Shown here: positions 1 to 64,000 of the stretch, piece by piece
Position numbering within the stretch: the first letter of the stretch is position 1
Layout of the letters: the number at the start of each line of letters is the position of its first letter
NCBI GenBank assembly: GCA_002763895.1
Contig: NSLH01000010.1
Coordinates: 1-64,000 of the forward strand
Length of the DNA stretch: 64,000 nt
Origin: [Chlorobium] sp. 445
GTDB taxonomy: Bacteria; Bacteroidota; Chlorobiia; Chlorobiales; Thermochlorobacteraceae
Reading direction: 5' to 3'
Made by a program: the position numbers and the translations under genes
The notes under the pieces: generated by a model
What the model was told of the DNA's origin: nothing
What the model saw: the letters and a program-made list of their open reading frames with translations, nothing else
Databases searched by the model: none

Positions 1-291
1 GACGCCTTCCTGCACGAAGAAGGCGGACGCCACCACGACCACATTCAAACCATTCTGGATTACATCGCCAATGAAGCCGAAGAAAAAAGCCTGCCTGATA
101 GTCTGAAGCACAATTTAGACGCGGCAGTTCGAGCAAATATCTACCATGCCGTGCACTTGCTCGAGACGTCTGAGCCTGTCTTAAAGCCAAGAGTGGAGCG
201 CAAGGAACTTCGCATCGTCGGGGCGTATTACGATATTGAAACTGGTCAAGTGTCGTTGCTGGATAGTTCTAACAGCATTGTGCTCAAATGA
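1..291 (+). CDS. beta-carbonic anhydrase, C-terminal part (cut by window edge)
   Basis: The reading frame is open from base 1 and stops with TGA at 289-291, giving about 96 residues. The end of the protein contains LRIVGAYYDIETGQVSLLD, which matches the conserved last strand of beta-class carbonic anhydrases. The preceding helices (NIYHAVHLLETSEPVL) fit the usual C-terminal helix of that family. The zinc-binding Cys/His residues would lie upstream, outside the window, so activity cannot be judged. The family interconverts CO2 and bicarbonate in the cytoplasm. It converges on the DsrE-like gene with an 18-base gap. Family assignment is fairly good; no start is visible. Confidence 0.72.
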   Translation, partial: DAFLHEEGGRHHDHIQTILDYIANEAEEKSLPDSLKHNLDAAVRANIYHAVHLLETSEPVLKPRVERKELRIVGAYYDIETGQVSLLDSSNSIVLK

Positions 292-309
292 TTCAATGCA
301 GCGTCTTTG

Positions 310-753
310 TCAATAGGTAAAGACTGTAGGCTGGTTTCGGATTTTTTCCATCATGACTTTTTCTTCTCCAATCTTTACATATGCAGGCAAACTTTCTTTC
401 TTTATACCCAGTGCTTCCATGCAATGCGGGCATGCTACCACTTCCACACCTTTTTCTGCCACTTTATTGAGTGCTTGAACAATGCTTTGATTATTGAAAA
501 CTATTGTATCCGCACCAGGTTGCAGCAGTTTGACGCCACTGACATTGAGGAAAATTGTGGCTTTGATTCCGTTGTTATGTGCTTTTTCAGCTAAGTGGAT
601 ACCCATCAATGAGCTATGCGGATTTACTGTGGCGTCACTGATGAGATTGATCATCAGGGTGCTCTGAGTCGGTTTATTTTCTTTCTTTTCAGAAGCTACG
701 CACCCTATGAAGAAAATCCATGCGCCCACTAAAAAAAGAAGTTGCTTTTTCAT
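310..753 (-). CDS. DsrE/DsrF-like lipoprotein
   Basis: This 147-residue protein starts with a short signal peptide ending in a lipobox-like FFIGC, so it is probably a lipoprotein. The rest resembles the DsrE/F sulfur-relay fold: an N-terminal strand (LMINLISD), a helix with a glycine-rich turn, and the segment VEVVACPHCMEALG carrying two cysteines near residues 109-112. DsrE-like proteins often use one cysteine for persulfide transfer, but exported single-domain versions are of unknown function. The gene stands alone on the minus strand. Name the fold with moderate confidence; the reaction is unknown. Confidence 0.6.
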   Translation of the reverse strand: MKKQLLFLVGAWIFFIGCVASEKKENKPTQSTLMINLISDATVNPHSSLMGIHLAEKAHNNGIKATIFLNVSGVKLLQPGADTIVFNNQSIVQALNKVAEKGVEVVACPHCMEALGIKKESLPAYVKIGEEKVMMEKIRNQPTVFTY

Positions 754-807
754 TGTCTGAGTGATTTTGTGTTTCCAAAATCTTTCTATGGTTGCCCTGT
801 GTTCTGC

Positions 808-1485
808 TTAATCATAGCACATATCCAATCGCAAGAGTACGCGCTTGCCGTTATGCGCTAAAATCGATGGCGAGCGGTGAATGATGCCCTTGCCTTTATT
901 TTCTGGGAGATATTCGCCTTTGAGAATCGCAATATCAAATGGTCGCAGGCGATAGATGCGTGAAGCATCTTTGATAATATCGGCGTTTGTTCCTTTGACC
1001 AGTTTATCACGATTGACATTTTCATCAGGTGTCCATTCTGTCCCTTCGCCGTAGTAGGTGCAAAGCAGACGCAGGTGATAAAAATCGCGATGGAATTTTT
1101 CGCAGCTATTGTCTCGTACGATGGCTAAAAGAAACTTGATCTCATCGATGCCTACCACTGCTGCATAATCTTGTGTAGTGGTATCGACCTCTTCAATAAA
1201 TTTTTGCCAGCCAACTTCATCTAAGGCACGATAATCTGCAAGCTGCGTCGATAAGAAGGCTTTGCACTTTTCGGCAGAGAGTGTGCGCTCAAGCTGCTGG
1301 AATCCCGTTTCGACCCATTTTTCTAAAAAACGATGGATATCGGTATCGGCGGAGCGATATAGGAGACCGAGGTTAATGTGCGCTTCATGAATGCCGTAGA
1401 GCTCTGCAAATGTATTAGCTCTCAATACATGCGCCGGTAGCGTGTCAGGATAGTGTGGTAACACTTGATTCTCGCTTATCATCAT
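808..1485 (-). CDS. DUF1826 domain-containing protein
   Basis: This is a 225-residue soluble protein without signal peptide or membrane segment. The centre holds the stretch FHRDFYHLRLLCTYYGEGT followed by EW, the signature I associate with DUF1826, a family of unknown function sometimes found near metal-homeostasis genes in proteobacteria. The C-terminal half (RLRPFDIAILKGEYLP, then a histidine and RLDMCYD) also resembles the family and has a jelly-roll-like look. The first two codons are both ATG; either could be used. No neighbour points to a pathway. Family call is from recalled motifs only. Confidence 0.55.
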   Translation of the reverse strand: MMISENQVLPHYPDTLPAHVLRANTFAELYGIHEAHINLGLLYRSADTDIHRFLEKWVETGFQQLERTLSAEKCKAFLSTQLADYRALDEVGWQKFIEEVDTTTQDYAAVVGIDEIKFLLAIVRDNSCEKFHRDFYHLRLLCTYYGEGTEWTPDENVNRDKLVKGTNADIIKDASRIYRLRPFDIAILKGEYLPENKGKGIIHRSPSILAHNGKRVLLRLDMCYD

Positions 1486-1574
1486 CGTTTAGCATTTTGA
1501 GTTAAGTTGACAAACTTGGTTGCTAAGGAAGTATGAGTTTGCTGCTAACCATGCACTGATGACACTGCCAAAGG

Positions 1575-2441
1575 TTAATACGATAACACTGCATTCAGTC
1601 GTTTTTTTATGCGCACAGAGTCAGGTAGTTTGTCGTAGCCAACAATTGCATTTTCCCAGTCGCCGTATATTGGGTTTGGCAACACGATAAAACGCTTGCC
1701 GAACTCTGATTTGAGGCGCTCGACTTCATCGTTTCGTTCGGATTCGGACTTACGCTCGAAGACTTCAGAGAAGTCGTTGAGGTTATCGCCGCAAAGCAGC
1801 ACAATGTCAAACTTTTGAGCGACAAGTTGCCGCCGTGCTTCTTTACCTGGCACATCTTGTCGCATCAAGAGGTGTGCACTATCTGCATACGGGAAGCCTG
1901 CTGATCTAAAATTGCGCAAAGTAGCCTCACGTAGATTTTCACCACGGTTGGTGATGTAGAAGACTTCCACATTTTTCGACTTTGCATAATTCAAGAATTC
2001 TGCTGCACCGGGCACAGGCTTTGCCAGCGCCAAGGAGCACCACTCATCCCAATATGCAGGGTGCGTAGTATCATTCTTGATGAGCTTACCTTGATGCAGC
2101 GAGTTATCCAGCACAGTTTCATCTACATCAACTACAATTGCCTTGGGCTTGGATTTTGGTGCAGCTTTCGCTTTAAGAATTTCATCCAAGCGCAGTTTTG
2201 CTAGTGAATAGGCTTGATAACACAGTGCCATGGCTTCGCCGGAGTGTTGCATCCAGAGCGTTGCCAAAATTGCATGCGTCATTAAGCTCGATGTCTTTTC
2301 GGCGGGTTGCACCACCTTGCGCAGTGGAATTGTCGCTCGGGGCACGGGTTCACTTGGGGCTTGTTCTCGTGCATAGTTGAAGACAAAGAGGAATACCCCA
2401 ATGCCCAAAAGCAATAAGACACCAAAGGTAAGTTTATTCAT
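1575..2441 (-). CDS. HAD-family acid phosphatase, class B / e(P4)-like, membrane-anchored
   Basis: This 288-residue protein has an N-terminal hydrophobic segment (residues about 6-22) that looks like a membrane anchor rather than a lipobox. Residues 103-112 carry the HAD nucleophile motif VDVDETVLDN with D105 and D107. Later motifs are FYITNRGENLREATL (motif II) and LLCGDNLNDF (motif IV). This is the pattern of the 5'-nucleotidase, lipoprotein e(P4) family, which dephosphorylates nucleotides and other phosphomonoesters outside the cytoplasm. It is the last gene of a minus-strand run starting at 3784. Substrate is not determined by sequence. Confidence 0.85.
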   Translation of the reverse strand: MNKLTFGVLLLLGIGVFLFVFNYAREQAPSEPVPRATIPLRKVVQPAEKTSSLMTHAILATLWMQHSGEAMALCYQAYSLAKLRLDEILKAKAAPKSKPKAIVVDVDETVLDNSLHQGKLIKNDTTHPAYWDEWCSLALAKPVPGAAEFLNYAKSKNVEVFYITNRGENLREATLRNFRSAGFPYADSAHLLMRQDVPGKEARRQLVAQKFDIVLLCGDNLNDFSEVFERKSESERNDEVERLKSEFGKRFIVLPNPIYGDWENAIVGYDKLPDSVRIKKRLNAVLSY

Positions 2442-2458
2442 TGCTTAAAAAGTTAGGG

Positions 2459-2665
2459 TTAGACTTCACCCAGTGCGCGCTCAAACCAGTTGATAACATT
2501 GTTCAGATGTGCTTTGCCATAGAGACGCGTGAATTGTATTGTGTGCTCATCACGTTCATCACGCAACGCTCGCAAACGCTGCTCTATATACTCTCGCGTC
2601 AGTTTGATACCGCAGTCTACTGTGATGCAGCGTTTCCATTCTTGGTAAGAGTTTGGCAAGATCAT
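2459..2665 (-). CDS. small conserved-looking hypothetical protein (68 aa)
   Basis: I accept this small gene because its ATG overlaps the stop of the upstream YwqK gene (ATGA arrangement at 2662-2665) and its composition is protein-like. The sequence starts PNSYQEWKRCITVDCGIKLT and continues with a charged amphipathic helix (residues about 25-45). Two cysteines near residues 14 and 19 could bind a metal, but nothing proves it. It sits between the YwqK lipoprotein and the HAD phosphatase and is probably co-transcribed with both. I do not recognise a named family. Confidence 0.6.
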   Translation of the reverse strand: MILPNSYQEWKRCITVDCGIKLTREYIEQRLRALRDERDEHTIQFTRLYGKAHLNNVINWFERALGEV

Positions 2666-3225
2666 TTTTCCTCGCTTGATGTTTTATAGATGATTTCGTT
2701 TCGCTTGATGCCGTGTTCATACTCTTCGACTTTCAACACTCTGCCGCGCTTATCCCAAAATGTCCAGTTCCCGATTGCTGTGTCGTTTTGATAATGCGAT
2801 TCTTGACAGAGCACAGAGTCTTCATGCCAATAAAGCCACTTGCCGTGCTTTTTGCCGTTGGTGTAAGTCTCGGAGCGGCATGGTGAGCCGTTTTCGTGGA
2901 AGAATGTCCAAACCGACAGCAAATCGTTGTGCTCTTGTCGGAACTCACCTTCGCAGAGTTTTTTGCCGCTCATGTCCCAGTACACCCACTTGCCTATGGG
3001 CAAGCCGCGTTCATCATAGTGCTCAACGCTTTGCAATTGCCCGTTGGCAAACCAGGTCGAACATGCTCCCACTTTCACTAATCGTCCGTCCTCTAACCGC
3101 CTTGCTGTAAAGACAGCTTTCGGCTGTCCATTTAGGTAGATCAATCGATTCTCGCCTTCTATCACGCATGCTGATAGCAGCAGTGGCAGGCATGCCAAAA
3201 GCCAAATTTGTTTAGTCTTCATCAT
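2662..3225 (-). CDS. YwqK-like MORN-repeat lipoprotein
   Basis: The protein is 187 residues with a signal peptide ending in the lipobox LLSAC (Cys20). The mature part consists of about four MORN_2-type repeats of the form WY/F-x-NG-x-x-x-x-E-x-x-Y (for example GKWVYWDMSGKKLCEGEF and GKWLYWHEDSVLCQESHY). The family is often labelled toxin-antitoxin YwqK antitoxin after Bacillus, but exported Bacteroidota copies have no demonstrated antitoxin role. Its 5' end overlaps the upstream 4Fe-4S gene by 14 bases and its 3' end overlaps the 68-residue gene by 4, so translation is probably coupled. Confidence 0.75.
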   Translation of the reverse strand: MMKTKQIWLLACLPLLLSACVIEGENRLIYLNGQPKAVFTARRLEDGRLVKVGACSTWFANGQLQSVEHYDERGLPIGKWVYWDMSGKKLCEGEFRQEHNDLLSVWTFFHENGSPCRSETYTNGKKHGKWLYWHEDSVLCQESHYQNDTAIGNWTFWDKRGRVLKVEEYEHGIKRNEIIYKTSSEEK

Positions 3226-3784
3226 GATGTTGATGTGGCTTTTGCTTTAAGCAGTACTTCTTTGCTGCTCCGACAGCAATGCCGAACGGACAGAGGTAAT
3301 GGCAAGCACCGCGTTTGCCGAACAGCATCACTGAAAATCCAATCAGCGTCAGAATAATGAAGTGCCCTGCTTGAACAAAGAAATTATCATTGCCTTGCAA
3401 AGGGAAATGAATCGGCAGTTCACCTTCAGCAAACATTGTATCTGTAAAAAGCCACACCAGTGGCGTCCAAATGACGAGCACGAAGAGCACGAGATATTGA
3501 GAAATTTTGGGGTTAAACGAGACGCGCTTTTTGGCAAGCGGCTCGAGCCAATCTTGCACGCCACCGAGCCAACAGAAATTCGCACATACCCAGCGTCCGC
3601 TTCGTGACGCCCAAATAATGACTGCTGCCCAAAACGCTAAGCCGAACAGTGCCCACCAGATGTTTGGAATCGTAAACTTGATGATGAAAATATGCACAAT
3701 GACTGTCGCCAGTTGCAATCGGAACCGCTGACGCAAGGCTTTGTTCGGTTTCAGCGCGCTCAGCACGGTCGCCTTGCTGTTCAT
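3212..3784 (-). CDS. 4Fe-4S membrane protein (NapH/polyferredoxin-like)
   Basis: I start this gene at ATG 3784 (190 residues) rather than the longer frame, because a good ribosome site (AAAGGAG) lies about 11-13 bases upstream and the extra N-terminus is not protein-like. It has about four membrane segments and two cysteine motifs: CANFCWLGG after the second segment, and CHYLCPFG with a further Cys near the C-terminus, as in NapH/CcoG-type membrane ferredoxins. The tail ends in HQHHDED, histidine-rich. The role is presumably electron transfer at the membrane, but the partner is unknown. First gene of the operon running to 1575. Confidence 0.7.
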   Translation of the reverse strand: MNSKATVLSALKPNKALRQRFRLQLATVIVHIFIIKFTIPNIWWALFGLAFWAAVIIWASRSGRWVCANFCWLGGVQDWLEPLAKKRVSFNPKISQYLVLFVLVIWTPLVWLFTDTMFAEGELPIHFPLQGNDNFFVQAGHFIILTLIGFSVMLFGKRGACHYLCPFGIAVGAAKKYCLKQKPHQHHDED

Positions 3785-3985
3785 AGTCTTCAATCTTCTC
3801 CTTTCTCTTTTTTGCAAATCATTTGCATTTAAAGATACACGAATCCGACCTTCAAAAACAAGGTTTTTTTCTTGACTGACTGCAGGGCATCTCGAGCCTC
3901 TTCGGGCAAAATACTCGCACACATGCGCGAGATTTTGTAACTTGCGTGCCTTTTTATCGAGTAACTTACTTCCAACAAGCAAACG

Positions 3986-5077
3986 ATGTCGCTTCGAGCA
4001 GGAATTTTAGGGCTTCCAAATGTTGGCAAGTCCACGCTGTTTAACGCTATTACGGCGCAGCAAGTCGATGCGCAGAATTATCCATTTTGCACAATTGAGC
4101 CGAATGTCGGCACTGTTGCTGTGCCTGACAAGCGATTGCAAGACCTTGCTAAGATTGTACGGACGAGCAAGATTGTCTCTGCTACGCTGGAAATTGTAGA
4201 TATTGCAGGACTTGTGCGTGGGGCTTCAAAAGGTGAGGGCTTAGGCAATAAGTTTCTTTCGCATATTCGTGAAGTTGATGCGCTTATTCATGTAGTTCGC
4301 TGCTTTGATGATCCGAACATCGTTCATGTCGATGGCTCTGTCAATCCCGTGCGCGATATTGAAACCATTGAAACTGAACTCATTCTTGCCGATTTGGAAT
4401 CGCTGGAAAAACGCCTGCCCAAGCTCGAAAAGGAAGCAAAGAAAGACGCTAAACTTGAAGTGCAACTAAATTTGATGAAAAAGGTTGTAGCGGTTTTGAG
4501 CGATGGCAAACCTGCACGACTTGCTGCAGAGAGCACAGAGGAAAAATCGCTGCTCAAGTCCTTCTTTTTGCTTACTTCAAAGCCTGTGCTGTATGTTGCT
4601 AATGTGAATGAAACCGACGTGCTCACAGGTAATGCTTACACAAAGCAAGTCGAGGGTATTGCTGCTAAAGAAGATGCTAAGGTGATTGTTGTTTGTGCGA
4701 AACTCGAGTCAGAAATTGCCCTGCTCTCTGACGAAGAAAAGCCAGAGTTTTTAGCATCGCTGGGTCTTGAGATGTCAGGCTTAGACAAAATTATTCGAGC
4801 CACATACGACCTTTTGGGTTTGCAGACTTATTTCACAGCGGGCGAAAAAGAAGTGCATGCATGGACTATTCGCAAAGGGGCTAAGGCGCCCGAAGCGGCT
4901 GGCGTTATTCACTCCGATTTTGAGAAGGGTTTCATTCGCGCTGAAGTCATGAAGTATGACGATCTTGTGCGTCTTGGTTCCGAGCAAAAGGTCAGAGAAG
5001 CAGGCAAACTTGCAATTGAAGGCAAGGACTACATCGTTCAAGATGGCGACATTATGTTTTTCCGCTTCAATGTGTAG
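3986..5077 (+). CDS. ychF: redox-regulated ATPase YchF (OLA1 family)
   Basis: At 363 residues this is full length for YchF. The P-loop GLPNVGKST is at residues 9-17, switch I region [10 protein letters not shown] follows at about 33-42, [16 protein letters not shown] is the G3 region, and a degenerate G4 (NVNETD) explains the family's preference for ATP over GTP. A coiled-coil insertion (residues about 130-165) and a C-terminal TGS domain (from about 280) complete the usual order. YchF binds ribosomes and affects stress responses. It is first in the plus-strand run ychF-coaBC-udg-dnaB-lgt-like and diverges from the 4Fe-4S gene. Confidence 0.96.
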
Positions 5078-5098
5078 AATTCATTTTCAGGTTGAACT

Positions 5099-6369
5099 GT
5101 GACGAGCGATAAGACAACTTCACCTTCGTTGAACGGTTCGTTGAACGGCAAGCGTATTTTGCTAGGTATCTCGGGTGGCATTGCTGCTTACAAGATACCG
5201 CTGCTGGTGCGTTTGCTCAAAAAGTCGGGTGCGGATGTGCAAGTTGTGCTCACGCCAAGTGCGAAAGCGTTTGTCACACCGACGGTGCTTGAAGTGCTTT
5301 CACACCGCAAGGTGCTCTGTGAAATTTTCCCGAAAAACGATGCGAAGGGTGATTGGACAGCGCATATTCACTTAGGTGAGTGGGCAGATGCATTGGTGGT
5401 GGCGCCTGCTACGGCGAACACATTAGCGAAATTTGCAAACGGGTTTAGCGACGATATGCTCAGCGTGCTTTTTCTTGCGCTCCGTGCCGACAAGCCGCGC
5501 CTGATTTTTCCTTCAATGGATGGTGAGATGTTTGATGCTCCTGCTGTGCGACGCAATCTTGATCGGTTGCGCACGGATGGGTGCATCATCATTGAACCTG
5601 ACTATGGGGAACTTGCGTCGGGATTAGTTGGCAAAGGGCGCTTGCCAGAACCTGAGACGATTTTTACGCATATCACTCGGGCTTTAGCGGAGTCGGAGAC
5701 ACCTTGGCTTAAAGGCAAGTGTGTGGTCGTTACGGCGGGGGCTACACGTGAGCGCATTGATCCTGTTCGATTTATTTCCAATTTCTCGACCGGTAAGATG
5801 GGCTTTGCCTTGGCAGAGGCTGCGGCTGCTTGGGGTGCAGAAACAATTTTGATTACGGGCAAAACGTACCTTCCTACGCCACCGGCTGTGAAACGCTTTG
5901 ATGTAGAAAGTGCTGAAGAGATGTTTCAGGCTTGCAAACTGTATTTTGAGCGATGCGATGTCTTTATTGCGGCGGCGGCTGTTGCTGACTATCGCCCCGA
6001 GTACGCTGCAGTGCAAAAGTTGAAGAAGGGAAGCGACAGTTTTACACTCACGCTGGTTAAAAATCCCGATATCCTTTTGGAATTTGGCAAACAAAAGCGC
6101 CCGCATCAAGTTGCTATTGGCTTTGCCTTAGAGACCGACCATGCAATTGAGCATGCGCAGGAAAAACTTGTGCGAAAAAATTTGGATTGGATTGCGCTGA
6201 ACTGTGCCAATGAACCCGGTTCAGGCTTTGAAGTGGAGACTAATCGCCTTACGCTTTTTCTTGCACAGGTAAAGTGCATAAGCTGCCGCTGATGTCCAAG
6301 CGTGATGCGGCAAGAGCCATGCTTAAACTTACACTCTCGCATTTTGATTTGAGTAGCAAAAAAAATTAA
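5099..6369 (+). CDS. coaBC: bifunctional CoaBC (PPC decarboxylase / PPanS-Cys ligase), frameshifted near the 3' end
   Basis: Both CoA-synthesis activities are present: an N-terminal flavin decarboxylase (GISGGIAAYK at residues 23-32, catalytic His91 in HIHLGEWADA, PATANTLAK) and a C-terminal ligase (GATRERIDPVRFISNFSTGK, AAAVADYRP). The usual PAMN motif reads PSMD here. The frame uses a GTG start 21 bases after ychF. It runs into a stop at 6292 (tail QVKCISCR), but the family's ending VHKLPLMSKRDAARAML is encoded one frame away from 6274 to TAA 6369. Adding one G to the GG at 6268-6269 restores GKVHKLPLM. I treat this as one gene with a one-base error or a very late shift. Confidence 0.93.
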
Positions 6370-6425
6370 AAATCAAGTTTTTTCTTCGCGTAAGATTCCT
6401 TAACATCATATAGTCTTTCGCTACG

Positions 6426-6464
6426 CTTGCAACCTTGCTTGCAACTGCGTGCAACCCGCAACTG
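6426..6464 (+). repeat. four short GCAAC direct repeats upstream of udg
   Basis: Within about 39 bases the motif (T)GCAAC occurs four times (CTTGCAACC, CTTGCAACT, CGTGCAACC, CCGCAACT) spaced 9-12 bases apart, close to one helical turn. It lies between coaBC and udg, where I see no gene. Regular spacing could fit a protein-binding array, but it may be chance. Confidence 0.4.
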
Positions 6465-6493
6465 AGGTAGTTTCACAACATTACATATCCTTG

Positions 6494-6502
6494 AAAAGGA
6501 GG
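6494..6502 (+). promoter_or_regulatory. strong Shine-Dalgarno-like sequence at unusual distance from udg
   Basis: AAAAGGAGG is a near-perfect ribosome site but ends 29 bases before the udg ATG at 6532. Seven bases after it an ATC codon opens an 8-codon frame whose TGA overlaps the udg start (CTATGA). No standard start codon lies at normal spacing. It could be chance or a leader element. Confidence 0.3.
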
Positions 6503-6531
6503 TTCAACATCTACCCTTCAGAGTATCGTCT

Positions 6532-7173
6532 ATGAGTCAAGAAGATTTGTTTGGTAACCTTATTACCACAAGCACAGCGCAACCTGCTGATGAATTGCAG
6601 CGATACAAGACGCTTACAGAACTTTATACTGCCACAAAAGATTGTCAGAAATGCCGACTTAGTGCCACACGAAAGCATTATGTCTTCGGTGAAGGCAATG
6701 AACATGCCAAAGTGATGCTTATTGGTGAAGCCCCCGGCGCCGATGAAGATGAAACAGGTAGGCCGTTCGTTGGTCGTTCAGGAGAGTTACTTAATAAGAT
6801 TCTTGCGGCTATCAAGTTTACAAGAGAAGAAGTCTATATTGCTAACATCATCAAGTCACGTCCGCCCAACAATCGCAGCCCTGAGCCGGATGAAATCCAA
6901 GCCTGTTTGCCCTATCTCATTCGGCAAATCGAGCTAATTCGACCAAAGATTATTTTAGCCTTAGGCAAGGTGGCTGCCAATACGCTGCTGGGTAATTCGC
7001 AAGCCATGAACACGATGCGCGGCAAGGTGCACACTTGGCGCAACATCGATGTCATTGTAACCTATCATCCTGCAGCACTGTTGCGCAATCCAAATTGGAA
7101 ACGACTTTGTTGGGAAGATGTTCAGCTGCTGCGGCGTCTTTACGATGAAAAGTATGCTGAACCAACACGGTAA
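6532..7173 (+). CDS. uracil-DNA glycosylase, family 4 (Fe-S type)
   Basis: The 213-residue protein has the family 4 layout: an N-terminal CxxC (Cys38, Cys41), active-site motif GEAPGADEDETGRPFVGRSG at about residues 65-84, and motif TYHPAALLRNPNWK at about 177-190. Cys125 (ACLPYL) is the usual fourth cluster ligand. The third ligand, normally in KCRPP, is replaced by serine here (KSRPPNN, Ser109), so cluster ligation may differ. The enzyme removes uracil from DNA in base-excision repair; family 4 is common in thermophiles. It precedes dnaB by 47 bases. Confidence 0.92.
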   Translation: MSQEDLFGNLITTSTAQPADELQRYKTLTELYTATKDCQKCRLSATRKHYVFGEGNEHAKVMLIGEAPGADEDETGRPFVGRSGELLNKILAAIKFTREEVYIANIIKSRPPNNRSPEPDEIQACLPYLIRQIELIRPKIILALGKVAANTLLGNSQAMNTMRGKVHTWRNIDVIVTYHPAALLRNPNWKRLCWEDVQLLRRLYDEKYAEPTR

Positions 7174-7220
7174 GGCATCAAACCACACGATTTGTAAAAT
7201 TCTTAAATCAGCGGAAAGAA

Positions 7221-8801
7221 ATGTCAGGAGGAGGATTCATCGACCGTAGCCAAGAAACCAGCGGCACCTATCCGTTGGAAAAATTGCTCAAATCACGCAA
7301 ACCGTTTAAAGAAGGCGTTGATTTTGCAAAAGAAGGACGCATGCCGCCGAGCGCAGTTGATGTCGAGCAAGAAGTCTTGGGGTGCATTTTGCTTGACGGT
7401 CCTTCTATTGAAGAAGTTATCAAAATCTTCGGCTCTGATGCTGAAAAAGTCTTCTATGAGCCGAAGCACAGCATCATTTTCAAAGCAATGTGTCGGCTCT
7501 ATAACCGACGCGATCCGATCGATATTGTCTCGGTCTCTGATGAACTCAAACGCCACGAAGAGCTCGATAAGGTTGGTGGATACTACGCTATTGCGCAGCT
7601 CTCAAACAAAGTTGCCACAGCGGCTAATGTCAGCTACTACGCCAAACTGGTTAAAGAAAAGTATCTTTATCGGCGTCTGATTGCACTTTCTACGAACATT
7701 ATTTCGGCTGCCTATGATCAATCGCTTGAAGTCTTTGACCTCATCGAGCAGGCAGCACAAGAGATTTTCAGAATTTCACAGACTGGCATCAAGAAAGATG
7801 CGCTGCTCATTAAAGATCTCTTGAAGCAAGCCACCAAAGTCATTGAAGAATTGCAAGCGCGCAAGAGTGCAGTTACTGGCGTGCCTTCTGGCTTTGCGGA
7901 TTTGGATAGGCTCACTGCGGGATTTCAAAAGTCGGACATGATTATCATTGCAGCGCGCCCTTCGACTGGGAAAACTGCCCTTGCTCTTTCTTTTGCCCGT
8001 CACGCGGCTGTTGAAGCTCGAGTACCCGTGCTCTTTTTCAGTCTTGAAATGGCAGAATTACAACTGGCGCAGCGTATGCTCTGTGCCGAAGCTATGGTGG
8101 ACTCTAACCTTGTTAGAACGGGACGTATCTCTTCACAAGATATGGTCAATATCATGGCGAGAATGGATAAACTTGCCCAAGCTCCAATTTTTATTGACGA
8201 TACGCCTGGCATCTCTATCATTGAACTTAGTGCCAAAGCTCGGCGCATGAAGCAAGAGCATAATATCGGAATGGTGATTATTGACTACTTGCAGCTTATT
8301 ACGCCTGTCAAAGATGGCAAGTCGAATCGTGAGCAAGAAATTGCGCAAATTTCACGCTCACTTAAAAGTTTGGCTAAAGAACTTAACATTCCCATTGTGT
8401 CTCTTGCGCAGCTTAACCGCTCGATTGAACAGCGTGGGGCTGACCGCAAGCCTCAACTTTCTGACCTGCGCGAATCTGGCTCAATTGAACAAGATGCCGA
8501 TGTCGTAATCTTCCTGTCTCGTCCTGAACTCTATGGCGTGCAAAATTTTCCAGACGGACTTTCCACCAAAGACATTATTGTTGTTGATATTGGCAAGCAG
8601 CGCAATGGTCCGATTGGTGAAGTGCGTCTGAAATTTCTCAAACAGTTTGGCAAGTTTGAATCACTCTCCAGTGTCTATACCGCAGCAGATTTTTCCGTTC
8701 ATGATGAACTGCACTCTCAGCAAGCGGCTGAAAGACTGGAGCGCGATGCTCTGCCACCTAAACCGCCAGAGACGCTTAACCCTGACGATGCACCGTTCTA
8801 A
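7221..8801 (+). CDS. dnaB: replicative DNA helicase DnaB
   Basis: This 526-residue protein has the two-domain DnaB structure. The N-terminal domain begins near residue 42 (PPSAVDVEQEVLGCILLD) after a roughly 40-residue extension. The RecA-like helicase domain carries Walker A ARPSTGKT at residues 245-252, the FFSLEMAELQLAQRML segment, Walker B region MVIIDYLQLI, and the arginine-finger region SDLRESGSIEQDADVV. It unwinds DNA at the replication fork as a hexamer. No intein is present in the helicase domain. It is in the ychF-coaBC-udg run, 34 bases before the lgt-like gene. Confidence 0.97.
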   Translation: MSGGGFIDRSQETSGTYPLEKLLKSRKPFKEGVDFAKEGRMPPSAVDVEQEVLGCILLDGPSIEEVIKIFGSDAEKVFYEPKHSIIFKAMCRLYNRRDPIDIVSVSDELKRHEELDKVGGYYAIAQLSNKVATAANVSYYAKLVKEKYLYRRLIALSTNIISAAYDQSLEVFDLIEQAAQEIFRISQTGIKKDALLIKDLLKQATKVIEELQARKSAVTGVPSGFADLDRLTAGFQKSDMIIIAARPSTGKTALALSFARHAAVEARVPVLFFSLEMAELQLAQRMLCAEAMVDSNLVRTGRISSQDMVNIMARMDKLAQAPIFIDDTPGISIIELSAKARRMKQEHNIGMVIIDYLQLITPVKDGKSNREQEIAQISRSLKSLAKELNIPIVSLAQLNRSIEQRGADRKPQLSDLRESGSIEQDADVVIFLSRPELYGVQNFPDGLSTKDIIVVDIGKQRNGPIGEVRLKFLKQFGKFESLSSVYTAADFSVHDELHSQQAAERLERDALPPKPPETLNPDDAPF

Positions 8802-8835
8802 AGGCTTGAGATGCATAACACAAAACGATTGGTCA

Positions 8836-9597
8836 ATGTCTTTCCCTGTTTGGATAGAAATTTTTGGGCTTAAACTTCATCCACATCTTATCTTTGAAGC
8901 GCTGGCGTACTCGCTTGGCTTTCAAACTTATTTGCAACTGCGCAAACGCTGGTCCTTGCCTCTTAAGCTCTCGCTCGAGCAAAATTTGCAACTTCTCGCT
9001 GGCTGTCTCTTTGGCGCATGGACTGGCTCAAAACTGCTTGAACTTCTCAATGCCCCACAATTCTATTGGGCGAACCGCCAAAATCTTGCTTTGTTAATTT
9101 CAGGTAAAACCATCGTCGGCGGGTTCTTAGGGGGCTGGGCAGGCGTAGAACTTGTCAAAAAATCGCTGGGAATTTCTGTTGCAACCGGCGACCTTTACGT
9201 CTTTCCCATCTTGATTGGTATCGTTATCGGTCGCATCGGCTGCTTTCTGACGGGACTTGAAGATGGCACATGCGGTCTTGACACTACCTTACCCTTCGGC
9301 ATAGACTTCGGCGATGGCATCACACGACACCCGACACAACTCTACGAAATTGCCTTTGCACTTGCCCTTGGTGCATTTTTTCTCTGGCATATTCAGAAAC
9401 CTTACCCCAATGGCTGGCGCTTTCGTGTCTTGATGTGCAGTTACTTTTCCTTTCGCTTCATTATCGAATTTCTTAAGCCACGTCCTGAAACATATCTTGG
9501 GCTTAATGCCATTCAAGTCGCCTCGTTGGCAGGCGCTCTTTATTCCGCCTTTTTGCTTCTGAAACTCAAAGCCAGTACCTTGCCGAACCCTGTTTGA
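8836..9597 (+). CDS. prolipoprotein diacylglyceryl transferase-like membrane protein (divergent Lgt family)
   Basis: I start it at ATG 8836, after dnaB stops, giving 253 residues; the frame upstream is dnaB shadow. It has about seven membrane segments. Lgt-like landmarks are IGRIGCFLTGLEDGTCG and HPTQLYEI, then a final FSFRFIIEFLKPRP segment. The Lgt signature GRxGNFxNxE is altered (Asn to Cys), and the usual His-Gly-Gly loop reads IVGGFLGG, so the catalytic His seems absent. It may therefore be an Lgt paralogue with another job rather than the lipoprotein-modifying enzyme. Lipoproteins are abundant in this window, so a true lgt should exist elsewhere. Confidence 0.75.
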   Translation: MSFPVWIEIFGLKLHPHLIFEALAYSLGFQTYLQLRKRWSLPLKLSLEQNLQLLAGCLFGAWTGSKLLELLNAPQFYWANRQNLALLISGKTIVGGFLGGWAGVELVKKSLGISVATGDLYVFPILIGIVIGRIGCFLTGLEDGTCGLDTTLPFGIDFGDGITRHPTQLYEIAFALALGAFFLWHIQKPYPNGWRFRVLMCSYFSFRFIIEFLKPRPETYLGLNAIQVASLAGALYSAFLLLKLKASTLPNPV

Positions 9598-9658
9598 GGC
9601 AATACTGAATAATCAACGGTTATAGCAACTGCACACAAGGTGAATCCTTGGATTAGTC

Positions 9659-9684
9659 TGACGCAGGCGTCATCTTATTTTTTT
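9659..9684 (+). terminator. probable rho-independent terminator after the lgt-like gene
   Basis: TGACG-cagg-CGTCA forms a 5-bp stem (6 bp if the loop is tight) directly followed by TCTTATTTTTTT. It is at the convergent junction, and the T-tract overlaps the last codons of the minus-strand nagZ-like gene. It would stop plus-strand transcription from the dnaB run. Confidence 0.55.
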
Positions 9685-10891
9685 GCGTCACGGCTCACTC
9701 GTTTTTTAAGTGCAAGAATACGCTGATATGACGCCTCAATGCGTTCCGGGGAAATTTCACCAGTAGCCACAAGGTTTTTGATAATCGCCACTGCTTTTTC
9801 TGCGATCTGTTCATCGTAGTCCAGATTGTTGCCGAATGTGAGCATATCGACACCTGCTTGCAGGGCAAGTTTAATCGCTTCTTCAAGTCCGTAATGGGCT
9901 GCAATAGCTTTCATCTGCATGTCATCGGAGACAATCACACCTTGAAACTTCAAGCTATCACGCAAGAGCGTTGTCAGGACGCGCTTAGAGAGTGTTGCTG
10001 GCAGTGTATCCCATTCTGCATTGTAGATGTGCGCTGTCATCACCATATCGGTTGCCTGCTCAGCAATTAAGGTTTGAAAGGGAAGCAGTTCGACGCTTTG
10101 CCAGTGTTTGTCACATCGACAAGCCCCAGATGCGAATCTGCAGCGCTGCTGCCATGTCCGGGGAAATGCTTGATTGCGGTCAGGATTTTTGCCTTACGAT
10201 GCTCTGCAAGGACAGCACGAGCATGCGCTATTACGACAGCAGGGTCACTTGAAAAACTGCGCTCTTTGCCGCCGATAATTGGATTTTGCGGATTGAGATT
10301 GACATCCACGCACGGTGCGAAGTTAAGGTTGATGCCCAGCGCTGCCAGTTGCATTGCAGTCTTGCGTGCATATTTGCGTGTAGAATCCAGTCGATTGAGC
10401 ATGCCAAGATAGGCTTGTGAGACCGTCGGCTTGAAGCCATACTTTTCTTTGAGTCGAGCGACTTTTCCGCCTTCTTGATCAATGGCAATCAGAAGTGGCA
10501 ACGCTGTATGCTTGCGCGACATGTCTTGCAAGGCACGGCAGAGTGCACGCACTTGCTTTGGCGACTCTATATTTCGCCCGAAAGATTTAGAGGGCACGTC
10601 GTAATCAAACAAAATCACAGCGCCGAGATATCGCTCTCTGATGTCGCGCACAATTGCGCTGGTGTCGGACAGACTTAAACCACGAAAGCCGACCAGCAGC
10701 ATTTGCCCAATTTTAAAATCAAGGCTATCGGGTAAGGACGGCCTAGAAGTTTGTGCAGAAAGTACAGCCAGCGGGAGTGATGCAAGCACAAGGACAGCAG
10801 CCAGACGTCGACCTATTGTGCCAAGCAAGTGCGCAATTGCTCTTAGAGTTTGATTTTCCAATAGACTTCTTTGCGAAGTTGATTTAGCCAT
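9675..10891 (-). CDS. GH3 beta-N-acetylhexosaminidase (NagZ-like), exported, frameshifted
   Basis: Two overlapping pieces make one GH3 protein of about 405 residues. The first (10891-10067) has a signal peptide, the substrate-loop motif LIAIDQEGGKVARL, NFAPCVDVN and KHFPGHGSSAADSHLG. The second (to 9675) continues with MVMTAHI and the FQGVIVSDDMQM block. At about 10103 the frame changes: the product ends GKASNCFPFKP, while the neighbouring frame reads WQSVELLPFQTLIAEQATDM and joins the second piece exactly. One missing base explains it. NagZ-type enzymes hydrolyse N-acetylglucosamine from peptidoglycan fragments; the signal peptide suggests periplasmic or outer-membrane action. Its start overlaps the SurA-like gene by 49 bases. 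Confidence 0.88.
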
Positions 10892-12189
10892 TCTTCGTAA
10901 AGTTCAGCTTGACGCTTTTGCAGTGCGAAGTTTTTGATGCGTGTATAATCGCTTGTGAGATTCATCTTGTGTGGCTCCGACTTGAACTTCAGCAGCACAA
11001 TGTGATAGGCATAGTCGTCAGTTCCAACGATGTTAATGCGTCGTGGCTCGGAGATTTCGCCGGGTTTAAGTGTCTCGACAACTTCTCTAAATGAGGCATC
11101 AATGGCTTCCAACGGAATGCGATTGCTACCAGTTTGCGGCGAAATGATATCGCCACCTTGCGATGCAGTGCGTTCGTCTTCAGAATGTAGTCGTGCTGCT
11201 AAGCCGAAACTTAGCTCGCCCGAGAGAATCTGTGAGCGGATCTCATTCAAGCGCTCGATAGCGGCTTTATCATCGCGCTTGGATTGGTCGAAGCGCAAAA
11301 GAATATGCCGTGTGTGAATGGATTCGCCTCGTCGGTCAAGCAACTGAATGATGTGAAAGCCAAATTCCGTTTCCACAATTTTCGAGATTTGCCCTTCACG
11401 CAGCGCAAATGCCACTTCCTCAAAGCGTTTGACAAACTCGCCACGCTTGACATACCCTAAATCGCCGCCACTTCTTGCAGAGCCGGGGTCTTCAGAGTAT
11501 TTCTTTGCCAGTTCAGCGAAGTCTGCGCCTGCGCGTAGCTCGGCTTCAATTTGCTTCATCTTTTCAAGTGCAGACAGACGCGCCAAGCTATCTGCTTTTG
11601 GGCGAATGAGAATGTGCGCAAGTTCTACTTCTGCAGGAACGTTCGGCAAAGAATCTTTGTAAGCTTCATAGAATTTGAGCACATCATCATTCGAGATTGT
11701 TACGCTCGCAAATTTCTTTCGTTGCAATTCAGCCACCATCTGTTGCGCCTTCAATTCTTCACGCAAATCAGCGCGCAATTGTGAAATTGACTTGCCGAAA
11801 TACTTCACGACTTCTTCTTCTGAACCCAGACGCTGACGAATGTAGGACATACGCTCTGTAACCAGCGCATCCAGTTGGCTCGTATTGACTTGAATACTGT
11901 CGAGTTTGGCTTTGGCAACCAAAATTTTTTGATCGATCGTCAATTGCAGCATTTTGGTCCAAAGACCGGGGGTGCGCGGGTCTATCTGATTTTGATAGGC
12001 ATACAGCGCAACTTGTGAATCAATATCTGATTTCAAGATCACTTCATCACCGACAACCGCTACAACACCATCGAGCAACTGTGCCTTGAGAGTGCTGTGC
12101 AGCAGGAGCACAAGCAAGAGCCCACTGCTGAACCCTGATAGCCAAAGGTTCAGACGTCGTCCATGCCGAGATTTCGAGAAGTTCCACAT
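10843..12189 (-). CDS. SurA-like periplasmic peptidyl-prolyl isomerase
   Basis: This 448-residue exported protein has an N-terminal hydrophobic signal (about residues 16-35), a SurA N-terminal chaperone region (GVVAVVGDEVILKSDIDSQV), and two parvulin domains. The first runs from ELAHILIRPKAD to FGFHIIQLLDRR with the GGDLGYVKRGEFV core. The second begins at HTRHILLRF and is more divergent. The C-terminal helix (EEWLNQLRKEVYWKIKL) is typical. It should assist folding of outer-membrane proteins. It is third in a four-gene minus-strand cluster with two other parvulin-related proteins and NagZ. Confidence 0.9.
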   Translation of the reverse strand: MWNFSKSRHGRRLNLWLSGFSSGLLLVLLLHSTLKAQLLDGVVAVVGDEVILKSDIDSQVALYAYQNQIDPRTPGLWTKMLQLTIDQKILVAKAKLDSIQVNTSQLDALVTERMSYIRQRLGSEEEVVKYFGKSISQLRADLREELKAQQMVAELQRKKFASVTISNDDVLKFYEAYKDSLPNVPAEVELAHILIRPKADSLARLSALEKMKQIEAELRAGADFAELAKKYSEDPGSARSGGDLGYVKRGEFVKRFEEVAFALREGQISKIVETEFGFHIIQLLDRRGESIHTRHILLRFDQSKRDDKAAIERLNEIRSQILSGELSFGLAARLHSEDERTASQGGDIISPQTGSNRIPLEAIDASFREVVETLKPGEISEPRRINIVGTDDYAYHIVLLKFKSEPHKMNLTSDYTRIKNFALQKRQAELYEEWLNQLRKEVYWKIKL

Positions 12190-12204
12190 ATCGCAATCAC
12201 ATAG

Positions 12205-13074
12205 TTATTTTACTGACTCAAGCGCTTTTTTCGAAGAGCCTACAAGATAACGAAAAAACGATTTTTGCTTTTGCTGCCGCAAAATTTCTTCAATGCCAGC
12301 ATAGGCTTGTTCAAAAGTCATGGTTGCACCTTTATCGAGCTTTTCATCCAAGCGCATCACGACGAAAAGTGAATCTCCAACTTTGATGATGGGCGTTATA
12401 TCTTTCGGGCGCATTCGCTCTAAGAATTGAGATAGCGTGTAAGACTCTAACTGCAAGGCTTGCAGCGGACGTGCTTCTTTTGAGAGTTGAAACGCCATGC
12501 TGTTGGTTTGAGCCAGCGCCGGTGAAAGCGATTGAGCAAGCAACAACAGCTCGTCGTCCGATGCACCCGCTACCAGTTTTTGACGAATTGCAAGAATTGC
12601 ATCTTGCGATGAGGCATAAAGACGCAGCAATCGGTAGTGTGGTTCGCGAAACTGAAACAGCCCAGCGTTGACAGTGTAAAACGCTTGTGCTTCCGATGAA
12701 TCTACACGCAATTTACCTGCCTGAATTTCTTCTTGGAGTTTGCGCTCAAAGTACCGCGTCGCTATAATTTTGCGGCGCGATTTATCAATGAGCAGTTGTG
12801 TGAGCGTGTCCCTGTCCATGCCTTCCTGCACAGCTTTTTCGTAGAGCGCAGTGGTTGCTAGCCAATCTTCAAGATACATCATCGCTTGCGTAACACTGTC
12901 TTCGAGGTTTTGGTACGAGAGCGATCGTCGAAGTTCCTCTCGCGTTAGCACACTTTTGCCGAGTCTTGCTACAGGGGGCTCATTTGGCGCGTTAGAGCAG
13001 CCACTTAGGAGTGCTGCAGCGATCACTATCGCTACTGTGAAGCCAAGAGGCGTGAAACCTGAAAGTGTTCCCAA
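12205..13074 (-). CDS. parvulin-related lipoprotein without a clear catalytic domain
   Basis: The protein is 289 residues with a lipobox LLSGC near residue 26. After it comes PVARLGKSVLTREELRRSL, the opening typical of PpiD/SurA-family chaperone domains, followed by long helices. A reduced domain at residues about 130-260 (FREPHYRLLRLYASS and PIIKVGDSLFVVMRLDEK) has the outline of a parvulin domain but lacks the GGDLG core. It is placed between the PpiD-like and SurA-like genes (gaps of 14 and 15 bases), so it probably works with them at the periplasmic face of a membrane. Isomerase activity is doubtful. Confidence 0.65.
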   Translation of the reverse strand: MGTLSGFTPLGFTVAIVIAAALLSGCSNAPNEPPVARLGKSVLTREELRRSLSYQNLEDSVTQAMMYLEDWLATTALYEKAVQEGMDRDTLTQLLIDKSRRKIIATRYFERKLQEEIQAGKLRVDSSEAQAFYTVNAGLFQFREPHYRLLRLYASSQDAILAIRQKLVAGASDDELLLLAQSLSPALAQTNSMAFQLSKEARPLQALQLESYTLSQFLERMRPKDITPIIKVGDSLFVVMRLDEKLDKGATMTFEQAYAGIEEILRQQKQKSFFRYLVGSSKKALESVK

Positions 13075-13088
13075 AGTCGCATGAAAAA

Positions 13089-15337
13089 TTATTTGGTCAT
13101 TGCTGTTTGGGCTGCCTGATTTGATTGAAAGGCAGATTTAAGTACTTCTTCAAAAATTTGAATCCTGCTCTTTGCACGCAGCCCTTTTATCCACTCTTCC
13201 TCGAGTTGACGGTTTTTCTCATCCTGATAGCGCGAATAAATTTCCGTCAGAGATTCCTCAAACGTCTTATTGCGCGCTGGCTCTCGCTTGTCGAGACGAA
13301 TTAGATAGTAACGATCTTCATAGGTAATTGGTGCGCTGATGCTGCCAATTTCATTTTCGAAGACAATGTCAGCAAGCAAACTCTCTCCGCGTTGAAAGAG
13401 CCCCACAAATGCACCTGTTTCTGGGTCATATTTTTCGCTGTAGCGCTTTGCAAGTTCATCAAATGATCGTGGTTTTGTATCAACTTTGAGTGCTGCCAGT
13501 TGCTTGAGCAGAGAGTCTTTCTTGCTTGCGTAGTCTTTTGTGTTGCGTTTGAGTGCTGCAAGCTGCTTACGCAGAGCAAGTTTTGCGCGCCTGACGCTGT
13601 CAGCAGAAACCACATCAAGGGTACGGCGCTGCTCGACAAGTTCTTCACGCAAGTTGTCAATCAGCGCTTTATCGGAGACGACAATCTGCGAAATCCCAAC
13701 ACGATCGCTAAACTTGAGCTCGTCTTTATGGGCTTCAAAATAAGCACGTGCCATAGAATCTGTTACAGCAGATTTACTCCACACCGTGCGTTCAGAGACC
13801 GTGAAGAGCAGAATGCCATCCTTGTAGTTGCGCATGAGCTTGGCAAATTCAGGGTAACGCGTCTCTAGCTGTGCAGTTTCGTAGTCAATAAGTTCACGCT
13901 GCGCATAGCTGTCACGGTAAGCGATCAGATCTTTCTCGGTCAGTTTGCGACCGCTTGCGAAGTTTCGCAAATAACCAAGTAGACTATCGAGTGTGTAGCG
14001 CTTTTGAGCAAAAGTAAAGCAGAGCGAGTCTTTGAGCGCACCGAGTGATGTTGTCTCAAACTTGGCATAACCTTCCGCTGTTGTATCGATTTTGGCGTAG
14101 AGCAAAGCAACTGCAGTTGGGTTCTCTCGGTAGTTGTAGAGTTTTTTTAGTCGCGCCGTGAGTTTGCTTGTCTCTGCATTGATTTTCTCTGGATTGCGCC
14201 GCAGCATTGCCTTCAATTCCTCACGCTCTTCGTCGAGTGTAGCAGTCTTTTTGCGGTCAAGCAATTTAATGATGTGGTAGCCGAAGGATGTACGCACGAT
14301 GGGCGACAAATCGCCTATGTTTTTGAGTGCAAAAGCAGCTTCTTCGAATGGCTTGACAGTTCTGCCCAGTGAAAAGAACCCCAAATCACCACCATGCTCT
14401 GCCGAGCCGGGGTCATCGGAATACAAACGTGCCAGTTCAGCAAAATCTCGTCCCTGCTTGAGCGAGTCGTAGATGGCTTGAATCTTCTCGTATGCCTTGA
14501 GTGTATCTTCTGGCAAGTTAGAATTTAACTGCACGAGAATGTGTGCAGCTCGAATGTCCGGTGTGCGTGGTCGCTTATCCCACACTTTGACAATATGGTA
14601 GCCAAAGCGTGTGCGAAAGGGACCATTCAGGCTACCGACCGGCGTTGCATAAACTGCATCTTCAAATTGATGCACCATCACGCCGCCTGTGAAATAGCCA
14701 AGCGTCCGCCATTTTGTACCACACTGGGGTCTTCAGAGTATTGACGCGCAACGCTATCGAAGGGTGCGCCGCGCTGCAAGGCTGAAAGTGCTTCTTGAAT
14801 CTTTTTGTAGGCTTTCTCTGTATCGGCTGGGGCAGCATCTTGTGCGACGAAAACTAAAATGTGCGAGGCATCAATTTCGTACTGACGCTTCTCGTAGAGG
14901 TCTTTGATGGCATTTTCGTAAAGTTCTTTTTCAACAAGGTAGGGCTGTGCAAGCTGATTGCGATACTGACGCAGTTCGCTGAGCACTTCGGCGTCGTTAT
15001 CGAATCCTTTATCTATTGCGTCTTTAACTTTGAGCTTGAAGTCGATGTAACGCTCTAGAAACTCGCGGTAAGCCGAAAGGGAATCTTGGCGAGCTTCTTC
15101 TGCTGAGCGGCGCGTTTCAAGGTAGCGTTCTTCAAATTCAGCCAGGGTGATAAGGCTTTGCCAATTGCCCTGCTCAATACGCGCCACGACCGCCTCACGG
15201 TCTGTGTTGCTACGATTTGCAGTATTGCTTGCACTGCATGCTGCAAGACACAGCAGCACACCAATGATCAGAAACGTGAAAAGAGCAGTGTTGTCAGAAC
15301 GAAATTGCAAATTCGTCATAGCGTTTTGTGAATGCAT
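13089..15337 (-). CDS. PpiD-like peptidyl-prolyl isomerase lipoprotein with several parvulin domains, frameshifted
   Basis: Two overlapping frames (15337-14678 and 14681-13089) form one protein of about 750 residues. It has a lipobox LAAC near residue 34 and an N-terminal helical chaperone part. Parvulin domain 1 starts at IDASHILVFV, domain 2 at IRAAHILVQL (complete, with GGDLGFFSLG and FGYHIIKLLDRK), and a looser third lies near the C-terminus (VGISQIVVS to YYLIRLDKRE). The break lies inside domain 1 at 14698-14699: GGRLAISQAA in one frame, GYFTGG(V)MVHQFED in the other. One extra G restores it. First gene of the folding cluster that continues to the NagZ-like gene. Confidence 0.88.
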
Positions 15338-15541
15338 GCGCCGTGTGTTGCCTTTGTTCTAAACGGCGCGTAGAAAAAAGGCGGCGCAAGTGTAGCAAAA
15401 AATCCGCGCTTTTGCAACAATCACTTTCCATCATCAACTTTGCACCTTAAGCATAGATGACATTCTGATGGATATATCGGCGCACAAGAACTTTCTAAAA
15501 AGTGTTAGATTGCGTTCTGTAAAACTTTCTTTTGTTTTCAA

Positions 15542-16561
15542 ATGCTTAACATTCAATCTCAGATTGAAGCACATCGTTCAGTCGATGCAGATACGACATA
15601 TCGCTACGATATTTCTATCGTCATTCCACTCTTCAATGAAGCAGAGTCGCTGCCTGAACTTGCTGCGCAAATCACGGATGCCATCTCCAAAAATGAACTC
15701 GGGGCACTCTTTGGGCATCGTCCGTCATTTGAAATTCTCTTTATCAACGATGGCTCAAACGATGGCTCAGACAAAGTTATCAAGCGTCTTATCGCAGGGC
15801 ATCCTGAAATCAAACTTATTTCGTTTCGGCGCAACTATGGCAAATCAGCAGGGTTAGATGCGGGCTTCAAAGCTGCACAGGGCAAGTATGTCATCACAAT
15901 GGATGCTGACTTGCAAGATAATCCTTATGAAATTGAGCCCCTAATTCGCAAACTCGAAGAAGGCTATGACCTTGTCAGCGGCTGGAAGAAAAAACGCTAT
16001 GATCCAATCACAAAGACTGTGCCTTCAAAACTCTTCAATGCTGTTACGCGCATACTCTCAGGCGTGCCTTTGCATGACTTCAACTGCGGGTTGAAAGCCT
16101 ATCGCCATGAAGTGGTCAAATCCTTGCAAATCTATGGCGAAATGCATCGCTACATTCCTGTGCTTGCCAAGTGGAATGGCTTTCGCGTAGGCGAACTTGT
16201 GGTGCAACATCGCGCACGCAAGTATGGTCATTCAAAATTTGGAATCAGCCGCTTCTTCAACGGCTTTTTGGATTTGCTTACCGTGCTCTTCATCACCAAG
16301 TACATGAAACGCCCGATGCACTTTTTCGGCATGCTGGGTATTGTAGCGTTCTTCATCGGCTTTGCAATTAGCTTCTATCTTGCCTTCGAGAAAATCATGT
16401 TTGATGCTTCCATGAGCAATCGCCCACTGCTGCTGTTAGGTGTGATGCTTATTATTTTAGGCGTCCAACTCTTTGGCATCGGTCTACTTGGAGAGATGAT
16501 CACCAAAACCTACCTGCAAGCTGAACCTTATCTTATCAAAGAAAAAGTCAATGTGGACTAA
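15542..16561 (+). CDS. family 2 glycosyltransferase with C-terminal membrane helices (GtrB/DPM1-like)
   Basis: The 339-residue protein has the GT2 fold: SIVIPLFNEAESLPELA near residues 25-40, LFINDGSNDGS, FRRNYGKSAGLDAGF, and the DXD-type metal site MDADLQDNPYEI. Two hydrophobic helices near residues 255-280 and 295-320 anchor it in the membrane, as in GtrB-type enzymes that load a sugar onto a polyprenyl phosphate. The probable product is a lipid-linked glucose or mannose for envelope glycans, but the sugar cannot be read from sequence. It overlaps the next lipoprotein gene by 11 bases. Confidence 0.88.
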   Translation: MLNIQSQIEAHRSVDADTTYRYDISIVIPLFNEAESLPELAAQITDAISKNELGALFGHRPSFEILFINDGSNDGSDKVIKRLIAGHPEIKLISFRRNYGKSAGLDAGFKAAQGKYVITMDADLQDNPYEIEPLIRKLEEGYDLVSGWKKKRYDPITKTVPSKLFNAVTRILSGVPLHDFNCGLKAYRHEVVKSLQIYGEMHRYIPVLAKWNGFRVGELVVQHRARKYGHSKFGISRFFNGFLDLLTVLFITKYMKRPMHFFGMLGIVAFFIGFAISFYLAFEKIMFDASMSNRPLLLLGVMLIILGVQLFGIGLLGEMITKTYLQAEPYLIKEKVNVD

Positions 16562-17036
16562 GCGCTTGCGAGTGCTACTATGCGCGGCGTTGCTCACTTG
16601 TGGTTGTGTTGCGCCGCTCACAGAGAGTGTCTCGCCTGAGGTGGAGAATTTCACCGAGACCGATGCTGTGGGGAACATTCTGCGCATTGACCCTGACGAC
16701 TGGCGCATTCAAGAACGGTTCCGAAACGAAGTGCGTGTCAGACCGGCTTTTCCCAATCCGACGCCTAACGGCATTGTTTCGCTCATTGTGGAATACAACA
16801 CGACCGTGCCACTGGGTCGTGTCGATGTGCTTGCCACCAACACAGCTGGCAACCCTGTTTTTATTGCGCGTTGGAGTGTTAATTCCTCTTTTGGTACAGA
16901 GTTTTATCGGCTCAATCTTGCACCGATTGCTGCAAGTGGAAACCTTAGCGACTTGCGTGGTCGGCTCTTTCGCCTTCGCTTGCTTGATCCATTTGGTAAC
17001 TTGATTACCTACGGCGATATCAAATTTGCTGAGTGA
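16551..17036 (+). CDS. small lipoprotein with a C-terminal beta-sandwich-like domain
   Basis: The protein is 161 residues. A signal peptide ends at LLTCGC (Cys near residue 19), suggesting lipid attachment. After a spacer, the domain beginning RPAFPNPTPNGIVSLIVEYN and followed by GRVDVLATNTAGNPV resembles the FlgD-like/sorting-domain fold seen in Bacteroidota secreted proteins, where PNP introduces the first strand. Here it is most of the protein rather than a terminal tag, so type IX sorting is not implied. The start overlaps the glycosyltransferase stop by 11 bases, suggesting co-translation. Function unknown. Confidence 0.62.
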   Translation: MWTKRLRVLLCAALLTCGCVAPLTESVSPEVENFTETDAVGNILRIDPDDWRIQERFRNEVRVRPAFPNPTPNGIVSLIVEYNTTVPLGRVDVLATNTAGNPVFIARWSVNSSFGTEFYRLNLAPIAASGNLSDLRGRLFRLRLLDPFGNLITYGDIKFAE

Positions 17037-17038
17037 GC

Positions 17039-18217
17039 TTAGATCATGAGCTCAGCAATGTATGCAGGCACAGGCGCATTCAAGTGCCGACGAAAATTAT
17101 GCTCACAGAGTTCTATGATTTTCTTTGCAGCTGCAGGTCGACGCAAGTCAAGATAGGTTTTGATTAAAATCGTGTAGGCAGGTTCATAGAGCTCATCGGC
17201 TTGCAGCATTTTCTGAGCCAGTTCAATCACATCATGCAGTCGTGCTTCAGCTTGGGCTTGGTCGACTAAAAATTGCAAGGCGCTCAGATAAAAGTCTTTG
17301 AGCATCTGTCGCTTGTAGCTCGACCAGTTATGCGCTATATCGTTTTTGAGAAATTCATCATGGTAGAGTTCAGTAGCGGCAAGATACTTCTGTGCCGAGC
17401 GCGTGCGTTGTGCTTCGCGAATCAGTGCTTCAAAGGCTTCAACATCGTAGTAGTAATCCACATTGAGTTCGCCCAAGTTTAGTTCATATCCTGATTTGTG
17501 TGTCAGCACGTATCTCGAATCGCGTCCGTTTTTCAAATTCGGCTCTAGCATACGGCGAATTGCAGACACTGCGGTGAAAATCATCACTTCGGCACTGCGC
17601 GTTGAGATTCCCTCGCATACTTGCTCAATCAAGTTATCCAGCGACACAATTCGCTTGTGATGAATGAGCAGCAACTTGAACACGGCAGCGGTTTTGAAGT
17701 TGTGCCAATCGTTTTCAGTTACTATGCTCTGTCCTACAGTGACGACTAAACTACCAAATGCTTGCACTTTGATCTTGATACGGTTCGCTGCAGGTTCAGC
17801 TGGTTCAGAAATCCGCACCGATGTTGCTTGTGCTGCTTTTTTCTGTTCAAGTCTTCGTTCTGCATTTTCCAACACTGGCAAAAGGGTCTCAAGCGAGAGT
17901 GGTTTAGGCACAAAGTCGGAGATGCCGCTGCGCAAGGCTTCAATAACGAGTGCCATATCACCTTCACCCGTGATAAAAATTATCTCAGCGTCAGGTCGAA
18001 TGTGACGCAAAGCTTTTAGCACGGAAAAACCGCCCAGGTCGGGCAAATGAATATCAAGCAGTGTGATGTCAGGCTGCACACGGTTGAAAAGGGAAATGGC
18101 TTCCGCACCGCACTGGGCAAGATAAACACGGTATCCCACAAGAGATAAACTCGTTGCTGCTGCTTCACGCACAAAGTCGCTATCATCAACAAGTAAAATT
18201 GTCGGTTTCGTCTGCAT
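17039..18217 (-). CDS. response regulator: receiver + winged helix + SARP/BTAD domain
   Basis: The protein has 392 residues in three parts. Residues 5-125 are a CheY-like receiver with acid pocket D11/D12, phosphorylation site D55 (LLDIHLPD), Thr near 83 (FITGEG) and Lys near 104 (VPKPLS), so phosphotransfer looks intact. Residues about 150-250 resemble an OmpR/SARP winged helix. The remainder (from VDYYYDVEAFEALI) is an alpha-helical BTAD repeat domain as in SARP activators. It should be a DNA-binding transcriptional activator. It follows a sensor-kinase-like gene by 16 bases, implying a two-component pair. Targets are unknown. Confidence 0.85.
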   Translation of the reverse strand: MQTKPTILLVDDSDFVREAAATSLSLVGYRVYLAQCGAEAISLFNRVQPDITLLDIHLPDLGGFSVLKALRHIRPDAEIIFITGEGDMALVIEALRSGISDFVPKPLSLETLLPVLENAERRLEQKKAAQATSVRISEPAEPAANRIKIKVQAFGSLVVTVGQSIVTENDWHNFKTAAVFKLLLIHHKRIVSLDNLIEQVCEGISTRSAEVMIFTAVSAIRRMLEPNLKNGRDSRYVLTHKSGYELNLGELNVDYYYDVEAFEALIREAQRTRSAQKYLAATELYHDEFLKNDIAHNWSSYKRQMLKDFYLSALQFLVDQAQAEARLHDVIELAQKMLQADELYEPAYTILIKTYLDLRRPAAAKKIIELCEHNFRRHLNAPVPAYIAELMI

Positions 18218-18233
18218 CTGTAGCCTTCTTTAC

Positions 18234-19019
18234 TTATTCTGAAAAATATGGAAACTTGATAGAGATTGTGGTACGAAACCGGGAAGTATTCAGCGAAAAA
18301 GAAATTGCCGCTCCTAAGTGCTGAGCAAGTGAACGCATCAGCTCTGCATAGGTTTTGTCTATTGGCGCAGGTGGTATTGCATGGCGACTGCGACTTTTCG
18401 TACACTCGCAGCGCAGTTCAATTGTCTTTTTGCGCTGCAGTGTTTTGAAGAGAATTTCGGGTTGTACTCTGTCCGCATCATCAGCGTTAGCATTTTTTTC
18501 CACACCATTGAGTGCACTGAAAATCATTGTAAAAATCAGAAGATTGAGCTGTGAGACTTTCACCTGCAAAATGGGATTTGGGGCGTTCAGCATGGTTTTC
18601 ACAATGCACTGTTTCGCACTCAGTCTTGAGTGTAGCAGTTGCAGGGTGTGTTTAATTGTTTCATTGAGATTGAGAGTTTGCGGCACTACATTGTTTTGTA
18701 TAAGGCTGCGCAGGTATTCTAAAATTTCGTGGTGGCGTTTTGCGCCATTTCGAATCTGCTCTGCAATTCTCCTAAGGTCATTGAGAAGAGAGTCGGGTTT
18801 GTGTTCAGCTAGCAGGGTCAACGCTTCAGCCGCAAAGTTCATCATGGTCAGCGGCTGATTGAGCTCGTGAATTGCGCCGTTTATTGCTTCCGACAGAAGC
18901 GTCAGTTTCACATCTTGCTGCATGCTAAATGTGCGGCTAGTTGTCGGCCTGTCGACAAAGTATAAAAATACATAAGAAGTTTTCGTAATTTTTTTGAAGT
19001 ATTCAACCATAATATCCAT
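18234..19019 (-). CDS. sensor histidine kinase-like protein with degenerate ATPase domain
   Basis: This 261-residue protein carries an H-box with His51 (NGAIHELNQPLTMMNF), as in HisKA kinases, and a long dimerisation helix pair (EQIRNGAKRHHEILEYLRSL). The C-terminal half follows the outline of an HATPase domain (LNLNETIKHTLQLL; final strands TSRFRTTISIKFPYF) but the N-box asparagine and the DxGxG and GxGL glycine motifs are not recognisable. There is no membrane segment or obvious sensor domain. It may be a pseudo-kinase or phosphotransfer protein for the adjacent receiver-SARP regulator. It diverges from the HMA-DUF4396 gene. Confidence 0.7.
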   Translation of the reverse strand: MDIMVEYFKKITKTSYVFLYFVDRPTTSRTFSMQQDVKLTLLSEAINGAIHELNQPLTMMNFAAEALTLLAEHKPDSLLNDLRRIAEQIRNGAKRHHEILEYLRSLIQNNVVPQTLNLNETIKHTLQLLHSRLSAKQCIVKTMLNAPNPILQVKVSQLNLLIFTMIFSALNGVEKNANADDADRVQPEILFKTLQRKKTIELRCECTKSRSRHAIPPAPIDKTYAELMRSLAQHLGAAISFSLNTSRFRTTISIKFPYFSE

Positions 19020-19026
19020 ACGCTTG

Positions 19027-19806
19027 ATGTCACACTCAATTGTTAGTACGCTTGCTTCTCACTCAACTGCGCAGCAAGAGTTGCGTTTGAGCATTTCTGG
19101 CATGCGCTGTGAGGGTTGTGTGGAGCATATCCGACAGGCACTAAGAAGTTTGGAAGGAGTTGTGGATGTTACCGTCTCGCTCTCGCCGCCAGTTGCTATG
19201 GTGAAAACACAGCGTCCTTTGCCGCTCACAGAAATCAATCAAGCGCTGGCGAAGGTTGGCAGTTACCACGCCTCTGAGTGCGCTGCTGACGAGCTTGCTG
19301 TTCCTATGTTTCATCTTGCGCTGCCCACGCTGAATGTGCCAGCGGCACCTCGTGCGAGTGCTCCTGAATTTTGGCAGGATAACATCACATGGAAGCGTGC
19401 CTCGCTCAACACACTGAATTGCCTCATCGGCTGCTCGATTGGTGATTTCGGATTTATTATCTACGCACAAGCTACAGCACTGGCCTGGTCGATGTGGCTG
19501 ATTATGGGCATAGCCATGCTTTGTGGACTTAGCACATCAGTGATGATGGAGACACTTCTGCTGAAGTGGCGGGAAAAATTTAGCTGGCGCGCTGCACTGC
19601 ACACTGCACTCTCAATGAGTTTCCTCTCCATGCTGGCAATGGAGCTTGCAGAGAATGTTACTGACTACTTGCTCACAGGCGGTACGGCTATGCCCCACGA
19701 ACCGTTTTTCTGGTTTGCACTTTCGGTCTCTTTGCTTGCAGGGTTTCTTGTGCCGTTGCCTTACAATTATTTCAAGTTACGCAAGTACAATAAAGCTTGC
19801 CACTAA
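19027..19806 (+). CDS. heavy-metal-associated (HMA) domain fused to DUF4396 membrane domain
   Basis: Starting at ATG 19027 gives 259 residues and avoids overlap with the divergent kinase gene; a longer start at 18994 is possible. Residues about 15-80 are a CopZ-like HMA domain with the metal motif GMRCEGCVEHI. Then comes a linker and a membrane part of about four helices (LNCLIGCSIGDFGFI, MGIAMLCGLSTSVMMETLLL, LSMSFLSMLAMELAENVTDY), which I recognise as DUF4396. The fusion suggests a copper- or other soft-metal-linked membrane protein. It lacks P-type ATPase motifs, so it is not a CopA pump. Transport function is unproven. Confidence 0.72.
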   Translation: MSHSIVSTLASHSTAQQELRLSISGMRCEGCVEHIRQALRSLEGVVDVTVSLSPPVAMVKTQRPLPLTEINQALAKVGSYHASECAADELAVPMFHLALPTLNVPAAPRASAPEFWQDNITWKRASLNTLNCLIGCSIGDFGFIIYAQATALAWSMWLIMGIAMLCGLSTSVMMETLLLKWREKFSWRAALHTALSMSFLSMLAMELAENVTDYLLTGGTAMPHEPFFWFALSVSLLAGFLVPLPYNYFKLRKYNKACH

Positions 19807-19812
19807 GGTGCA

Positions 19813-21060
19813 CTATGAATAGCGTAGCCATTTGAACAGCTCACCCAGCGCGGGCTTCTTGCCATACATCAAAACCCCCATGCGGTAGATTTTCGCCGAT
19901 GCCCAGAGCACAGCATAGAATGTAATTACCATAAGGGTGAGACTAAGTGCAATTTGCCAGAATGGAACGTCGGTTACACTCATGCGTGCAATCATTAAAA
20001 CTGGGGCAAAAAATGGCACGAGTGAAAGCCCTATGGCAAGCGGCGACTCAGGCTTTGAGATTGCAATTTGAACAAATAAAATTGCAATGACGGCCAGCGC
20101 GGTAATAGGGAATTGCAGCGACTGTGCATCTTGTGCAGTCTCAAATGCTGAGCCTGTAGCTGCATACAGTGTTGCGTAAATCAAGTAGCCCAAGAGGAAA
20201 TACAGCACAAAATAAAACAGCAAAGACGTCGGTAGTTCTAAACTGGTCTTTGGAATCATACTGCCACCGAGGCTTTGCAACGATAGTCCTGATAGCAAAA
20301 GTGCAGCAATTACCCACACTGCATATTGCGTCAGCGCTACCAACCCGACGCCAATAATTTTACCCATCATCAATTCAACTGGTTTTACTGATGAAATCAG
20401 CACTTCCATCACTCTACTGGATTTTTCCTCAATCACAGCGGCGGAAATCATGCTACCGTAGCCTAACAGTGTACTGTAGATCAGCAATGCCATCACATAG
20501 CTAATGATAAAACTGCCTACGCCTGAGTCGTTTGATGTTTTTCCACCGCTTAGTTTTTGAGTCTGAAATGAGATTGGTCTTTCAAAGGCTTGGATTTCTG
20601 CTTGACTAAAACCGCGCTCAGCAAGCAGTTGCTGACGCACAGCGGTGCGTACACCATTTTCCAACTTACGCAACACATCAAAATCTGTGGTGTTTTTGCT
20701 CGTGTAGGTTGCAAGAATTTGCCCTGCTGAATCGTAGCGCAACACCAAATACCCACTGAGTTTGCCCAAATCTGTCTCTTTGATGAGTATTTCGCGCTCA
20801 CTTTCATCTGCAAAGTCTGCAAAGACGATTTGCAGCGGCGCTTGCTTTTCAAAAACTGCTTGCAGATTCGCCTTGAATTTTTGTGTTTTATCAATGATGG
20901 CTACGCGCAAGTCAGATTTGTTCGTCAAAAGTTGCATCAGTATCGGCACGACAATAAAACTTGCCATCAAGATTGGAATGAGCACGGTAGAGACAATGAA
21001 GCCCGTACTTTTGACGCGCTCAAGATATTCTTTGCGGATTACAATCGCTACTTTATGCAT
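19813..21060 (-). CDS. ABC-2 type permease, NatB-like
   Basis: The 415-residue protein opens with the family's typical N-terminus (KEYLERVKSTGFIVSTVLIP) and one membrane helix. A roughly 150-residue extracytoplasmic domain follows, then about five further helices from SFIISYVMALLIYSTLLGYG. The segment VIEEKSSRVMEVLISSVKP is characteristic of NatB/YhaP-type permeases. These work with an ABC ATPase (NatA) to export Na+ or other small substrates. No such ATPase lies beside it; recA is upstream instead, so the partner must be elsewhere. Substrate cannot be inferred. Confidence 0.85.
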   Translation of the reverse strand: MHKVAIVIRKEYLERVKSTGFIVSTVLIPILMASFIVVPILMQLLTNKSDLRVAIIDKTQKFKANLQAVFEKQAPLQIVFADFADESEREILIKETDLGKLSGYLVLRYDSAGQILATYTSKNTTDFDVLRKLENGVRTAVRQQLLAERGFSQAEIQAFERPISFQTQKLSGGKTSNDSGVGSFIISYVMALLIYSTLLGYGSMISAAVIEEKSSRVMEVLISSVKPVELMMGKIIGVGLVALTQYAVWVIAALLLSGLSLQSLGGSMIPKTSLELPTSLLFYFVLYFLLGYLIYATLYAATGSAFETAQDAQSLQFPITALAVIAILFVQIAISKPESPLAIGLSLVPFFAPVLMIARMSVTDVPFWQIALSLTLMVITFYAVLWASAKIYRMGVLMYGKKPALGELFKWLRYS

Positions 21061-21084
21061 TTATTGCCGCATGATGTTACAGAA

Positions 21085-21094
21085 CACCTCCTTA
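21085..21094 (-). promoter_or_regulatory. extended Shine-Dalgarno-like sequence upstream of the NatB-like gene
   Basis: On the minus strand TAAGGAGGTG, perfectly complementary to a typical 16S 3' end, lies 24 bases before the ATG at 21060. Between them is a three-codon frame (ATG CGG CAA TAA) whose stop abuts the real start. This could be a tiny leader or chance. Confidence 0.3.
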
Positions 21095-21138
21095 GGCACA
21101 GCGATACCCTCGAATACCACTCATCAACAGCGCCTGCT

Positions 21139-22258
21139 CTATTCTGCAACTTCCGCTTCGGTGAGCCTACTGTCCGCTTCTTCTTCGGCTGTGGGCGGCA
21201 CGCTAAAATCGAGCCGGTCACTGTTCAGTCCCTCGCGCACTTGAGCGAAGATTTTCTCATAAAGTGCTTTGTTCGTCTTGAGTGTATCTCGCACGGCTTC
21301 TCTGCCTTGACCAATTTTTTCACCTTCATAACTAAACCATGCGCCTGACTTTTTAATGATGCCCATTTCTACCGCTAGGTCAATGAGTTCGCCCGTCTTA
21401 GAGATACCTTCACCGTAAATGATATCAAACTCAACTTCTTTGAAGGGGGGTGCAACTTTGTTTTTTGCTACCTTGACTTTGGTGCGGTTGCCAATGATAT
21501 CTGTCCCTTCTTTAATTGCGCCAATGCGTCGGACATCAAGGCGTACAGAAGCATAGAATTTCAGGGCGCGTCCACCAGTTGTGGTTGTCGGTTCACCATA
21601 GCTCATTGTACCGATTTTTTTCGCGCAGCTGGTTAATGAAAATCGCAATGCAGCTTGAGCGAGAGATTGCTCCTGTCAGCTTACGCAAGGCTTGCGACAT
21701 CAAGCGCGCTTGCAAGCCAACTTGCGCATCACCCATTTCACCTTCAAGTTCGGCTTGTGGCACCAGTGCCGCAACCGAGTCTACGACGACAATATCAACC
21801 GCACCGCTACGCACTAATGTCTCCACAATGGTTAAAGCTTGCTCACCAGATTCGGGTTGGCTAAAGAGCAGCGCTTTGACATCGACACCAATGCGCTTTG
21901 CGTAGCCGGGGTCAAAGGCATGCTCTGCATCGACAAAGGCGGCAATTCCACCTTCTTTCTGACACTCAGCAATAGCGTGCAAGGCAATTGTGGTTTTACC
22001 AGACGATTCAGGACCAAAAATTTCAATGATTCTGCCTTTGGGTAAACCACCGACACCCAGTGCAAAATCCAGTGCGATAGAGCCTGTGGAAATTGCAGGA
22101 ATTTGCATGTTGGCATCATCGCCCAGTGTCATAATTGTGCCTTTGCCGAATTGCTTCTCGAGCGCCTCTACAGCAAGGTCAAGTTGTTTACGCTTCTCCG
22201 CACTAATTTTGTCAAATGCTTTTTCTGCGGCTTTATCGGTAGCTTTTTCCTTTGGCAT
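21139..22258 (-). CDS. recA: recombinase RecA, frameshifted at a poly-A run
   Basis: Starting at the ATG at 22258 and correcting one base gives about 372 residues. Walker [10 protein letters not shown], the segment [14 protein letters not shown], and Walker B region [11 protein letters not shown] are in the 5' piece. The L2-loop neighbourhood [20 protein letters not shown] and the C-terminal domain are in the 3' piece. The frame breaks inside a 7-A run (T7 at 21615-21621 on the plus strand): [11 protein letters not shown]-stop versus [13 protein letters not shown]. Removing one A restores the family sequence. RecA performs homologous strand exchange and SOS induction. No obvious LexA box is seen upstream. 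Confidence 0.95.
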
Positions 22259-22668
22259 AGCTTTGATAGGTTTAGTAGTTAGACAAATTGCTCCGTGCAT
22301 CTTCGTTTTGCATCGCGCTCATGCGCAGAGAGCCATACTAAAATGATTTCAGGCATGGTGATCTGAATCATTCTGAACATAGCGTACCTGCACACTTACT
22401 TGTGGCTGCGCTTGTCCTCACTCTGCAGTAGGCTGCATTACCTTCACCTCAGTCATCGTCGTATTGCTCGGTTTGAAGTTATGAAAGTTCTAAAAAACTC
22501 AAACGCGAAAATCTAACGCAAACTCTTCAACGTCTTTATTTCTCGCATCTGTAAGGCATACGCTGAAGCGTGAACGCTACATATCACTTTTTGAAGGGCA
22601 CAAAAATTCCTTTACTTTGTGTTAATTCATTCAACAAAACTTCTGTGCAACAAAACAACGCTTTTGCA
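22259..22668. other. intergenic region between recA and the POT transporter
   Basis: This roughly 400-base stretch separates two divergent genes. I see no convincing ORF, RNA gene or SOS-type operator. A short perfect dyad ACGCT-GA-AGCGT lies at 22560-22571, next to a possible GTG start (22570) that would extend the transporter by 33 residues. Both promoters should lie here but cannot be placed with confidence. Confidence 0.5.
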
Positions 22669-24242
22669 ATGCCATCACCTGACACTGCATCTCTTCAAAC
22701 CACTTCTGTTTCTGCTAGCAACGATACAGCGTTTTTCGGGCATCCGCGCGGACTTTCGACCTTATTTTTTACTGAAATGTGGGAGCGTTTCAGTTACTAC
22801 GGCATGCGCGCTCTGCTTATTCTCTTCATGACTGCGCCTGTTACGGCTGGTGGCCTTGGCTTTGAAGCACGCGACGCTGGCGTCATCTACGCTACCTATA
22901 CCGCTTTTGTCTACTTACTCTCTCTGCCCGGCGGATGGATTGCGGATAAGTTCTTGGGGCTGCGTCGCTCTGTCTTTATCGGCGGTGTCGTCATCATGCT
23001 TGGCCACATTTCGCTGGCGCTGCCCGGCATCACCACCTTTTATCTTGGATTAGTCCTTGTGGTGCTTGGCACAGGGTTGCTCAAGCCTAACATCAGCGCG
23101 CTGGTTGGACAGCTCTACTCACCAGACGATGCGCGTCGCGATGCTGGTTTTTCAATTTACTACATGGGCATCAACTTGGGCGCTTTCATTGCGCCGCTCG
23201 TCTGTGGCACACTTGCGCAAGCCGAGTGGTTTCAAAGGGGTCTTGACCAGTATGGGCGTGGATCCCACAGGAAGTTGGCACTGGGGCTTTGGTGCGGCTG
23301 CAGTGGGCATGTTTCTTGGACTGGTGCAGTTCATGCTAACCGGAAATTTTTTAGGCAACGCTGGTGCGCCGCCTGCCCCAAACCCTGATGCCGAAGCTGC
23401 TCAAAAAACCAAGCGGCAATTGATTCTCGGAATTAGCCTTGTTGTCGGTCTTATTGTGCTCTTTGTGCTACTGCATGTCACTGATGCCGTTCGCATCAAT
23501 GCCGATAACATCAGTTTCATCATTGGCATTGCATACGTCATTGTAACGCTTGGATACTTTGCCGCACTCTTTGCACAAGAGTGGACACCTGTGGAACGCA
23601 ACCGCTTGATTGTTGTTGTTGTGCTATTTGTTTGCGCTGCGGTCTTTTTGGTCTGCGTTTGAACAAGCAGGCTCGAGCCTGAACCTTTTTGCCGATAGAT
23701 TTACCCGTAATTCACTCTTTGGTGTGGCTTTCCCATCGTCGTATTTTCAATCGCTGAACTCGCTCTTTGTTATTACGCTTGCGCCTGTCTTTGCTTGGCT
23801 ATGGGTGTGGCTTGCAAAGCGCAATTTAGAGCCTTCAAGTCCTGTCAAGTTTGCTATTGGATTGCTGGGCGTAGGCTTAGGTTTCGTGATTCTTGTACCG
23901 CCTGCGCTTACACTTGCTGGCGCACCTGAGGGCTTTCGCGTTAGCCCCATGTGGCTTGTCATGGTCTATCTGATTCATACCATCGCAGAACTGTGTCTGA
24001 GTCCTGTTGGACTTTCCACAGTAACGAAACTTGCGCCTGAGCGTGTAGTCGGACAGATGATGGGCGTGTGGTTCTTAGGCGCATCAGTAGGCAACTTTGC
24101 TGGCGGACAAATCGCAAGTCTCTTTGAGACTTTTCCCTTGCCCTTGCTTTTCCTTTCTGTGTTTGCAACTGCGGGTGCGGCATCGCTGGTGCTCTTTTTG
24201 CTGATTAAGCCAATTTCCAACCTTATGGGCGGCGTAAAGTAA
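22669..24242 (+). CDS. POT/PTR2-family peptide:H+ symporter, two frameshifts
   Basis: Three overlapping frames give one transporter of about 523 residues. The N-terminal piece has the POT signature [18 protein letters not shown], the [10 protein letters not shown] loop and [17 protein letters not shown], followed by [16 protein letters not shown]. The first break is at AAAGGGG (23234-23240), after which the frame with [20 protein letters not shown] continues. The second is in a T5 run (23645-23649), leading to [18 protein letters not shown]. Each is fixed by removing one base. About 12 to 14 membrane helices result. The family imports di- and tripeptides with protons. ATG 22669 is chosen; GTG 22570 is an alternative. 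Confidence 0.9.
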
Positions 24243-24316
24243 CTTTGCGCTGGGAACTTTTTCAGCGGGCTTTGTGGTTTGCTTTGCCCGAAGAAAAAAC
24301 GGAGGAGGGAATCACC

Positions 24317-24595
24317 ATGCCAATTTATGACTATCGCTGCCTTTCATGCGGCTATGAAACTGAAATTCAGCAACGCATTACAGAGCCGGCTCTAACAGTC
24401 TGCCCGAATTGCGGACAAGAAACCTTTCAGCGCGTCATCAGTGCCGCTGGTGGGTTTGTGCTCAAAGGCACAGGCTTCTACAACACCGACTACAAAAACA
24501 ACGGTAGTGCCAAATCTGCGGCTAACGGCAAAAGCCAGAGCAGTGAAAAGAGCGGTGCAGAAAAGAGCAGTGTACCTGCGTCTACTGCCACCTGA
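24317..24595 (+). CDS. FmdB-family zinc-ribbon protein
   Basis: The start at ATG 24317 is fixed by a very good ribosome site (GGAGGAGGG about 7 bases upstream) and by the conserved N-terminus MPIYDYRC. The 92-residue protein has a zinc ribbon with Cys8, Cys11, Cys29 and Cys32, then [15 protein letters not shown], the usual end of the conserved region, and a low-complexity Ser/Ala/Lys tail. FmdB-type proteins are proposed regulators but their role is not established. It follows the POT transporter by about 75 bases. Confidence 0.9.
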
Positions 24596-24669
24596 GTCTC
24601 AACGCGCATTCCCCCATTACTCTTTGTGCTACACATATCTCGAACTAAAGCGCAGCGTTTTTCTTTACC

Positions 24670-26136
24670 TTATGTTTGCGACACAGGGTTTTCTTTTGCA
24701 CTCTCGTCCAATACTTTACCTGCATTGAACCAATCAATTTTGCGTGTAAGATACATCACGAGTGCTAGCGTTACGAAGAGCAGCAAACTGCCTAAGAGCA
24801 AGGCATAATCCTGCAACTGCAAAATCGTGAAGAGAAATCCGTAGAGAATCACTAAGATTCCTGTAATTAACAGCGTTGCCAGTGTACTTTTCAACACACT
24901 TTTGGCATAGCCTGCAATCAATCCAATCACTGCGAGGCTCGAGAGGATATATGCCCAGTTGAATCCTACTTGCTCTGAGAGTGAGAGCAGCAGCACATAG
25001 AAGATGACTAGCGCAAGACCGATGAGCAAATACTGAATCGGGTGAATTGCAATGCGGTTGAGCAGTTCGGTCATCAGGAAGGTAAGAAACGTCAGCCCGA
25101 TGAACATCACGGCATACTTAACGGTGCGTGTATTCTTCTGATATTCGTCAACTGGCAAGAGCAGTCTTACGCCGAACGCGGAGTTGTAGATACGATAGGC
25201 GTTGCCAATCCATGCCTGTGGATACTCACGGTTAAGATGCAAGACTTTCCATGTGCCTCTGAAGCCTTCGCTTGTAGCATTGAGTGGCTGTTCAGGCAAG
25301 TATGCACCAATCGCACTGGGGCTAGTCCAACTTGACGCGATGCTTACGGTTGTTTCTTTGCCAACGGGCACGACCATAAACTCTTCGCTGCCATTGAGGT
25401 CCAGCGTGGTTGAAAAGGCATAGAGCGCATTTGAGAAATCTTTCAGCGAAGGATCGTTGAGTTTTACGCTCACGCCGCTGCTAGATGCAACTCCTTGCGT
25501 AGGCTCAAAGTCGTAGTTCGCAACAGGTTGTCTTTGTGCCTTGTAAGGATTGAAAGGGATATTGCCAATTACCTCGCGTGTCGGTAAGCCAGGGTTAGCA
25601 AACATTGCTTTGCCATTCCACTCAATGGGAATCACATCGCGAATGCCTTTGAGGTCAGTAATCCCTATTGCGAGCGTTGCCTCTTGCCACTGGATATTTT
25701 CAGGCTGCTCAATTGAGAGATTGCTCAGTTCAGCTAGTGAGAATGTGCCAGCAAGTTTTACTTTGGCATTATAGAGTGCAATATCATAAATACCACGATG
25801 TCGGATTTCAGGCAAGAGTTCCACTGTGATGTTCAGGCTTTGTGGCAACAGATGAATGTATTTCAGGCTTTCACCGACTTTCCGTGTTATCGTTTTCCCT
25901 TTGTCGTCAGTTTGCCGCTCCAACTGGCTGGGCTTGTAGGGAAGGATAAGTATGGCGCCTGTTAGGATTTGTTCGCTGCCCCACTTTGAGCTGACTTCCT
26001 GCACAGCAGCATTGCGCCGATTCTCTCGCTCGGTGATTAGTCCATCAATCATTGCTGTTGGAATCAGCAAGATGAGCGTTAGAATTGCAATGATAATGAT
26101 GCGCAGACCAATAGAAGAGCGCAGGGAGACAGCCAT
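24670..26136 (-). CDS. CreD-family inner membrane protein
   Basis: The protein is 488 residues. It has one N-terminal membrane helix (IGLRIIIIAILTLILLIPTA), a long extracytoplasmic domain beginning LITERENRRNAAVQEVSSKW (the family hallmark, followed by GSEQILTGAILILPY), and about six C-terminal helices from AVMFIGLTFLTFLMTELLN onward. CreD is linked to envelope stress and beta-lactam/colicin tolerance in enterobacteria, where it belongs to the CreBC regulon. No creB or creC lies nearby, so regulation here is unknown. Monocistronic by position. Confidence 0.9.
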   Translation of the reverse strand: MAVSLRSSIGLRIIIIAILTLILLIPTAMIDGLITERENRRNAAVQEVSSKWGSEQILTGAILILPYKPSQLERQTDDKGKTITRKVGESLKYIHLLPQSLNITVELLPEIRHRGIYDIALYNAKVKLAGTFSLAELSNLSIEQPENIQWQEATLAIGITDLKGIRDVIPIEWNGKAMFANPGLPTREVIGNIPFNPYKAQRQPVANYDFEPTQGVASSSGVSVKLNDPSLKDFSNALYAFSTTLDLNGSEEFMVVPVGKETTVSIASSWTSPSAIGAYLPEQPLNATSEGFRGTWKVLHLNREYPQAWIGNAYRIYNSAFGVRLLLPVDEYQKNTRTVKYAVMFIGLTFLTFLMTELLNRIAIHPIQYLLIGLALVIFYVLLLSLSEQVGFNWAYILSSLAVIGLIAGYAKSVLKSTLATLLITGILVILYGFLFTILQLQDYALLLGSLLLFVTLALVMYLTRKIDWFNAGKVLDESAKENPVSQT

Positions 26137-26214
26137 AGAAGAGATTGTTTTGTTTTGGGTCGCATAATAATACTACACTCTACATTTTGTTTCAAGTCTT
26201 GATGCGTCTCTATT

Positions 26215-27216
26215 CTAAAATTCACGGTTCATGACATAGGCGGCAAATTGCATGAGTTTTTCTCGTCCTGCAAGATGTGGCAACTTCTTGGCGTATTTCA
26301 TGGCTTGTTTGAAATCGTTTTCGATCAGTTTGCGTGCTTCTTCAATTACCCCGCAGCGTTCATAGACGGCTTTGACTTCGGGCACGCGCTCTTTCTCAAT
26401 GCCTTTATGTTTGATGATATGCTGCAATAGCGCCTTGTCTTTGCCTTTAGCACGCTCGAGCGCCTTGAGCAGAAGGAAGGTCTTTTTGCCTTCGATGACA
26501 TCGCCGCCTTCGACTTTACCTGACTTATCACCTGCAATGATGTCCAGCAAATCATCTTGCACTTGAAAGGCTTGTCCGATTAGCGTGCCAAAATTACGCA
26601 GTGCTTTTGCTTGTGCAGGTGTAGCATTGGCAGCTAAGCCCCCGAGTTCAAGCGAGACAGACATCAGTCGACCTGTCTTTTTGGAAATCATCATCAGATA
26701 TTCATCAATTGTAACATTGTGTCGGTGTTCAAATTCCTTGTCGTAAGATTGTCCTTCACAGATTACAGCGACGGCGTCTGTGAAAATCGTGAAGATTTTT
26801 TCCAAGTGAGCGCTTTTGGTACGCAGCAGCAGTGAATAAGAAACTGCATGCATGACATCGCCCGTGAGAATGGCTGTATCAATGTCCCACTTTTTATGAA
26901 CGGTGAGCCTGCCGTGGCGCAATTCAGCTTTGTCCATAATGTCGTCATGAATCAAGGTAAAATTGTGTAGCACTTCCACAGCAAGTGCAATCGGCAATGC
27001 GGGCTCGGCTTCTCCTGAAATGGCTTCGGCGCCCATCAGCGCAAGAATTGGACGAATACGCTTTCCTTTGCCCTGCAAAATGTACCGTGCAGGTTCATAG
27101 AGCGAGTTCGGCTCATGTTGAAAGAGTTTTGCCAGCTCACGGTTAATGCGTTGCCGATAGGCTTCGAGGCAGACCTCCAAATCGGTCTTACCGATGGCAG
27201 AATGAGAAGACATCAA
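26215..27216 (-). CDS. trans-polyprenyl diphosphate synthase
   Basis: At 333 residues this is a standard all-trans prenyl synthase. It contains the first aspartate-rich motif LIHDDIMDKAELRHG (DDxxD) and the second FQVQDDLLDIIAGD, plus GKGKRIRPILALMGAEA upstream of motif 1. The product chain length (farnesyl, geranylgeranyl or octaprenyl) cannot be set reliably by eye. Small residues before the first motif would favour long chains, as for quinone side chains. It is preceded by a 206-base intergenic region with a palindromic GTTATG cluster, which may control it. Confidence 0.92.
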   Translation of the reverse strand: MMSSHSAIGKTDLEVCLEAYRQRINRELAKLFQHEPNSLYEPARYILQGKGKRIRPILALMGAEAISGEAEPALPIALAVEVLHNFTLIHDDIMDKAELRHGRLTVHKKWDIDTAILTGDVMHAVSYSLLLRTKSAHLEKIFTIFTDAVAVICEGQSYDKEFEHRHNVTIDEYLMMISKKTGRLMSVSLELGGLAANATPAQAKALRNFGTLIGQAFQVQDDLLDIIAGDKSGKVEGGDVIEGKKTFLLLKALERAKGKDKALLQHIIKHKGIEKERVPEVKAVYERCGVIEEARKLIENDFKQAMKYAKKLPHLAGREKLMQFAAYVMNREF

Positions 27217-27364
27217 GCAGGTGAGTGCAAAAAGGATTCGTTGAACAAATTTAGCACAAAATTAAGGCGAGATTTGCTCTCACTGAAATCGTTGTGCATA
27301 AGCAGTGCATATTTTTTGCCATGTATTCTTGTGTTGTACACTCTGACTCCAAGCGTATGCAAGT

Positions 27365-27408
27365 CATAACCATAACGGTTTTGGCAAAAGTTGCATAACA
27401 GTTATGCA
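27365..27408 (-). promoter_or_regulatory. GTTATG repeat cluster with a 17-base palindrome
   Basis: On the plus strand CATAAC occurs at 27365-27370, 27371-27376 and 27394-27399, with an inverted GTTATG at 27401-27406. The last two form the perfect dyad TGCATAAC-A-GTTATGCA (27392-27408). It lies between miaE and the polyprenyl synthase, about 150-190 bases upstream of the latter's start. It looks like an operator cluster. The 3-base hairpin loop possible in RNA makes a terminator less likely but not excluded. Confidence 0.45.
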
Positions 27409-27422
27409 TTCTTATTTGAGCC

Positions 27423-28043
27423 TCATGTACCGCTGTGCAGTGTAGGCTGCTGAGGTTGCTTTTGGATAATCTCTGCTTCTATGGCAAGCAGTTCAGACCA
27501 TCTTGCGGCGACTGTCTCTTCTTCAAGCAGGGTTTCAGCAAGCTTGAGAAAGGTTTTGTAATGCCCTGCTTCAGATGCAAACAGACTGCGGTACATTCGC
27601 TGCAGGTCTTTATCAGTAGCAGATTCGCCTAAGAGCCAGAAGCGCTCACAAGAGCGTGCTTCGATCAGTGCAGAGATGAGCAGTCTATCGAGCAGTTCAT
27701 ACTTGCCTTGTCCTATTCGCACCGTGCGTCGGAGCTCACTTGCGTAGGGGTTGCGATGCGTGCGTGGCAGTACGCCCTTGCGTCGTGCAATGAGTTGTAA
27801 GACCAGATAGAGATGCGATGTTTCATCTTGAGCAAGGTGTGCAAGTGTTACCGCCCATTGAGGTAAAGCGTTCAAGTCTGTACAGCGGTTCAAAAGTTCT
27901 AGGGCATTGTTTGCAGCCTTGCGCTCCAAGTAAGCATGGTCGTACAGCAGTTCCAGAGGCGCTTGCAGCACGCGCTCTGCCCAGTGTTCTGGAGTAGCGT
28001 AGTGCAAGGGCAAATTAAGGTGAGAGCAAGAGTGTGTGCGCAT
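27423..28043 (-). CDS. miaE: tRNA 2-methylthio-N6-isopentenyladenosine-37 hydroxylase-like (MiaE family)
   Basis: The protein is 206 residues, all-helical, with paired di-iron ligand motifs in the expected order: DHAYLERKAA, DETSHLYLVL, EARSCERFWLL and SEAGHYKTFL. This is the ferritin-like arrangement of MiaE, which hydroxylates the isopentenyl side chain of ms2i6A at tRNA position 37 using O2. That implies at least some aerobic metabolism. The gene lies 33 bases downstream of lpxA in the same direction. A generic di-iron protein is the only real alternative. Confidence 0.85.
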   Translation of the reverse strand: MRTHSCSHLNLPLHYATPEHWAERVLQAPLELLYDHAYLERKAANNALELLNRCTDLNALPQWAVTLAHLAQDETSHLYLVLQLIARRKGVLPRTHRNPYASELRRTVRIGQGKYELLDRLLISALIEARSCERFWLLGESATDKDLQRMYRSLFASEAGHYKTFLKLAETLLEEETVAARWSELLAIEAEIIQKQPQQPTLHSGT

Positions 28044-28076
28044 GGTGTCCAGTATTTTGAAACATGCTTTTAAGTC

Positions 28077-28907
28077 TCAATTGGATGCCGACGACTCACC
28101 GTGAGGCGGTGTAAAGCACGAACGAATGAATTTGCGTTTGCTATGCGATTCAAAGAATGCCAGAATCTCGCGCCGTTCTGGTGAATCGGGCACTTCCGCT
28201 TTTACTTTTTCAATGGCATTTTTGATGAGCAATCCCGATTGAAAAATGATGCGGTAGCAATCGCGGATGATGTTGATTTGCGCAGAGGAAAAGTTGCGTC
28301 GCTTTAAGCCAGTAAGATTGATGCCTTCGTAGCGAGCTGGCGAGCGGTCGGCAGTTACAAACGGGGGAACATCTTGCACTACCTTTGCCGCGCCACCAAT
28401 CATAGCGTGTTTGCCAATGCGTGTAAATTGATGAACCACCGATGCCCCGCCAATGAAGGCATAGTCTCCGATTTCAACATGCCCGCCAAACTGCACCGCA
28501 TTTGCTACAATGACATGGTCGCCAATGGTGCAGTCGTGTGCCACATGCACGTAAGCCATCAGCAAACAGTTGGAGCCAATGACAGTTTTGCCTAAGGCGA
28601 TTGTACCACGATTAAGCGTTACACATTCGCGAATGGTGGTGTGATCACCGATAATGAGCGTTGTTTTCTCACCGAAAAATTTGAGGTCTTGCGGAATGGC
28701 TGCAATCACCGCATTAGGAAAAATTCGGCAATGCTTGCCAATGCGTGCACCGCTGTAAATGACAACATGATGCGTGATTTCAGTGCCGTCGCCAATTTCG
28801 ACATCATCTTCAATGACACTATATGCGCCAATTTTAACACCGTTGCCCAACTTCGCACCCGCACCTACAATTGCCGTTGGGTGAATTTCTACCTCAGCAA
28901 CACTCAT
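28077..28907 (-). CDS. lpxA: acyl-[ACP]--UDP-N-acetylglucosamine O-acyltransferase
   Basis: The 276-residue protein has the left-handed beta-helix of hexapeptide repeats (IHPTAIVGAGAKLGNGVKIG onward) and the LpxA-specific active-site segment LMAYVHVAHDCTIGDHV, with the catalytic His. The C-terminal helical part (GLKRRNFSSAQINIIRDCYR) is also diagnostic. It catalyses the first step of lipid A synthesis, so the organism makes LPS. Its ATG overlaps the stop of the preceding 2OG oxygenase gene (ATGA at 28904-28907). No other lpx gene is in the window. Confidence 0.96.
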   Translation of the reverse strand: MSVAEVEIHPTAIVGAGAKLGNGVKIGAYSVIEDDVEIGDGTEITHHVVIYSGARIGKHCRIFPNAVIAAIPQDLKFFGEKTTLIIGDHTTIRECVTLNRGTIALGKTVIGSNCLLMAYVHVAHDCTIGDHVIVANAVQFGGHVEIGDYAFIGGASVVHQFTRIGKHAMIGGAAKVVQDVPPFVTADRSPARYEGINLTGLKRRNFSSAQINIIRDCYRIIFQSGLLIKNAIEKVKAEVPDSPERREILAFFESHSKRKFIRSCFTPPHGESSASN

Positions 28908-29773
28908 TGCGCATTTTCTTTGTTTCGCGTTTTGAGCGCAAAGAAAGTTTTGTTGTAAAAATCAATCAGCCCAAATGTTTTGAGCTGGCGTTTGATAAAG
29001 TTTTTTGCTGTCTCCTTGACAATCGTTTTTGCCTTCTTGGTCATCGGTTCGTCTGGACGAGTGCGGAAGGTCGTGTCATGATACTTTATCTTTTTCGGTG
29101 CTGGCGTGTAGTAATAGGCATAGAAGGATTTGCGCGATTCACCTTCGGGCACACTGATTTTGGAATAGCCATGATAGGAGATGTCATTTGTCTCAAAAAT
29201 CACACAGCGATTAAGAATAGGTAGGTGTGCAGCGCCGCAGCAAGTCATGTTGGCATCCCACATCTCGAGTTTGCCGCCATATTCTTCTTTCCAGAACTTG
29301 TTGAGGAAAATTAGCACATTCACGCGCCGATGCAGCGGCTCTGTTGGATGAATGTTGAAATCAATGTGAATGTCAAGGTAACTGCCATTGCTACCCTGAT
29401 GCGTCCCTGAGCCAAGTGGACCGTTGCATGTTGTCAGGTTCTCAATGCCTGTGATTTGCTCCAAGAACTGCAGAAAAGGTCGGCTGTAGAGTTCATTGCG
29501 CAACGCCTTAAACATCGGATGATAGTTCTCAAACTGACTATCCTCCGCTTTGCGCTCATTGATACCATCGTAATGCGTCTTCATGGCTTCCAACTTCGGG
29601 AAGTTTTCGTAGAGCGTGTCAGCAACTTTTTCATCAAGAAAGCCATCAATGACTACATGTGGATAGGGTTTGCCCGAGCAATAGCGCTGCTGTAACTCGC
29701 TTACCATGTTTGGCTCAAACCATTTCGGCTGAATAAGATGCGTTACTTCTGCCAGAGTCGACATAACCGTCAA
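28904..29773 (-). CDS. 2OG-Fe(II) oxygenase (prolyl-hydroxylase-like fold)
   Basis: This 289-residue soluble protein begins its domain with PYPHVVIDGFLDEKVADTLY, typical of small-molecule 2OG oxygenases. The iron site is HIDFN (HxD) with a distal His in SYHGYSKI, and the 2OG-binding Arg is in SRKSFYAYYY. So the catalytic triad looks complete. It ends with a basic helix. The four-base overlap with lpxA suggests coupled expression. By inference the target may be an LPS or lipid precursor, but this branch also occurs in glycan clusters with undefined substrates. Not an LpxO orthologue by sequence. Confidence 0.8.
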   Translation of the reverse strand: MTVMSTLAEVTHLIQPKWFEPNMVSELQQRYCSGKPYPHVVIDGFLDEKVADTLYENFPKLEAMKTHYDGINERKAEDSQFENYHPMFKALRNELYSRPFLQFLEQITGIENLTTCNGPLGSGTHQGSNGSYLDIHIDFNIHPTEPLHRRVNVLIFLNKFWKEEYGGKLEMWDANMTCCGAAHLPILNRCVIFETNDISYHGYSKISVPEGESRKSFYAYYYTPAPKKIKYHDTTFRTRPDEPMTKKAKTIVKETAKNFIKRQLKTFGLIDFYNKTFFALKTRNKENAQ

Positions 29774-29789
29774 AAGATAGATTTCGTCG

Positions 29790-32591
29790 TCAATTTAATT
29801 TTTCTTTTGGCAAAATCGAACTGTCCTGCGGTTGTGCTGTGCTTGTCAATCGCTTCAATTCTTCCACTTCTTGCTTGAGTTGTGGGTCGTTCGGATAGAG
29901 GCTTGCCAGTTGCTGGAAAATTGGCAAGGCTTTTTGGTATTCACCCAGCGAGCGATAGGCTTGCGCTAAGTAGAAATTCGGCAGCGGGTCTTGCGGATTC
30001 TTCACCATTAAGCTTTGTGCCTCTTTTTCCATCTGGGGCAACAGCTCAAGTGCTTTCTCTTTTGCACCCACCGTTGCATACATACGCAGCGCGGCTTGCG
30101 TGAGACGAAAATCCGATTCTTTTTGAGGATCTAGCAAATCTGACTGGGATTTATCTAAGACTGCAATCGCTAAGTCTCTATTTGAGACTTCTCTTATAGT
30201 TCCATCTTTTTCGCGCACACGGCTTGTGCCATTCGGATCGCTAGCAAATTCTGATGCCAGACGCAAAAAGACATTCCTGTAATTGCTCACTAGGCGACGC
30301 GTGTTCTCGTCAAAGTACACGCTGGGATTATTAAGGTTCGTGTAGCGAAAGACATTCATGAGTTTATCGTACATGATTTCTTTATCGACCACACCATAGC
30401 CATCAGATTTAATTGGCACGACCCGATACGCAAAGCCATCCATGCGCAGGTATTCATCAATACCGATGCGGTTCGATTCACTGACGGTCATCGCAAAGTA
30501 AATCGGTCTTTCCCAAAGGTTGTTGGTAATGACTTCATACACCACGCGGTCTTGTGCTCGAATGTAGCCCTGATTGTTCGGTCCTTGCAACACCGGCTGC
30601 ATCGTCCAGCGGATGGTATCGACCAGCGTGTAATTACCACTTAGGCTTGAGAGCTTGCGCGCGCTTGCACGTTCCTCGTAGTATGCCTTATACTCACCTT
30701 GCTTTACTGATTCGGGCACAGGCAAGATGACTTCTTTTGCTCGCCAAGGTTCATAGCCAAACTCCTTTGAGTTCAGCTCACGGTCGGAGATGTTCATTTT
30801 GACTTTCTTTGCACCTCGCGGTTCTTCATTTTTGAGTTGCCACACATGCCAATCGGTGTTTGCCAGACTCAGATTGCAGACGCGCACATCTTGGCGAATA
30901 CCATAGGCTTCCTGCAAGCACCAGAGCGGAAAGGTATCGTTATCGCCATTCGTAAACAGCACAGCATCTTTTTCGCAACTCATCAGCAGGTTGTAGGCAT
31001 AGTCGTACGGCACATAGTTGCCAGAGCGGTCGTGCGAATGATAATTGACACGCAGCATATTGGCATTGATGAAAATCAAGCCGAAGGCACATGCTGCAAT
31101 AGCCCCTACTGTCAGTTTTGATTCTTCCTTGACACTCTCGCGAATGGTCTCAAAGAGGGCTTCAATACCAATGCCTACCCAAATTGCAAAGGCAAAAAAA
31201 CTGCCGACATAGACATAATCGCGCTCGCGTGGTTGAGGTTCAGGTGGGTTGGTGTAGATGTTGATGAAGACCCCAGTCAGAAGGAGCAGTGCTGTAACCA
31301 TCAGCGCCATCTGCCAATTTCGCCGGAAGTGATAGATTGCCCCGAAAATACCGACAGCAAATGGTATGCCCCAGAGTTTTGACCAATCCACACCATCGTC
31401 TTGTTCATCGCCTGCGCGACCAATAAACTGCCAGCCAAAATAGCGCAGATACAGGTGCGCCACTTGATACTTGATAAAGAAATCAAAATCGCTGCTGTAC
31501 TTCTGATAATTGCGCTGATGGTCGGGGTCATTTGACCAACGACGTTTGAAGAGCGGATAATCACCGTATTGCTCACGGTTGAGATACGAAAAGAGTTTTT
31601 CAAATGTAGCGGGTGCATTTTCATTAATCGGGGGTTTGGCTTGTGAGCGCAGCATGACCATGGTCATGGAACTGTATCCGACGATAATTAACAGCAATGC
31701 CGTCGAGACCAGATTTGCCAAGCGCATCTTATTTTGATGGGTATAATAAACCGCATAAATCAGTGCTGCCACAATCAGCACGCCAATCATCGGCGATGTA
31801 TCGCGCATCAATTGCGGCAGTTTTTGCACTATGCCTGGATAAATGACAAGGAACATGAGCGATGAGACCACGACCAGAATTGCAAAGCCGCGCACAGAAA
31901 ATTCGTAACGGCGGAAGTAGTAAATCAGCGCGAGTGCAAAGAATGCTAAGAGCGCTTGCAGGTGCACGCCCAAAGTTACGCCGAAAGCATAAGCGATGAG
32001 CAAAAGCCACTTGTCGCCCGTTTCTGTGTCTGCATACTCATACCAGCGCAGCATCAGCCAGACGACCACCGTGTTGAAGAACATTGATGAGGCATAGACT
32101 TCTGCTTCGACCGCATTGAACCAGAAGCTATCGGAAAATGCCAGCGTCAAGCCTGCTACAACACCTGCGCCGTAAGCCGAGATCTTTTCAGACAGGGTCC
32201 AACTGTCCGGATCGGTACCACGATAGAGGCGAATCAGGCGAATGGTAATCAGGTAGGTTAGCATCACAGCAAGTGATGCAGTAATTGTGCTGATGAGATT
32301 GACTCGCAGTCCGACATCTTCAATGAATGGGGCGAAGAGAATGATGAACACTCTGCCCATCATCGTGAAAATTGGTGTGCCCGGTGGGTGCGGTACGCCC
32401 AGCGTATTGGCAACGGCAATGAACTCGCCGCAGTCCCAAAACGAAAACGTAGGCGCTACCGTCAGCAGATAGACCACTTGGGCAATTGCATAGACCCCAA
32501 GGGCAATGTAGGCATTGAGTTTCTTATGCGTGAGCATCAACTGAGTTTGAATAGTTTCAGACGAAGAGTGATTCGGCAATGGCATCGGCAA
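29790..32591 (-). CDS. DUF2723 polytopic membrane protein (putative GT-C glycosyltransferase) with C-terminal TPR
   Basis: The protein is up to 933 residues. After an N-terminal helix comes APTFSFWDCGEFIAVAN and LGVPHPPGTPIF, the DUF2723 signature. Its acidic residue in the first loop resembles the Asp of protein O-mannosyltransferase-type GT-C enzymes. About ten helices follow, then a roughly 400-residue soluble part ending in a TPR (YLAQAYRSLGEYQKALPIF). It probably glycosylates exported proteins or lipids from a polyprenyl-phosphate sugar. The annotated start overlaps hemW by 35 bases; the internal Met at 32537 would avoid this. Confidence 0.85.
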   Translation of the reverse strand: MPMPLPNHSSSETIQTQLMLTHKKLNAYIALGVYAIAQVVYLLTVAPTFSFWDCGEFIAVANTLGVPHPPGTPIFTMMGRVFIILFAPFIEDVGLRVNLISTITASLAVMLTYLITIRLIRLYRGTDPDSWTLSEKISAYGAGVVAGLTLAFSDSFWFNAVEAEVYASSMFFNTVVVWLMLRWYEYADTETGDKWLLLIAYAFGVTLGVHLQALLAFFALALIYYFRRYEFSVRGFAILVVVSSLMFLVIYPGIVQKLPQLMRDTSPMIGVLIVAALIYAVYYTHQNKMRLANLVSTALLLIIVGYSSMTMVMLRSQAKPPINENAPATFEKLFSYLNREQYGDYPLFKRRWSNDPDHQRNYQKYSSDFDFFIKYQVAHLYLRYFGWQFIGRAGDEQDDGVDWSKLWGIPFAVGIFGAIYHFRRNWQMALMVTALLLLTGVFINIYTNPPEPQPRERDYVYVGSFFAFAIWVGIGIEALFETIRESVKEESKLTVGAIAACAFGLIFINANMLRVNYHSHDRSGNYVPYDYAYNLLMSCEKDAVLFTNGDNDTFPLWCLQEAYGIRQDVRVCNLSLANTDWHVWQLKNEEPRGAKKVKMNISDRELNSKEFGYEPWRAKEVILPVPESVKQGEYKAYYEERASARKLSSLSGNYTLVDTIRWTMQPVLQGPNNQGYIRAQDRVVYEVITNNLWERPIYFAMTVSESNRIGIDEYLRMDGFAYRVVPIKSDGYGVVDKEIMYDKLMNVFRYTNLNNPSVYFDENTRRLVSNYRNVFLRLASEFASDPNGTSRVREKDGTIREVSNRDLAIAVLDKSQSDLLDPQKESDFRLTQAALRMYATVGAKEKALELLPQMEKEAQSLMVKNPQDPLPNFYLAQAYRSLGEYQKALPIFQQLASLYPNDPQLKQEVEELKRLTSTAQPQDSSILPKEKLN

Positions 32592-33714
32592 GTGTAAATC
32601 CTTTATCGGTTAGTTTAATGATTTGGTGTGCATCTTGTGTTTCAATCGTAATCAAACCTTCTGTTTTAAGCGACTCTAACTTTGTCGTGCGCTGTTTTAA
32701 GTGCGTCAAAAAATAAGTGCCGAAGTTACAAAACTTTTCCTCTAATTCCGATAGATCAATCCCGCCTCCTTGTCGCAACCCCAAGAGCACCATTTCGTTA
32801 AAGATGTCTTTTGGCGAAAGTATCTCGCGAAACGACAAAGCATACTCTGGCGCTTCCAAATACGTCTTTAGGCTCGGCTGATTGGCAAAGCGTTCTTCGC
32901 TGTGTGGTGTGATGACAAATGAATGTGCAGACGGTCCAAACCCCAAGTACGGCACACGATTCCAATACGCACGATTATGGCGCGAATGAAATCCGGGTTT
33001 GGCAAAATTCGAAACCTCGTAGTGTTCGTAGCCATGCTCGCGTAGCCTCTGCATGGTAAGCAGAAACATCTGAACTTGCACGGCATCGAGCGGCGGCTGA
33101 CGCAAGCCTCGCTTGATGAGCTTTTCGAGCAATGTTCTCGGCTCCACCGTGAGCGAATAAGTTGAGAGGTGCTTTGGCTGCAGCGAGATGGCCATCTCCA
33201 ACTCTTCTTCCCACTCTGTAAGCGATTCATGCTCAATGCCAAACATCAAGTCTATACTGACATTCTCAACATGTGCCTGTGCCAGCTCGAGGGCATGGCA
33301 ACTTTGCGCCGCCGTATGCTCTCGTGAGAGCCAGCGCAATTTTGAATCACGAAACGACTGCACACCAAGACTGAGACGATTAAAACCCAGACGCACAAGG
33401 TCGTGCAGATACGCTTCTGTTACATCTTCAGGATTGACTTCCAGCGTCAGCTCGACAGTTGAGACGACAGCATAGGTTTTCGCTATCAGGTTCAGTATCG
33501 TGTCAATCTGTGTTGGCGCCAGCAGTGATGGGGTGCCGCCACCAAAATAAATGGTTTCGATTTGCTCGCCGCTGAGCAGATTGGCACGCACTACCAATTC
33601 TTTTGAGAGTGCCGCCAGAAAATTGTCTATTAGCGCCGTATTGGTGATGAAATAAAAATCGCAGTAATTGCACCTGCGGCGACAGAACGGAATGTGGATG
33701 TAAAGTCCTGCCAT
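32557..33714 (-). CDS. hemW: radical SAM heme chaperone HemW
   Basis: I prefer the start at 33714, giving MAGLYIHIPFC as in the family; the longer frame to 33774 adds unlike sequence. The 385-residue protein has the radical SAM cluster motif CRRRCNYCDF (CxxxCxxC), the YFGGGTPSLL segment and VSIDLMFGIEHES, and the HemW-type C-terminal domain. It lacks features that distinguish HemN coproporphyrinogen dehydrogenase. HemW inserts heme into respiratory enzymes. It leads the minus-strand run hemW-DUF2723-oxygenase-lpxA-miaE. Confidence 0.9.
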   Translation of the reverse strand: MAGLYIHIPFCRRRCNYCDFYFITNTALIDNFLAALSKELVVRANLLSGEQIETIYFGGGTPSLLAPTQIDTILNLIAKTYAVVSTVELTLEVNPEDVTEAYLHDLVRLGFNRLSLGVQSFRDSKLRWLSREHTAAQSCHALELAQAHVENVSIDLMFGIEHESLTEWEEELEMAISLQPKHLSTYSLTVEPRTLLEKLIKRGLRQPPLDAVQVQMFLLTMQRLREHGYEHYEVSNFAKPGFHSRHNRAYWNRVPYLGFGPSAHSFVITPHSEERFANQPSLKTYLEAPEYALSFREILSPKDIFNEMVLLGLRQGGGIDLSELEEKFCNFGTYFLTHLKQRTTKLESLKTEGLITIETQDAHQIIKLTDKGFTLADAIAESLFV

Positions 33715-33789
33715 TTCAAGCGATACTGACGCGCCTTTCTGTGTGCATTTCTGTGCTAACCACGCATTGCTCAATACAGTGGTCTCTTC

Positions 33790-34356
33790 TCAAGATACAA
33801 GCATTGCCGAGGTTGTGCGCTGCACGGTTGCAAGTTGCGCTGGCAGGTGCTCAAAGTCAGGATGGTCGCCAGCGTGTTTGAAATCATGCTGCCAAAGAAT
33901 TTGGTTTGCTTGCACATAGAAAAGTCCAGGCATGGTCCAAGGATCGCCTACGGGCAATCCAATGAAGTGTCCTTTTGCTGCTGCGCGCACGCCACATGCC
34001 CACACTTCTGGACCAAACATCTGCAAGAGTGATCCGCGCTCTAAGCCAAAGGCGTTATAGAAGGTTTTCGGCAAATCTGCAATTGCGCGTGCCTTACGCC
34101 ACAAGCGCGGGAAAAATTCATGTCCATCTTCCAGCGTTCCTTGATAGAAAAAGAGCGTACTGGGATAATTTGGCACTGTCTCTGCAGCGTGAGCAATATC
34201 GGCAATCATTTCACGGCAAAAAATGCAACCGAAATGGCGCACAAATACCAGCAGCGTTGGATCGTTACCCAGTTCCTCGCGCAAGGTATTTGCTCTGAGA
34301 TTTATGCCGCTAATAGGCAAGTCAAGAATATGGTCAGGAATGGTACTTACTTTCAT
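33790..34356 (-). CDS. peroxiredoxin-like (AhpC/TSA, SelL/PRXL2-type) protein
   Basis: The 188-residue soluble protein has a thioredoxin fold with LLVFVRHFGCIFCREM, a CxxC motif at the start of the first helix. The middle part (AFGLERGSLLQMFGPEVW, then GDPWTMPGLFYV) fits the AhpC-TSA_2/SelL group, in which the first cysteine is sometimes selenocysteine. Such proteins are thought to reduce peroxides or disulfides, but physiological substrates are unclear. No signal peptide. It is upstream of hemW in the same direction with a 75-base gap. Confidence 0.78.
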   Translation of the reverse strand: MKVSTIPDHILDLPISGINLRANTLREELGNDPTLLVFVRHFGCIFCREMIADIAHAAETVPNYPSTLFFYQGTLEDGHEFFPRLWRKARAIADLPKTFYNAFGLERGSLLQMFGPEVWACGVRAAAKGHFIGLPVGDPWTMPGLFYVQANQILWQHDFKHAGDHPDFEHLPAQLATVQRTTSAMLVS

Positions 34357-34445
34357 CTTAGAATCTTGGTCATGGTTACACGGTGCTTTTGTATGAACAC
34401 CACAGCAAGTGGGAAAGTTCTTAACAGCTAGGGCAACACACGCCT

Positions 34446-36242
34446 TTAGTGCGCCACCTCAGCTATATGGTTTGACGGGGCTTGACAATGTTTGAGGTAA
34501 TGCGCCATCACTTTGCCTGCAATTGGTGCAGCAACTTGTCCGCCAAAGCCAGCATTTTCAACCAGCACGCATACTGCAATTGTTGGATTTTGATAGGGTG
34601 CAAAACCAATGAACCATGCATGATCATCACCGTGTGGATTTTGCGCAGTACCAGTTTTGCCAGCCACTTCAATGCCGTCAATTTGTGCAGCTTTGCCAGT
34701 ACCATTGGCGACGCACAGACGCATGCCATTGCGCACAATCTCGAATGTCGAGGCTGAAATGGGCAGTGATTTCTTTTCAAACTCAAGCGTTTTCATCTCA
34801 CCAGTTTGTTTGTCGCGGTAGGCTTTGAGCAGGTGCGGTTGAACAAGCGTGCCTGCGTTTGCAAGGGCTGCAACATAGCGCGCCATCTGAATTGGTGTGG
34901 CACCAATATCGCCTTGACCGATGCCCAAATTTACAAGAAAGCCATCGTGCCAGCCGACTTTGTAGGGACCGTAGCGTTTGTTGAAATACTCGCGTGTCGG
35001 CAAGGGCGGCGAGAGTTCATCAGCAATGTCCAGACCTGTCTTTTCACCAAAGCCAAACATTGCACTGTATTTTGCCCAGCGGTCCAGACCGATGCGCAGC
35101 ACCAGTTGATAGAAGAAACTGTTGCATGAGTATTGAATGGCGCGTGTTACATCCAATGCGCCGTGTCCTTTGCCGCCATGACAGAGAAAATCCTTATTGC
35201 CGAACTTGAAATGTCCAGAGCACCCAAATACGGTCGATGGCGTAATAATTTTTTCTTCTAGCGCAGCAATTGCTGAAATCATTTTATAGGTAGAGCCTGG
35301 CGGATAGCGCGTTTGTGTTACTCGGTTGAAGAGCGGATTCTTTGGATCTTTGACGAGTGCATTCCATGTCGATGCGTCAGTTGAGCCTTCAAGCAAAGCA
35401 GGGTTATAGTCAGGCTTGCTGGCAATTGCCAAGACCTCACCATTTTGGGGATTAAGCGCCACGATAGCGCCCGATTTGCCTAAGGCAGTGAGCAAACTTT
35501 CAGCTACAGCTTGAAGTGAAGCATCCAGTGTGAGCCATAAATCACTGCCACGTTGTGCAGGAATATGCCGAGCACCGCCTTCATACTCTGCCACTTGCTT
35601 GCCCAGCGAGTTGACAATCATCAGCTTGTAGCCGCGCTGACCGCGCAACAGCTCTTCATAAGTTTTCTCTAATCCTGCGTAGCCGATAATGTCGTCCCTG
35701 GCATAAACATCTTTTGGCAATTTTTCCAGCATCTGCTTCGAGATAAATTTGGTATAGCCCAAGACATGCGGCGCATTGAAGTCTTTGCGTGGATACCTGC
35801 GTTTGTTTTCAATGACAACATCAATACCCGGCAGGCGCCAAAGATGCTCCTGAAGACGTAAGAAGGCTTCAAATCCAATATCGCGTAAAATGCGTGTTGG
35901 AGCATGGCGGCTGTAGTTTTCAGCTTCTTTGAGCTTATCGCGTAAAAGTTGCTGGCTTACGCCCAAAAGCGCTGCAATCTCTGGAATCTTGGACTTATCA
36001 AATTCTGAAGGAATAACTTGCACAGAGTATTGTGGCTGGTTTTCCACAATCGGCATGCCATTGCGGTCATAAATTGTACCACGCGATGCATCTACAGGAA
36101 TTTTGCGTACGCTATTTTGCGATGAGATTTGCCCAAATTCCTGCGCGGAGATAACTTGCAGATAAAATAGCCGTGCTAACAAGGCACCGAAAAGCAGTGC
36201 CAGTGCACCATAGACCAGCGGTGAGATCGGCTTTTCTCTCAT
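34446..36242 (-). CDS. mrdA: penicillin-binding protein 2 (peptidoglycan transpeptidase)
   Basis: This 598-residue protein has one N-terminal membrane anchor, a pedestal/dimer domain (SRGTIYDRNGMPIVENQPQY) and a transpeptidase domain. The catalytic motifs are STYK (in YPPGSTYKMISA), SCN and KTGT (VAGKTGTAQNPHGDDHAW). The sequence and position after mreC-mreD identify it as the rod-shape PBP2 of the elongasome. It cross-links new side-wall peptidoglycan in the periplasm with RodA and MreBCD. RodA and MreB are not in the window. All catalytic residues are present. Confidence 0.94.
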   Translation of the reverse strand: MREKPISPLVYGALALLFGALLARLFYLQVISAQEFGQISSQNSVRKIPVDASRGTIYDRNGMPIVENQPQYSVQVIPSEFDKSKIPEIAALLGVSQQLLRDKLKEAENYSRHAPTRILRDIGFEAFLRLQEHLWRLPGIDVVIENKRRYPRKDFNAPHVLGYTKFISKQMLEKLPKDVYARDDIIGYAGLEKTYEELLRGQRGYKLMIVNSLGKQVAEYEGGARHIPAQRGSDLWLTLDASLQAVAESLLTALGKSGAIVALNPQNGEVLAIASKPDYNPALLEGSTDASTWNALVKDPKNPLFNRVTQTRYPPGSTYKMISAIAALEEKIITPSTVFGCSGHFKFGNKDFLCHGGKGHGALDVTRAIQYSCNSFFYQLVLRIGLDRWAKYSAMFGFGEKTGLDIADELSPPLPTREYFNKRYGPYKVGWHDGFLVNLGIGQGDIGATPIQMARYVAALANAGTLVQPHLLKAYRDKQTGEMKTLEFEKKSLPISASTFEIVRNGMRLCVANGTGKAAQIDGIEVAGKTGTAQNPHGDDHAWFIGFAPYQNPTIAVCVLVENAGFGGQVAAPIAGKVMAHYLKHCQAPSNHIAEVAH

Positions 36243-36306
36243 CTCTCAATTGCAATTGCGGATTTTCACTTGCACATTAACTTCATGAACATCTCATGAG
36301 CCTGTT

Positions 36307-36334
36307 TGTGTTGAAACGGAATCGATGCAACACA
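36307..36334. repeat. inverted repeat between mreD and mrdA
   Basis: TGTGTTG and CAACACA form a perfect 7-bp inverted repeat with a 14-base spacer in the 122-base gap between mreD and mrdA. There is no T-tract, so it is not a standard terminator. It may be an RNA hairpin or chance. Confidence 0.3.
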
Positions 36335-36364
36335 TTAGGATTTGTCATCTATGCACAAGGCGGC

Positions 36365-36844
36365 TCAGTCTCTGTCCTGCTCGAACTTTCTCAGTACCAG
36401 TGTATAAGCCATATAGCCCAGCACTAAGTTAAAGCCTATACTACTTGCCACAGCGAGCGCATATTGCCACCACACCAGTGTCAGGCCATAGCTTACCAAG
36501 TTAAACGCTACGCTGCCTGAGAGACTTGCAATTGCAGTTGCAAAAAGAAATTCGCTTTGTGCACTTGGCTTATCGCTCTCACGAAAGAAGCCGGCACTGA
36601 AGCCTGAAACCGTCTTGGAGAGTGCATTGCTGCCCAGTGTGCCGTGTAACAAATCCATCATCAAGCCAATTAAGAAACCTGCTGTTGTTCCAACGCTCTG
36701 TCCTTCTCGGCGCGCAATGAAGACGGCCCAAATGAGCAGCGCATCTGGTGCAGCTCCATAAAGCAAGAGCCGATCTAAAAAAAACTTTTGCGCAAGTCCC
36801 AAAAGGAACGCCACACCGACATAGAGAAAGACGCGCTGCAACAA
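36365..36844 (-). CDS. mreD: rod shape-determining protein MreD
   Basis: The protein is 159 residues with five or six hydrophobic helices and no soluble domain. The features ALLIWAVFIARREGQSVGTTAGFLIGLMMD and LHGTLGSNALSKTVSGFSAG match the MreD pattern, though quoted here as two separate parts of a longer block. It lies directly between mreC and mrdA, which settles the identity. MreD is a membrane component of the elongation complex. Spacing to mreC is 18 bases. MreD sequences diverge strongly, so position matters more than similarity. Confidence 0.85.
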   Translation of the reverse strand: MLQRVFLYVGVAFLLGLAQKFFLDRLLLYGAAPDALLIWAVFIARREGQSVGTTAGFLIGLMMDLLHGTLGSNALSKTVSGFSAGFFRESDKPSAQSEFLFATAIASLSGSVAFNLVSYGLTLVWWQYALAVASSIGFNLVLGYMAYTLVLRKFEQDRD

Positions 36845-36862
36845 ATGATAGCTTCAAAAGCG

Positions 36863-37702
36863 TTACTGCAATTCTTTATACCGCCGCTGCACCGCCTCAA
36901 ACTCTTTGTCATTTGGACGCATCATCACAAATACCTGCTCTAACTTGCCAAAATCAACCGAGGGCTGAACGCGAATTTTGTAAAACAGTTGAGCTTCGGT
37001 CTTATCGACGGAGACCACTTTACCGACTTGGATATTTGGCGCCGCAAAGGAACTAAACTGTGCTGTTAGAACGCGCTCGCCGACTTCAATCGAATTGCTG
37101 AGCAAGACATGTTCCATAGAAGCTAAGTGCTCTTGCGGCAGCCAGGTTAAAAGCCCCACACTGCGTGTCTTTTCTGAGACCACCCCTACTTTGAAATCGC
37201 GGTTGATGATTGGTTGCACAATCGCATAGTTTGCTGAAACCAGCACCACTCTTCCGACCAAGCCATCATCGGTCATCACTGGCATGTTGACCTCGACGCT
37301 ATCATTAGAGCCCAAGTTAATCGTGAAAAGATTTCGTTCAGAGGAGAACGTGCGGTCGACAATTTGTGCAAGTTTCAAGGGGTATGGCGCATGCTGCTTA
37401 TAGCCTAAGAGCGCTTTCAACTCTTGGTTTTCCGCCTGTGCAGTTCTTAGCAGCGAAAGTTCAGCCAGCAATTCCGTATTGCGCCGATGCAATTCATCAT
37501 TTTCACTTGCTAGACCAAAGTAGCGCGTGACAAGTCCAATGCCGCGCTCAATTGTTGCAAAGAATTCAAGTCCTGATGCACGCATCATGCGCAGCGTTGA
37601 TGCGTCTTGATTGACAAACAATGCCAGCGAGATTAAGCAAAAGAAGACCAAGAGTAAATACTCTCGGAAATCGAGCAGTAGCGCCTCTATGAGTTTTTTC
37701 AT
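36863..37702 (-). CDS. mreC: rod shape-determining protein MreC
   Basis: The 279-residue protein has a short cytoplasmic tail, one membrane helix (residues about 12-30), a coiled coil (ASENDELHRRNTELLAELSL) and a periplasmic beta-barrel domain with the MreC-typical VMTDDGLVGRVVLVSANYAI. MreC scaffolds PBP2 and MreD outside the inner membrane. Here the run is mreC-mreD-mrdA without mreB immediately upstream; instead an ABC permease gene ends 51 bases before it. Confidence 0.93.
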   Translation of the reverse strand: MKKLIEALLLDFREYLLLVFFCLISLALFVNQDASTLRMMRASGLEFFATIERGIGLVTRYFGLASENDELHRRNTELLAELSLLRTAQAENQELKALLGYKQHAPYPLKLAQIVDRTFSSERNLFTINLGSNDSVEVNMPVMTDDGLVGRVVLVSANYAIVQPIINRDFKVGVVSEKTRSVGLLTWLPQEHLASMEHVLLSNSIEVGERVLTAQFSSFAAPNIQVGKVVSVDKTEAQLFYKIRVQPSVDFGKLEQVFVMMRPNDKEFEAVQRRYKELQ

Positions 37703-37753
37703 ACTTTTAATGTCGGCTTCAGTATCGCAAAGTCATGTTGCGCACACGATGGT

Positions 37754-39427
37754 TTAGAGCGGCGTTGGTGTCTCGTGAGCTCGCACTCGGAAAATCACCT
37801 CAGAGAGCCATGTTAGCGCAAACACCAGCACCATTAGCAAAACGCCTGCTGCCGCTGCACTACCGAAATTTCCCATTCGCAGTTGCGAAAAAATGTCGAC
37901 AGCGACTGGCACATTGCTTGGTGTGTAGAGCAAAATCGAGCACGGAAATTCTCCCAGCGCACCAATAAAAGTAAACAAAAATCCTGACGCAATCGAAGCC
38001 AAGATAAGCGGCAACATCACGCGCCCAATAATACGCAGCCACGATGCGCCAAGCGTCATAGCCGCCTCAACTAATTGGTAGTCAAAGGTCTCCAGCGCTG
38101 CAGAGACACTGCGTGCAATGTAGGGCAAATGCCGAATGAAATAAGCCACTGGAAGCAACGCTGGCGACCCCACCAATGCCTGCCCAAATACAAAGATCGA
38201 GGGTTTGCTAAAAGCTGCAATCATGCTGATGCCCAGTGCAGTGCCGGGTACAGCAAGCGGCAAAAGCAAAAGCGGCATTGCAAAATTGCGCAACAGTAGG
38301 CGCTGCTGCGCTGCTAAAATTCCCACCGCTAACCCAAACAGAAGATTCGGCACACTCGCCAGCATCGCCATTGAGAAGCTATTGAGAAATGGTTGATAGA
38401 ACTGCGCATCGGTCAACAGACGTCGATAATGCACAAAGCTATAAGCATCGGGCAAAATACCGCGCATCGTTAGTGGATTGTCGGCAAAGGACATCAGCAG
38501 CAAGGCTGCAATTGGTAGAATGATAAAGAGCATCTGCACTATTAGCAAGAGCCTCCATGGTAGTGAAAGCTGCTCTGGCGGTACATCACGTGGTGCACCG
38601 CGTCCTTTGAGATTCAAACGCATTTTGGATTGATAGGACTCGAACACAAACACCACTGCTGCCGAAACTGCCACTAGCCCTATTGTCATCGCACTGGCAA
38701 GATTAAACTCGCCGGCAACTTTTTGATTAAAAATCTCGACAGTCAGAAAATTTGTGCGTCCACCAAACAGCAGTGGTGCAGTAAAAGACGCCACGCTGAG
38801 CACAAACACAATTAAGCTTGCTGAAAATAGCGACGGTCGCAGCAAGGGCACTAACACTTTCCAGAATCGTGACCACACACTTGCTCCTAAGTTTTCTGCT
38901 GCTTCTAAGACCGCATAATCGACGCGTGTTAGTGCGGCTGAAGCAAACAAAAAAAACTGCACATAAAACGAATACACATGCACAAGCCACACTGCCCACA
39001 ATCCTTCAAACGCAAACGGTGGTGATTTGAGAGCCAACAGCGCTTGTAATGCGCGCGCCACTACGCCTGATTCATCATATAAAAATTGAAAGGAAAACAC
39101 CCCCACCAGTGGCGGCAACCCTAGCGGCAACAGCGCCAGACGCGACAGCACGGGCTTTGCTGCAAAGTTAAATCGCCAGAAAATGTATGCCAGTCCTACA
39201 CCAAAAATGCCCGCACCGACCACCGTCAGCAGCGAGAGCAAGAGCGTGTTTGCAAACGCCTTGAGCTTGTCAGTACGCAAAAGTATGGTAGCGTAGTTAG
39301 CTAGAGTAAATTGTCGCTCGCCGTCAAGAAACCCGCTGTGCGCCGTCTCCAGCAGCGGATTAAGTACATAGCCGATGAGAATAAAAAAAATGATGAGATT
39401 AAGTAGCCAAAGCAGCAGACGCGACAT
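37754..39427 (-). CDS. fused two-domain ABC permease (iron(III)/thiamine type)
   Basis: I start at ATG 39427 (MSRLLLWLLN), giving 557 residues; the longer frame adds a non-hydrophobic tail. The protein has about 12 membrane helices in two homologous halves, each with a binding-protein-dependent transport loop (first: AAENLGASVWSRFWKVLVP; second: AAMTLGASWLRIIGRVMLP, the EAA motifs). This duplicated layout fits FbpB/ThiP/AfuB permeases. No ATPase or binding protein gene is adjacent, so the substrate (iron, thiamine or another) is undetermined. Confidence 0.85.
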   Translation of the reverse strand: MSRLLLWLLNLIIFFILIGYVLNPLLETAHSGFLDGERQFTLANYATILLRTDKLKAFANTLLLSLLTVVGAGIFGVGLAYIFWRFNFAAKPVLSRLALLPLGLPPLVGVFSFQFLYDESGVVARALQALLALKSPPFAFEGLWAVWLVHVYSFYVQFFLFASAALTRVDYAVLEAAENLGASVWSRFWKVLVPLLRPSLFSASLIVFVLSVASFTAPLLFGGRTNFLTVEIFNQKVAGEFNLASAMTIGLVAVSAAVVFVFESYQSKMRLNLKGRGAPRDVPPEQLSLPWRLLLIVQMLFIILPIAALLLMSFADNPLTMRGILPDAYSFVHYRRLLTDAQFYQPFLNSFSMAMLASVPNLLFGLAVGILAAQQRLLLRNFAMPLLLLPLAVPGTALGISMIAAFSKPSIFVFGQALVGSPALLPVAYFIRHLPYIARSVSAALETFDYQLVEAAMTLGASWLRIIGRVMLPLILASIASGFLFTFIGALGEFPCSILLYTPSNVPVAVDIFSQLRMGNFGSAAAAGVLLMVLVFALTWLSEVIFRVRAHETPTPL

Positions 39428-39573
39428 GTGAATCCGTAATTGTGACGGCGAATATACAACGCGCGCGGCAATGCACGAAGGTTTTTTACTGCTAAAGAGC
39501 ATTCTACACTAACGAAAAATCGTGCACAAGTTGTAATTTCACCCTGCAATTTTTCAACCTAGTTGATGTTGTT

Positions 39574-40722
39574 ATGAAAAAACGCCTTTTCACGCCGGGT
39601 CCAACGCCCGTTCCTGAGCGTGTGATGCTGCGCATGGCTGCACCCATGATTCATCACCGCAATCCAGAGTTCATGGAAATTCTGACGCGTGTGCACCAAG
39701 ACCTGCAGTACCTCTTTCAAACCAAGCAGCCTGTTTTAGTGCTGACCTGCTCAGGCACAGGCGGCGTAGAAGCCACCATGGTCTCTATGTTTTCTTCGGG
39801 CGATAAGATTATCGCCGTCAATGGTGGCAAGTTCGGTGAGCGATGGGCAGATATGGCGCGCAAATACACTGGCAATTGCGTTGAACTCAAAGTGCAATGG
39901 GGCACCAGCATTCAGCCAGAAGAGATCATCAAAGCTCTCAAAGAACATCCCGACACCAAAGGCGTCTATTTTACACACAGCGAAACTTCAACAGGCACTG
40001 CTACCGATGTCAAGGCGATGGCACAAGCTATTCGTGAACATTCTGATGCTTTGATTTGTGTTGATGGGATTACGGCGGTTGGTGCTCACGAATTGCGCTT
40101 CGATGACTGGGGCATCGACGCCTGTGTAACTGGCTCACAAAAAGGCTTGATGATGCCGCCCGGTCTTGCACTCGTTGCACTCTCTGAACGCGCAATCAAA
40201 GCCATAGAGACAGCTAAACTGCCCAGTTACTACCTCTCGCTTAAAAAAGCTTTGAAATCCTACAAAGACAACGATACGCCTTTTACGCCTGCTGTCTCAC
40301 TTATCATCGGACTTGATGAATCACTCCAACTCATTAAGCAAGAAGGCCTTGAGAATATCTGGCGGCGCCATCAACGTCTCTCTGCAGCCTGCCGTACAGG
40401 CTGTGAAGCCTTAGGCATGCGGCTCTTTTCAAATTCACCCTCGTATGCCGTTACACCTGTCTGGCTCCCCGAAGGCGTGGAGTGGAAGACCTTCAACAAA
40501 ATTTTGAAACTCGAGAACGGTATCACTGTCGCAGCTGGACAAGATCAATACGCTGGCAAAATTTTCCGCATCTCGCATCTTGGCTTCTATGACGAACTCG
40601 ATATGCTTACGGTTATTGGCGCGCTGGAGATGACACTTAAGAAAATCAACTATCCGTTTGAAGTTGGCAGCGGGGTCTCAGCTGTGATGCGTACCTTTAT
40701 GGAAGAGCCTGTCAGCGTGTAG
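39574..40722 (+). CDS. PLP-dependent aminotransferase, class V (alanine-glyoxylate / serine-pyruvate type)
   Basis: The 382-residue protein begins FTPGPTPVPERVMLRMA and continues MIHHRNPEF, the standard opening of the AGXT group. The GTGGVEA loop and VCVDGITAVGAHELRFDDWG follow, and the PLP lysine is in TGSQKGLMMPPGLA. It could act as alanine- or serine-glyoxylate aminotransferase, or in serine synthesis, as discussed for related Bacteroidota/Chlorobi enzymes. Specificity cannot be read from motifs. It diverges from the ABC permease gene and starts a long plus-strand stretch. Confidence 0.9.
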   Translation: MKKRLFTPGPTPVPERVMLRMAAPMIHHRNPEFMEILTRVHQDLQYLFQTKQPVLVLTCSGTGGVEATMVSMFSSGDKIIAVNGGKFGERWADMARKYTGNCVELKVQWGTSIQPEEIIKALKEHPDTKGVYFTHSETSTGTATDVKAMAQAIREHSDALICVDGITAVGAHELRFDDWGIDACVTGSQKGLMMPPGLALVALSERAIKAIETAKLPSYYLSLKKALKSYKDNDTPFTPAVSLIIGLDESLQLIKQEGLENIWRRHQRLSAACRTGCEALGMRLFSNSPSYAVTPVWLPEGVEWKTFNKILKLENGITVAAGQDQYAGKIFRISHLGFYDELDMLTVIGALEMTLKKINYPFEVGSGVSAVMRTFMEEPVSV

Positions 40723-40899
40723 CGTGCTCAAACTCTGCATGCATTTACCTGCAAGACAAACGCTTCATGCTTTTCATACAGTTGCGCGCATTTTACCCCT
40801 CAGTTTTTGCAGTGGCATATCCGCGTAGGGATATTGTCTCGTTACGTGTATTTTCTAACAATTTTCTGCCGAACAAAGCAAAACTTGTGGTTAACACCT

Positions 40900-41706
40900 A
40901 TGGCAACATTGAGAGTAACAGGTGTCAGTGAGCAAGCAATAGGATTGCCCTTATCTCTGCCGCCAGTCCAAGACCTTGCTGTTGGGCGTACTTTGGTTAT
41001 CGTGCCGACCTATAACGAATCTGAGAACATTTCTCTTCTCATCAAGCGCGTGATGGGCTTAGAAGTGCCTGACTTGGATATGCTTATCATTGATGACAAT
41101 TCACCTGATGGCACTGCGGCTGTTGTCGAAGCATTGCAAAAGACCTTCAAGCGTCGGCTGCACCTTATCAAGCGAGAAGGCAAATTAGGGCTTGGCACAG
41201 CTTATGTGCGTGGCTTCAAATTTGCAATTGAACATGGCTATGACTTTGTGATGGAAATGGATGCTGACCTTTCACACGACCCGTTCATGATTCCGCACTT
41301 TCTTGTTGCCATCAAAGATGCTGATTTGGTGATTGGCTCGCGCTACTTAGGCGATGTGGCTAATGTGGTCAACTGGCCACTTTCGCGTCTTATGCTCTCC
41401 AAAGGTGCAAGCCTTTACACGCGGCTCATTACAGGCATGCCTGTGCAAGACCCTACCAGCGGGTTCAAATGTTTTCGTCGACAAGTCTTAGAGTCGCTTA
41501 ATCTTAATGAGATTCGCTCGGGTGGATATTCTTTTCAGATTGAGATGAATTTTAAGTCTTGGGCAAAGGGTTTCCGCTTGAAAGAAATTCCTATTGTTTT
41601 CACCGACCGCACGGTTGGCAAATCCAAGATGTCGCGCAAAATTATCTATGAAGCCATTTACATGGTTTGGGCGTTGAAATTCCGACAGATTTTTGGCAAA
41701 CTCTAA
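40900..41706 (+). CDS. polyprenol monophosphomannose synthase-like glycosyltransferase
   Basis: The internal ATG at 40900 is preferred over the TTG at 40807 because the extra N-terminus is unlike the family. The 268-residue protein has RTLVIVPTYNESENISLLI, LIIDDNSPDGTAAVVEAL, GTAYVRGFKFAIEHGYDFV and MDADLSHDP, the DPM1 set, followed by QDPTSGFKCFRRQVLE and a C-terminal EIPIVFTDRTVGKSKMS. It lacks the C-terminal membrane helices of the other GT2 here. It likely makes polyprenyl-phosphate-mannose, a possible donor for DUF2723-type enzymes. Confidence 0.9.
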   Translation: MATLRVTGVSEQAIGLPLSLPPVQDLAVGRTLVIVPTYNESENISLLIKRVMGLEVPDLDMLIIDDNSPDGTAAVVEALQKTFKRRLHLIKREGKLGLGTAYVRGFKFAIEHGYDFVMEMDADLSHDPFMIPHFLVAIKDADLVIGSRYLGDVANVVNWPLSRLMLSKGASLYTRLITGMPVQDPTSGFKCFRRQVLESLNLNEIRSGGYSFQIEMNFKSWAKGFRLKEIPIVFTDRTVGKSKMSRKIIYEAIYMVWALKFRQIFGKL

Positions 41707-41761
41707 GCATGCAATATGCTTTAGCGACCCTGCAGCACGACTTTTGAAACAATTAACCTAC

Positions 41762-42985
41762 ATGAGCGCATCACAACACACCACTCATCGCTTGCACAGC
41801 ACACGCAGCGTGGAAACTGAACTTATTCACGGTGGCGAACAGCATAATACCACGCGCGCTGTTGTCCCACCTATCTGGCAGACCTCAACTTACAAAGCCC
41901 CAGAGTCTGCAGACGACTTTGCTGAACTTGCTAGTGCTATCAATCCAAAAGAATTCTATTCGCGCTATGGCAATCCGACCAATGCACAAGTGCAGGAGAT
42001 TCTTGCTAAACTTGAAGGCGCAGAAACTGCGGTATTAGCTGCATCAGGCATGGGCGCCATTTCTGCAGCAATCTTGAGTGTCGTCAGTGCTGGCGGACAT
42101 ATTGTGGCGCAAACCTCACTTTACGCTGGCACCTTTGCCTTGCTGCGCGACCTGCTCCCAAGATTTGGCATTGAGACCACCTTTGTCGATCAAACACGCA
42201 TCGAGGCGTTTGAAGCTGCACTGCGTCCGAATACCCAACTGATTTATGTCGAAACACCCTCGAATCCCTTGATGACGCTCACGGACTTGAAAGCAGTTGC
42301 AACACTTGCAAAAGTGCACGGCATCACCACATTTTGTGATAACACATTTGCAACACCACTTGCGCAGCGACCTTTGGAGCACGGCATTGACCTTTCACTG
42401 CATAGCGCTACAAAATATCTTGGCGGGCATTCCGACCTTACGGCTGGGGCGGCGTGCGGCAATGCCCATCTAATTGAGCGAATCTGGAAAACGACTGTCC
42501 TACTCGGTTGTGCTCTGTCATCCTTTGATTCATGGCTTTTATTGCGTGGATTGCGCACGTTATCTTTACGCGTGCAAAAAGCCAGTGCAAATGCGGCGCA
42601 ACTGGCAGCGTATTTAGAAGCGCATCCCAAAATTGCGCGTGTCCATCATCCATCGTTACCATCGCATCCGCAGCATCAGCTGGCACGTGAGCAAATGCAT
42701 GGCTTTACGGCCATGATGAGTTTTGAAGTAAAAGGTGCAACACCCGAGGAGCAGTATCATAAGGCGCAAACGCTCATTGGTTCAATGAAACTTGCCGTCA
42801 ATGCGGTAAGTTTGGGTGGTGTCGAATCGCTCATTGTTCATCCTGCCAGCATGTGGCATGCACAATACACTGCCGAGCAGCGTGACGCAGCTGGCATCAG
42901 CGCTGGGCTGGTGCGATTTTCCGCTGGCATCGAAGCATGTAGCGATCTGATTGCCGATTTTGAGCAAGCCTTGTCTCGGCTCTGA
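41762..42985 (+). CDS. trans-sulfuration family PLP enzyme (cystathionine gamma-synthase/lyase or methionine gamma-lyase)
   Basis: Starting at ATG 41762 gives 407 residues. Landmarks are TELIHGGE near the N-terminus, YSRYGNPTNAQVQEILAKLE, the GMGAISAAIL PLP-phosphate loop, TFCDNTFATP and the PLP lysine in HSATKYLGGHSD. The C-terminal SLGGVESLIVHPASMWHA is typical. These motifs are shared by cystathionine synthase, cystathionine lyase and methionine gamma-lyase, so the exact reaction is open. A longer frame back to 41693 overlaps the glycosyltransferase and is probably not used. It is followed by gmhA. Confidence 0.9.
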   Translation: MSASQHTTHRLHSTRSVETELIHGGEQHNTTRAVVPPIWQTSTYKAPESADDFAELASAINPKEFYSRYGNPTNAQVQEILAKLEGAETAVLAASGMGAISAAILSVVSAGGHIVAQTSLYAGTFALLRDLLPRFGIETTFVDQTRIEAFEAALRPNTQLIYVETPSNPLMTLTDLKAVATLAKVHGITTFCDNTFATPLAQRPLEHGIDLSLHSATKYLGGHSDLTAGAACGNAHLIERIWKTTVLLGCALSSFDSWLLLRGLRTLSLRVQKASANAAQLAAYLEAHPKIARVHHPSLPSHPQHQLAREQMHGFTAMMSFEVKGATPEEQYHKAQTLIGSMKLAVNAVSLGGVESLIVHPASMWHAQYTAEQRDAAGISAGLVRFSAGIEACSDLIADFEQALSRL

Positions 42986-43029
42986 CCATTGCACAAGGTA
43001 AATTCAAACACTTGCTAAACTCTTGCATT

Positions 43030-43656
43030 ATGTTGGATACTGTCTTAGACCGAAAGACCTTACATCTTGCCTACATCCGTGAGACGCTTGAATACAGCGC
43101 TGAACTCAAAAAGCAACTGGCGCGTGAGAACGCCGAAGACATCTTTCACATGGCTGAGCTTATCACGGAAGCGTTTCGTATGGGCAATAAACTTCTCATC
43201 TGTGGCAATGGTGGAAGCGCCGCTGATGCTCAACACATTGCAACAGAATTTACAATTCGCTACCGCAGCTCTGTCAATCGTCCTGCTATGCCTGCCATCG
43301 CACTCACGACCGACAGTTCTGCGCTCACAGGTGGGGCAAATGATCTTGGCTATGATAATGTTTTCATGCGTCTTGTTGAGGCATGGGGCAAGCGCGGCGA
43401 TGTGCTCTTAGGCATTTCTACAAGCGGTAACTCTGAGAGCGTCATTCGTGCTATGCGCTACGCCAAAGAAAATGGCTTGAAGACACTGGCACTCCTCGGT
43501 AATTCAGGCGGTAAAATGAAAGGCATGGCAGATGTGGAAATTATTGTGCCGCACAAAGGCGCTGCTGATAGAATTCAGGAAAGCCACATTGCTATTGCAC
43601 ACATCATCATTCAACTCGTCGAAGAAAATTTCGGCTATACTGAACCTAATAAATGA
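43030..43656 (+). CDS. gmhA: D-sedoheptulose 7-phosphate isomerase (SIS domain)
   Basis: The start at 43030 ([10 protein letters not shown]) gives 208 residues. The SIS domain carries [16 protein letters not shown] and [14 protein letters not shown], plus the C-terminal [16 protein letters not shown] helix with active-site His/Glu, as in GmhA. It converts sedoheptulose 7-phosphate to D-glycero-D-manno-heptose 7-phosphate, the first step to LPS-core heptose. It overlaps ribH by four bases. Full length with no missing motif. Confidence 0.92.
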
Positions 43657-44114
43657 AGGTTGTTGAAGGGCATCTCTCTGCACAAGGTTTAAAAATTGCG
43701 CTTGTTGCCTCTCGTTGGAATGATTTCATCGGCGCGCGTCTCGTCGAAGGCGCTGTCGATTGCATCGTGCGCCATGGCGGCAGCTCCGAAGCGATTACAC
43801 TCTACCGTTGCCCTGGCTCATTTGAGTTGCCAATGGTCATCAAAAAAGTTGCGCTCTCAAAACAGTTTGATGCGGTTATCGCTATTGGCGTTTTGATTCG
43901 TGGCGCCACACCTCACTTTGACTTAATTGCCGCAGAAGCCACGAAAGGTATTGCGCAAGCCTCAATGGAGTCCGGTGTGCCTGTGGCTTTTGGGATACTT
44001 ACGACCGATACCATTGAACAAGCTATAGAGCGCGCAGGCACAAAAGCTGGCAACAAAGGCTGGGAGGCTGCAGCGGCGGCTATCGAAATGGCAAACCTCT
44101 ACAAGCAATTGTGA
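43653..44114 (+). CDS. ribH: 6,7-dimethyl-8-ribityllumazine synthase
   Basis: The 153-residue protein matches RibH throughout: [52 protein letters not shown] and the final [20 protein letters not shown] with [16 protein letters not shown]. The catalytic His is in TPHFD. It joins 5-amino-ribitylaminouracil with dihydroxybutanone phosphate in riboflavin synthesis and forms an icosahedral or pentameric shell. It is coupled to gmhA by ATGA and unrelated in pathway. Confidence 0.97.
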
Positions 44115-44222
44115 GCAAGCCATGTGTGCGTGGCACACCGCTACACAAACAGCATTGCTGCTTTGAATTTGTCGACCCAAAAAGAGAAGTGTATCTTATG
44201 CCTTTCACGCAACGGCAGCACT

Positions 44223-45029
44223 ATGTGGGAACCAAAATCATCAAAGAAACGAGTTGTTACTTACGAGATTGCCATCATTCCCAGTGATGGTTCTGCTGCC
44301 CGAACATACAGCCAAATTACACTTGGAAAGGTCCTTTCTGCAGTTATTGCGCTGTGTGTTGGTGTAGCGCTGCTTTCCACATTGATTATTGCGCTCACAC
44401 CTGCACGCACACTTCTTCCGGGCTACGGCGATGCGGATCGATATCAAAAACTCTTGCTTGAAAATCAAATGCAGTTAGATAGCATCAGCAGACGCTTAAT
44501 ACAATTTGACGCCTATAGCCGTAAACTTCGTGCGGTGCTTGGCAGCCTTTCGGATTCCGCCTCGCAAGCTCGTGCAACAGCACAAACGCGCTCGCCCCAA
44601 AAAGATGGCTTGCGTTCCCTTCTGCCTAATGACTTCTATGAGACTGGCTCTTCGTCAGAACCGCTTCTCTTTCTTGATTTCGTTGTTCGGGGCACGCCTT
44701 CGCAGCCTTTCCGTCGAGAACGCAGCCACTATGGCTTGGATATTGCAACAGCGTCCAATGAACCTATCGGTGCTCTTGCTGATGGCACAGTGATTTTTGC
44801 CGATTGGACTTCTGACTATGGCTATACAGTCATTCTTTATCACGGCAAATATGTGAGTTTCTACAAGCATTGCAACCGCTTGCTCGTGCGCGATGGCGAA
44901 CCGGTCTTGAAAGGTCAGATTATTGCTCTAACAGGCAACACGGGTCGTGAGAGTTCTGCACCACATTTGCATCTTGAGGTCTGGAAAAACGGCACTCCGC
45001 AAAATCCAGAAATTTATCTTTCTAATTAA
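44223..45029 (+). CDS. M23-family peptidoglycan endopeptidase, membrane-anchored
   Basis: I start at ATG 44223 (268 residues); the frame runs further upstream with a less likely N-terminus. After a cytoplasmic tail there is a membrane helix (VLSAVIALCVGVALLSTLI), a short coiled region and a LytM domain. The zinc ligands are visible as HYGLDIAT (HxxxD) and HLHLEVW (HxH). Such enzymes trim cell-wall cross-links. It lies 17 bases before a bactofilin gene, a pairing known from cell-shape systems in several phyla, and this pair leads into the atp genes. Confidence 0.9.
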   Translation: MWEPKSSKKRVVTYEIAIIPSDGSAARTYSQITLGKVLSAVIALCVGVALLSTLIIALTPARTLLPGYGDADRYQKLLLENQMQLDSISRRLIQFDAYSRKLRAVLGSLSDSASQARATAQTRSPQKDGLRSLLPNDFYETGSSSEPLLFLDFVVRGTPSQPFRRERSHYGLDIATASNEPIGALADGTVIFADWTSDYGYTVILYHGKYVSFYKHCNRLLVRDGEPVLKGQIIALTGNTGRESSAPHLHLEVWKNGTPQNPEIYLSN

Positions 45030-45046
45030 CAAAACTATCCAGCCTT

Positions 45047-45496
45047 ATGCTTGCAGCGATATTTGGCAAAAAAGAAGATACTGCAAGTGCATTTACCGCT
45101 TCTGCTTCAGGCAGCAATGGTGAAGCTAAACTTAGCATTATCGCAGAAGGTACGCTCTGCCGCGGCGATATTGAGACCTCTGGCAATCTGCGCGTCGACG
45201 GAAAAATTATTGGTAACATTGTCTCAACGGCGAACGTGGCTATCGGAAAAGGCGGCATTGTAGAAGGCAATATCGTAGCAGCAATGATTAAAATCTCTGG
45301 TAAAGTGCAAGGCAACTTGGATGTGAGCAATCGTCTTATCTTAGATGCTTCTGCTGTCGTTGCCGGTGAAATCAAATCAAAATTGCTCTCGATTGATGAA
45401 GGCGCGATTGTCAACGGCACGGTTACCATGACTGGAAATTCAAGCTCAGAAAATCTAAGTTCTGTTGCTGCAAGCAAAAAGGAATATGCACAATGA
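45047..45496 (+). CDS. bactofilin (polymer-forming cytoskeletal protein)
   Basis: The 149-residue protein has a flexible N-terminus and a central beta-helix of regular six-residue turns (for example GNLRVDGKIIGNIVSTANVA and VEGNIVAAMIKISGKVQGN), ending in a short variable tail. This is the bactofilin fold, which self-assembles into filaments without nucleotide and often directs peptidoglycan hydrolases. It follows the M23 peptidase by 17 bases and overlaps the AtpZ-like gene by four, so it belongs to the same transcript as the ATP synthase genes. Confidence 0.94.
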   Translation: MLAAIFGKKEDTASAFTASASGSNGEAKLSIIAEGTLCRGDIETSGNLRVDGKIIGNIVSTANVAIGKGGIVEGNIVAAMIKISGKVQGNLDVSNRLILDASAVVAGEIKSKLLSIDEGAIVNGTVTMTGNSSSENLSSVAASKKEYAQ

Positions 45497-45753
45497 GCCT
45501 TGACGATGTTCGTAAATCCATACGTGAAGCTGGTGTTGCCCAACGCAAGTCGGCAGCGTATATGACCATTGGTGTTCAACTTGCCGCAGCCTTTGTGCTT
45601 TTCGTATTTGGTGGCTATAAACTCGATGATGCACTTGGCACAACTCCGCTTTTTTTACTTATTGGCGTCCTTTTTGCGCTGATTGCACTCTTTACAGTGC
45701 TTTGGCGCTTAGCAACTGGCAGCTCATCTCGCACTCAAAGCCCGAAAAAATAG
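45493..45753 (+). CDS. atpZ: AtpZ/AtpI-family membrane protein
   Basis: This 86-residue protein has two membrane helices (MTIGVQLAAAFVLFVFGGYKLD and PLFLLIGVLFALIALFTVLW) separated by a GGYKLDDALGTTP hairpin, which is the AtpZ/AtpI pattern. AtpZ-type proteins are linked to assembly of the ATP synthase c-ring or Mg2+ uptake. It starts within the bactofilin stop (ATGA 45493-45496) and is 16 bases before the next small membrane gene. Identity is supported by position before atpB. Confidence 0.85.
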   Translation: MSLDDVRKSIREAGVAQRKSAAYMTIGVQLAAAFVLFVFGGYKLDDALGTTPLFLLIGVLFALIALFTVLWRLATGSSSRTQSPKK

Positions 45754-45769
45754 ACCAGCACACAACATC

Positions 45770-46177
45770 ATGAATCGCTTTATTGTTGCTAAACCGCTCT
45801 TTGATTTTCTTATCATGATAGTTATTTTTACACTCCTTGCGTGGCTTATTCTCGATTACTTCGGCTTGATATCAAGTTCTGTTTTCTACGCTTGGGCTAT
45901 CGTTACGCTGAACACGATCATCGGCTATATCTTGTTTGAATATGAGTATGCTTTGAAGCGTGAGACGTTTTTTCGCACGGCTCTTCTTGGACAAGCAGTG
46001 AGACTTCTTATTGCGGTTGTTCTGATTGCATCTCTGATGCTTACGCACTCCGTGGAGACAATGGAATTTGCTGGCTTTGTTATAGGTTTCTATGTCTGCT
46101 ACTTGCCGATAGAAGTCTTAGCTTGTTTTAACAAAATGAGATTTGAGAAAAAATTGGACAAACTTCTTCAGCTCTGA
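45770..46177 (+). CDS. four-helix membrane protein, AtpI-like position
   Basis: The 135-residue protein has four hydrophobic helices (for example FDFLIMIVIFTLLAWLILDY and LLIAVVLIASLMLTHS) and a basic C-terminus. Sequence alone gives no firm family, but a protein of this size and shape is regularly found just before atpB in Bacteroidota/Chlorobi. It is likely an AtpI-type assembly factor. The reading frame is intact, 16 bases after atpZ and 17 before the atpB start used here. Confidence 0.68.
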   Translation: MNRFIVAKPLFDFLIMIVIFTLLAWLILDYFGLISSSVFYAWAIVTLNTIIGYILFEYEYALKRETFFRTALLGQAVRLLIAVVLIASLMLTHSVETMEFAGFVIGFYVCYLPIEVLACFNKMRFEKKLDKLLQL

Positions 46178-46194
46178 ACAGGTTGTTACATCCC

Positions 46195-47109
46195 ATGCGG
46201 TACATCTTACAACATACGCTCTTTACGCTCTGTTTTCTCATCTGCTCTGCAACAGCACTTCTTGCGTCAGACGAAAAACCTAGCGGTCACGACGAAACAC
46301 TTGATGTCATGCATCATATTCTTGATGCACACACCTTGGATTTTGAGCCTTTCGGAGAAATTCATCTGCCACGCTGGACACCGATTCAGATTGGAGACTT
46401 TACTGTGGACCTCTCACCGACTCGTCATGTTGTCATGATGTGGATTGCCAGTCTCTTGCTCGTTATCCTGATGGTGAGTGTGAGCAAGCAATACAAAGCT
46501 ATGAAGACACCAAGAGCCCCAAAAGGGTTCGCCAATGTGGTTGAAGCAGTTGTACAATTTATCCGTGATGATATTGCGCGTCCTAACATTGGTCATCACT
46601 ACGAGCGTTTCTTGCCCTACTTGCTGACTGTGTTTTTCTTTATTCTTTTTTGCAACTTGTTAGGCTTAGTTCCATTTGCTGCCACGGCAACAGGCAATAT
46701 CGCTGTAACGCTGACCTTAGCATCCTTTACATTTGTTCTGACGCAGTATGCGAGCATTCGCGAAAATGGCGTGGGGGGCTGGCTGGCGCACTTGACAGGT
46801 GGCGCCCCGCCTTTACTCTGGCCCATCATGATTCCTGTTGAAATCGTCAGCTTACTTGTCAAGCCGTTTGCACTGACGATGCGTCTTTTTGCGAATATGA
46901 CCGCCGGACATGTGGTTATCATCGTCCTGATTAGCTTGATTTTTATTTTCAAAAGTTTCGTCATTGCACCTGTTTCCATCGTCTTCACACTGGCTATTTA
47001 CTGTTTGGAGATTTTTGTTGCGTTCATGCAAGCCTACATTTTCACGATGCTTTCAAGTGTCTTCATTGGACTTGCGATGGAACATGGTCATAGCGAAGGG
47101 GCGCACTAA
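46195..47109 (+). CDS. atpB: F1F0 ATP synthase subunit a
   Basis: I use the ATG at 46195 (304 residues). The N-terminus is a signal-peptide-like helix (LFTLCFLICSATALLA) followed by a His/Asp-rich extracytoplasmic segment, as in other Bacteroidota subunit a. Five to six further helices include the essential Arg in LTMRLFANMTAGH and the last helices with the AYIFTMLSSVFIG segment. Subunit a forms the ion half-channels against the c-ring. It is longer than the E. coli version because of the N-terminal extension. Confidence 0.96.
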   Translation: MRYILQHTLFTLCFLICSATALLASDEKPSGHDETLDVMHHILDAHTLDFEPFGEIHLPRWTPIQIGDFTVDLSPTRHVVMMWIASLLLVILMVSVSKQYKAMKTPRAPKGFANVVEAVVQFIRDDIARPNIGHHYERFLPYLLTVFFFILFCNLLGLVPFAATATGNIAVTLTLASFTFVLTQYASIRENGVGGWLAHLTGGAPPLLWPIMIPVEIVSLLVKPFALTMRLFANMTAGHVVIIVLISLIFIFKSFVIAPVSIVFTLAIYCLEIFVAFMQAYIFTMLSSVFIGLAMEHGHSEGAH

Positions 47110-47376
<267 letters not shown>

Positions 47377-47387
47377 AATTCGTCTTC

Positions 47388-47423
47388 ATTGGGCATCGAG
47401 CGCAAAAACGTTCAATGCCCAAT
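47388..47423 (+). promoter_or_regulatory. intercistronic hairpin between atpE and atpF
   Basis: ATTGGGCAT and ATGCCCAAT form a perfect 9-bp stem, extended inward by GA/TC and CG/CG pairs around a loop containing CAAAAA. It is followed by TTCTTATTTAGTTTT, a weak T-tract. It begins 12 bases after the atpE stop. It may stabilise the atpE message or act as a partial terminator that keeps subunit c more abundant than b. Confidence 0.6.
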
Positions 47424-47466
47424 TCTTATTTAGTTTTGCACCACATAATTTGGACACACTTTTTAT

Positions 47467-48009
47467 ATGTCTCTATTCGGCTGGCTCATTTTGGAGGGGA
47501 GTTTACTCAGTCCTAACCCTGGATTGATTTTCTGGACTTTCGTCACGTTTGTCTTTTTGCTTGTGTTCTTGCGTGCCACGGCTTGGAAGCCGATTGTAAG
47601 CGCCTTAGACGAGCGCGAGCGTAGCATTCAAGCCGCCCTTGACCGCGCTGAGCAAGCACGCAGTGAGGCTGAAAAAATTCTCGCTGAAAACAAAGCCATG
47701 CTGGCTAAGGCACAGCTGGAAGCCGACCGTATCATTCAAGAAAGTCGACAAGCTGCAGAAAAAGTGCGCAGTGAAATCATTGAGAAAGCTAATGCAGAGT
47801 CGCGCAAAATGCTGGAAGAAACCAAAGCTACGATTGCACTCGAAAAGCAACGTGCACTTTCCGCCTTGCGCGATGAAGTCGCTGAACTGGCTATCAAGGG
47901 CGCAGAACTGATTCTTCGCCACAGCCTTGATGCGGAACGGCACAAGGAAATTATTGCCAGTGCAATAAACGAGATGCCCGCACAAGCCACTGAATTTGCT
48001 GGAAAATAA
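47467..48009 (+). CDS. atpF: F1F0 ATP synthase subunit b
   Basis: The 180-residue protein has one N-terminal membrane helix ([22 protein letters not shown], shown here in overlapping part only) followed by [21 protein letters not shown] and a long Ala/Glu/Lys-rich coiled coil to the end. That is the standard subunit b layout: the membrane anchor and peripheral stalk. No duplicated b' gene is seen. It is separated from atpE by a 90-base gap containing a hairpin, and from atpH by 15 bases. Confidence 0.95.
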
Positions 48010-48024
48010 ACTGCAGGCTCAACG

Positions 48025-48564
48025 ATGAGATCACGAGTTGGGTTGCGCTACGCAACCGCTATTTTACAAGGCGCTGGTTCGGAATTGGATACCGTCGCTC
48101 AAGACCTTGTTTTGGTCAAAAAAACTATTGAGTCCTCGCGTGAACTCAAGAACTTGCTTAAAAGCCCCATCGTGAAAAGCAGTGATAAAATTGCGGTTTT
48201 GAAGCAAGTTTTCATTGGAAGAATCTCGATTAAAACTTTAGAGGCGCTCGAACTTCTGGTGCGAAAGGGACGCAGCGAGTTGATTCCTGCAACGATTGAA
48301 GAATTTCAAGCGTTGCTCGATAAACAAAATGGAATCGTAAATGCGCAAACGTACAGTGCTGTGGAATTAGATGATGCACAAAAAGCACAACTTCAAGCGC
48401 GCTTAGAGCGGCTTGCAAACAAGAAAATTCGTCTTCAAACACAAGTTCAACCCGATTTGATTGGCGGCATTGCAGTGCGCATTGGTGACACAGTTATTGA
48501 CTACAGTATCAAGCACCAGCTCGAAAAACTGCGTGCACACCTAAAGCAGAGTAGCCTAAACTAA
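48025..48564 (+). CDS. atpH: F1F0 ATP synthase subunit delta (OSCP)
   Basis: The 179-residue protein has the N-terminal helical domain (RYATAILQGAGSELDTVAQD, KNLLKSPIVKSSDKIAVL region) and the C-terminal signature PDLIGGIAVRIGDTVIDYSI. It links the peripheral stalk to the F1 head. After it the atp run ends: atpA, atpG, atpD and atpC are not in the window, and hemE follows after about 106 bases. So F1 catalytic genes must lie elsewhere in the genome. Confidence 0.95.
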   Translation: MRSRVGLRYATAILQGAGSELDTVAQDLVLVKKTIESSRELKNLLKSPIVKSSDKIAVLKQVFIGRISIKTLEALELLVRKGRSELIPATIEEFQALLDKQNGIVNAQTYSAVELDDAQKAQLQARLERLANKKIRLQTQVQPDLIGGIAVRIGDTVIDYSIKHQLEKLRAHLKQSSLN

Positions 48565-48670
48565 ACAACTCGCTCGCCCTTCCACTACATAGCGTTTGCA
48601 CAACGCAAAGAGGAATGTCTTTTCAGCCTATACAAATTGATAACTGATTGAAATCAAGTAGTCATACCTG

Positions 48671-49756
48671 ATGCTAAAGAACGATTTGCTTATTCGCGCT
48701 TTGCAACGCAAGCCTGTGCATCGCACACCTATTTGGATTATGCGGCAAGCAGGACGATATTTACCAGAATATCGTGAAGTGCGCAAAAAGACAGACTTCC
48801 TCACACTCTGCAAAACTCCTGAACTTGCTGCCGAAGTAACCGTGCAGCCCGTAGAGATTATGGATGTCGATGCCGCGATTATTTTTTCAGACATTCTCGT
48901 TGTGCCAGAAGCAATGGGCATGCGCTTGGAAATGCTAGAATCGCAAGGACCAAGATTCTTAGAGCCGATTCGCTCGCGCAGTGATATTGAGCGTCTTGCT
49001 ATTCCCGATGTGTCCCGTGCACTGCGATACGTTGAAGATGCCATTCGCCTCACCAAACGCGAACTTCATGGACGCGCTCCAATTATCGGATTTTCGGGTG
49101 CCGCTTGGACACTCTTTGCTTATGCCATCGAAGGTCATGGTAGCAAAACCTTCAAAGCTGCAAAAGAAATCATATATTCGCATCCAGACGATGCTCACGC
49201 TTTGCTGAAGAAACTTAACCGAGTCCTAACGGATTACCTCCTTTTGCAGATAGAAGCGGGCGCCGATGCCGTGCAAATTTTTGATACTTGGGCGTCTCTC
49301 CTAAGCGAAGAGGCTTTCAAAGAATTTTCGCTGACGTATTTGCAAGAAACCGTGCAAACCATCAAAGCTAAACACGCACATGTACCTGTTATTATCTTTG
49401 CAAAGGGCGCAAACACTTTGCTCTCAGAGCTTGCACAAACAGGCTGCGATGCAATTGGGCTAGATTGGACGATTGACATTGGCAAAGCACGCTGGCAACT
49501 CTCTGACCGCGTGGCTCTGCAAGGGAATTTAGACCCGACAATTCTTTATGCTCCACATGATGTCATTCGCAAAGAAGCGGCAAAAATTCTGCAGCGCTTC
49601 GGTGAGCATAGCGATAGCTCTGGACATGTGTTCAACCTTGGTCATGGCATCTTGCCCGATATTGACCCTGCGCACGTACGAACGCTCATTGACTTCGTAA
49701 AAAGTGAAAGCGTGAAATATCATCGTAACGCACAGTTTATTTCTAACGCAAACTAA
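48671..49756 (+). CDS. hemE: uroporphyrinogen decarboxylase
   Basis: At 361 residues it is full length. It has the N-terminal signature WIMRQAGRYLPEYREVRKK, the IIGFSGAAWTLFAYAIEGHG motif, IFDTWASLLSE and the C-terminal FNLGHGILPDIDPAHV. These cover the family's substrate-binding Arg/Asp/His residues. It converts uroporphyrinogen III to coproporphyrinogen III for heme (and bacteriochlorophyll, if made). The next gene, a single receiver domain, begins 8 bases after its stop. Confidence 0.97.
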   Translation: MLKNDLLIRALQRKPVHRTPIWIMRQAGRYLPEYREVRKKTDFLTLCKTPELAAEVTVQPVEIMDVDAAIIFSDILVVPEAMGMRLEMLESQGPRFLEPIRSRSDIERLAIPDVSRALRYVEDAIRLTKRELHGRAPIIGFSGAAWTLFAYAIEGHGSKTFKAAKEIIYSHPDDAHALLKKLNRVLTDYLLLQIEAGADAVQIFDTWASLLSEEAFKEFSLTYLQETVQTIKAKHAHVPVIIFAKGANTLLSELAQTGCDAIGLDWTIDIGKARWQLSDRVALQGNLDPTILYAPHDVIRKEAAKILQRFGEHSDSSGHVFNLGHGILPDIDPAHVRTLIDFVKSESVKYHRNAQFISNAN

Positions 49757-49764
49757 AAAAGCCG

Positions 49765-50145
49765 ATGATTTTACTCGTGGACGATAATACAGAGCTACTC
49801 ACCTCGCTGTCTGAATTTTTCTCTGCCTATTACCCTGTTAAGGCACTCACAAACCCTGAAGATGCTCTGGCATTTGCAACAGCCAATCGTGGCTTAATCG
49901 AGGTCAGTGTTGTCGACTATGTCATGCCTGAAATGAGCGGTGATGCGCTTGCACGAGAACTCAAAGAGGTCGACCCAAATATGTTGGTTATCTTGATGTC
50001 AGGCTATGTAGACTTCGAGCGTGTAGAACCCTTGCTCCGTGAGCGCCTTATTTATCAATTCTTCACTAAGCCGATTGACTTTGATCGACTTATGCGTAGC
50101 GTTGATACGGCTGTCAAACTCTATCTAAAAAAGCAAGCGCTTTGA
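49765..50145 (+). CDS. single-domain response regulator (CheY-like receiver)
   Basis: The 126-residue protein consists of one receiver domain: MILLVDDNTELL with the acidic pocket Asp6/Asp7, phosphorylation Asp in VVDYVMPEMSG (near residue 51), a Ser in the LMSGYVDF position, and the Lys in FFTKPIDFDRL. No output domain follows. It could be a phosphate sink or protein-interaction regulator. It lies between hemE and rfbC with gaps of 8 and 3 bases, which suggests the same transcript; no kinase is adjacent. Confidence 0.9.
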   Translation: MILLVDDNTELLTSLSEFFSAYYPVKALTNPEDALAFATANRGLIEVSVVDYVMPEMSGDALARELKEVDPNMLVILMSGYVDFERVEPLLRERLIYQFFTKPIDFDRLMRSVDTAVKLYLKKQAL

Positions 50146-50148
50146 GCG

Positions 50149-50697
50149 ATGAATTTGACCCACACCTCTCTCTCAGAGCTCTGGATACTTGAACCCAAAG
50201 TCTTCGAAGATAGTCGTGGGTTTTTCTTTGAGAGCTATAATGAGAAAGTGTTTGTTCAACTTGGTATCACTGCCAGATTTGTACAGGATAATGTCAGTCG
50301 CTCGCGCAAAGGGGTGCTACGTGGCTTGCACTATCAACTTGCGCCTATGGCACAGGGCAAATTGGTACGCGTTTCACTTGGCGAAGTCTTTGATGTCGTT
50401 GTGGATCTTCGACGCGCCTCACCCACATTTGGTAAATGGTTTGGCATCACACTCTCTGAGCAGAATAAGAAAATGGTTTGGATACCCCCCGGCTTCGCAC
50501 ATGGCTTCTTAGTTCTTTCTGACATCGCAGATTTCAATTATAAAGTCACGAACTTTTACTCACCTGAACACGAGCGCACACTGCGCTACGACGATCCTCA
50601 AGTTGGTATCAATTGGCCAGAACTTGATGTTCCATTTAGCCTTTCCGAAAAAGACCAAAAAGGAAAATTGCTTCAAGACTTAGACACGACCTTCTGA
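50149..50697 (+). CDS. rfbC: dTDP-4-dehydrorhamnose 3,5-epimerase
   Basis: The 182-residue protein shows the RmlC cupin motifs: ILEPKVFEDSRGFFFESYNE, VLRGLHYQLAPMAQGKLVRV (active-site His), VFDVVVDLRRASPTFGKW, and PPGFAHGFLVLSD. Full length. It epimerises dTDP-4-keto-6-deoxyglucose for dTDP-L-rhamnose used in LPS/O-antigen. RmlA, B and D genes are absent here. Three bases after the receiver gene. Confidence 0.95.
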   Translation: MNLTHTSLSELWILEPKVFEDSRGFFFESYNEKVFVQLGITARFVQDNVSRSRKGVLRGLHYQLAPMAQGKLVRVSLGEVFDVVVDLRRASPTFGKWFGITLSEQNKKMVWIPPGFAHGFLVLSDIADFNYKVTNFYSPEHERTLRYDDPQVGINWPELDVPFSLSEKDQKGKLLQDLDTTF

Positions 50698-50763
50698 CCC
50701 CCTCTCTTGCACCACGACTCTCCACCATGCGTAGAATTTAACATCATCATTACTTCTTGCTTT

Positions 50764-51420
50764 TTATTTCCCGCTCTTTGTTTCGACTTCTTTCGTCGTC
50801 AGCAGTGCCGTTGTGCAGTAAAAATTTTTTGCTTCTTCAAGCAATCTTTCTTCATCAGCAAGTGCTGTAGGCTCAAGCAATTTGACCAGTTTGAGAAAGG
50901 GAAGATTATTGAGCATTGCCAGCGTCTCGGCGGTGCGTGCAGCATCTAATGGCAAGAATGCCTCTTGCCGCCAATCCCACAACTCACTTTTGGCAACAAG
51001 AAATCCCTTTTCTGCAAAGCGCGCCATATTTGTACGCAATCGCTCTCGGTAGGTATCTAAATGCGTACCTGCAAGTATCAGCGAAAAGATGAAATAATGA
51101 CCATACCAAAACATCGTGCGGTAAGTAAAAATCTCGCCTTTGCCATAGAACTTTGGAAAATCGAGCATCACATAAGGGTAGCCCTCGTAGTTTTCACCTT
51201 TTGCAATCTGACCACGCAAGAAATCGGTTTGTTCAGGACAGAGTGTATTGTGCGGCTCAATTTGCAAGAGATAAGTCTTGCGAATACGCTCCATGAGTGT
51301 TTTGAGTTTCTCAGTTGCAGACAGTTTTAACTCAAAGGGCGCACGCTCGGCAATGAGTGCGAGTTCTTCGGGCGTAAATGCCATAAAGTTTAACGATATT
51401 GCAAGTGCTGTCTCCGTCAA
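50764..51420 (-). CDS. hypothetical protein (218 aa), unknown family
   Basis: I do not recognise a family. The protein is soluble, 218 residues (206 if ATG 51384 is used, which looks more natural: MAFTPEELALIAE). A central segment (PYVMLDFPKFYGKGEIFTYR and MFWYGHYFIFSLIL) is aromatic-rich with no clear catalytic motif, and the C-terminus contains WDWRQEAFLPLDAART. The length, codon use and absence of competing frames support a real gene. It is convergent with rfbC and divergent from the rhomboid gene. Confidence 0.65.
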   Translation of the reverse strand: MTETALAISLNFMAFTPEELALIAERAPFELKLSATEKLKTLMERIRKTYLLQIEPHNTLCPEQTDFLRGQIAKGENYEGYPYVMLDFPKFYGKGEIFTYRTMFWYGHYFIFSLILAGTHLDTYRERLRTNMARFAEKGFLVAKSELWDWRQEAFLPLDAARTAETLAMLNNLPFLKLVKLLEPTALADEERLLEEAKNFYCTTALLTTKEVETKSGK

Positions 51421-51502
51421 GTTACGCTGCAGGAGATAAACAGTAAATAGAGAAGTTTATTGCGCAGCGTCATGCAATCAATAAAGTTAAATCCAAAGTC
51501 AA

Positions 51503-52114
51503 ATGCAGGTTTTTCAAGCTGCACCAGCAGCCACGGCTATTTTTTTAGCAAACATTATCCTGAGCATGATTGCATTTTCTGGTGGCAAGCCGATCTATGA
51601 GCGCTTATGGCTACACCCTTATAGCCTCGTGCGAGAACGTCGTTACCACACCTTGCTTACCAGTGGCTTCATTCACGCTGATTTCGGACATCTAGCGTTT
51701 AACATGCTAACATTTTACTTCTTTGGATTCCCTCTTGCGCTGCTCGTAGGCGACCTTGATTTTCTCATCATCTATTTCGGTAGCCTTGTCATCTCAAGCC
51801 TTCCCACGGTGATAAAAGAAAAGGATAACGCAAACTACAAGAGCATTGGCGCTAGTGGTGCAATTTCAGGTGTTCTGTTTGGATACATTCTTTTTGCACC
51901 GCTAAGCAAGATTTACATTTTTCTTATCCCGATTGGCATTCCTGCTGCGCTTTTTGGCCTATTGTATTTAGGCTTCAGCTACTATGCGGCTAAGAAAGAC
52001 ATCGGCAATATTAATCATGAGGCGCACTTTTGGGGTGCGCTGGCTGGTGTCTTGCTCACAGTGCTGCTTGCACCGCAAGTTATCTCCATTTTCTACCAAG
52101 AACTCTTTGGCTAA
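51503..52114 (+). CDS. rhomboid-family intramembrane serine protease
   Basis: The 203-residue protein has about six membrane helices. The catalytic Ser is in GASGAISGVLFGY (GxSG) and the His in NHEAHFWGALAGV. The conserved loop region (LLTSGFIHADFGHLAFNMLT, with the family's His-Asn residues) precedes them. So the active dyad looks intact. Rhomboids cut membrane proteins within or near their helices; substrates here are unknown. It faces the thioredoxin-domain gene convergently with only one base between stops. Confidence 0.93.
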   Translation: MQVFQAAPAATAIFLANIILSMIAFSGGKPIYERLWLHPYSLVRERRYHTLLTSGFIHADFGHLAFNMLTFYFFGFPLALLVGDLDFLIIYFGSLVISSLPTVIKEKDNANYKSIGASGAISGVLFGYILFAPLSKIYIFLIPIGIPAALFGLLYLGFSYYAAKKDIGNINHEAHFWGALAGVLLTVLLAPQVISIFYQELFG

Positions 52115-52115
52115 T

Positions 52116-54263
52116 TCATTGCACATTTGCTTTCTCATTTAGAAGTAAATTCTCTAAAACCTTTGGGTCGCTCGTAGGCAATTGGCATGCATAATCAATG
52201 CAGACAAATGCCGTTGGCTGCTCTGTTGAACTTTGCACGATATTTTTTAGAAATGGCATTTCTTTTGCCGTTTCATTGCTGGCGTGAATTAGCACTTTAT
52301 TTGGCAAGTATTGCTTATCAATCACGCGGCGTAGTGCGGTCATCTCTGGCGCCTGCCGATCACCTGCAAGAATGATTTGTTTGGGCTTGCGTAAATAGAA
52401 ACTAAGCGCAACAAGCATCTGCGGCATATAACTTGGCGCTTTGTTGAGCAGTTGGCTAAAAAATTGGAGTGTGCGCTCTGCAGATTGGCGGAAGTCACTG
52501 CGGTCGGTCATTTGTGCTAATCGAAGCAAGTTCAACGCTGCAATAGAGTTCGGCGAGGGTTCAGCACCATCATGTTCTTCTTTCATACGAATAATGACGC
52601 TTTTATCATTTTCACTTGCACTAAAAAAAGCGCCGTGTTCTCTGTCTTCAAACAGCGACATCATGGTTTGCGTTAGTGCAACCGCTGCAGTGAAATACTT
52701 TGGTTCAAATGAGGCTTCATAGAGGTCAAGCAAGCCTTGCACAAAGAAGGTATAATCATCGAGTTTGCCTTCAATACCGGCTTCGCCATCACGATAGCGG
52801 CGCAGCAGTGTGTGATGAGTTGGATTGTAAAGTGTATTCAGAATAAAATCCGCTGCGCGCTGTGCAGAGCGCAGATAGGATTCATCTCCCAATGTGGTGT
52901 AGCCTTTGGCGAAGGCTGAAATCATCAAGCCGTTCCAAGAAGTGAGCACTTTGTCGTCTAAGTGCGGGCGCGGGCGCTTTGCACGTACTTCAAACAGTTT
53001 AGCTTTAGCGCGCGCCACAAGAGCTGAAATTTCTTCAACAGTCTTATTAAACCGCTTTGCGACTTCTTGCAAAGAAAAGCGTTGAATGAGAATGTTTTTA
53101 TTGATGAATTCATTGTGCGGGTCGTTCTGCGCATTGCCACCGGGTTTCACACCGTAGAGATAAGAGAATATCTCGCTCTCTTCTTCACCGAGAATGGCTC
53201 TAATTTCTGCATCTTCCCAGACATAAAATGCGCCTTCAGCTTTGTGGTCGCTGTCGTCTGTAGGCAAGCTGTCGGCGTCTTCAGCGGAGTAGAACCCACC
53301 CTGTGCATCGGTCATATCGCATTGTACATAGTTAAAGATATCGCGTGCGATGTCGGCATAGAAACGGTCATGAGTCAGCAGGTAAGCGTCAAGGTAGGCG
53401 CTAGCAAGTTGGGCATTGTCGTAGAGCATTTTTTCAAAGTGCGGGATATGCCAGTACCTGTCGGTGGAGTAGCGTGCAAACCCACCACCCCCTTTACCTG
53501 GCACACTGATATGGTCGTGCATGCCTCCTTCTGCCATTTTGCGCAGTGTAAACAGCGACATATCCAGTGCATACTTATCGCCTGTGTGGTAATAATGATT
53601 GAGCAAAAAATTCAGACACACAGGTCGTGGGAATTTTGGTGCGCCACCAAAGCCGCCCCATTCTTCGTCAAAGCTGTTAGCAAAACTTGCAGCTGCACTT
53701 CGAAACACTTCTTCTGTCAGCTCGACTTTTTCAGCTGCGGCAATTTGATGTACAAAGTTTGCTAGTTGATTTGTTGCGCGCTCGGAGACCGCAATAATGT
53801 TTTCGCGATCTTGTGCCCAACTTTCAGCGATTCTGAGCAGCAGTGTCTTGAAGCCCGGGCGTCCCCAGCGGTCGGTTGGTGGGAAGTACGTGCCGCCTAA
53901 GAAGGGTTTCAAATCTGGTGTGAGCCAGACGGACATAGGCCAGCCACCGCTGCCCGTTGTGGCTTGCACATAGGTCATATACACATGGTCTAAGTCTGGG
54001 CGCTCTTCACGGTCGACTTTGATGGAGACGAAATACTTGTTCAAGATTTCAGCAATTTCCTCACTTTCAAACGATTCGCGCTCCATCACATGGCACCAAT
54101 GGCAAGTGGAGTAACCTATCGAGAGAAAAATCGGTTTATTTTCACGCTTTGCTTTGTCGAAGGCTTCTTCGCCCCATGCGTACCAATCCACGGGATTATA
54201 TTGATGTTGCAACAGATAGGGGCTTTTTTCGCGAGCAAGTGCGTTGGTGCGTTTAGTCATCAT
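52116..54263 (-). CDS. YyaL-type thioredoxin-domain protein (DUF255/SSP411 family)
   Basis: I place the start at 54263 (double ATG), giving about 715 residues; the longer frame is less likely. The N-terminal domain has the family opening [21 protein letters not shown] and a thioredoxin-like site [16 protein letters not shown]. The large remainder is an (alpha/alpha)-barrel with [20 protein letters not shown] and [10 protein letters not shown], as in AGE/cellobiose-epimerase folds. The biochemical function of the family is not known. No signal peptide, so cytoplasmic. Full length. Confidence 0.93.
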
Positions 54264-54397
54264 TACGGAAGAAAAGTTAGGTTGATAAAACTTTGTTCTC
54301 AAAAAGCACCAGCGCCCTTAAAAGTTTTCATGCTACACTGCTGTTGTCGCGCTGCCCTTAAAGCTGTAGGCGATCAACATGCCGTGCACCTTTTGGA

Positions 54398-55687
54398 TTA
54401 GGCACGCTTTTTCTTGGGCATATAAATCAGCGTAGAGTATTGCGATTCATCAAAGAGCGTTTCGGCAAGCGCTTGAATATCTTTTGCACGAACTGTGTCG
54501 ATGTGCTCAATGATTTCGTCGGCGCGCATGTCCCGCCCGAAATAGTAAAGGTCTCGTGCCAGATGCGATGCACGCGACGACATGCTCTCTTGCGACATGA
54601 TAATTGCGCCTTTGGCTTGCGCTTTTGCCAGTGCCAATTCTTTCTCAGGTACAGGCTTCTCGGCTAATCTCCTCATTTGCTCTTTCACCAAGCGCAGTGC
54701 CTGCGGCACTTTTTCTTTGTCTGTGCCCAGATAAACGGACAGCATGTTGGTCTCGTCGTAGTACGTGAAAGCGGAGTAGATGGTGTAGACAAGCCCATAT
54801 TTTTCGCGCAGCTCTAAATTGAGGCGTGAGCTCATACCGACACCTAAAATCGAGTTGAGCAGCAGCGTGGTATAGAAGGTATCGTCGTTACGCACAAACG
54901 GGAAGCCGAGCACCACATGTGCTTGAGAGATAGGTTTAGCTTTCTCTATCGTAAATGGCGTGTAGGTACGCTGGTCGAAAGGTACACGCGGGGATTTTAT
55001 TTTAGCAGTGCGACGCTTTGGCACATATTTTTCTGCAAGCCTCACCACCTCATCATGCCGTACATTGCCAGTGGCAACCAGCAGCATTTTGTCTGTCGTA
55101 TAAGTTTGTCGCAAGTACGCCTCAATACTTTCGCGCGTGAGCGCACGCACACTTTTTTCTGTGCCTGCAATCGGTAAGCCTAAGGCATGGTGGCGATAAA
55201 AGAGTTCATCGAATTCGTCAAGAATCAGTTCATCAGGTGTATCTTCTACACTTTTGATTTCTTCAATCACGACCTCTTTTTCTTTTTCAACTTCTGACTC
55301 TGGGAAAGTGGGGTTGAAGACTAAATCAGTGAGCACATCAATAGCAACGCCAATATGTTCATCTAAGCAACGGGCATAAAAGCATGTTTGTTCTTTGGTT
55401 GTAAAGGCATTGAGATAGCCTCCAACGCGCTCGAGACTCTTTGAGATTTCAATATAATCGCGCTTTTTCGTGCCTTTGAAGACAAGATGCTCAATGAAAT
55501 GCGAGATGCCATTTATGCCCGGTGATTCGTCGCGCGAACCTGTCTCTGTCCATAGTCCAACCGAGACACTACGTACGGTGCGCACTGTCTCTGTAACCAC
55601 TGTTAGCCCATTTGGCAAAGTGGTTTTCTCAACGGATGACGCAAGCGACTTGATGCCAGATGTCAATGAGAGTTTGGCTTTGTGCAT
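54398..55687 (-). CDS. M16-family zinc peptidase (processing-peptidase-like)
   Basis: Starting at ATG 55687 gives 429 residues beginning LPNGLTVVTETV. The inverted zinc motif HFIEHLVFKG (HxxEH) and the downstream Glu region support catalysis. The Gly-rich loop region (NSILGVGMSSRLNLELREK) and the second half without zinc motif complete the M16B pattern. Such enzymes cut peptides in a closed chamber, often as pairs. A second M16 gene lies at 61.4 kb. The frame upstream of 55687 is hydrophobic but probably not translated. Confidence 0.92.
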   Translation of the reverse strand: MHKAKLSLTSGIKSLASSVEKTTLPNGLTVVTETVRTVRSVSVGLWTETGSRDESPGINGISHFIEHLVFKGTKKRDYIEISKSLERVGGYLNAFTTKEQTCFYARCLDEHIGVAIDVLTDLVFNPTFPESEVEKEKEVVIEEIKSVEDTPDELILDEFDELFYRHHALGLPIAGTEKSVRALTRESIEAYLRQTYTTDKMLLVATGNVRHDEVVRLAEKYVPKRRTAKIKSPRVPFDQRTYTPFTIEKAKPISQAHVVLGFPFVRNDDTFYTTLLLNSILGVGMSSRLNLELREKYGLVYTIYSAFTYYDETNMLSVYLGTDKEKVPQALRLVKEQMRRLAEKPVPEKELALAKAQAKGAIIMSQESMSSRASHLARDLYYFGRDMRADEIIEHIDTVRAKDIQALAETLFDESQYSTLIYMPKKKRA

Positions 55688-55846
55688 AGTGTTGTAAATT
55701 TGACTCAGCTGGTTGAAATGAACAGACTTGATTAAACTGGTTAGCGAATATAGCAAACCGAAATTGAGCACAAAGAATTCATGCAAGACTACGCTTACAT
55801 AGAATTTTTAACTTTCTAAATTAACTTCTTGATACACCTTTTTACG

Positions 55847-56403
55847 ATGCAAGACAATTATTTTGAGCTTTTTGGTCTGCCTGAAAAGCTGAATCTCGAC
55901 ATGCAAGATTTGCAAAAAAAATTTTATGCACTCTCACGCGCAGTTCATCCCGATTTTCACCAAACCGCACTTGACGCACAGAAATCGCTTAGTCTTGAGG
56001 CGTCATCAAAACTCAACCAAGCGTTTTTGACACTCAAGGACCGTGAGAAGCGCCTGAATTATGTTCTGACGAAGTACTTAGGTGAAATTAGCGAGGCAGA
56101 AAAAAAGCAAACTCCGCCTGATCTTTTCATGCGCTTGATGGACATTCGTGAGCGACTTGAAGCATTCAAGCATCAACCAAGTGATGCGCTCAAATCCCAG
56201 CTTGAGGCAGAATGCACAACACTACAAGCCGAACAGCAAGCGCTCGACCAACGCATTGACACACTTGCGCAAGAATTTGATCGTGCTGCATCATCAGAAG
56301 CCAAACGCACAGCCCTTACCGAAATGCGCAAACTGATGCTAAAAAAAATTATCTGCGCTCACTCATCACTACGATTCAAAACGAACTTCATCCTACACTA
56401 TGA
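55847..56403 (+). CDS. hscB: Fe-S assembly co-chaperone HscB (J-domain), frameshifted at a poly-A run
   Basis: The start ATG 55847 gives MQDNYFELFGLPEKL. The J-domain has the HPD motif (AVHPDFHQTA) and the C-terminal helical domain follows. After EMRKLMLKK the frame reads IICAHSSL, which is unlike HscB, whereas adding one A to the A8 run (56341-56348) gives NYLRSLITTIQNELHPTL and stop at 56403. This is the expected end. HscB delivers IscU to the HscA chaperone in iron-sulfur cluster synthesis; hscA and isc genes are not adjacent. The corrected stop overlaps a tiny frame. Confidence 0.85.
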
Positions 56404-56477
56404 ACCACACGGTGGACCATGCAAGCCCTGCAGCCCCTGATGTTTCCTTGCGCATTGACTCTGTAGACCGATTATGA
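56400..56477 (+). CDS. possible 25-aa ORF bridging hscB and the epimerase
   Basis: An ATG overlaps the corrected hscB stop (ATGA at 56400-56403) and its TGA overlaps the next gene's ATG (ATGA at 56474-56477). The 25-residue product starts MNHTVDHASPAAPDVS. Both overlaps are exact, so it may serve for translational coupling rather than as a functional peptide. I recognise no family, and chance is possible. Confidence 0.3.
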   Translation: MNHTVDHASPAAPDVSLRIDSVDRL

Positions 56478-57498
56478 ACATTCTGGTTACTGGTGCTACT
56501 GGCTACATTGGCGTTGCACTTCTTCACGCCCTTTGCCGCTTTCCTCTGCGTGACAGCTCAATCTATGCACTTACACGCAAGACTTCACCCATCAGACGGC
56601 TAGCTTCCTTGCCTGTGCGCTTTGTTCAAGGTGATGTTACGCACCCGCCATCGCTCTGGAAAGCCACAAAAGAGATGGACGTGGTGTTTCACACTGCAGG
56701 CTTAGTCTCGTTTGAGCAGCGCCAGTATCGCCGTCTTTACGAGACAAATGTTGTCGGCACACGCAATGTGTCGATGCTTGCTTAAAAAATGGGGTCAAAC
56801 GATTGATTCACACCAGTTCCACCGCTGCGGTTGGGTCAATTGGTGATGGCACGCTCAGCAATGAGGATACCATTTTTCAAAGCTGGCAGATGCGTATTGG
56901 CTACATGGCTTCGAAGTATTTAGCTGAACTTGAAGTCATGCGCGGTGTTGCTGAAGGTCTGGATGCCGTGATGGTCAATCCAGGCATTGTTGTCGGTAGG
57001 TCGCACAGCATAGAGAACTCTGCATCGCAACTTCTGCGCGATGTCTTTGCTGGGAAAGTGCCGTTCTATCCTATTGGCGGTGCAGGTTTCGTTGATATAG
57101 CCGATGTTGCTACGGCACACATTTTAGCATGGCAAAAAGGCAAGTGTGGTGAACGCTATATTGTGGTCTCAAAAAACTTGCGCTACCAAGAGCTTTTTGA
57201 AATTTTGGCAGGATATGGCGGACGTAGCCGCAGCGCCGTTGCACTTAGCCGCGGACTTGGACGACTTATTGCGTTGGGTGCAGAATTTTTCTCCAGCCTC
57301 GCTGGGCTTCGCAGTCCTATCACACTCGATAGCATCAGGCTTTCAGAGCGCACGCTCTTTTACGACAACACAAAATCTTGCCATGAACTGGGACTATCGT
57401 ATCTACCATTTGAGCTGACGTTAGAGCGGCTCTTAAACTCGTATAACTTACTGTTTAAATTTCGTAGTGGTCATGAAAAGCCTGCTGCAGTCACTTAA
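56474..57498 (+). CDS. NAD-dependent epimerase/dehydratase (extended SDR), frameshifted
   Basis: The first piece has the Rossmann motif NILVTGATGYIGVALL and VVFHTAGLVSFEQ. It stops at 56785 after NVSMLA, but the adjacent frame reads VDACLKNGVKRLIHTSSTAA and joins the second piece (to 57498), which holds the catalytic YxxxK (GYMASKYLAE) and NPGIVVGRSH. One base missing near 56767-56771 explains the break. The corrected protein is about 341 residues. The group resembles 3-beta-HSD/dihydroflavonol-reductase-like SDRs; the substrate is unknown. Its end overlaps the redoxin gene. Confidence 0.86.
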
Positions 57499-58117
57499 CA
57501 CATCACAAATGATGCGACGTCAGTTTTCATCTGTACAATTGACCTTGCGCACGTGCGCACTTGCTTTGGTTTGCTGGACAAATCTCCTGTTTGCTCAGCC
57601 CACAGGCTTGCAGCCCGGCAACATTGCCCCTGACTTTCGTTTGACCAGTATTTCAGGGGAGAGTTATTCGCTCTACGCACAAAAAGGCAAAAAAGGATTT
57701 ATCATCGTTTTTATATCAACACAATGCCCAGTGTCGAACGCTTACAACGCGCGCTTTATTAAACTGGCTGAGCTTGCTCGTCAGAGCCTGATGGAGTTCG
57801 TTGCTATCAATCCTAATGCTACCGAATCCTTTGATGAGGTTTGCATACATGCACGCGAAAGAGAATTTACTTTTCCAGTGCTCAAAGATGGCGAGAGTCG
57901 CGTCAGTGATATTTTTGGCGCAAAGGTAACGCCTGAGGCATTCTTGCTCGATGCAAACTTCAAGGTGATTTATCGTGGACGCATCGATGACAATCAGCGC
58001 GAAGAAAGGGTCGTGCAAAAAGACTTAGAGGAAGCGATTGCCGCCTATCTTGCAGGCGTACCTGTGCCGACATCAGTTACCACGGCGCGAGGCTGCAGTA
58101 TCAAACGCGCACCATAG
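57473..58117 (+). CDS. exported redoxin / thiol-disulfide protein
   Basis: ATG 57473 (or GTG 57467) gives about 214 residues with a signal-type hydrophobic segment ending LLFAQ. The thioredoxin-fold domain has GNIAPDFRLTSISGESYSLY and the redox site STQCPVSNAYN with one cysteine, then VCIHAREREFTFPVLKDGES and KVTPEAFLLDANFKVIYRGR. A C-terminal cysteine in TTARGCSIKR recalls AhpC/TSA-like proteins that pair it with the first. It probably acts in periplasmic thiol chemistry. It overlaps the epimerase gene by 26 bases. Confidence 0.82.
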   Translation: MKSLLQSLNTSQMMRRQFSSVQLTLRTCALALVCWTNLLFAQPTGLQPGNIAPDFRLTSISGESYSLYAQKGKKGFIIVFISTQCPVSNAYNARFIKLAELARQSLMEFVAINPNATESFDEVCIHAREREFTFPVLKDGESRVSDIFGAKVTPEAFLLDANFKVIYRGRIDDNQREERVVQKDLEEAIAAYLAGVPVPTSVTTARGCSIKRAP

Positions 58118-58246
58118 CACAAGCTGATGCAACGCGCAATAAGAAATTTTTTCCTACTTCCACTGTTCCTTTTCATAGCTTTTGCATTCAAACCATGTTG
58201 AAGTGGAGCAACCAAAATCCGACTCTAAACTGAGTAACCCGCCCGA

Positions 58247-60079
58247 ATGAGTAACCAAGACAAGACCAAGAGAGGACTGCAGATTGATTCTGATGTGCCT
58301 TCTGGCAACATTCTTGACACGCTTTTACTGCGTCGGCTCTATCGGTATGTTAAGCCTTATCCGCTGCTGCTTGTCAGTGCTACGGCATTAACCATCGGCG
58401 CTGCCATGCTCTCGCCGCTGCGTCCTTACCTTACCAAACTTGCCGTCGATGCACATATTGCTGTTGGCGATTATGCAGGACTTTTTGCGGTTAGCTTGCT
58501 GTTCTTAGGTGTGCTTGCTGCAGAAGCACTGGCACAGTTTGGCAGTACATATCTAACACAGCTCTTGGGACAAAAAGCTGTGCTGCAGTTGCGCCTCGAT
58601 ATTTTCTCGCACCTTCAAAAACTTTCACTCTCGTTTTTCGACCGCAATCCGATTGGTCGCTTGATGACACGCGCAACCAACGATGTTGAAACACTTAACG
58701 AAATGCTCTCCAGCGGACTTGTCTCCTTGCTTGGCGATGTGTTTCAACTGACTTTTATCATCGTGATGATGTTCATTTTGGATTGGCAACTCACGCTTGT
58801 CTCATTTAGCGTCTTGCCGCTGATGTTTTGGGCAACTATGGTCTTCAAAAAATATGTGCGCTTAGCCTATCAAGATGTGCGCACCGAAGTGGCACGACTC
58901 AACGCATTTTTGCAAGAGCACATCACAGGCATGGCAACCGTCCAACTCTTTGGACGCGAACAAAAAGAATTTGAAAAACACGCCGATATCAATGCCGCAC
59001 ACCGCAACGCCAACATTCGCTCCGTGTGGTATTACTCCATTTTTTATCCTACCATTGAATTGCTTTCCGCTATTGCCTTAGGCTTGATTCTTTGGCACGC
59101 CAGTTATCGCCTTCTGGAGCATTCACTTACGCTTGGTGTCGTCATTTCTTTTGTGCAATACATTGCACTTTTTTTCCGCCCGCTGCAAGACCTTTCCGAT
59201 AAGTTCAACATCATGCAGACCGCGGTTACCAGCGCAGAGCGCATTTTCAAATTGCTCGACCAAAATGTTGTCATCAAGGAGCCAGAAACGCCAGTTGTGC
59301 CGAAAGACCTTCGTGGTGAGATTCGCTTTGAGCACGTCTCGTTCGCATATGTCGACAACAACTGGGTCTTGCATGATATTTCGTTTGAAGCTAAAGCGGG
59401 TGAAAAAATTGCACTGGTAGGCGCAACGGGCAGCGGCAAATCGACCATCATTAACTTGCTCTCCAAGTTTTATGAGCCGCAAAAGGGCAGAATTCTGATT
59501 GACGGCATTGACATTCGTCGGATTCCTGAGCGGGCTTTGCGCCAGCACATTGGTGTGGTGCTGCAAGATGTATTTCTTTTTTCTGGCACTGTACGCGACA
59601 ACATCACGCTGGGCAATCCGAAGATTACGGACGCCGAGATCGCACGCGCCGCATCACTTGTAGGGGCTGCCTCGTTCATTGAAAAATTGCCAAATGGCTA
59701 TAACTATGCTGTACAAGAGCGTGGCAGTGCACTCTCCACAGGTCAGCGACAACTCATTTCATTTGTGCGCGCCATGGTCTACAATCCTAAAATCTTAGTG
59801 CTCGATGAAGCGACAAGTTCTGTTGATACCGAGACAGAACAGCTCATTGAAGTCGCTCTGGAAAAATTGATGCAAGGCAGAACCTCGATCATCATTGCGC
59901 ATCGTCTCTCAACTGTTCAGAAAGCTGATAAAATCATCGTGCTGCATAAAGGTGTTATTCGCGAAATGGGCACGCATCAGGAATTGCTGCAAAAGCGTGG
60001 GCTCTATTACAAACTCTATGAACTGCAGTATGCCGAACGCCCCACACGCGCTACACAACGCATCGTTTTTGGGGATTGA
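58247..60079 (+). CDS. ABC exporter with fused permease and ATPase (MsbA-like)
   Basis: The 610-residue protein has six membrane helices (residues about 35-320) and an ATPase domain with Walker A GATGSGKST, the Q-loop region, signature LSTGQRQLI (one change from LSGGQ), Walker B ILVLDEATSSVD and the switch His in IIIAHRLSTV. This is a homodimer-forming half-transporter of the MsbA/multidrug type. Lipid A flipping or drug export are both possible; sequence does not decide. Transcribed alone, about 130 bases after the redoxin. Confidence 0.92.
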   Translation: MSNQDKTKRGLQIDSDVPSGNILDTLLLRRLYRYVKPYPLLLVSATALTIGAAMLSPLRPYLTKLAVDAHIAVGDYAGLFAVSLLFLGVLAAEALAQFGSTYLTQLLGQKAVLQLRLDIFSHLQKLSLSFFDRNPIGRLMTRATNDVETLNEMLSSGLVSLLGDVFQLTFIIVMMFILDWQLTLVSFSVLPLMFWATMVFKKYVRLAYQDVRTEVARLNAFLQEHITGMATVQLFGREQKEFEKHADINAAHRNANIRSVWYYSIFYPTIELLSAIALGLILWHASYRLLEHSLTLGVVISFVQYIALFFRPLQDLSDKFNIMQTAVTSAERIFKLLDQNVVIKEPETPVVPKDLRGEIRFEHVSFAYVDNNWVLHDISFEAKAGEKIALVGATGSGKSTIINLLSKFYEPQKGRILIDGIDIRRIPERALRQHIGVVLQDVFLFSGTVRDNITLGNPKITDAEIARAASLVGAASFIEKLPNGYNYAVQERGSALSTGQRQLISFVRAMVYNPKILVLDEATSSVDTETEQLIEVALEKLMQGRTSIIIAHRLSTVQKADKIIVLHKGVIREMGTHQELLQKRGLYYKLYELQYAERPTRATQRIVFGD

Positions 60080-60162
60080 TTTCAGTGTAGACAAAGCTGC
60101 GTGATGCGTTGCCTCTTCAGAGATACGATACCGTTACGCTAACCGATGATAATTCAGAGCAT

Positions 60163-60184
60163 TTTAGTGTAACTTCACACTAAA
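60163..60184. promoter_or_regulatory. perfect 8-bp inverted repeat upstream of holB
   Basis: TTTAGTGT-aacttc-ACACTAAA is a perfect dyad with a 6-base spacer ending 17 bases before the holB ATG at 60202. There is no T-tract after it on either strand. Its position fits an operator or a translation-affecting hairpin of the holB transcript. Confidence 0.45.
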
Positions 60185-60201
60185 TCAAATCCTACCTTCT
60201 G

Positions 60202-61359
60202 ATGAGTTGGGCACAGATTATTGGACAAAAGCAGCAAATTGCCGTGCTGCGTCGTGCAGCGCAGACTGGTCGTTTGCCTAATGCGTACCTCTTTATTGGT
60301 CAGGATGGTGTAGGCAAGGATGCGATTGCATTGGAGTTTGCAAAAATGCTTAACTGTCTTGATCCTCAGGCGCTCCAACGCGCTGAAGCCTGCGACCAAT
60401 GCGAAAGTTGTCAGCAATTTGCTAACCTTACACATCCGAATCTCGAGTATGTTTTCCCAATAGAAGGTGTGCTCGTCAAAGATATTTCAGAGACCAGCAA
60501 AGAGCGTGAGAGACAAGAAAGTGCCCTGGCAGAGTACAAACAACTCTTTATGGAGAAAAGCCGCAATCCTTACTTCAAGATGCAGATGGAAAAATCTATG
60601 GGCATCTTAGCTGAGCAAATTGAAGAGTTGATTCGTAAATCGCACTATAAGCCACGCAACGACAAAATGCGCGTCTATCTGATCTCGCAAGCCGAACGCA
60701 TGAATACGACAGCAGCCAACAAACTACTTAAAGTCTTAGAAGAGCCTCCGCCCTTTGTACTCTTTATTCTCACCACGTCGCGCTTTGAGCAACTTTTGCC
60801 GACCATTGTCTCACGCTGTCAGCCTGTGCGTTTTCCTGCACTTTCTGCCACTGACATGGCAGAGCGACTGCGTTCATCAGGTGCATCACCTGCGCAACTG
60901 GCTTTTGCATCAAGTTTTGCGCGTGGAAATTTTTACAAAGCACAGAATTTGCTTACAGAACCTACCGAACAGCAATTGCGTAATACAGCGCTTGACTGGT
61001 TGCGTGCGATACTTGGCTCGGGTAGGGAACTTGATATGATTCGACAAATTGAGGCTTTAGCCAAGAAAGATGCATCAAGAGATGAACAAGTCCGGGTGCT
61101 TTCAGATTTGCTTTTGATTTTTCAAGATGCACAACGCTACCGCATGGTTGGTGCCGAGACAGAGTTTATCAACAGCGATATTGCAGAGACTATTGCAAAG
61201 TTTTCGCGGGCGTTTCCAAACGCAGATTTTGATGCTGCAGCAGCGGCTGTTGAGGATGCTCTCTATCAGCTTGCTCGCAACGCCAATGTACTGCTTGTTT
61301 TCACGGCACTCTCGATTCGCCTAAAAGCCTTGCTTAACGGACTTTCTGAGCCTGTATAA
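60202..61359 (+). CDS. holB: DNA polymerase III subunit delta'
   Basis: The 385-residue protein begins WAQIIGQKQQIAVLRRAAQ and has a P-loop-like GQDGVGKDAIALEFA in which the Walker Thr/Ser is Asp, a zinc-type cluster with four cysteines at CEACDQCESCQ region, and YLISQAERMNTTAANKLLK followed by EEPPPFVLFILTT and the SRCQPVRFP sensor segment. A roughly 50-residue insertion (SETSKERERQESALAEYKQL) precedes this. It is part of the clamp loader. Full length, monocistronic or with the M16 gene 70 bases later. Confidence 0.92.
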   Translation: MSWAQIIGQKQQIAVLRRAAQTGRLPNAYLFIGQDGVGKDAIALEFAKMLNCLDPQALQRAEACDQCESCQQFANLTHPNLEYVFPIEGVLVKDISETSKERERQESALAEYKQLFMEKSRNPYFKMQMEKSMGILAEQIEELIRKSHYKPRNDKMRVYLISQAERMNTTAANKLLKVLEEPPPFVLFILTTSRFEQLLPTIVSRCQPVRFPALSATDMAERLRSSGASPAQLAFASSFARGNFYKAQNLLTEPTEQQLRNTALDWLRAILGSGRELDMIRQIEALAKKDASRDEQVRVLSDLLLIFQDAQRYRMVGAETEFINSDIAETIAKFSRAFPNADFDAAAAAVEDALYQLARNANVLLVFTALSIRLKALLNGLSEPV

Positions 61360-61429
61360 GCCATCGCAATCTGTTAGCAAAGACATCATAAGTGCAAAAA
61401 AATTTTAATAACACCAACTCGCCTTGACG

Positions 61430-62685
61430 ATGCGCCCTGTTGAGTTTTCGGAATTTACTTTGCCAAACGGCTTACACTGCATTGTGCATGAGAATCATAC
61501 CACGCCTATTGTCGCTGTTGATTTGTGGTATCATGTTGGCTCAAAAAATGAGCGGCCAGACCGCACTGGATTTGCACATCTTTTCGAGCATCTGATGTTC
61601 CAAGGCTCACGCCATGTTGGCAAGACCGAGCATTTTGCTTACATCCAACGTGCTGGCGGCACACTTAACGGTACCACCAACGAAGACCGTACGAATTACT
61701 TTGAGATTCTGCCCTCTAATCAACTCGAGCTTGCACTGTGGTTAGAATCTGACAGGATGATGAGCCTTGACCTGAGTGCAGAGAATTTCGAAAACCAGCG
61801 ACAAGTGGTCAAAGAAGAACGGCGCATGCGCTACGACAATGCGCCCTATGGCACGGTCTATGAACAGCTGCATGAGCGCGCATACTTTCAGCATCCTTAT
61901 CGCTGGACGACCATTGGCTCTATGGCACACTTAGATGCTGCCACACTTGAAGAGGCAAAAGAGTTTTTCAACACATACTACGTGCCCAACAATGCGACGC
62001 TTGTCTTAGCTGGTGATGTTACTGCAGATGAAGCTGAGGCACTGGTCACACGCTACTTCGGCGATATTCCACGTGGCAAAGATATTGTCCGTCCATCCGA
62101 TTTTGACTTACCCTTGACGCAAGAAGTGCGCGATACGATTTACGACAATGTACAACTTGCGGGGCTTTTCATTGCCTATCGCATCTGCGATGTAAAAAAT
62201 CCTGATGCTGATGTGCTTGGCGTAATTAGTCGCGTGCTTGCCGATGGGCGCAGCTCACGGCTCTATCGCAACTTGGTTCACACCAAACAGCTGGCGCAAT
62301 CCGTGAGTGCCCTTGCTGCGCCCGGAGAGCATCCTGGTCTTTTTTCATCAATGCGATTGCCGCACAAGGAACTTCGCTTTCAGAGTTGGAGCGCGAAATT
62401 GATGCTGAACTCCAGCGCCTTGTCAATGGCGAGCTTTCAGAAGAGGAATTGCAGAAAGCCAAGAATGGCTACGAAATGGGTTTGTTAAAGAGTTTTTCTG
62501 CAGTGCGAAGCATTGCCGATAACCTTGCTTACTTTCACACTTTTTTTGGTAGCGCCGCTGAAATCAACCGTGAGTTTGAACGAGCTACATGCATCACACT
62601 GCAGGATGTGCAGCGCGTCGCAAAGCGTTATTTCTCCAATGTCGGACGCGTTGTGCTGCATTGGCTTCCTAAACACAACCAGTAA
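61430..62685 (+). CDS. M16-family zinc peptidase (second copy), frameshifted at a poly-T run
   Basis: The first piece starts at ATG 61430 and has the zinc motif HLFEHLMFQGS and GTTNEDRTNYFE. It derails after EHPGLFSS at the T6 run 62340-62345. The adjacent frame reads FFINAIAAQGTSLSELEREI, continues with ELQRLVNGELSEEELQKAKN, and ends LPKHNQ at 62685. Adding one T joins them to about 418 residues, the normal M16 length. Compared with the copy at 54.4 kb it has a different N-terminus and looks like a paralogue rather than a recent duplicate. Confidence 0.88.
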
Positions 62686-62710
62686 CCCTTTAGTCAATCT
62701 TGCTGCACAA

Positions 62711-63358
62711 ATGTGGTCTATTGTCAAGAAGCATACACTTACACTTTTCGTGTTTGCCCTGCTGCTTTTTTCGAATTTCTATACTCTGAACTATGAAAGC
62801 AAGGTTGGTCTTGAAGCCATTGAGATCGTGCAAGTGATGTTACCCAGCGTGTATCATGTCTCAAGTATGAGCACGGATGTCTCTGACTACCAGATTCATG
62901 AATTGCGGCATTTGCTTGCCCGCGACTCAGCCGATATGGCACGGCAAGAAGCCTTTCTCAAAGCGGAGGAAGAAAGCTATGCTGCACACGAACGTGCCTA
63001 CTTAGAACTTATGCTTTCCGACCGAGAGCGGATTCTTTTTGAGCAAACCAAAGTCATTCACGATCGCTATCTCTCTATTAGCCGAGAGATGATTCAACAG
63101 TCACGTTTGGGTCGCAAAGACGAAGCCTACCACATTTTCCGCACTCGTCTCTTACCGCTTGATGACACACTTACTGCACGCTTTGATACACTCGTCAATT
63201 TTGCCCTGCGCAGTGCTTCTCAAACCGCAGAACAGGCAGCACGCACTGCTGAATCATCTCGCTTGATATCCATCATCATCATTGTCAGTTGTGCAGTGGC
63301 TGCGCTTTCATGGATTGTAGGACTTGAGTATTTCGAGCGAGCGCGTGGTAAGATATAG
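62711..63358 (+). CDS. orphan four-helix-bundle (4HB_MCP-type) sensor-like membrane protein
   Basis: ATG 62711 gives 215 residues. A first membrane helix (TLTLFVFALLLFSNFYTL) is followed by about 150 residues of charged helices (for example ELRHLLARDSADMARQEAFL and RDR-like repeats) and a second helix (LISIIIIVSCAVAALSWIVG). This is the ligand-binding half of chemoreceptors or kinases with a 4HB domain, but only about ten residues follow the second helix. There is no HAMP, signalling or kinase domain before the stop. It may be a truncated sensor or a stand-alone partner protein. Confidence 0.65.
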   Translation: MWSIVKKHTLTLFVFALLLFSNFYTLNYESKVGLEAIEIVQVMLPSVYHVSSMSTDVSDYQIHELRHLLARDSADMARQEAFLKAEEESYAAHERAYLELMLSDRERILFEQTKVIHDRYLSISREMIQQSRLGRKDEAYHIFRTRLLPLDDTLTARFDTLVNFALRSASQTAEQAARTAESSRLISIIIIVSCAVAALSWIVGLEYFERARGKI

Positions 63359-64000
63359 TTATTGAAGAGATGCTACAGCTTTCTCTGCTCTTTGACGCAG
63401 TGCATCATCAAGACTTACTGCGCTATAAAGCACTGCAAACGCAATGAAGCCCAACAGATAAGAAAAGCGCGGCATCACCAAGAGACCAAAAAGGGCATTA
63501 AACCCCAAGGCTAACACAAACGCCAATTCAATTTGCCAGGGTTTGGGATAGCGAATCGCTGCAAATAGCCCTACATTTGCAAATAAGCAAAAGTAGATGA
63601 GAATGAGACCAAACTTAGCCAATAGTGTCAGTACCACAAATGTCGGGTCTTCCTTTATCAGGTCAATCACAGCCAACTTCAACACAGTTTCATACTCTGG
63701 CGAACAAAACTCTGCATGAGGCGCTACTTGACGCACCATCTTTTCTGCGATTTCATCTTTGTAAGCTAGTCCATAATCGTTGCTCAAGAAACCAAGACCG
63801 CAATAGATGGAATGCCAAAAAGGGTGCTGACGAGCTAAGGAGCGATAACCTACCTGCGCACTGAGAAAGGCATCGCGCGCGTCAAAGACAGTTTTCATAT
63901 AGAACTGTGGCACGAGAAACCCGAACAACAGCGATGCTATAAGTATCATGCGCTTTAGCCAAGACACTTGCATGGCAAACAGTAACAGCGTTATTATAAA
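63359..64000 (-). CDS. membrane protein, N-terminal part beyond the window (unknown, GT-C-like edge)
   Basis: The frame is open through the right edge (9 codons, hydrophobic, before the ATG at 63973), so the gene probably starts outside. The visible part has a helix (LIASLLFGFLVPQF), an extracytoplasmic segment with HPFWHSIYCGLGFLSNDYGL, and about three C-terminal helices (TLLAKFGLILIYFCLF, LAFVLALGFNALFGLLVM). It resembles the C-terminal half of large membrane glycosyltransferase-like proteins. I cannot name it. Its stop is directly next to the stop of the 4HB gene. Confidence 0.6.
   Translation of the reverse strand, partial: FIITLLLFAMQVSWLKRMILIASLLFGFLVPQFYMKTVFDARDAFLSAQVGYRSLARQHPFWHSIYCGLGFLSNDYGLAYKDEIAEKMVRQVAPHAEFCSPEYETVLKLAVIDLIKEDPTFVVLTLLAKFGLILIYFCLFANVGLFAAIRYPKPWQIELAFVLALGFNALFGLLVMPRFSYLLGFIAFAVLYSAVSLDDALRQRAEKAVASLQ

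Follow-up and report, generated by a model that had tools for sequence, protein, structure and literature searches.

Introduction

Pseudo-histidine kinases are known from a few well-studied systems. In Sphingomonas melonis, PhyT (formerly PhyP) was at first proposed to be a phosphatase and was later shown to relay phosphate to its response regulator, which receives it by way of PhyT from a single receiver (PMC5898713). In Caulobacter, ChpT is described, in the portion of the structural report used here, as having a fold that has lost its lid and as lacking ATP in its crystals (PMC3433190), and DivL, in the corresponding portion of its own report, as a kinase turned sensor of a response regulator (PMC4211667). 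Pseudo-kinases and phosphotransferases derived from degenerate kinases are known already; what is new at the locus described here is a lineage-specific form paired with a receiver-BTAD regulator. A search of openly licensed papers found none on a pseudo-kinase that is locked to such a regulator, restricted to one group and present in multiple stages of decay.

A response regulator and a kinase-like protein encoded in tandem

The window analysed here is a 64,000-nucleotide stretch of contig NSLH01000010.1 from [Chlorobium] sp. 445, whose genome is designated G000; the other G-numbers denote the genomes of relatives and the L-numbers denote loci. On the minus strand of the window, the gene coding for a response regulator (17039-18217, 392 aa) is separated by 16 bases from the gene coding for a kinase-like protein, the putative pseudo-histidine kinase (18234-19019, 261 aa); in G003 the corresponding genes overlap by 4 bases. 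A divergent neighbour on the plus strand (19027-19806, 259 aa) codes for an HMA-DUF4396 membrane protein that is probably outside the unit. All three open reading frames were confirmed at the coordinates given in an earlier sequence-only reading. The gap of 7 bases which that reading placed between the kinase-like gene and its divergent neighbour holds for the longest start (19019) and not for an alternative start at Met33 (base 18923), which leaves 103 bases. Met33, which matches a Met of the homologue in the same-genus genome G001 in the alignment, is a plausible other start for the kinase-like protein, and residues 1-26 have low confidence in the structure model. A promoter scan was uninformative (5 sites compared to a shuffle mean of 2.8, sd 1.7). 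Elsewhere in the window, recA (21139-22300, minus strand) occupies two reading frames with the break at a run of A, probably owing to a sequence error in the assembly, and an apparent single transporter gene (22570-24242, plus strand) extends over three overlapping open reading frames in different frames, which suggests frameshifts in the window assembly.

The response regulator is composed of a receiver (Asp12, Asp55 and Lys105), a putative OmpR-type winged helix and a BTAD domain. Pfam analyses returned Response_reg at 83.4 bits, BTAD at 31.6 bits (cut-off 22.1) and Trans_reg_C at 21.6 bits, below its cut-off of 26.2, thereby confirming the proposed fusion of a receiver to a BTAD domain, with the putative winged helix between them under the Pfam cut-off. 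The proposed intact Asp55 was likewise borne out, as Asp12, Asp55 and Lys105 are invariant in the alignment of all 12 regulators of the family, and the window regulator has a complete receiver pocket as well as the BTAD domain. Receivers were among the matches listed by a PDB search with the regulator as query. The protein resembles SARP regulators, which have an OmpR-type helix and BTAD, in that its putative winged helix is followed by BTAD, but differs from them by the receiver in front and by a winged helix that scores under the Pfam cut-off.

The kinase-like protein retains the phospho-acceptor histidine and lacks the ATP-binding motifs

The kinase-like protein combines a DHp domain, whose H-box carries His51 within HELNQPL, with a CA-like domain that lacks the N, G1 and G2 boxes. 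Its sole Pfam match is HisKA at 24.3 bits, just under the cut-off of 26.9, and HATPase_c gave no match at E≤1. When the protein was aligned with five ordinary kinases from the window genome and its relatives, we found neither the N-box Asn nor the G1 (DxGxG) and G2 (GxGLGL) motifs, all of which are present in all five ordinary kinases. The earlier description of a good H-box accompanied by no recognisable ATP-binding glycines or N-box Asn thus stands. Loss of ATP binding is read here from the motifs, and on these grounds the window protein very probably cannot use ATP to form phosphohistidine. The residue at position +4 after His51 is Gln; the usual phosphatase residue at that position is Asn or Thr. 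We considered that the decay of the kinase-like protein could be a frameshift artefact and rejected this explanation: the homologues G001a and G003a align with it in one frame to the C-terminus, so the absence of the motifs does not result from a frameshift.

A structure model of the kinase-like protein, built on only 10 aligned sequences (pLDDT 76, pTM 0.72), shows a pair of long helices, spanning residues 28-72 and 78-107, followed by an alpha/beta domain that starts near residue 111; this is a predicted DHp hairpin and Bergerat-type domain with a short lid. Foldseek matches of the model include DivL (4q20) and ChpT (4fpp). The best match of the modelled CA part is ThkA (3a0z; Z 17.2, rmsd 2.2 over 129 residues), and its comparison with DivL 4q20 gave a Z of 15.7. 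The stretch from the G1 position to the last helix, which corresponds to the lid, falls short of its counterpart in an ordinary G003 kinase by about 12 residues. Since the match to a Bergerat-type domain comes with a shortened lid and with no nucleotide-binding residues, the fold is predicted to be present and the nucleotide site to be absent. The departure from a normal HATPase domain on which the sequence-only reading depended consequently concerns the nucleotide-binding residues and not the predicted fold.

Against this background, the nearest precedent in layout is PhyT, as far as the cited part of its description goes: it has a degenerate ATPase domain, a DHp His that is kept, and a gene at the locus of its response regulator, but it is predicted to be membrane-anchored with a periplasmic part and carries an HRxxN motif (PMC5898713). 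The window protein is short, has HELNQP and has no sensor domain; phosphate transfer was shown for PhyT in that account and would be a possible role here. The window protein combines a kept DHp His with lost ATP-site motifs, as is the case in degenerate-kinase phosphotransferases. The gene for ChpT is not known to lie beside that of its response regulator. ChpT is described in the consulted portion of its report as having a DHp hairpin and an atypical Bergerat domain without the ordinary ATP lid, in which it is similar, and an extra helix where the lid would be, in which it is different (PMC3433190); the likeness of ChpT (4fpp) to the window protein, with 11% identity, is at the level of the fold only. 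DivL is a pseudo-histidine kinase reported to bind a response regulator (PMC4211667), as the window protein would do. In the published description used here, DivL has Tyr for His and keeps its N, G1, F and G2 boxes, whereas the window protein shows the opposite pattern, with the His kept and the boxes lost.

The pair is conserved outside the Chlorobiaceae

Full-length relatives of the regulator were found at 12 loci in 7 of 394 genomes of a phylum sample (E≤1e-50), and three further genomes in a set of 61 matched through the C-terminal part of the regulator only (E≤1e-30). Carriers of the regulator family include Candidatus Thermochlorobacter aerophilum, Thermochlorobacteriaceae bacterium GBChlB and a Chloroherpetonaceae bin, and a further copy of the pair is present in the window genome, on contig C6. 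At 11 of the 12 regulator loci, the gene immediately upstream, on the same strand, is a homologue of the kinase-like gene; L040 in G012 is the exception. The most divergent partners, those of G005 and G009, were confirmed by a profile built without them (E = 2.7e-18 and 5.8e-25, respectively; best of 200 shuffles each, only about 5e-4). A search for related loci with a single protein as query found none. These comparisons of gene order show the kinase-like gene to be kept upstream of the regulator gene in those members of the order outside the Chlorobiaceae that have the regulator, and at this level they support the view that the kinase-like protein has long been partnered with the regulator. 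Because related bacteria retain the same pair, the decayed protein is suggested still to act on the regulator.

Partners differ in the extent of motif loss

We aligned 10 partners; G002a, whose N-terminal part is masked by a run of N, was left out and was counted as a pair only. Nine of the 10 retain the His, followed in each by Glu; the N-box Asn and the DxG of the G1 box are each found in 5, and the second Gly of the G1 box and the G2 glycines in none. Every ATP motif is lost in the clade of the window protein, clade a (G000a, G001a and G003a), and in G005, and the N and DxG motifs are kept in clade b (G000b, G001b, G002b and G003b) and in G012a. Three relatives from clade b exceed the Pfam HATPase_c cut-off of 26.4 (28.5, 27.4 and 31.5 bits). 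The homologue in G009 (L039:6405-7193, plus strand) has Pro for His and Ala for Glu, has lost the ATP motifs and matches no Pfam kinase model; DivL, in the cited part of its description, differs from it by keeping the ATP boxes.

The two domains of the kinase-like protein diverged to unequal extents. Identity was higher in the DHp than in the CA domain for three clade-a pairs (55% compared to 31%, 43% to 28% and 42% to 24%). When an ordinary TPR kinase was compared between the same genomes, the corresponding figures were 59% and 59%, 55% and 60%, and 58% and 59%. Constraint was thus relaxed in the CA domain only and kept in the DHp domain. Residues 43-62, the DHp docking helix, are the best-kept part, with 70% identity between G000a and G001a.

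A quick tree of the regulators placed G005 with the window's clade, held clade b together and put G009 elsewhere. The tree of the kinase-like proteins had very long branches and no starred support, and was not relied on. Since the regulator tree separates G009 from G005 and the window's clade, complete loss of the ATP motifs probably occurred at least twice. Somewhat tentatively, and with more doubt than confidence, we read these states as stages of erosion: the shared ancestor would have lost the G2 box, one branch would have kept the N box and remnants of G1, the branch of the window would have lost the whole ATP site and that of G009 the His as well, with all regulators keeping their receivers. 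In this erosion reading, stepwise decay of the former kinase beside regulators with a complete receiver would mean that the regulator was handed to other kinases, the former kinase now being a receiver-binding regulator.

The metal-binding neighbour is probably adjacent by chance

The third protein matched HMA at 34.2 bits, with the CxxC present, and DUF4396 at 141.3 bits in Pfam, which confirms the divergent fusion of an HMA domain to a DUF4396 membrane domain. It shares 59-69% identity with its counterparts in five relatives, and its structure model had too low a confidence (pLDDT 57.5) to be used. A search of 12 genomes detected DUF4396 in 7. Four genomes contain both DUF4396 and the pair, and in two of them, G000 and G002, the gene adjoins the pair head-to-head; in G001 the two are separated by 13.6 kb, and in G003 they are on different contigs. 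G004, G006 and G007 have DUF4396 but lack the pair, and G005, G009 and G012 have the pair but lack DUF4396. The DUF4396 gene of G001 had been guessed from protein lengths to lie beside a metal efflux pump, but NCBIfam identified a glycosyltransferase and a T9SS-type serine protease, and revealed no metal genes beside the DUF4396 gene in G001 and G003, with 4 of the 8 scanned neighbours matching no family.

It had been suggested that the HMA-DUF4396 protein, the pseudo-kinase and the regulator are controlled from a common upstream region and respond to a metal as one unit. The head-to-head arrangement in the window and G002, together with the CxxC of the HMA domain, is what speaks for such a trio. 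Yet because G000 and G002 have a common gene order on both sides of the locus, the two cases represent a single inherited arrangement; the trio recurs only in G002, which belongs to the same genus and has the locus in the same setting, and in the other genomes examined the DUF4396 genes have different neighbours. With the DUF4396 gene unlinked in G001 and G003 and one partner present without the other in six genomes, the metal-related unit was not borne out and was rejected on synteny; we regard it as very unlikely, the metal-binding neighbour probably standing beside the pair by chance.

Discussion

We consider it rather probable that the kinase-like protein descends from the regulator's own cognate kinase and, as a pseudo-histidine kinase, now serves the regulator as a kinase-dead partner. 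Such a protein would dimerise through its DHp domain and dock the receiver of the neighbouring regulator. As it would not autophosphorylate, it would set the phosphorylation of the regulator by transfer or removal, passing phosphate to or from it as a phosphotransferase (as PhyT, ChpT and Spo0B) or removing it as a phosphatase, and the phosphorylated regulator would act on genes through its winged helix and BTAD domains. The earlier proposal that the kinase-like protein may relay or remove phosphate ranks among the best explanations, beside docking. If the pseudo-kinase reading is correct, transfer or phosphatase chemistry would be fairly likely for the window protein and binding without chemistry quite possible, if short of probable. 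Relay through the His cannot be the role of every member of the family, since the G009 homologue has none. The lost His of G009, the partnerless L040, the lack of a conserved upstream kinase and the Gln at position +4 all count against the pseudo-kinase reading.

A regulator ready for phosphate beside a partner unable to make phosphohistidine from ATP suggests that the phosphate comes from elsewhere, and it could be supplied by one of the many ordinary kinases of the cell; in the window genome, HATPase_c has 44 matches, the receiver domain 51 (50 over the cut-off) and Hpt one. Among the loci examined, no kept upstream kinase adjoining the pair is common to them. In G001, a complete TPR-HisKA-HATPase kinase (L011:8470-10680, minus strand) overlaps by 4 bases the start of the longest pseudo-kinase frame; it has a 61% relative in the window genome (G000:C13:34035-36038). 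We rejected this TPR kinase as a fixed partner, its relatives in G000, G002 and G003 lying away from the pair; in G003 those upstream genes precede the TPR kinase too, but the pair is absent from that place. A 1607-aa hybrid kinase follows the regulator in G005, and a double receiver and a PAS kinase lie a few genes from the pair in G003. As linkage in G001, G003 and G005 offers different kinases and none in common, we claim none as the partner. The window also codes for a single-domain receiver (49765-50145, plus strand) between the genes for uroporphyrinogen decarboxylase and dTDP-4-dehydrorhamnose epimerase, a conceivable candidate for the phosphate donor.

The same observations could be explained by a protein without phosphate chemistry that binds the receiver, perhaps in one phosphorylation state only, and so holds, protects or silences the regulator. 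DivL offers a precedent in the cited portion of its report (PMC4211667), the G009 gene is kept beside its regulator despite the loss of both His and Glu, and it is the CA domain that decays, the docking helix being better preserved than any other part of the protein. The His-Glu kept in nine of the 10 aligned members would be needless for a pure binder, however, and we hold this explanation to be unlikely. That the CA domain still binds ATP through unusual residues, the protein being a working divergent kinase, would agree with its predicted Bergerat-type fold and with the clade-b scores above the HATPase_c cut-off, but the missing N, G1 and G2 residues of clade a, the shortened lid and the relaxed evolution of the CA domain make it highly improbable. 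Fast evolution and stepwise motif loss might also mark a decaying gene on its way out and with no present function; this is scarcely credible for a gene that keeps its place at 11 of 12 loci, in several genera, whose frame is open in all 10 homologues readable whole (the run of N in G002 hiding part of one), and whose DHp domain remains under constraint.

If the erosion reading is true, the steps by which a kinase becomes a non-catalytic partner would be readable within one small bacterial group. With several stages of decay, one of them without the His, the family would offer a direct way to ask what a response regulator needs from a partner that does not phosphorylate it.
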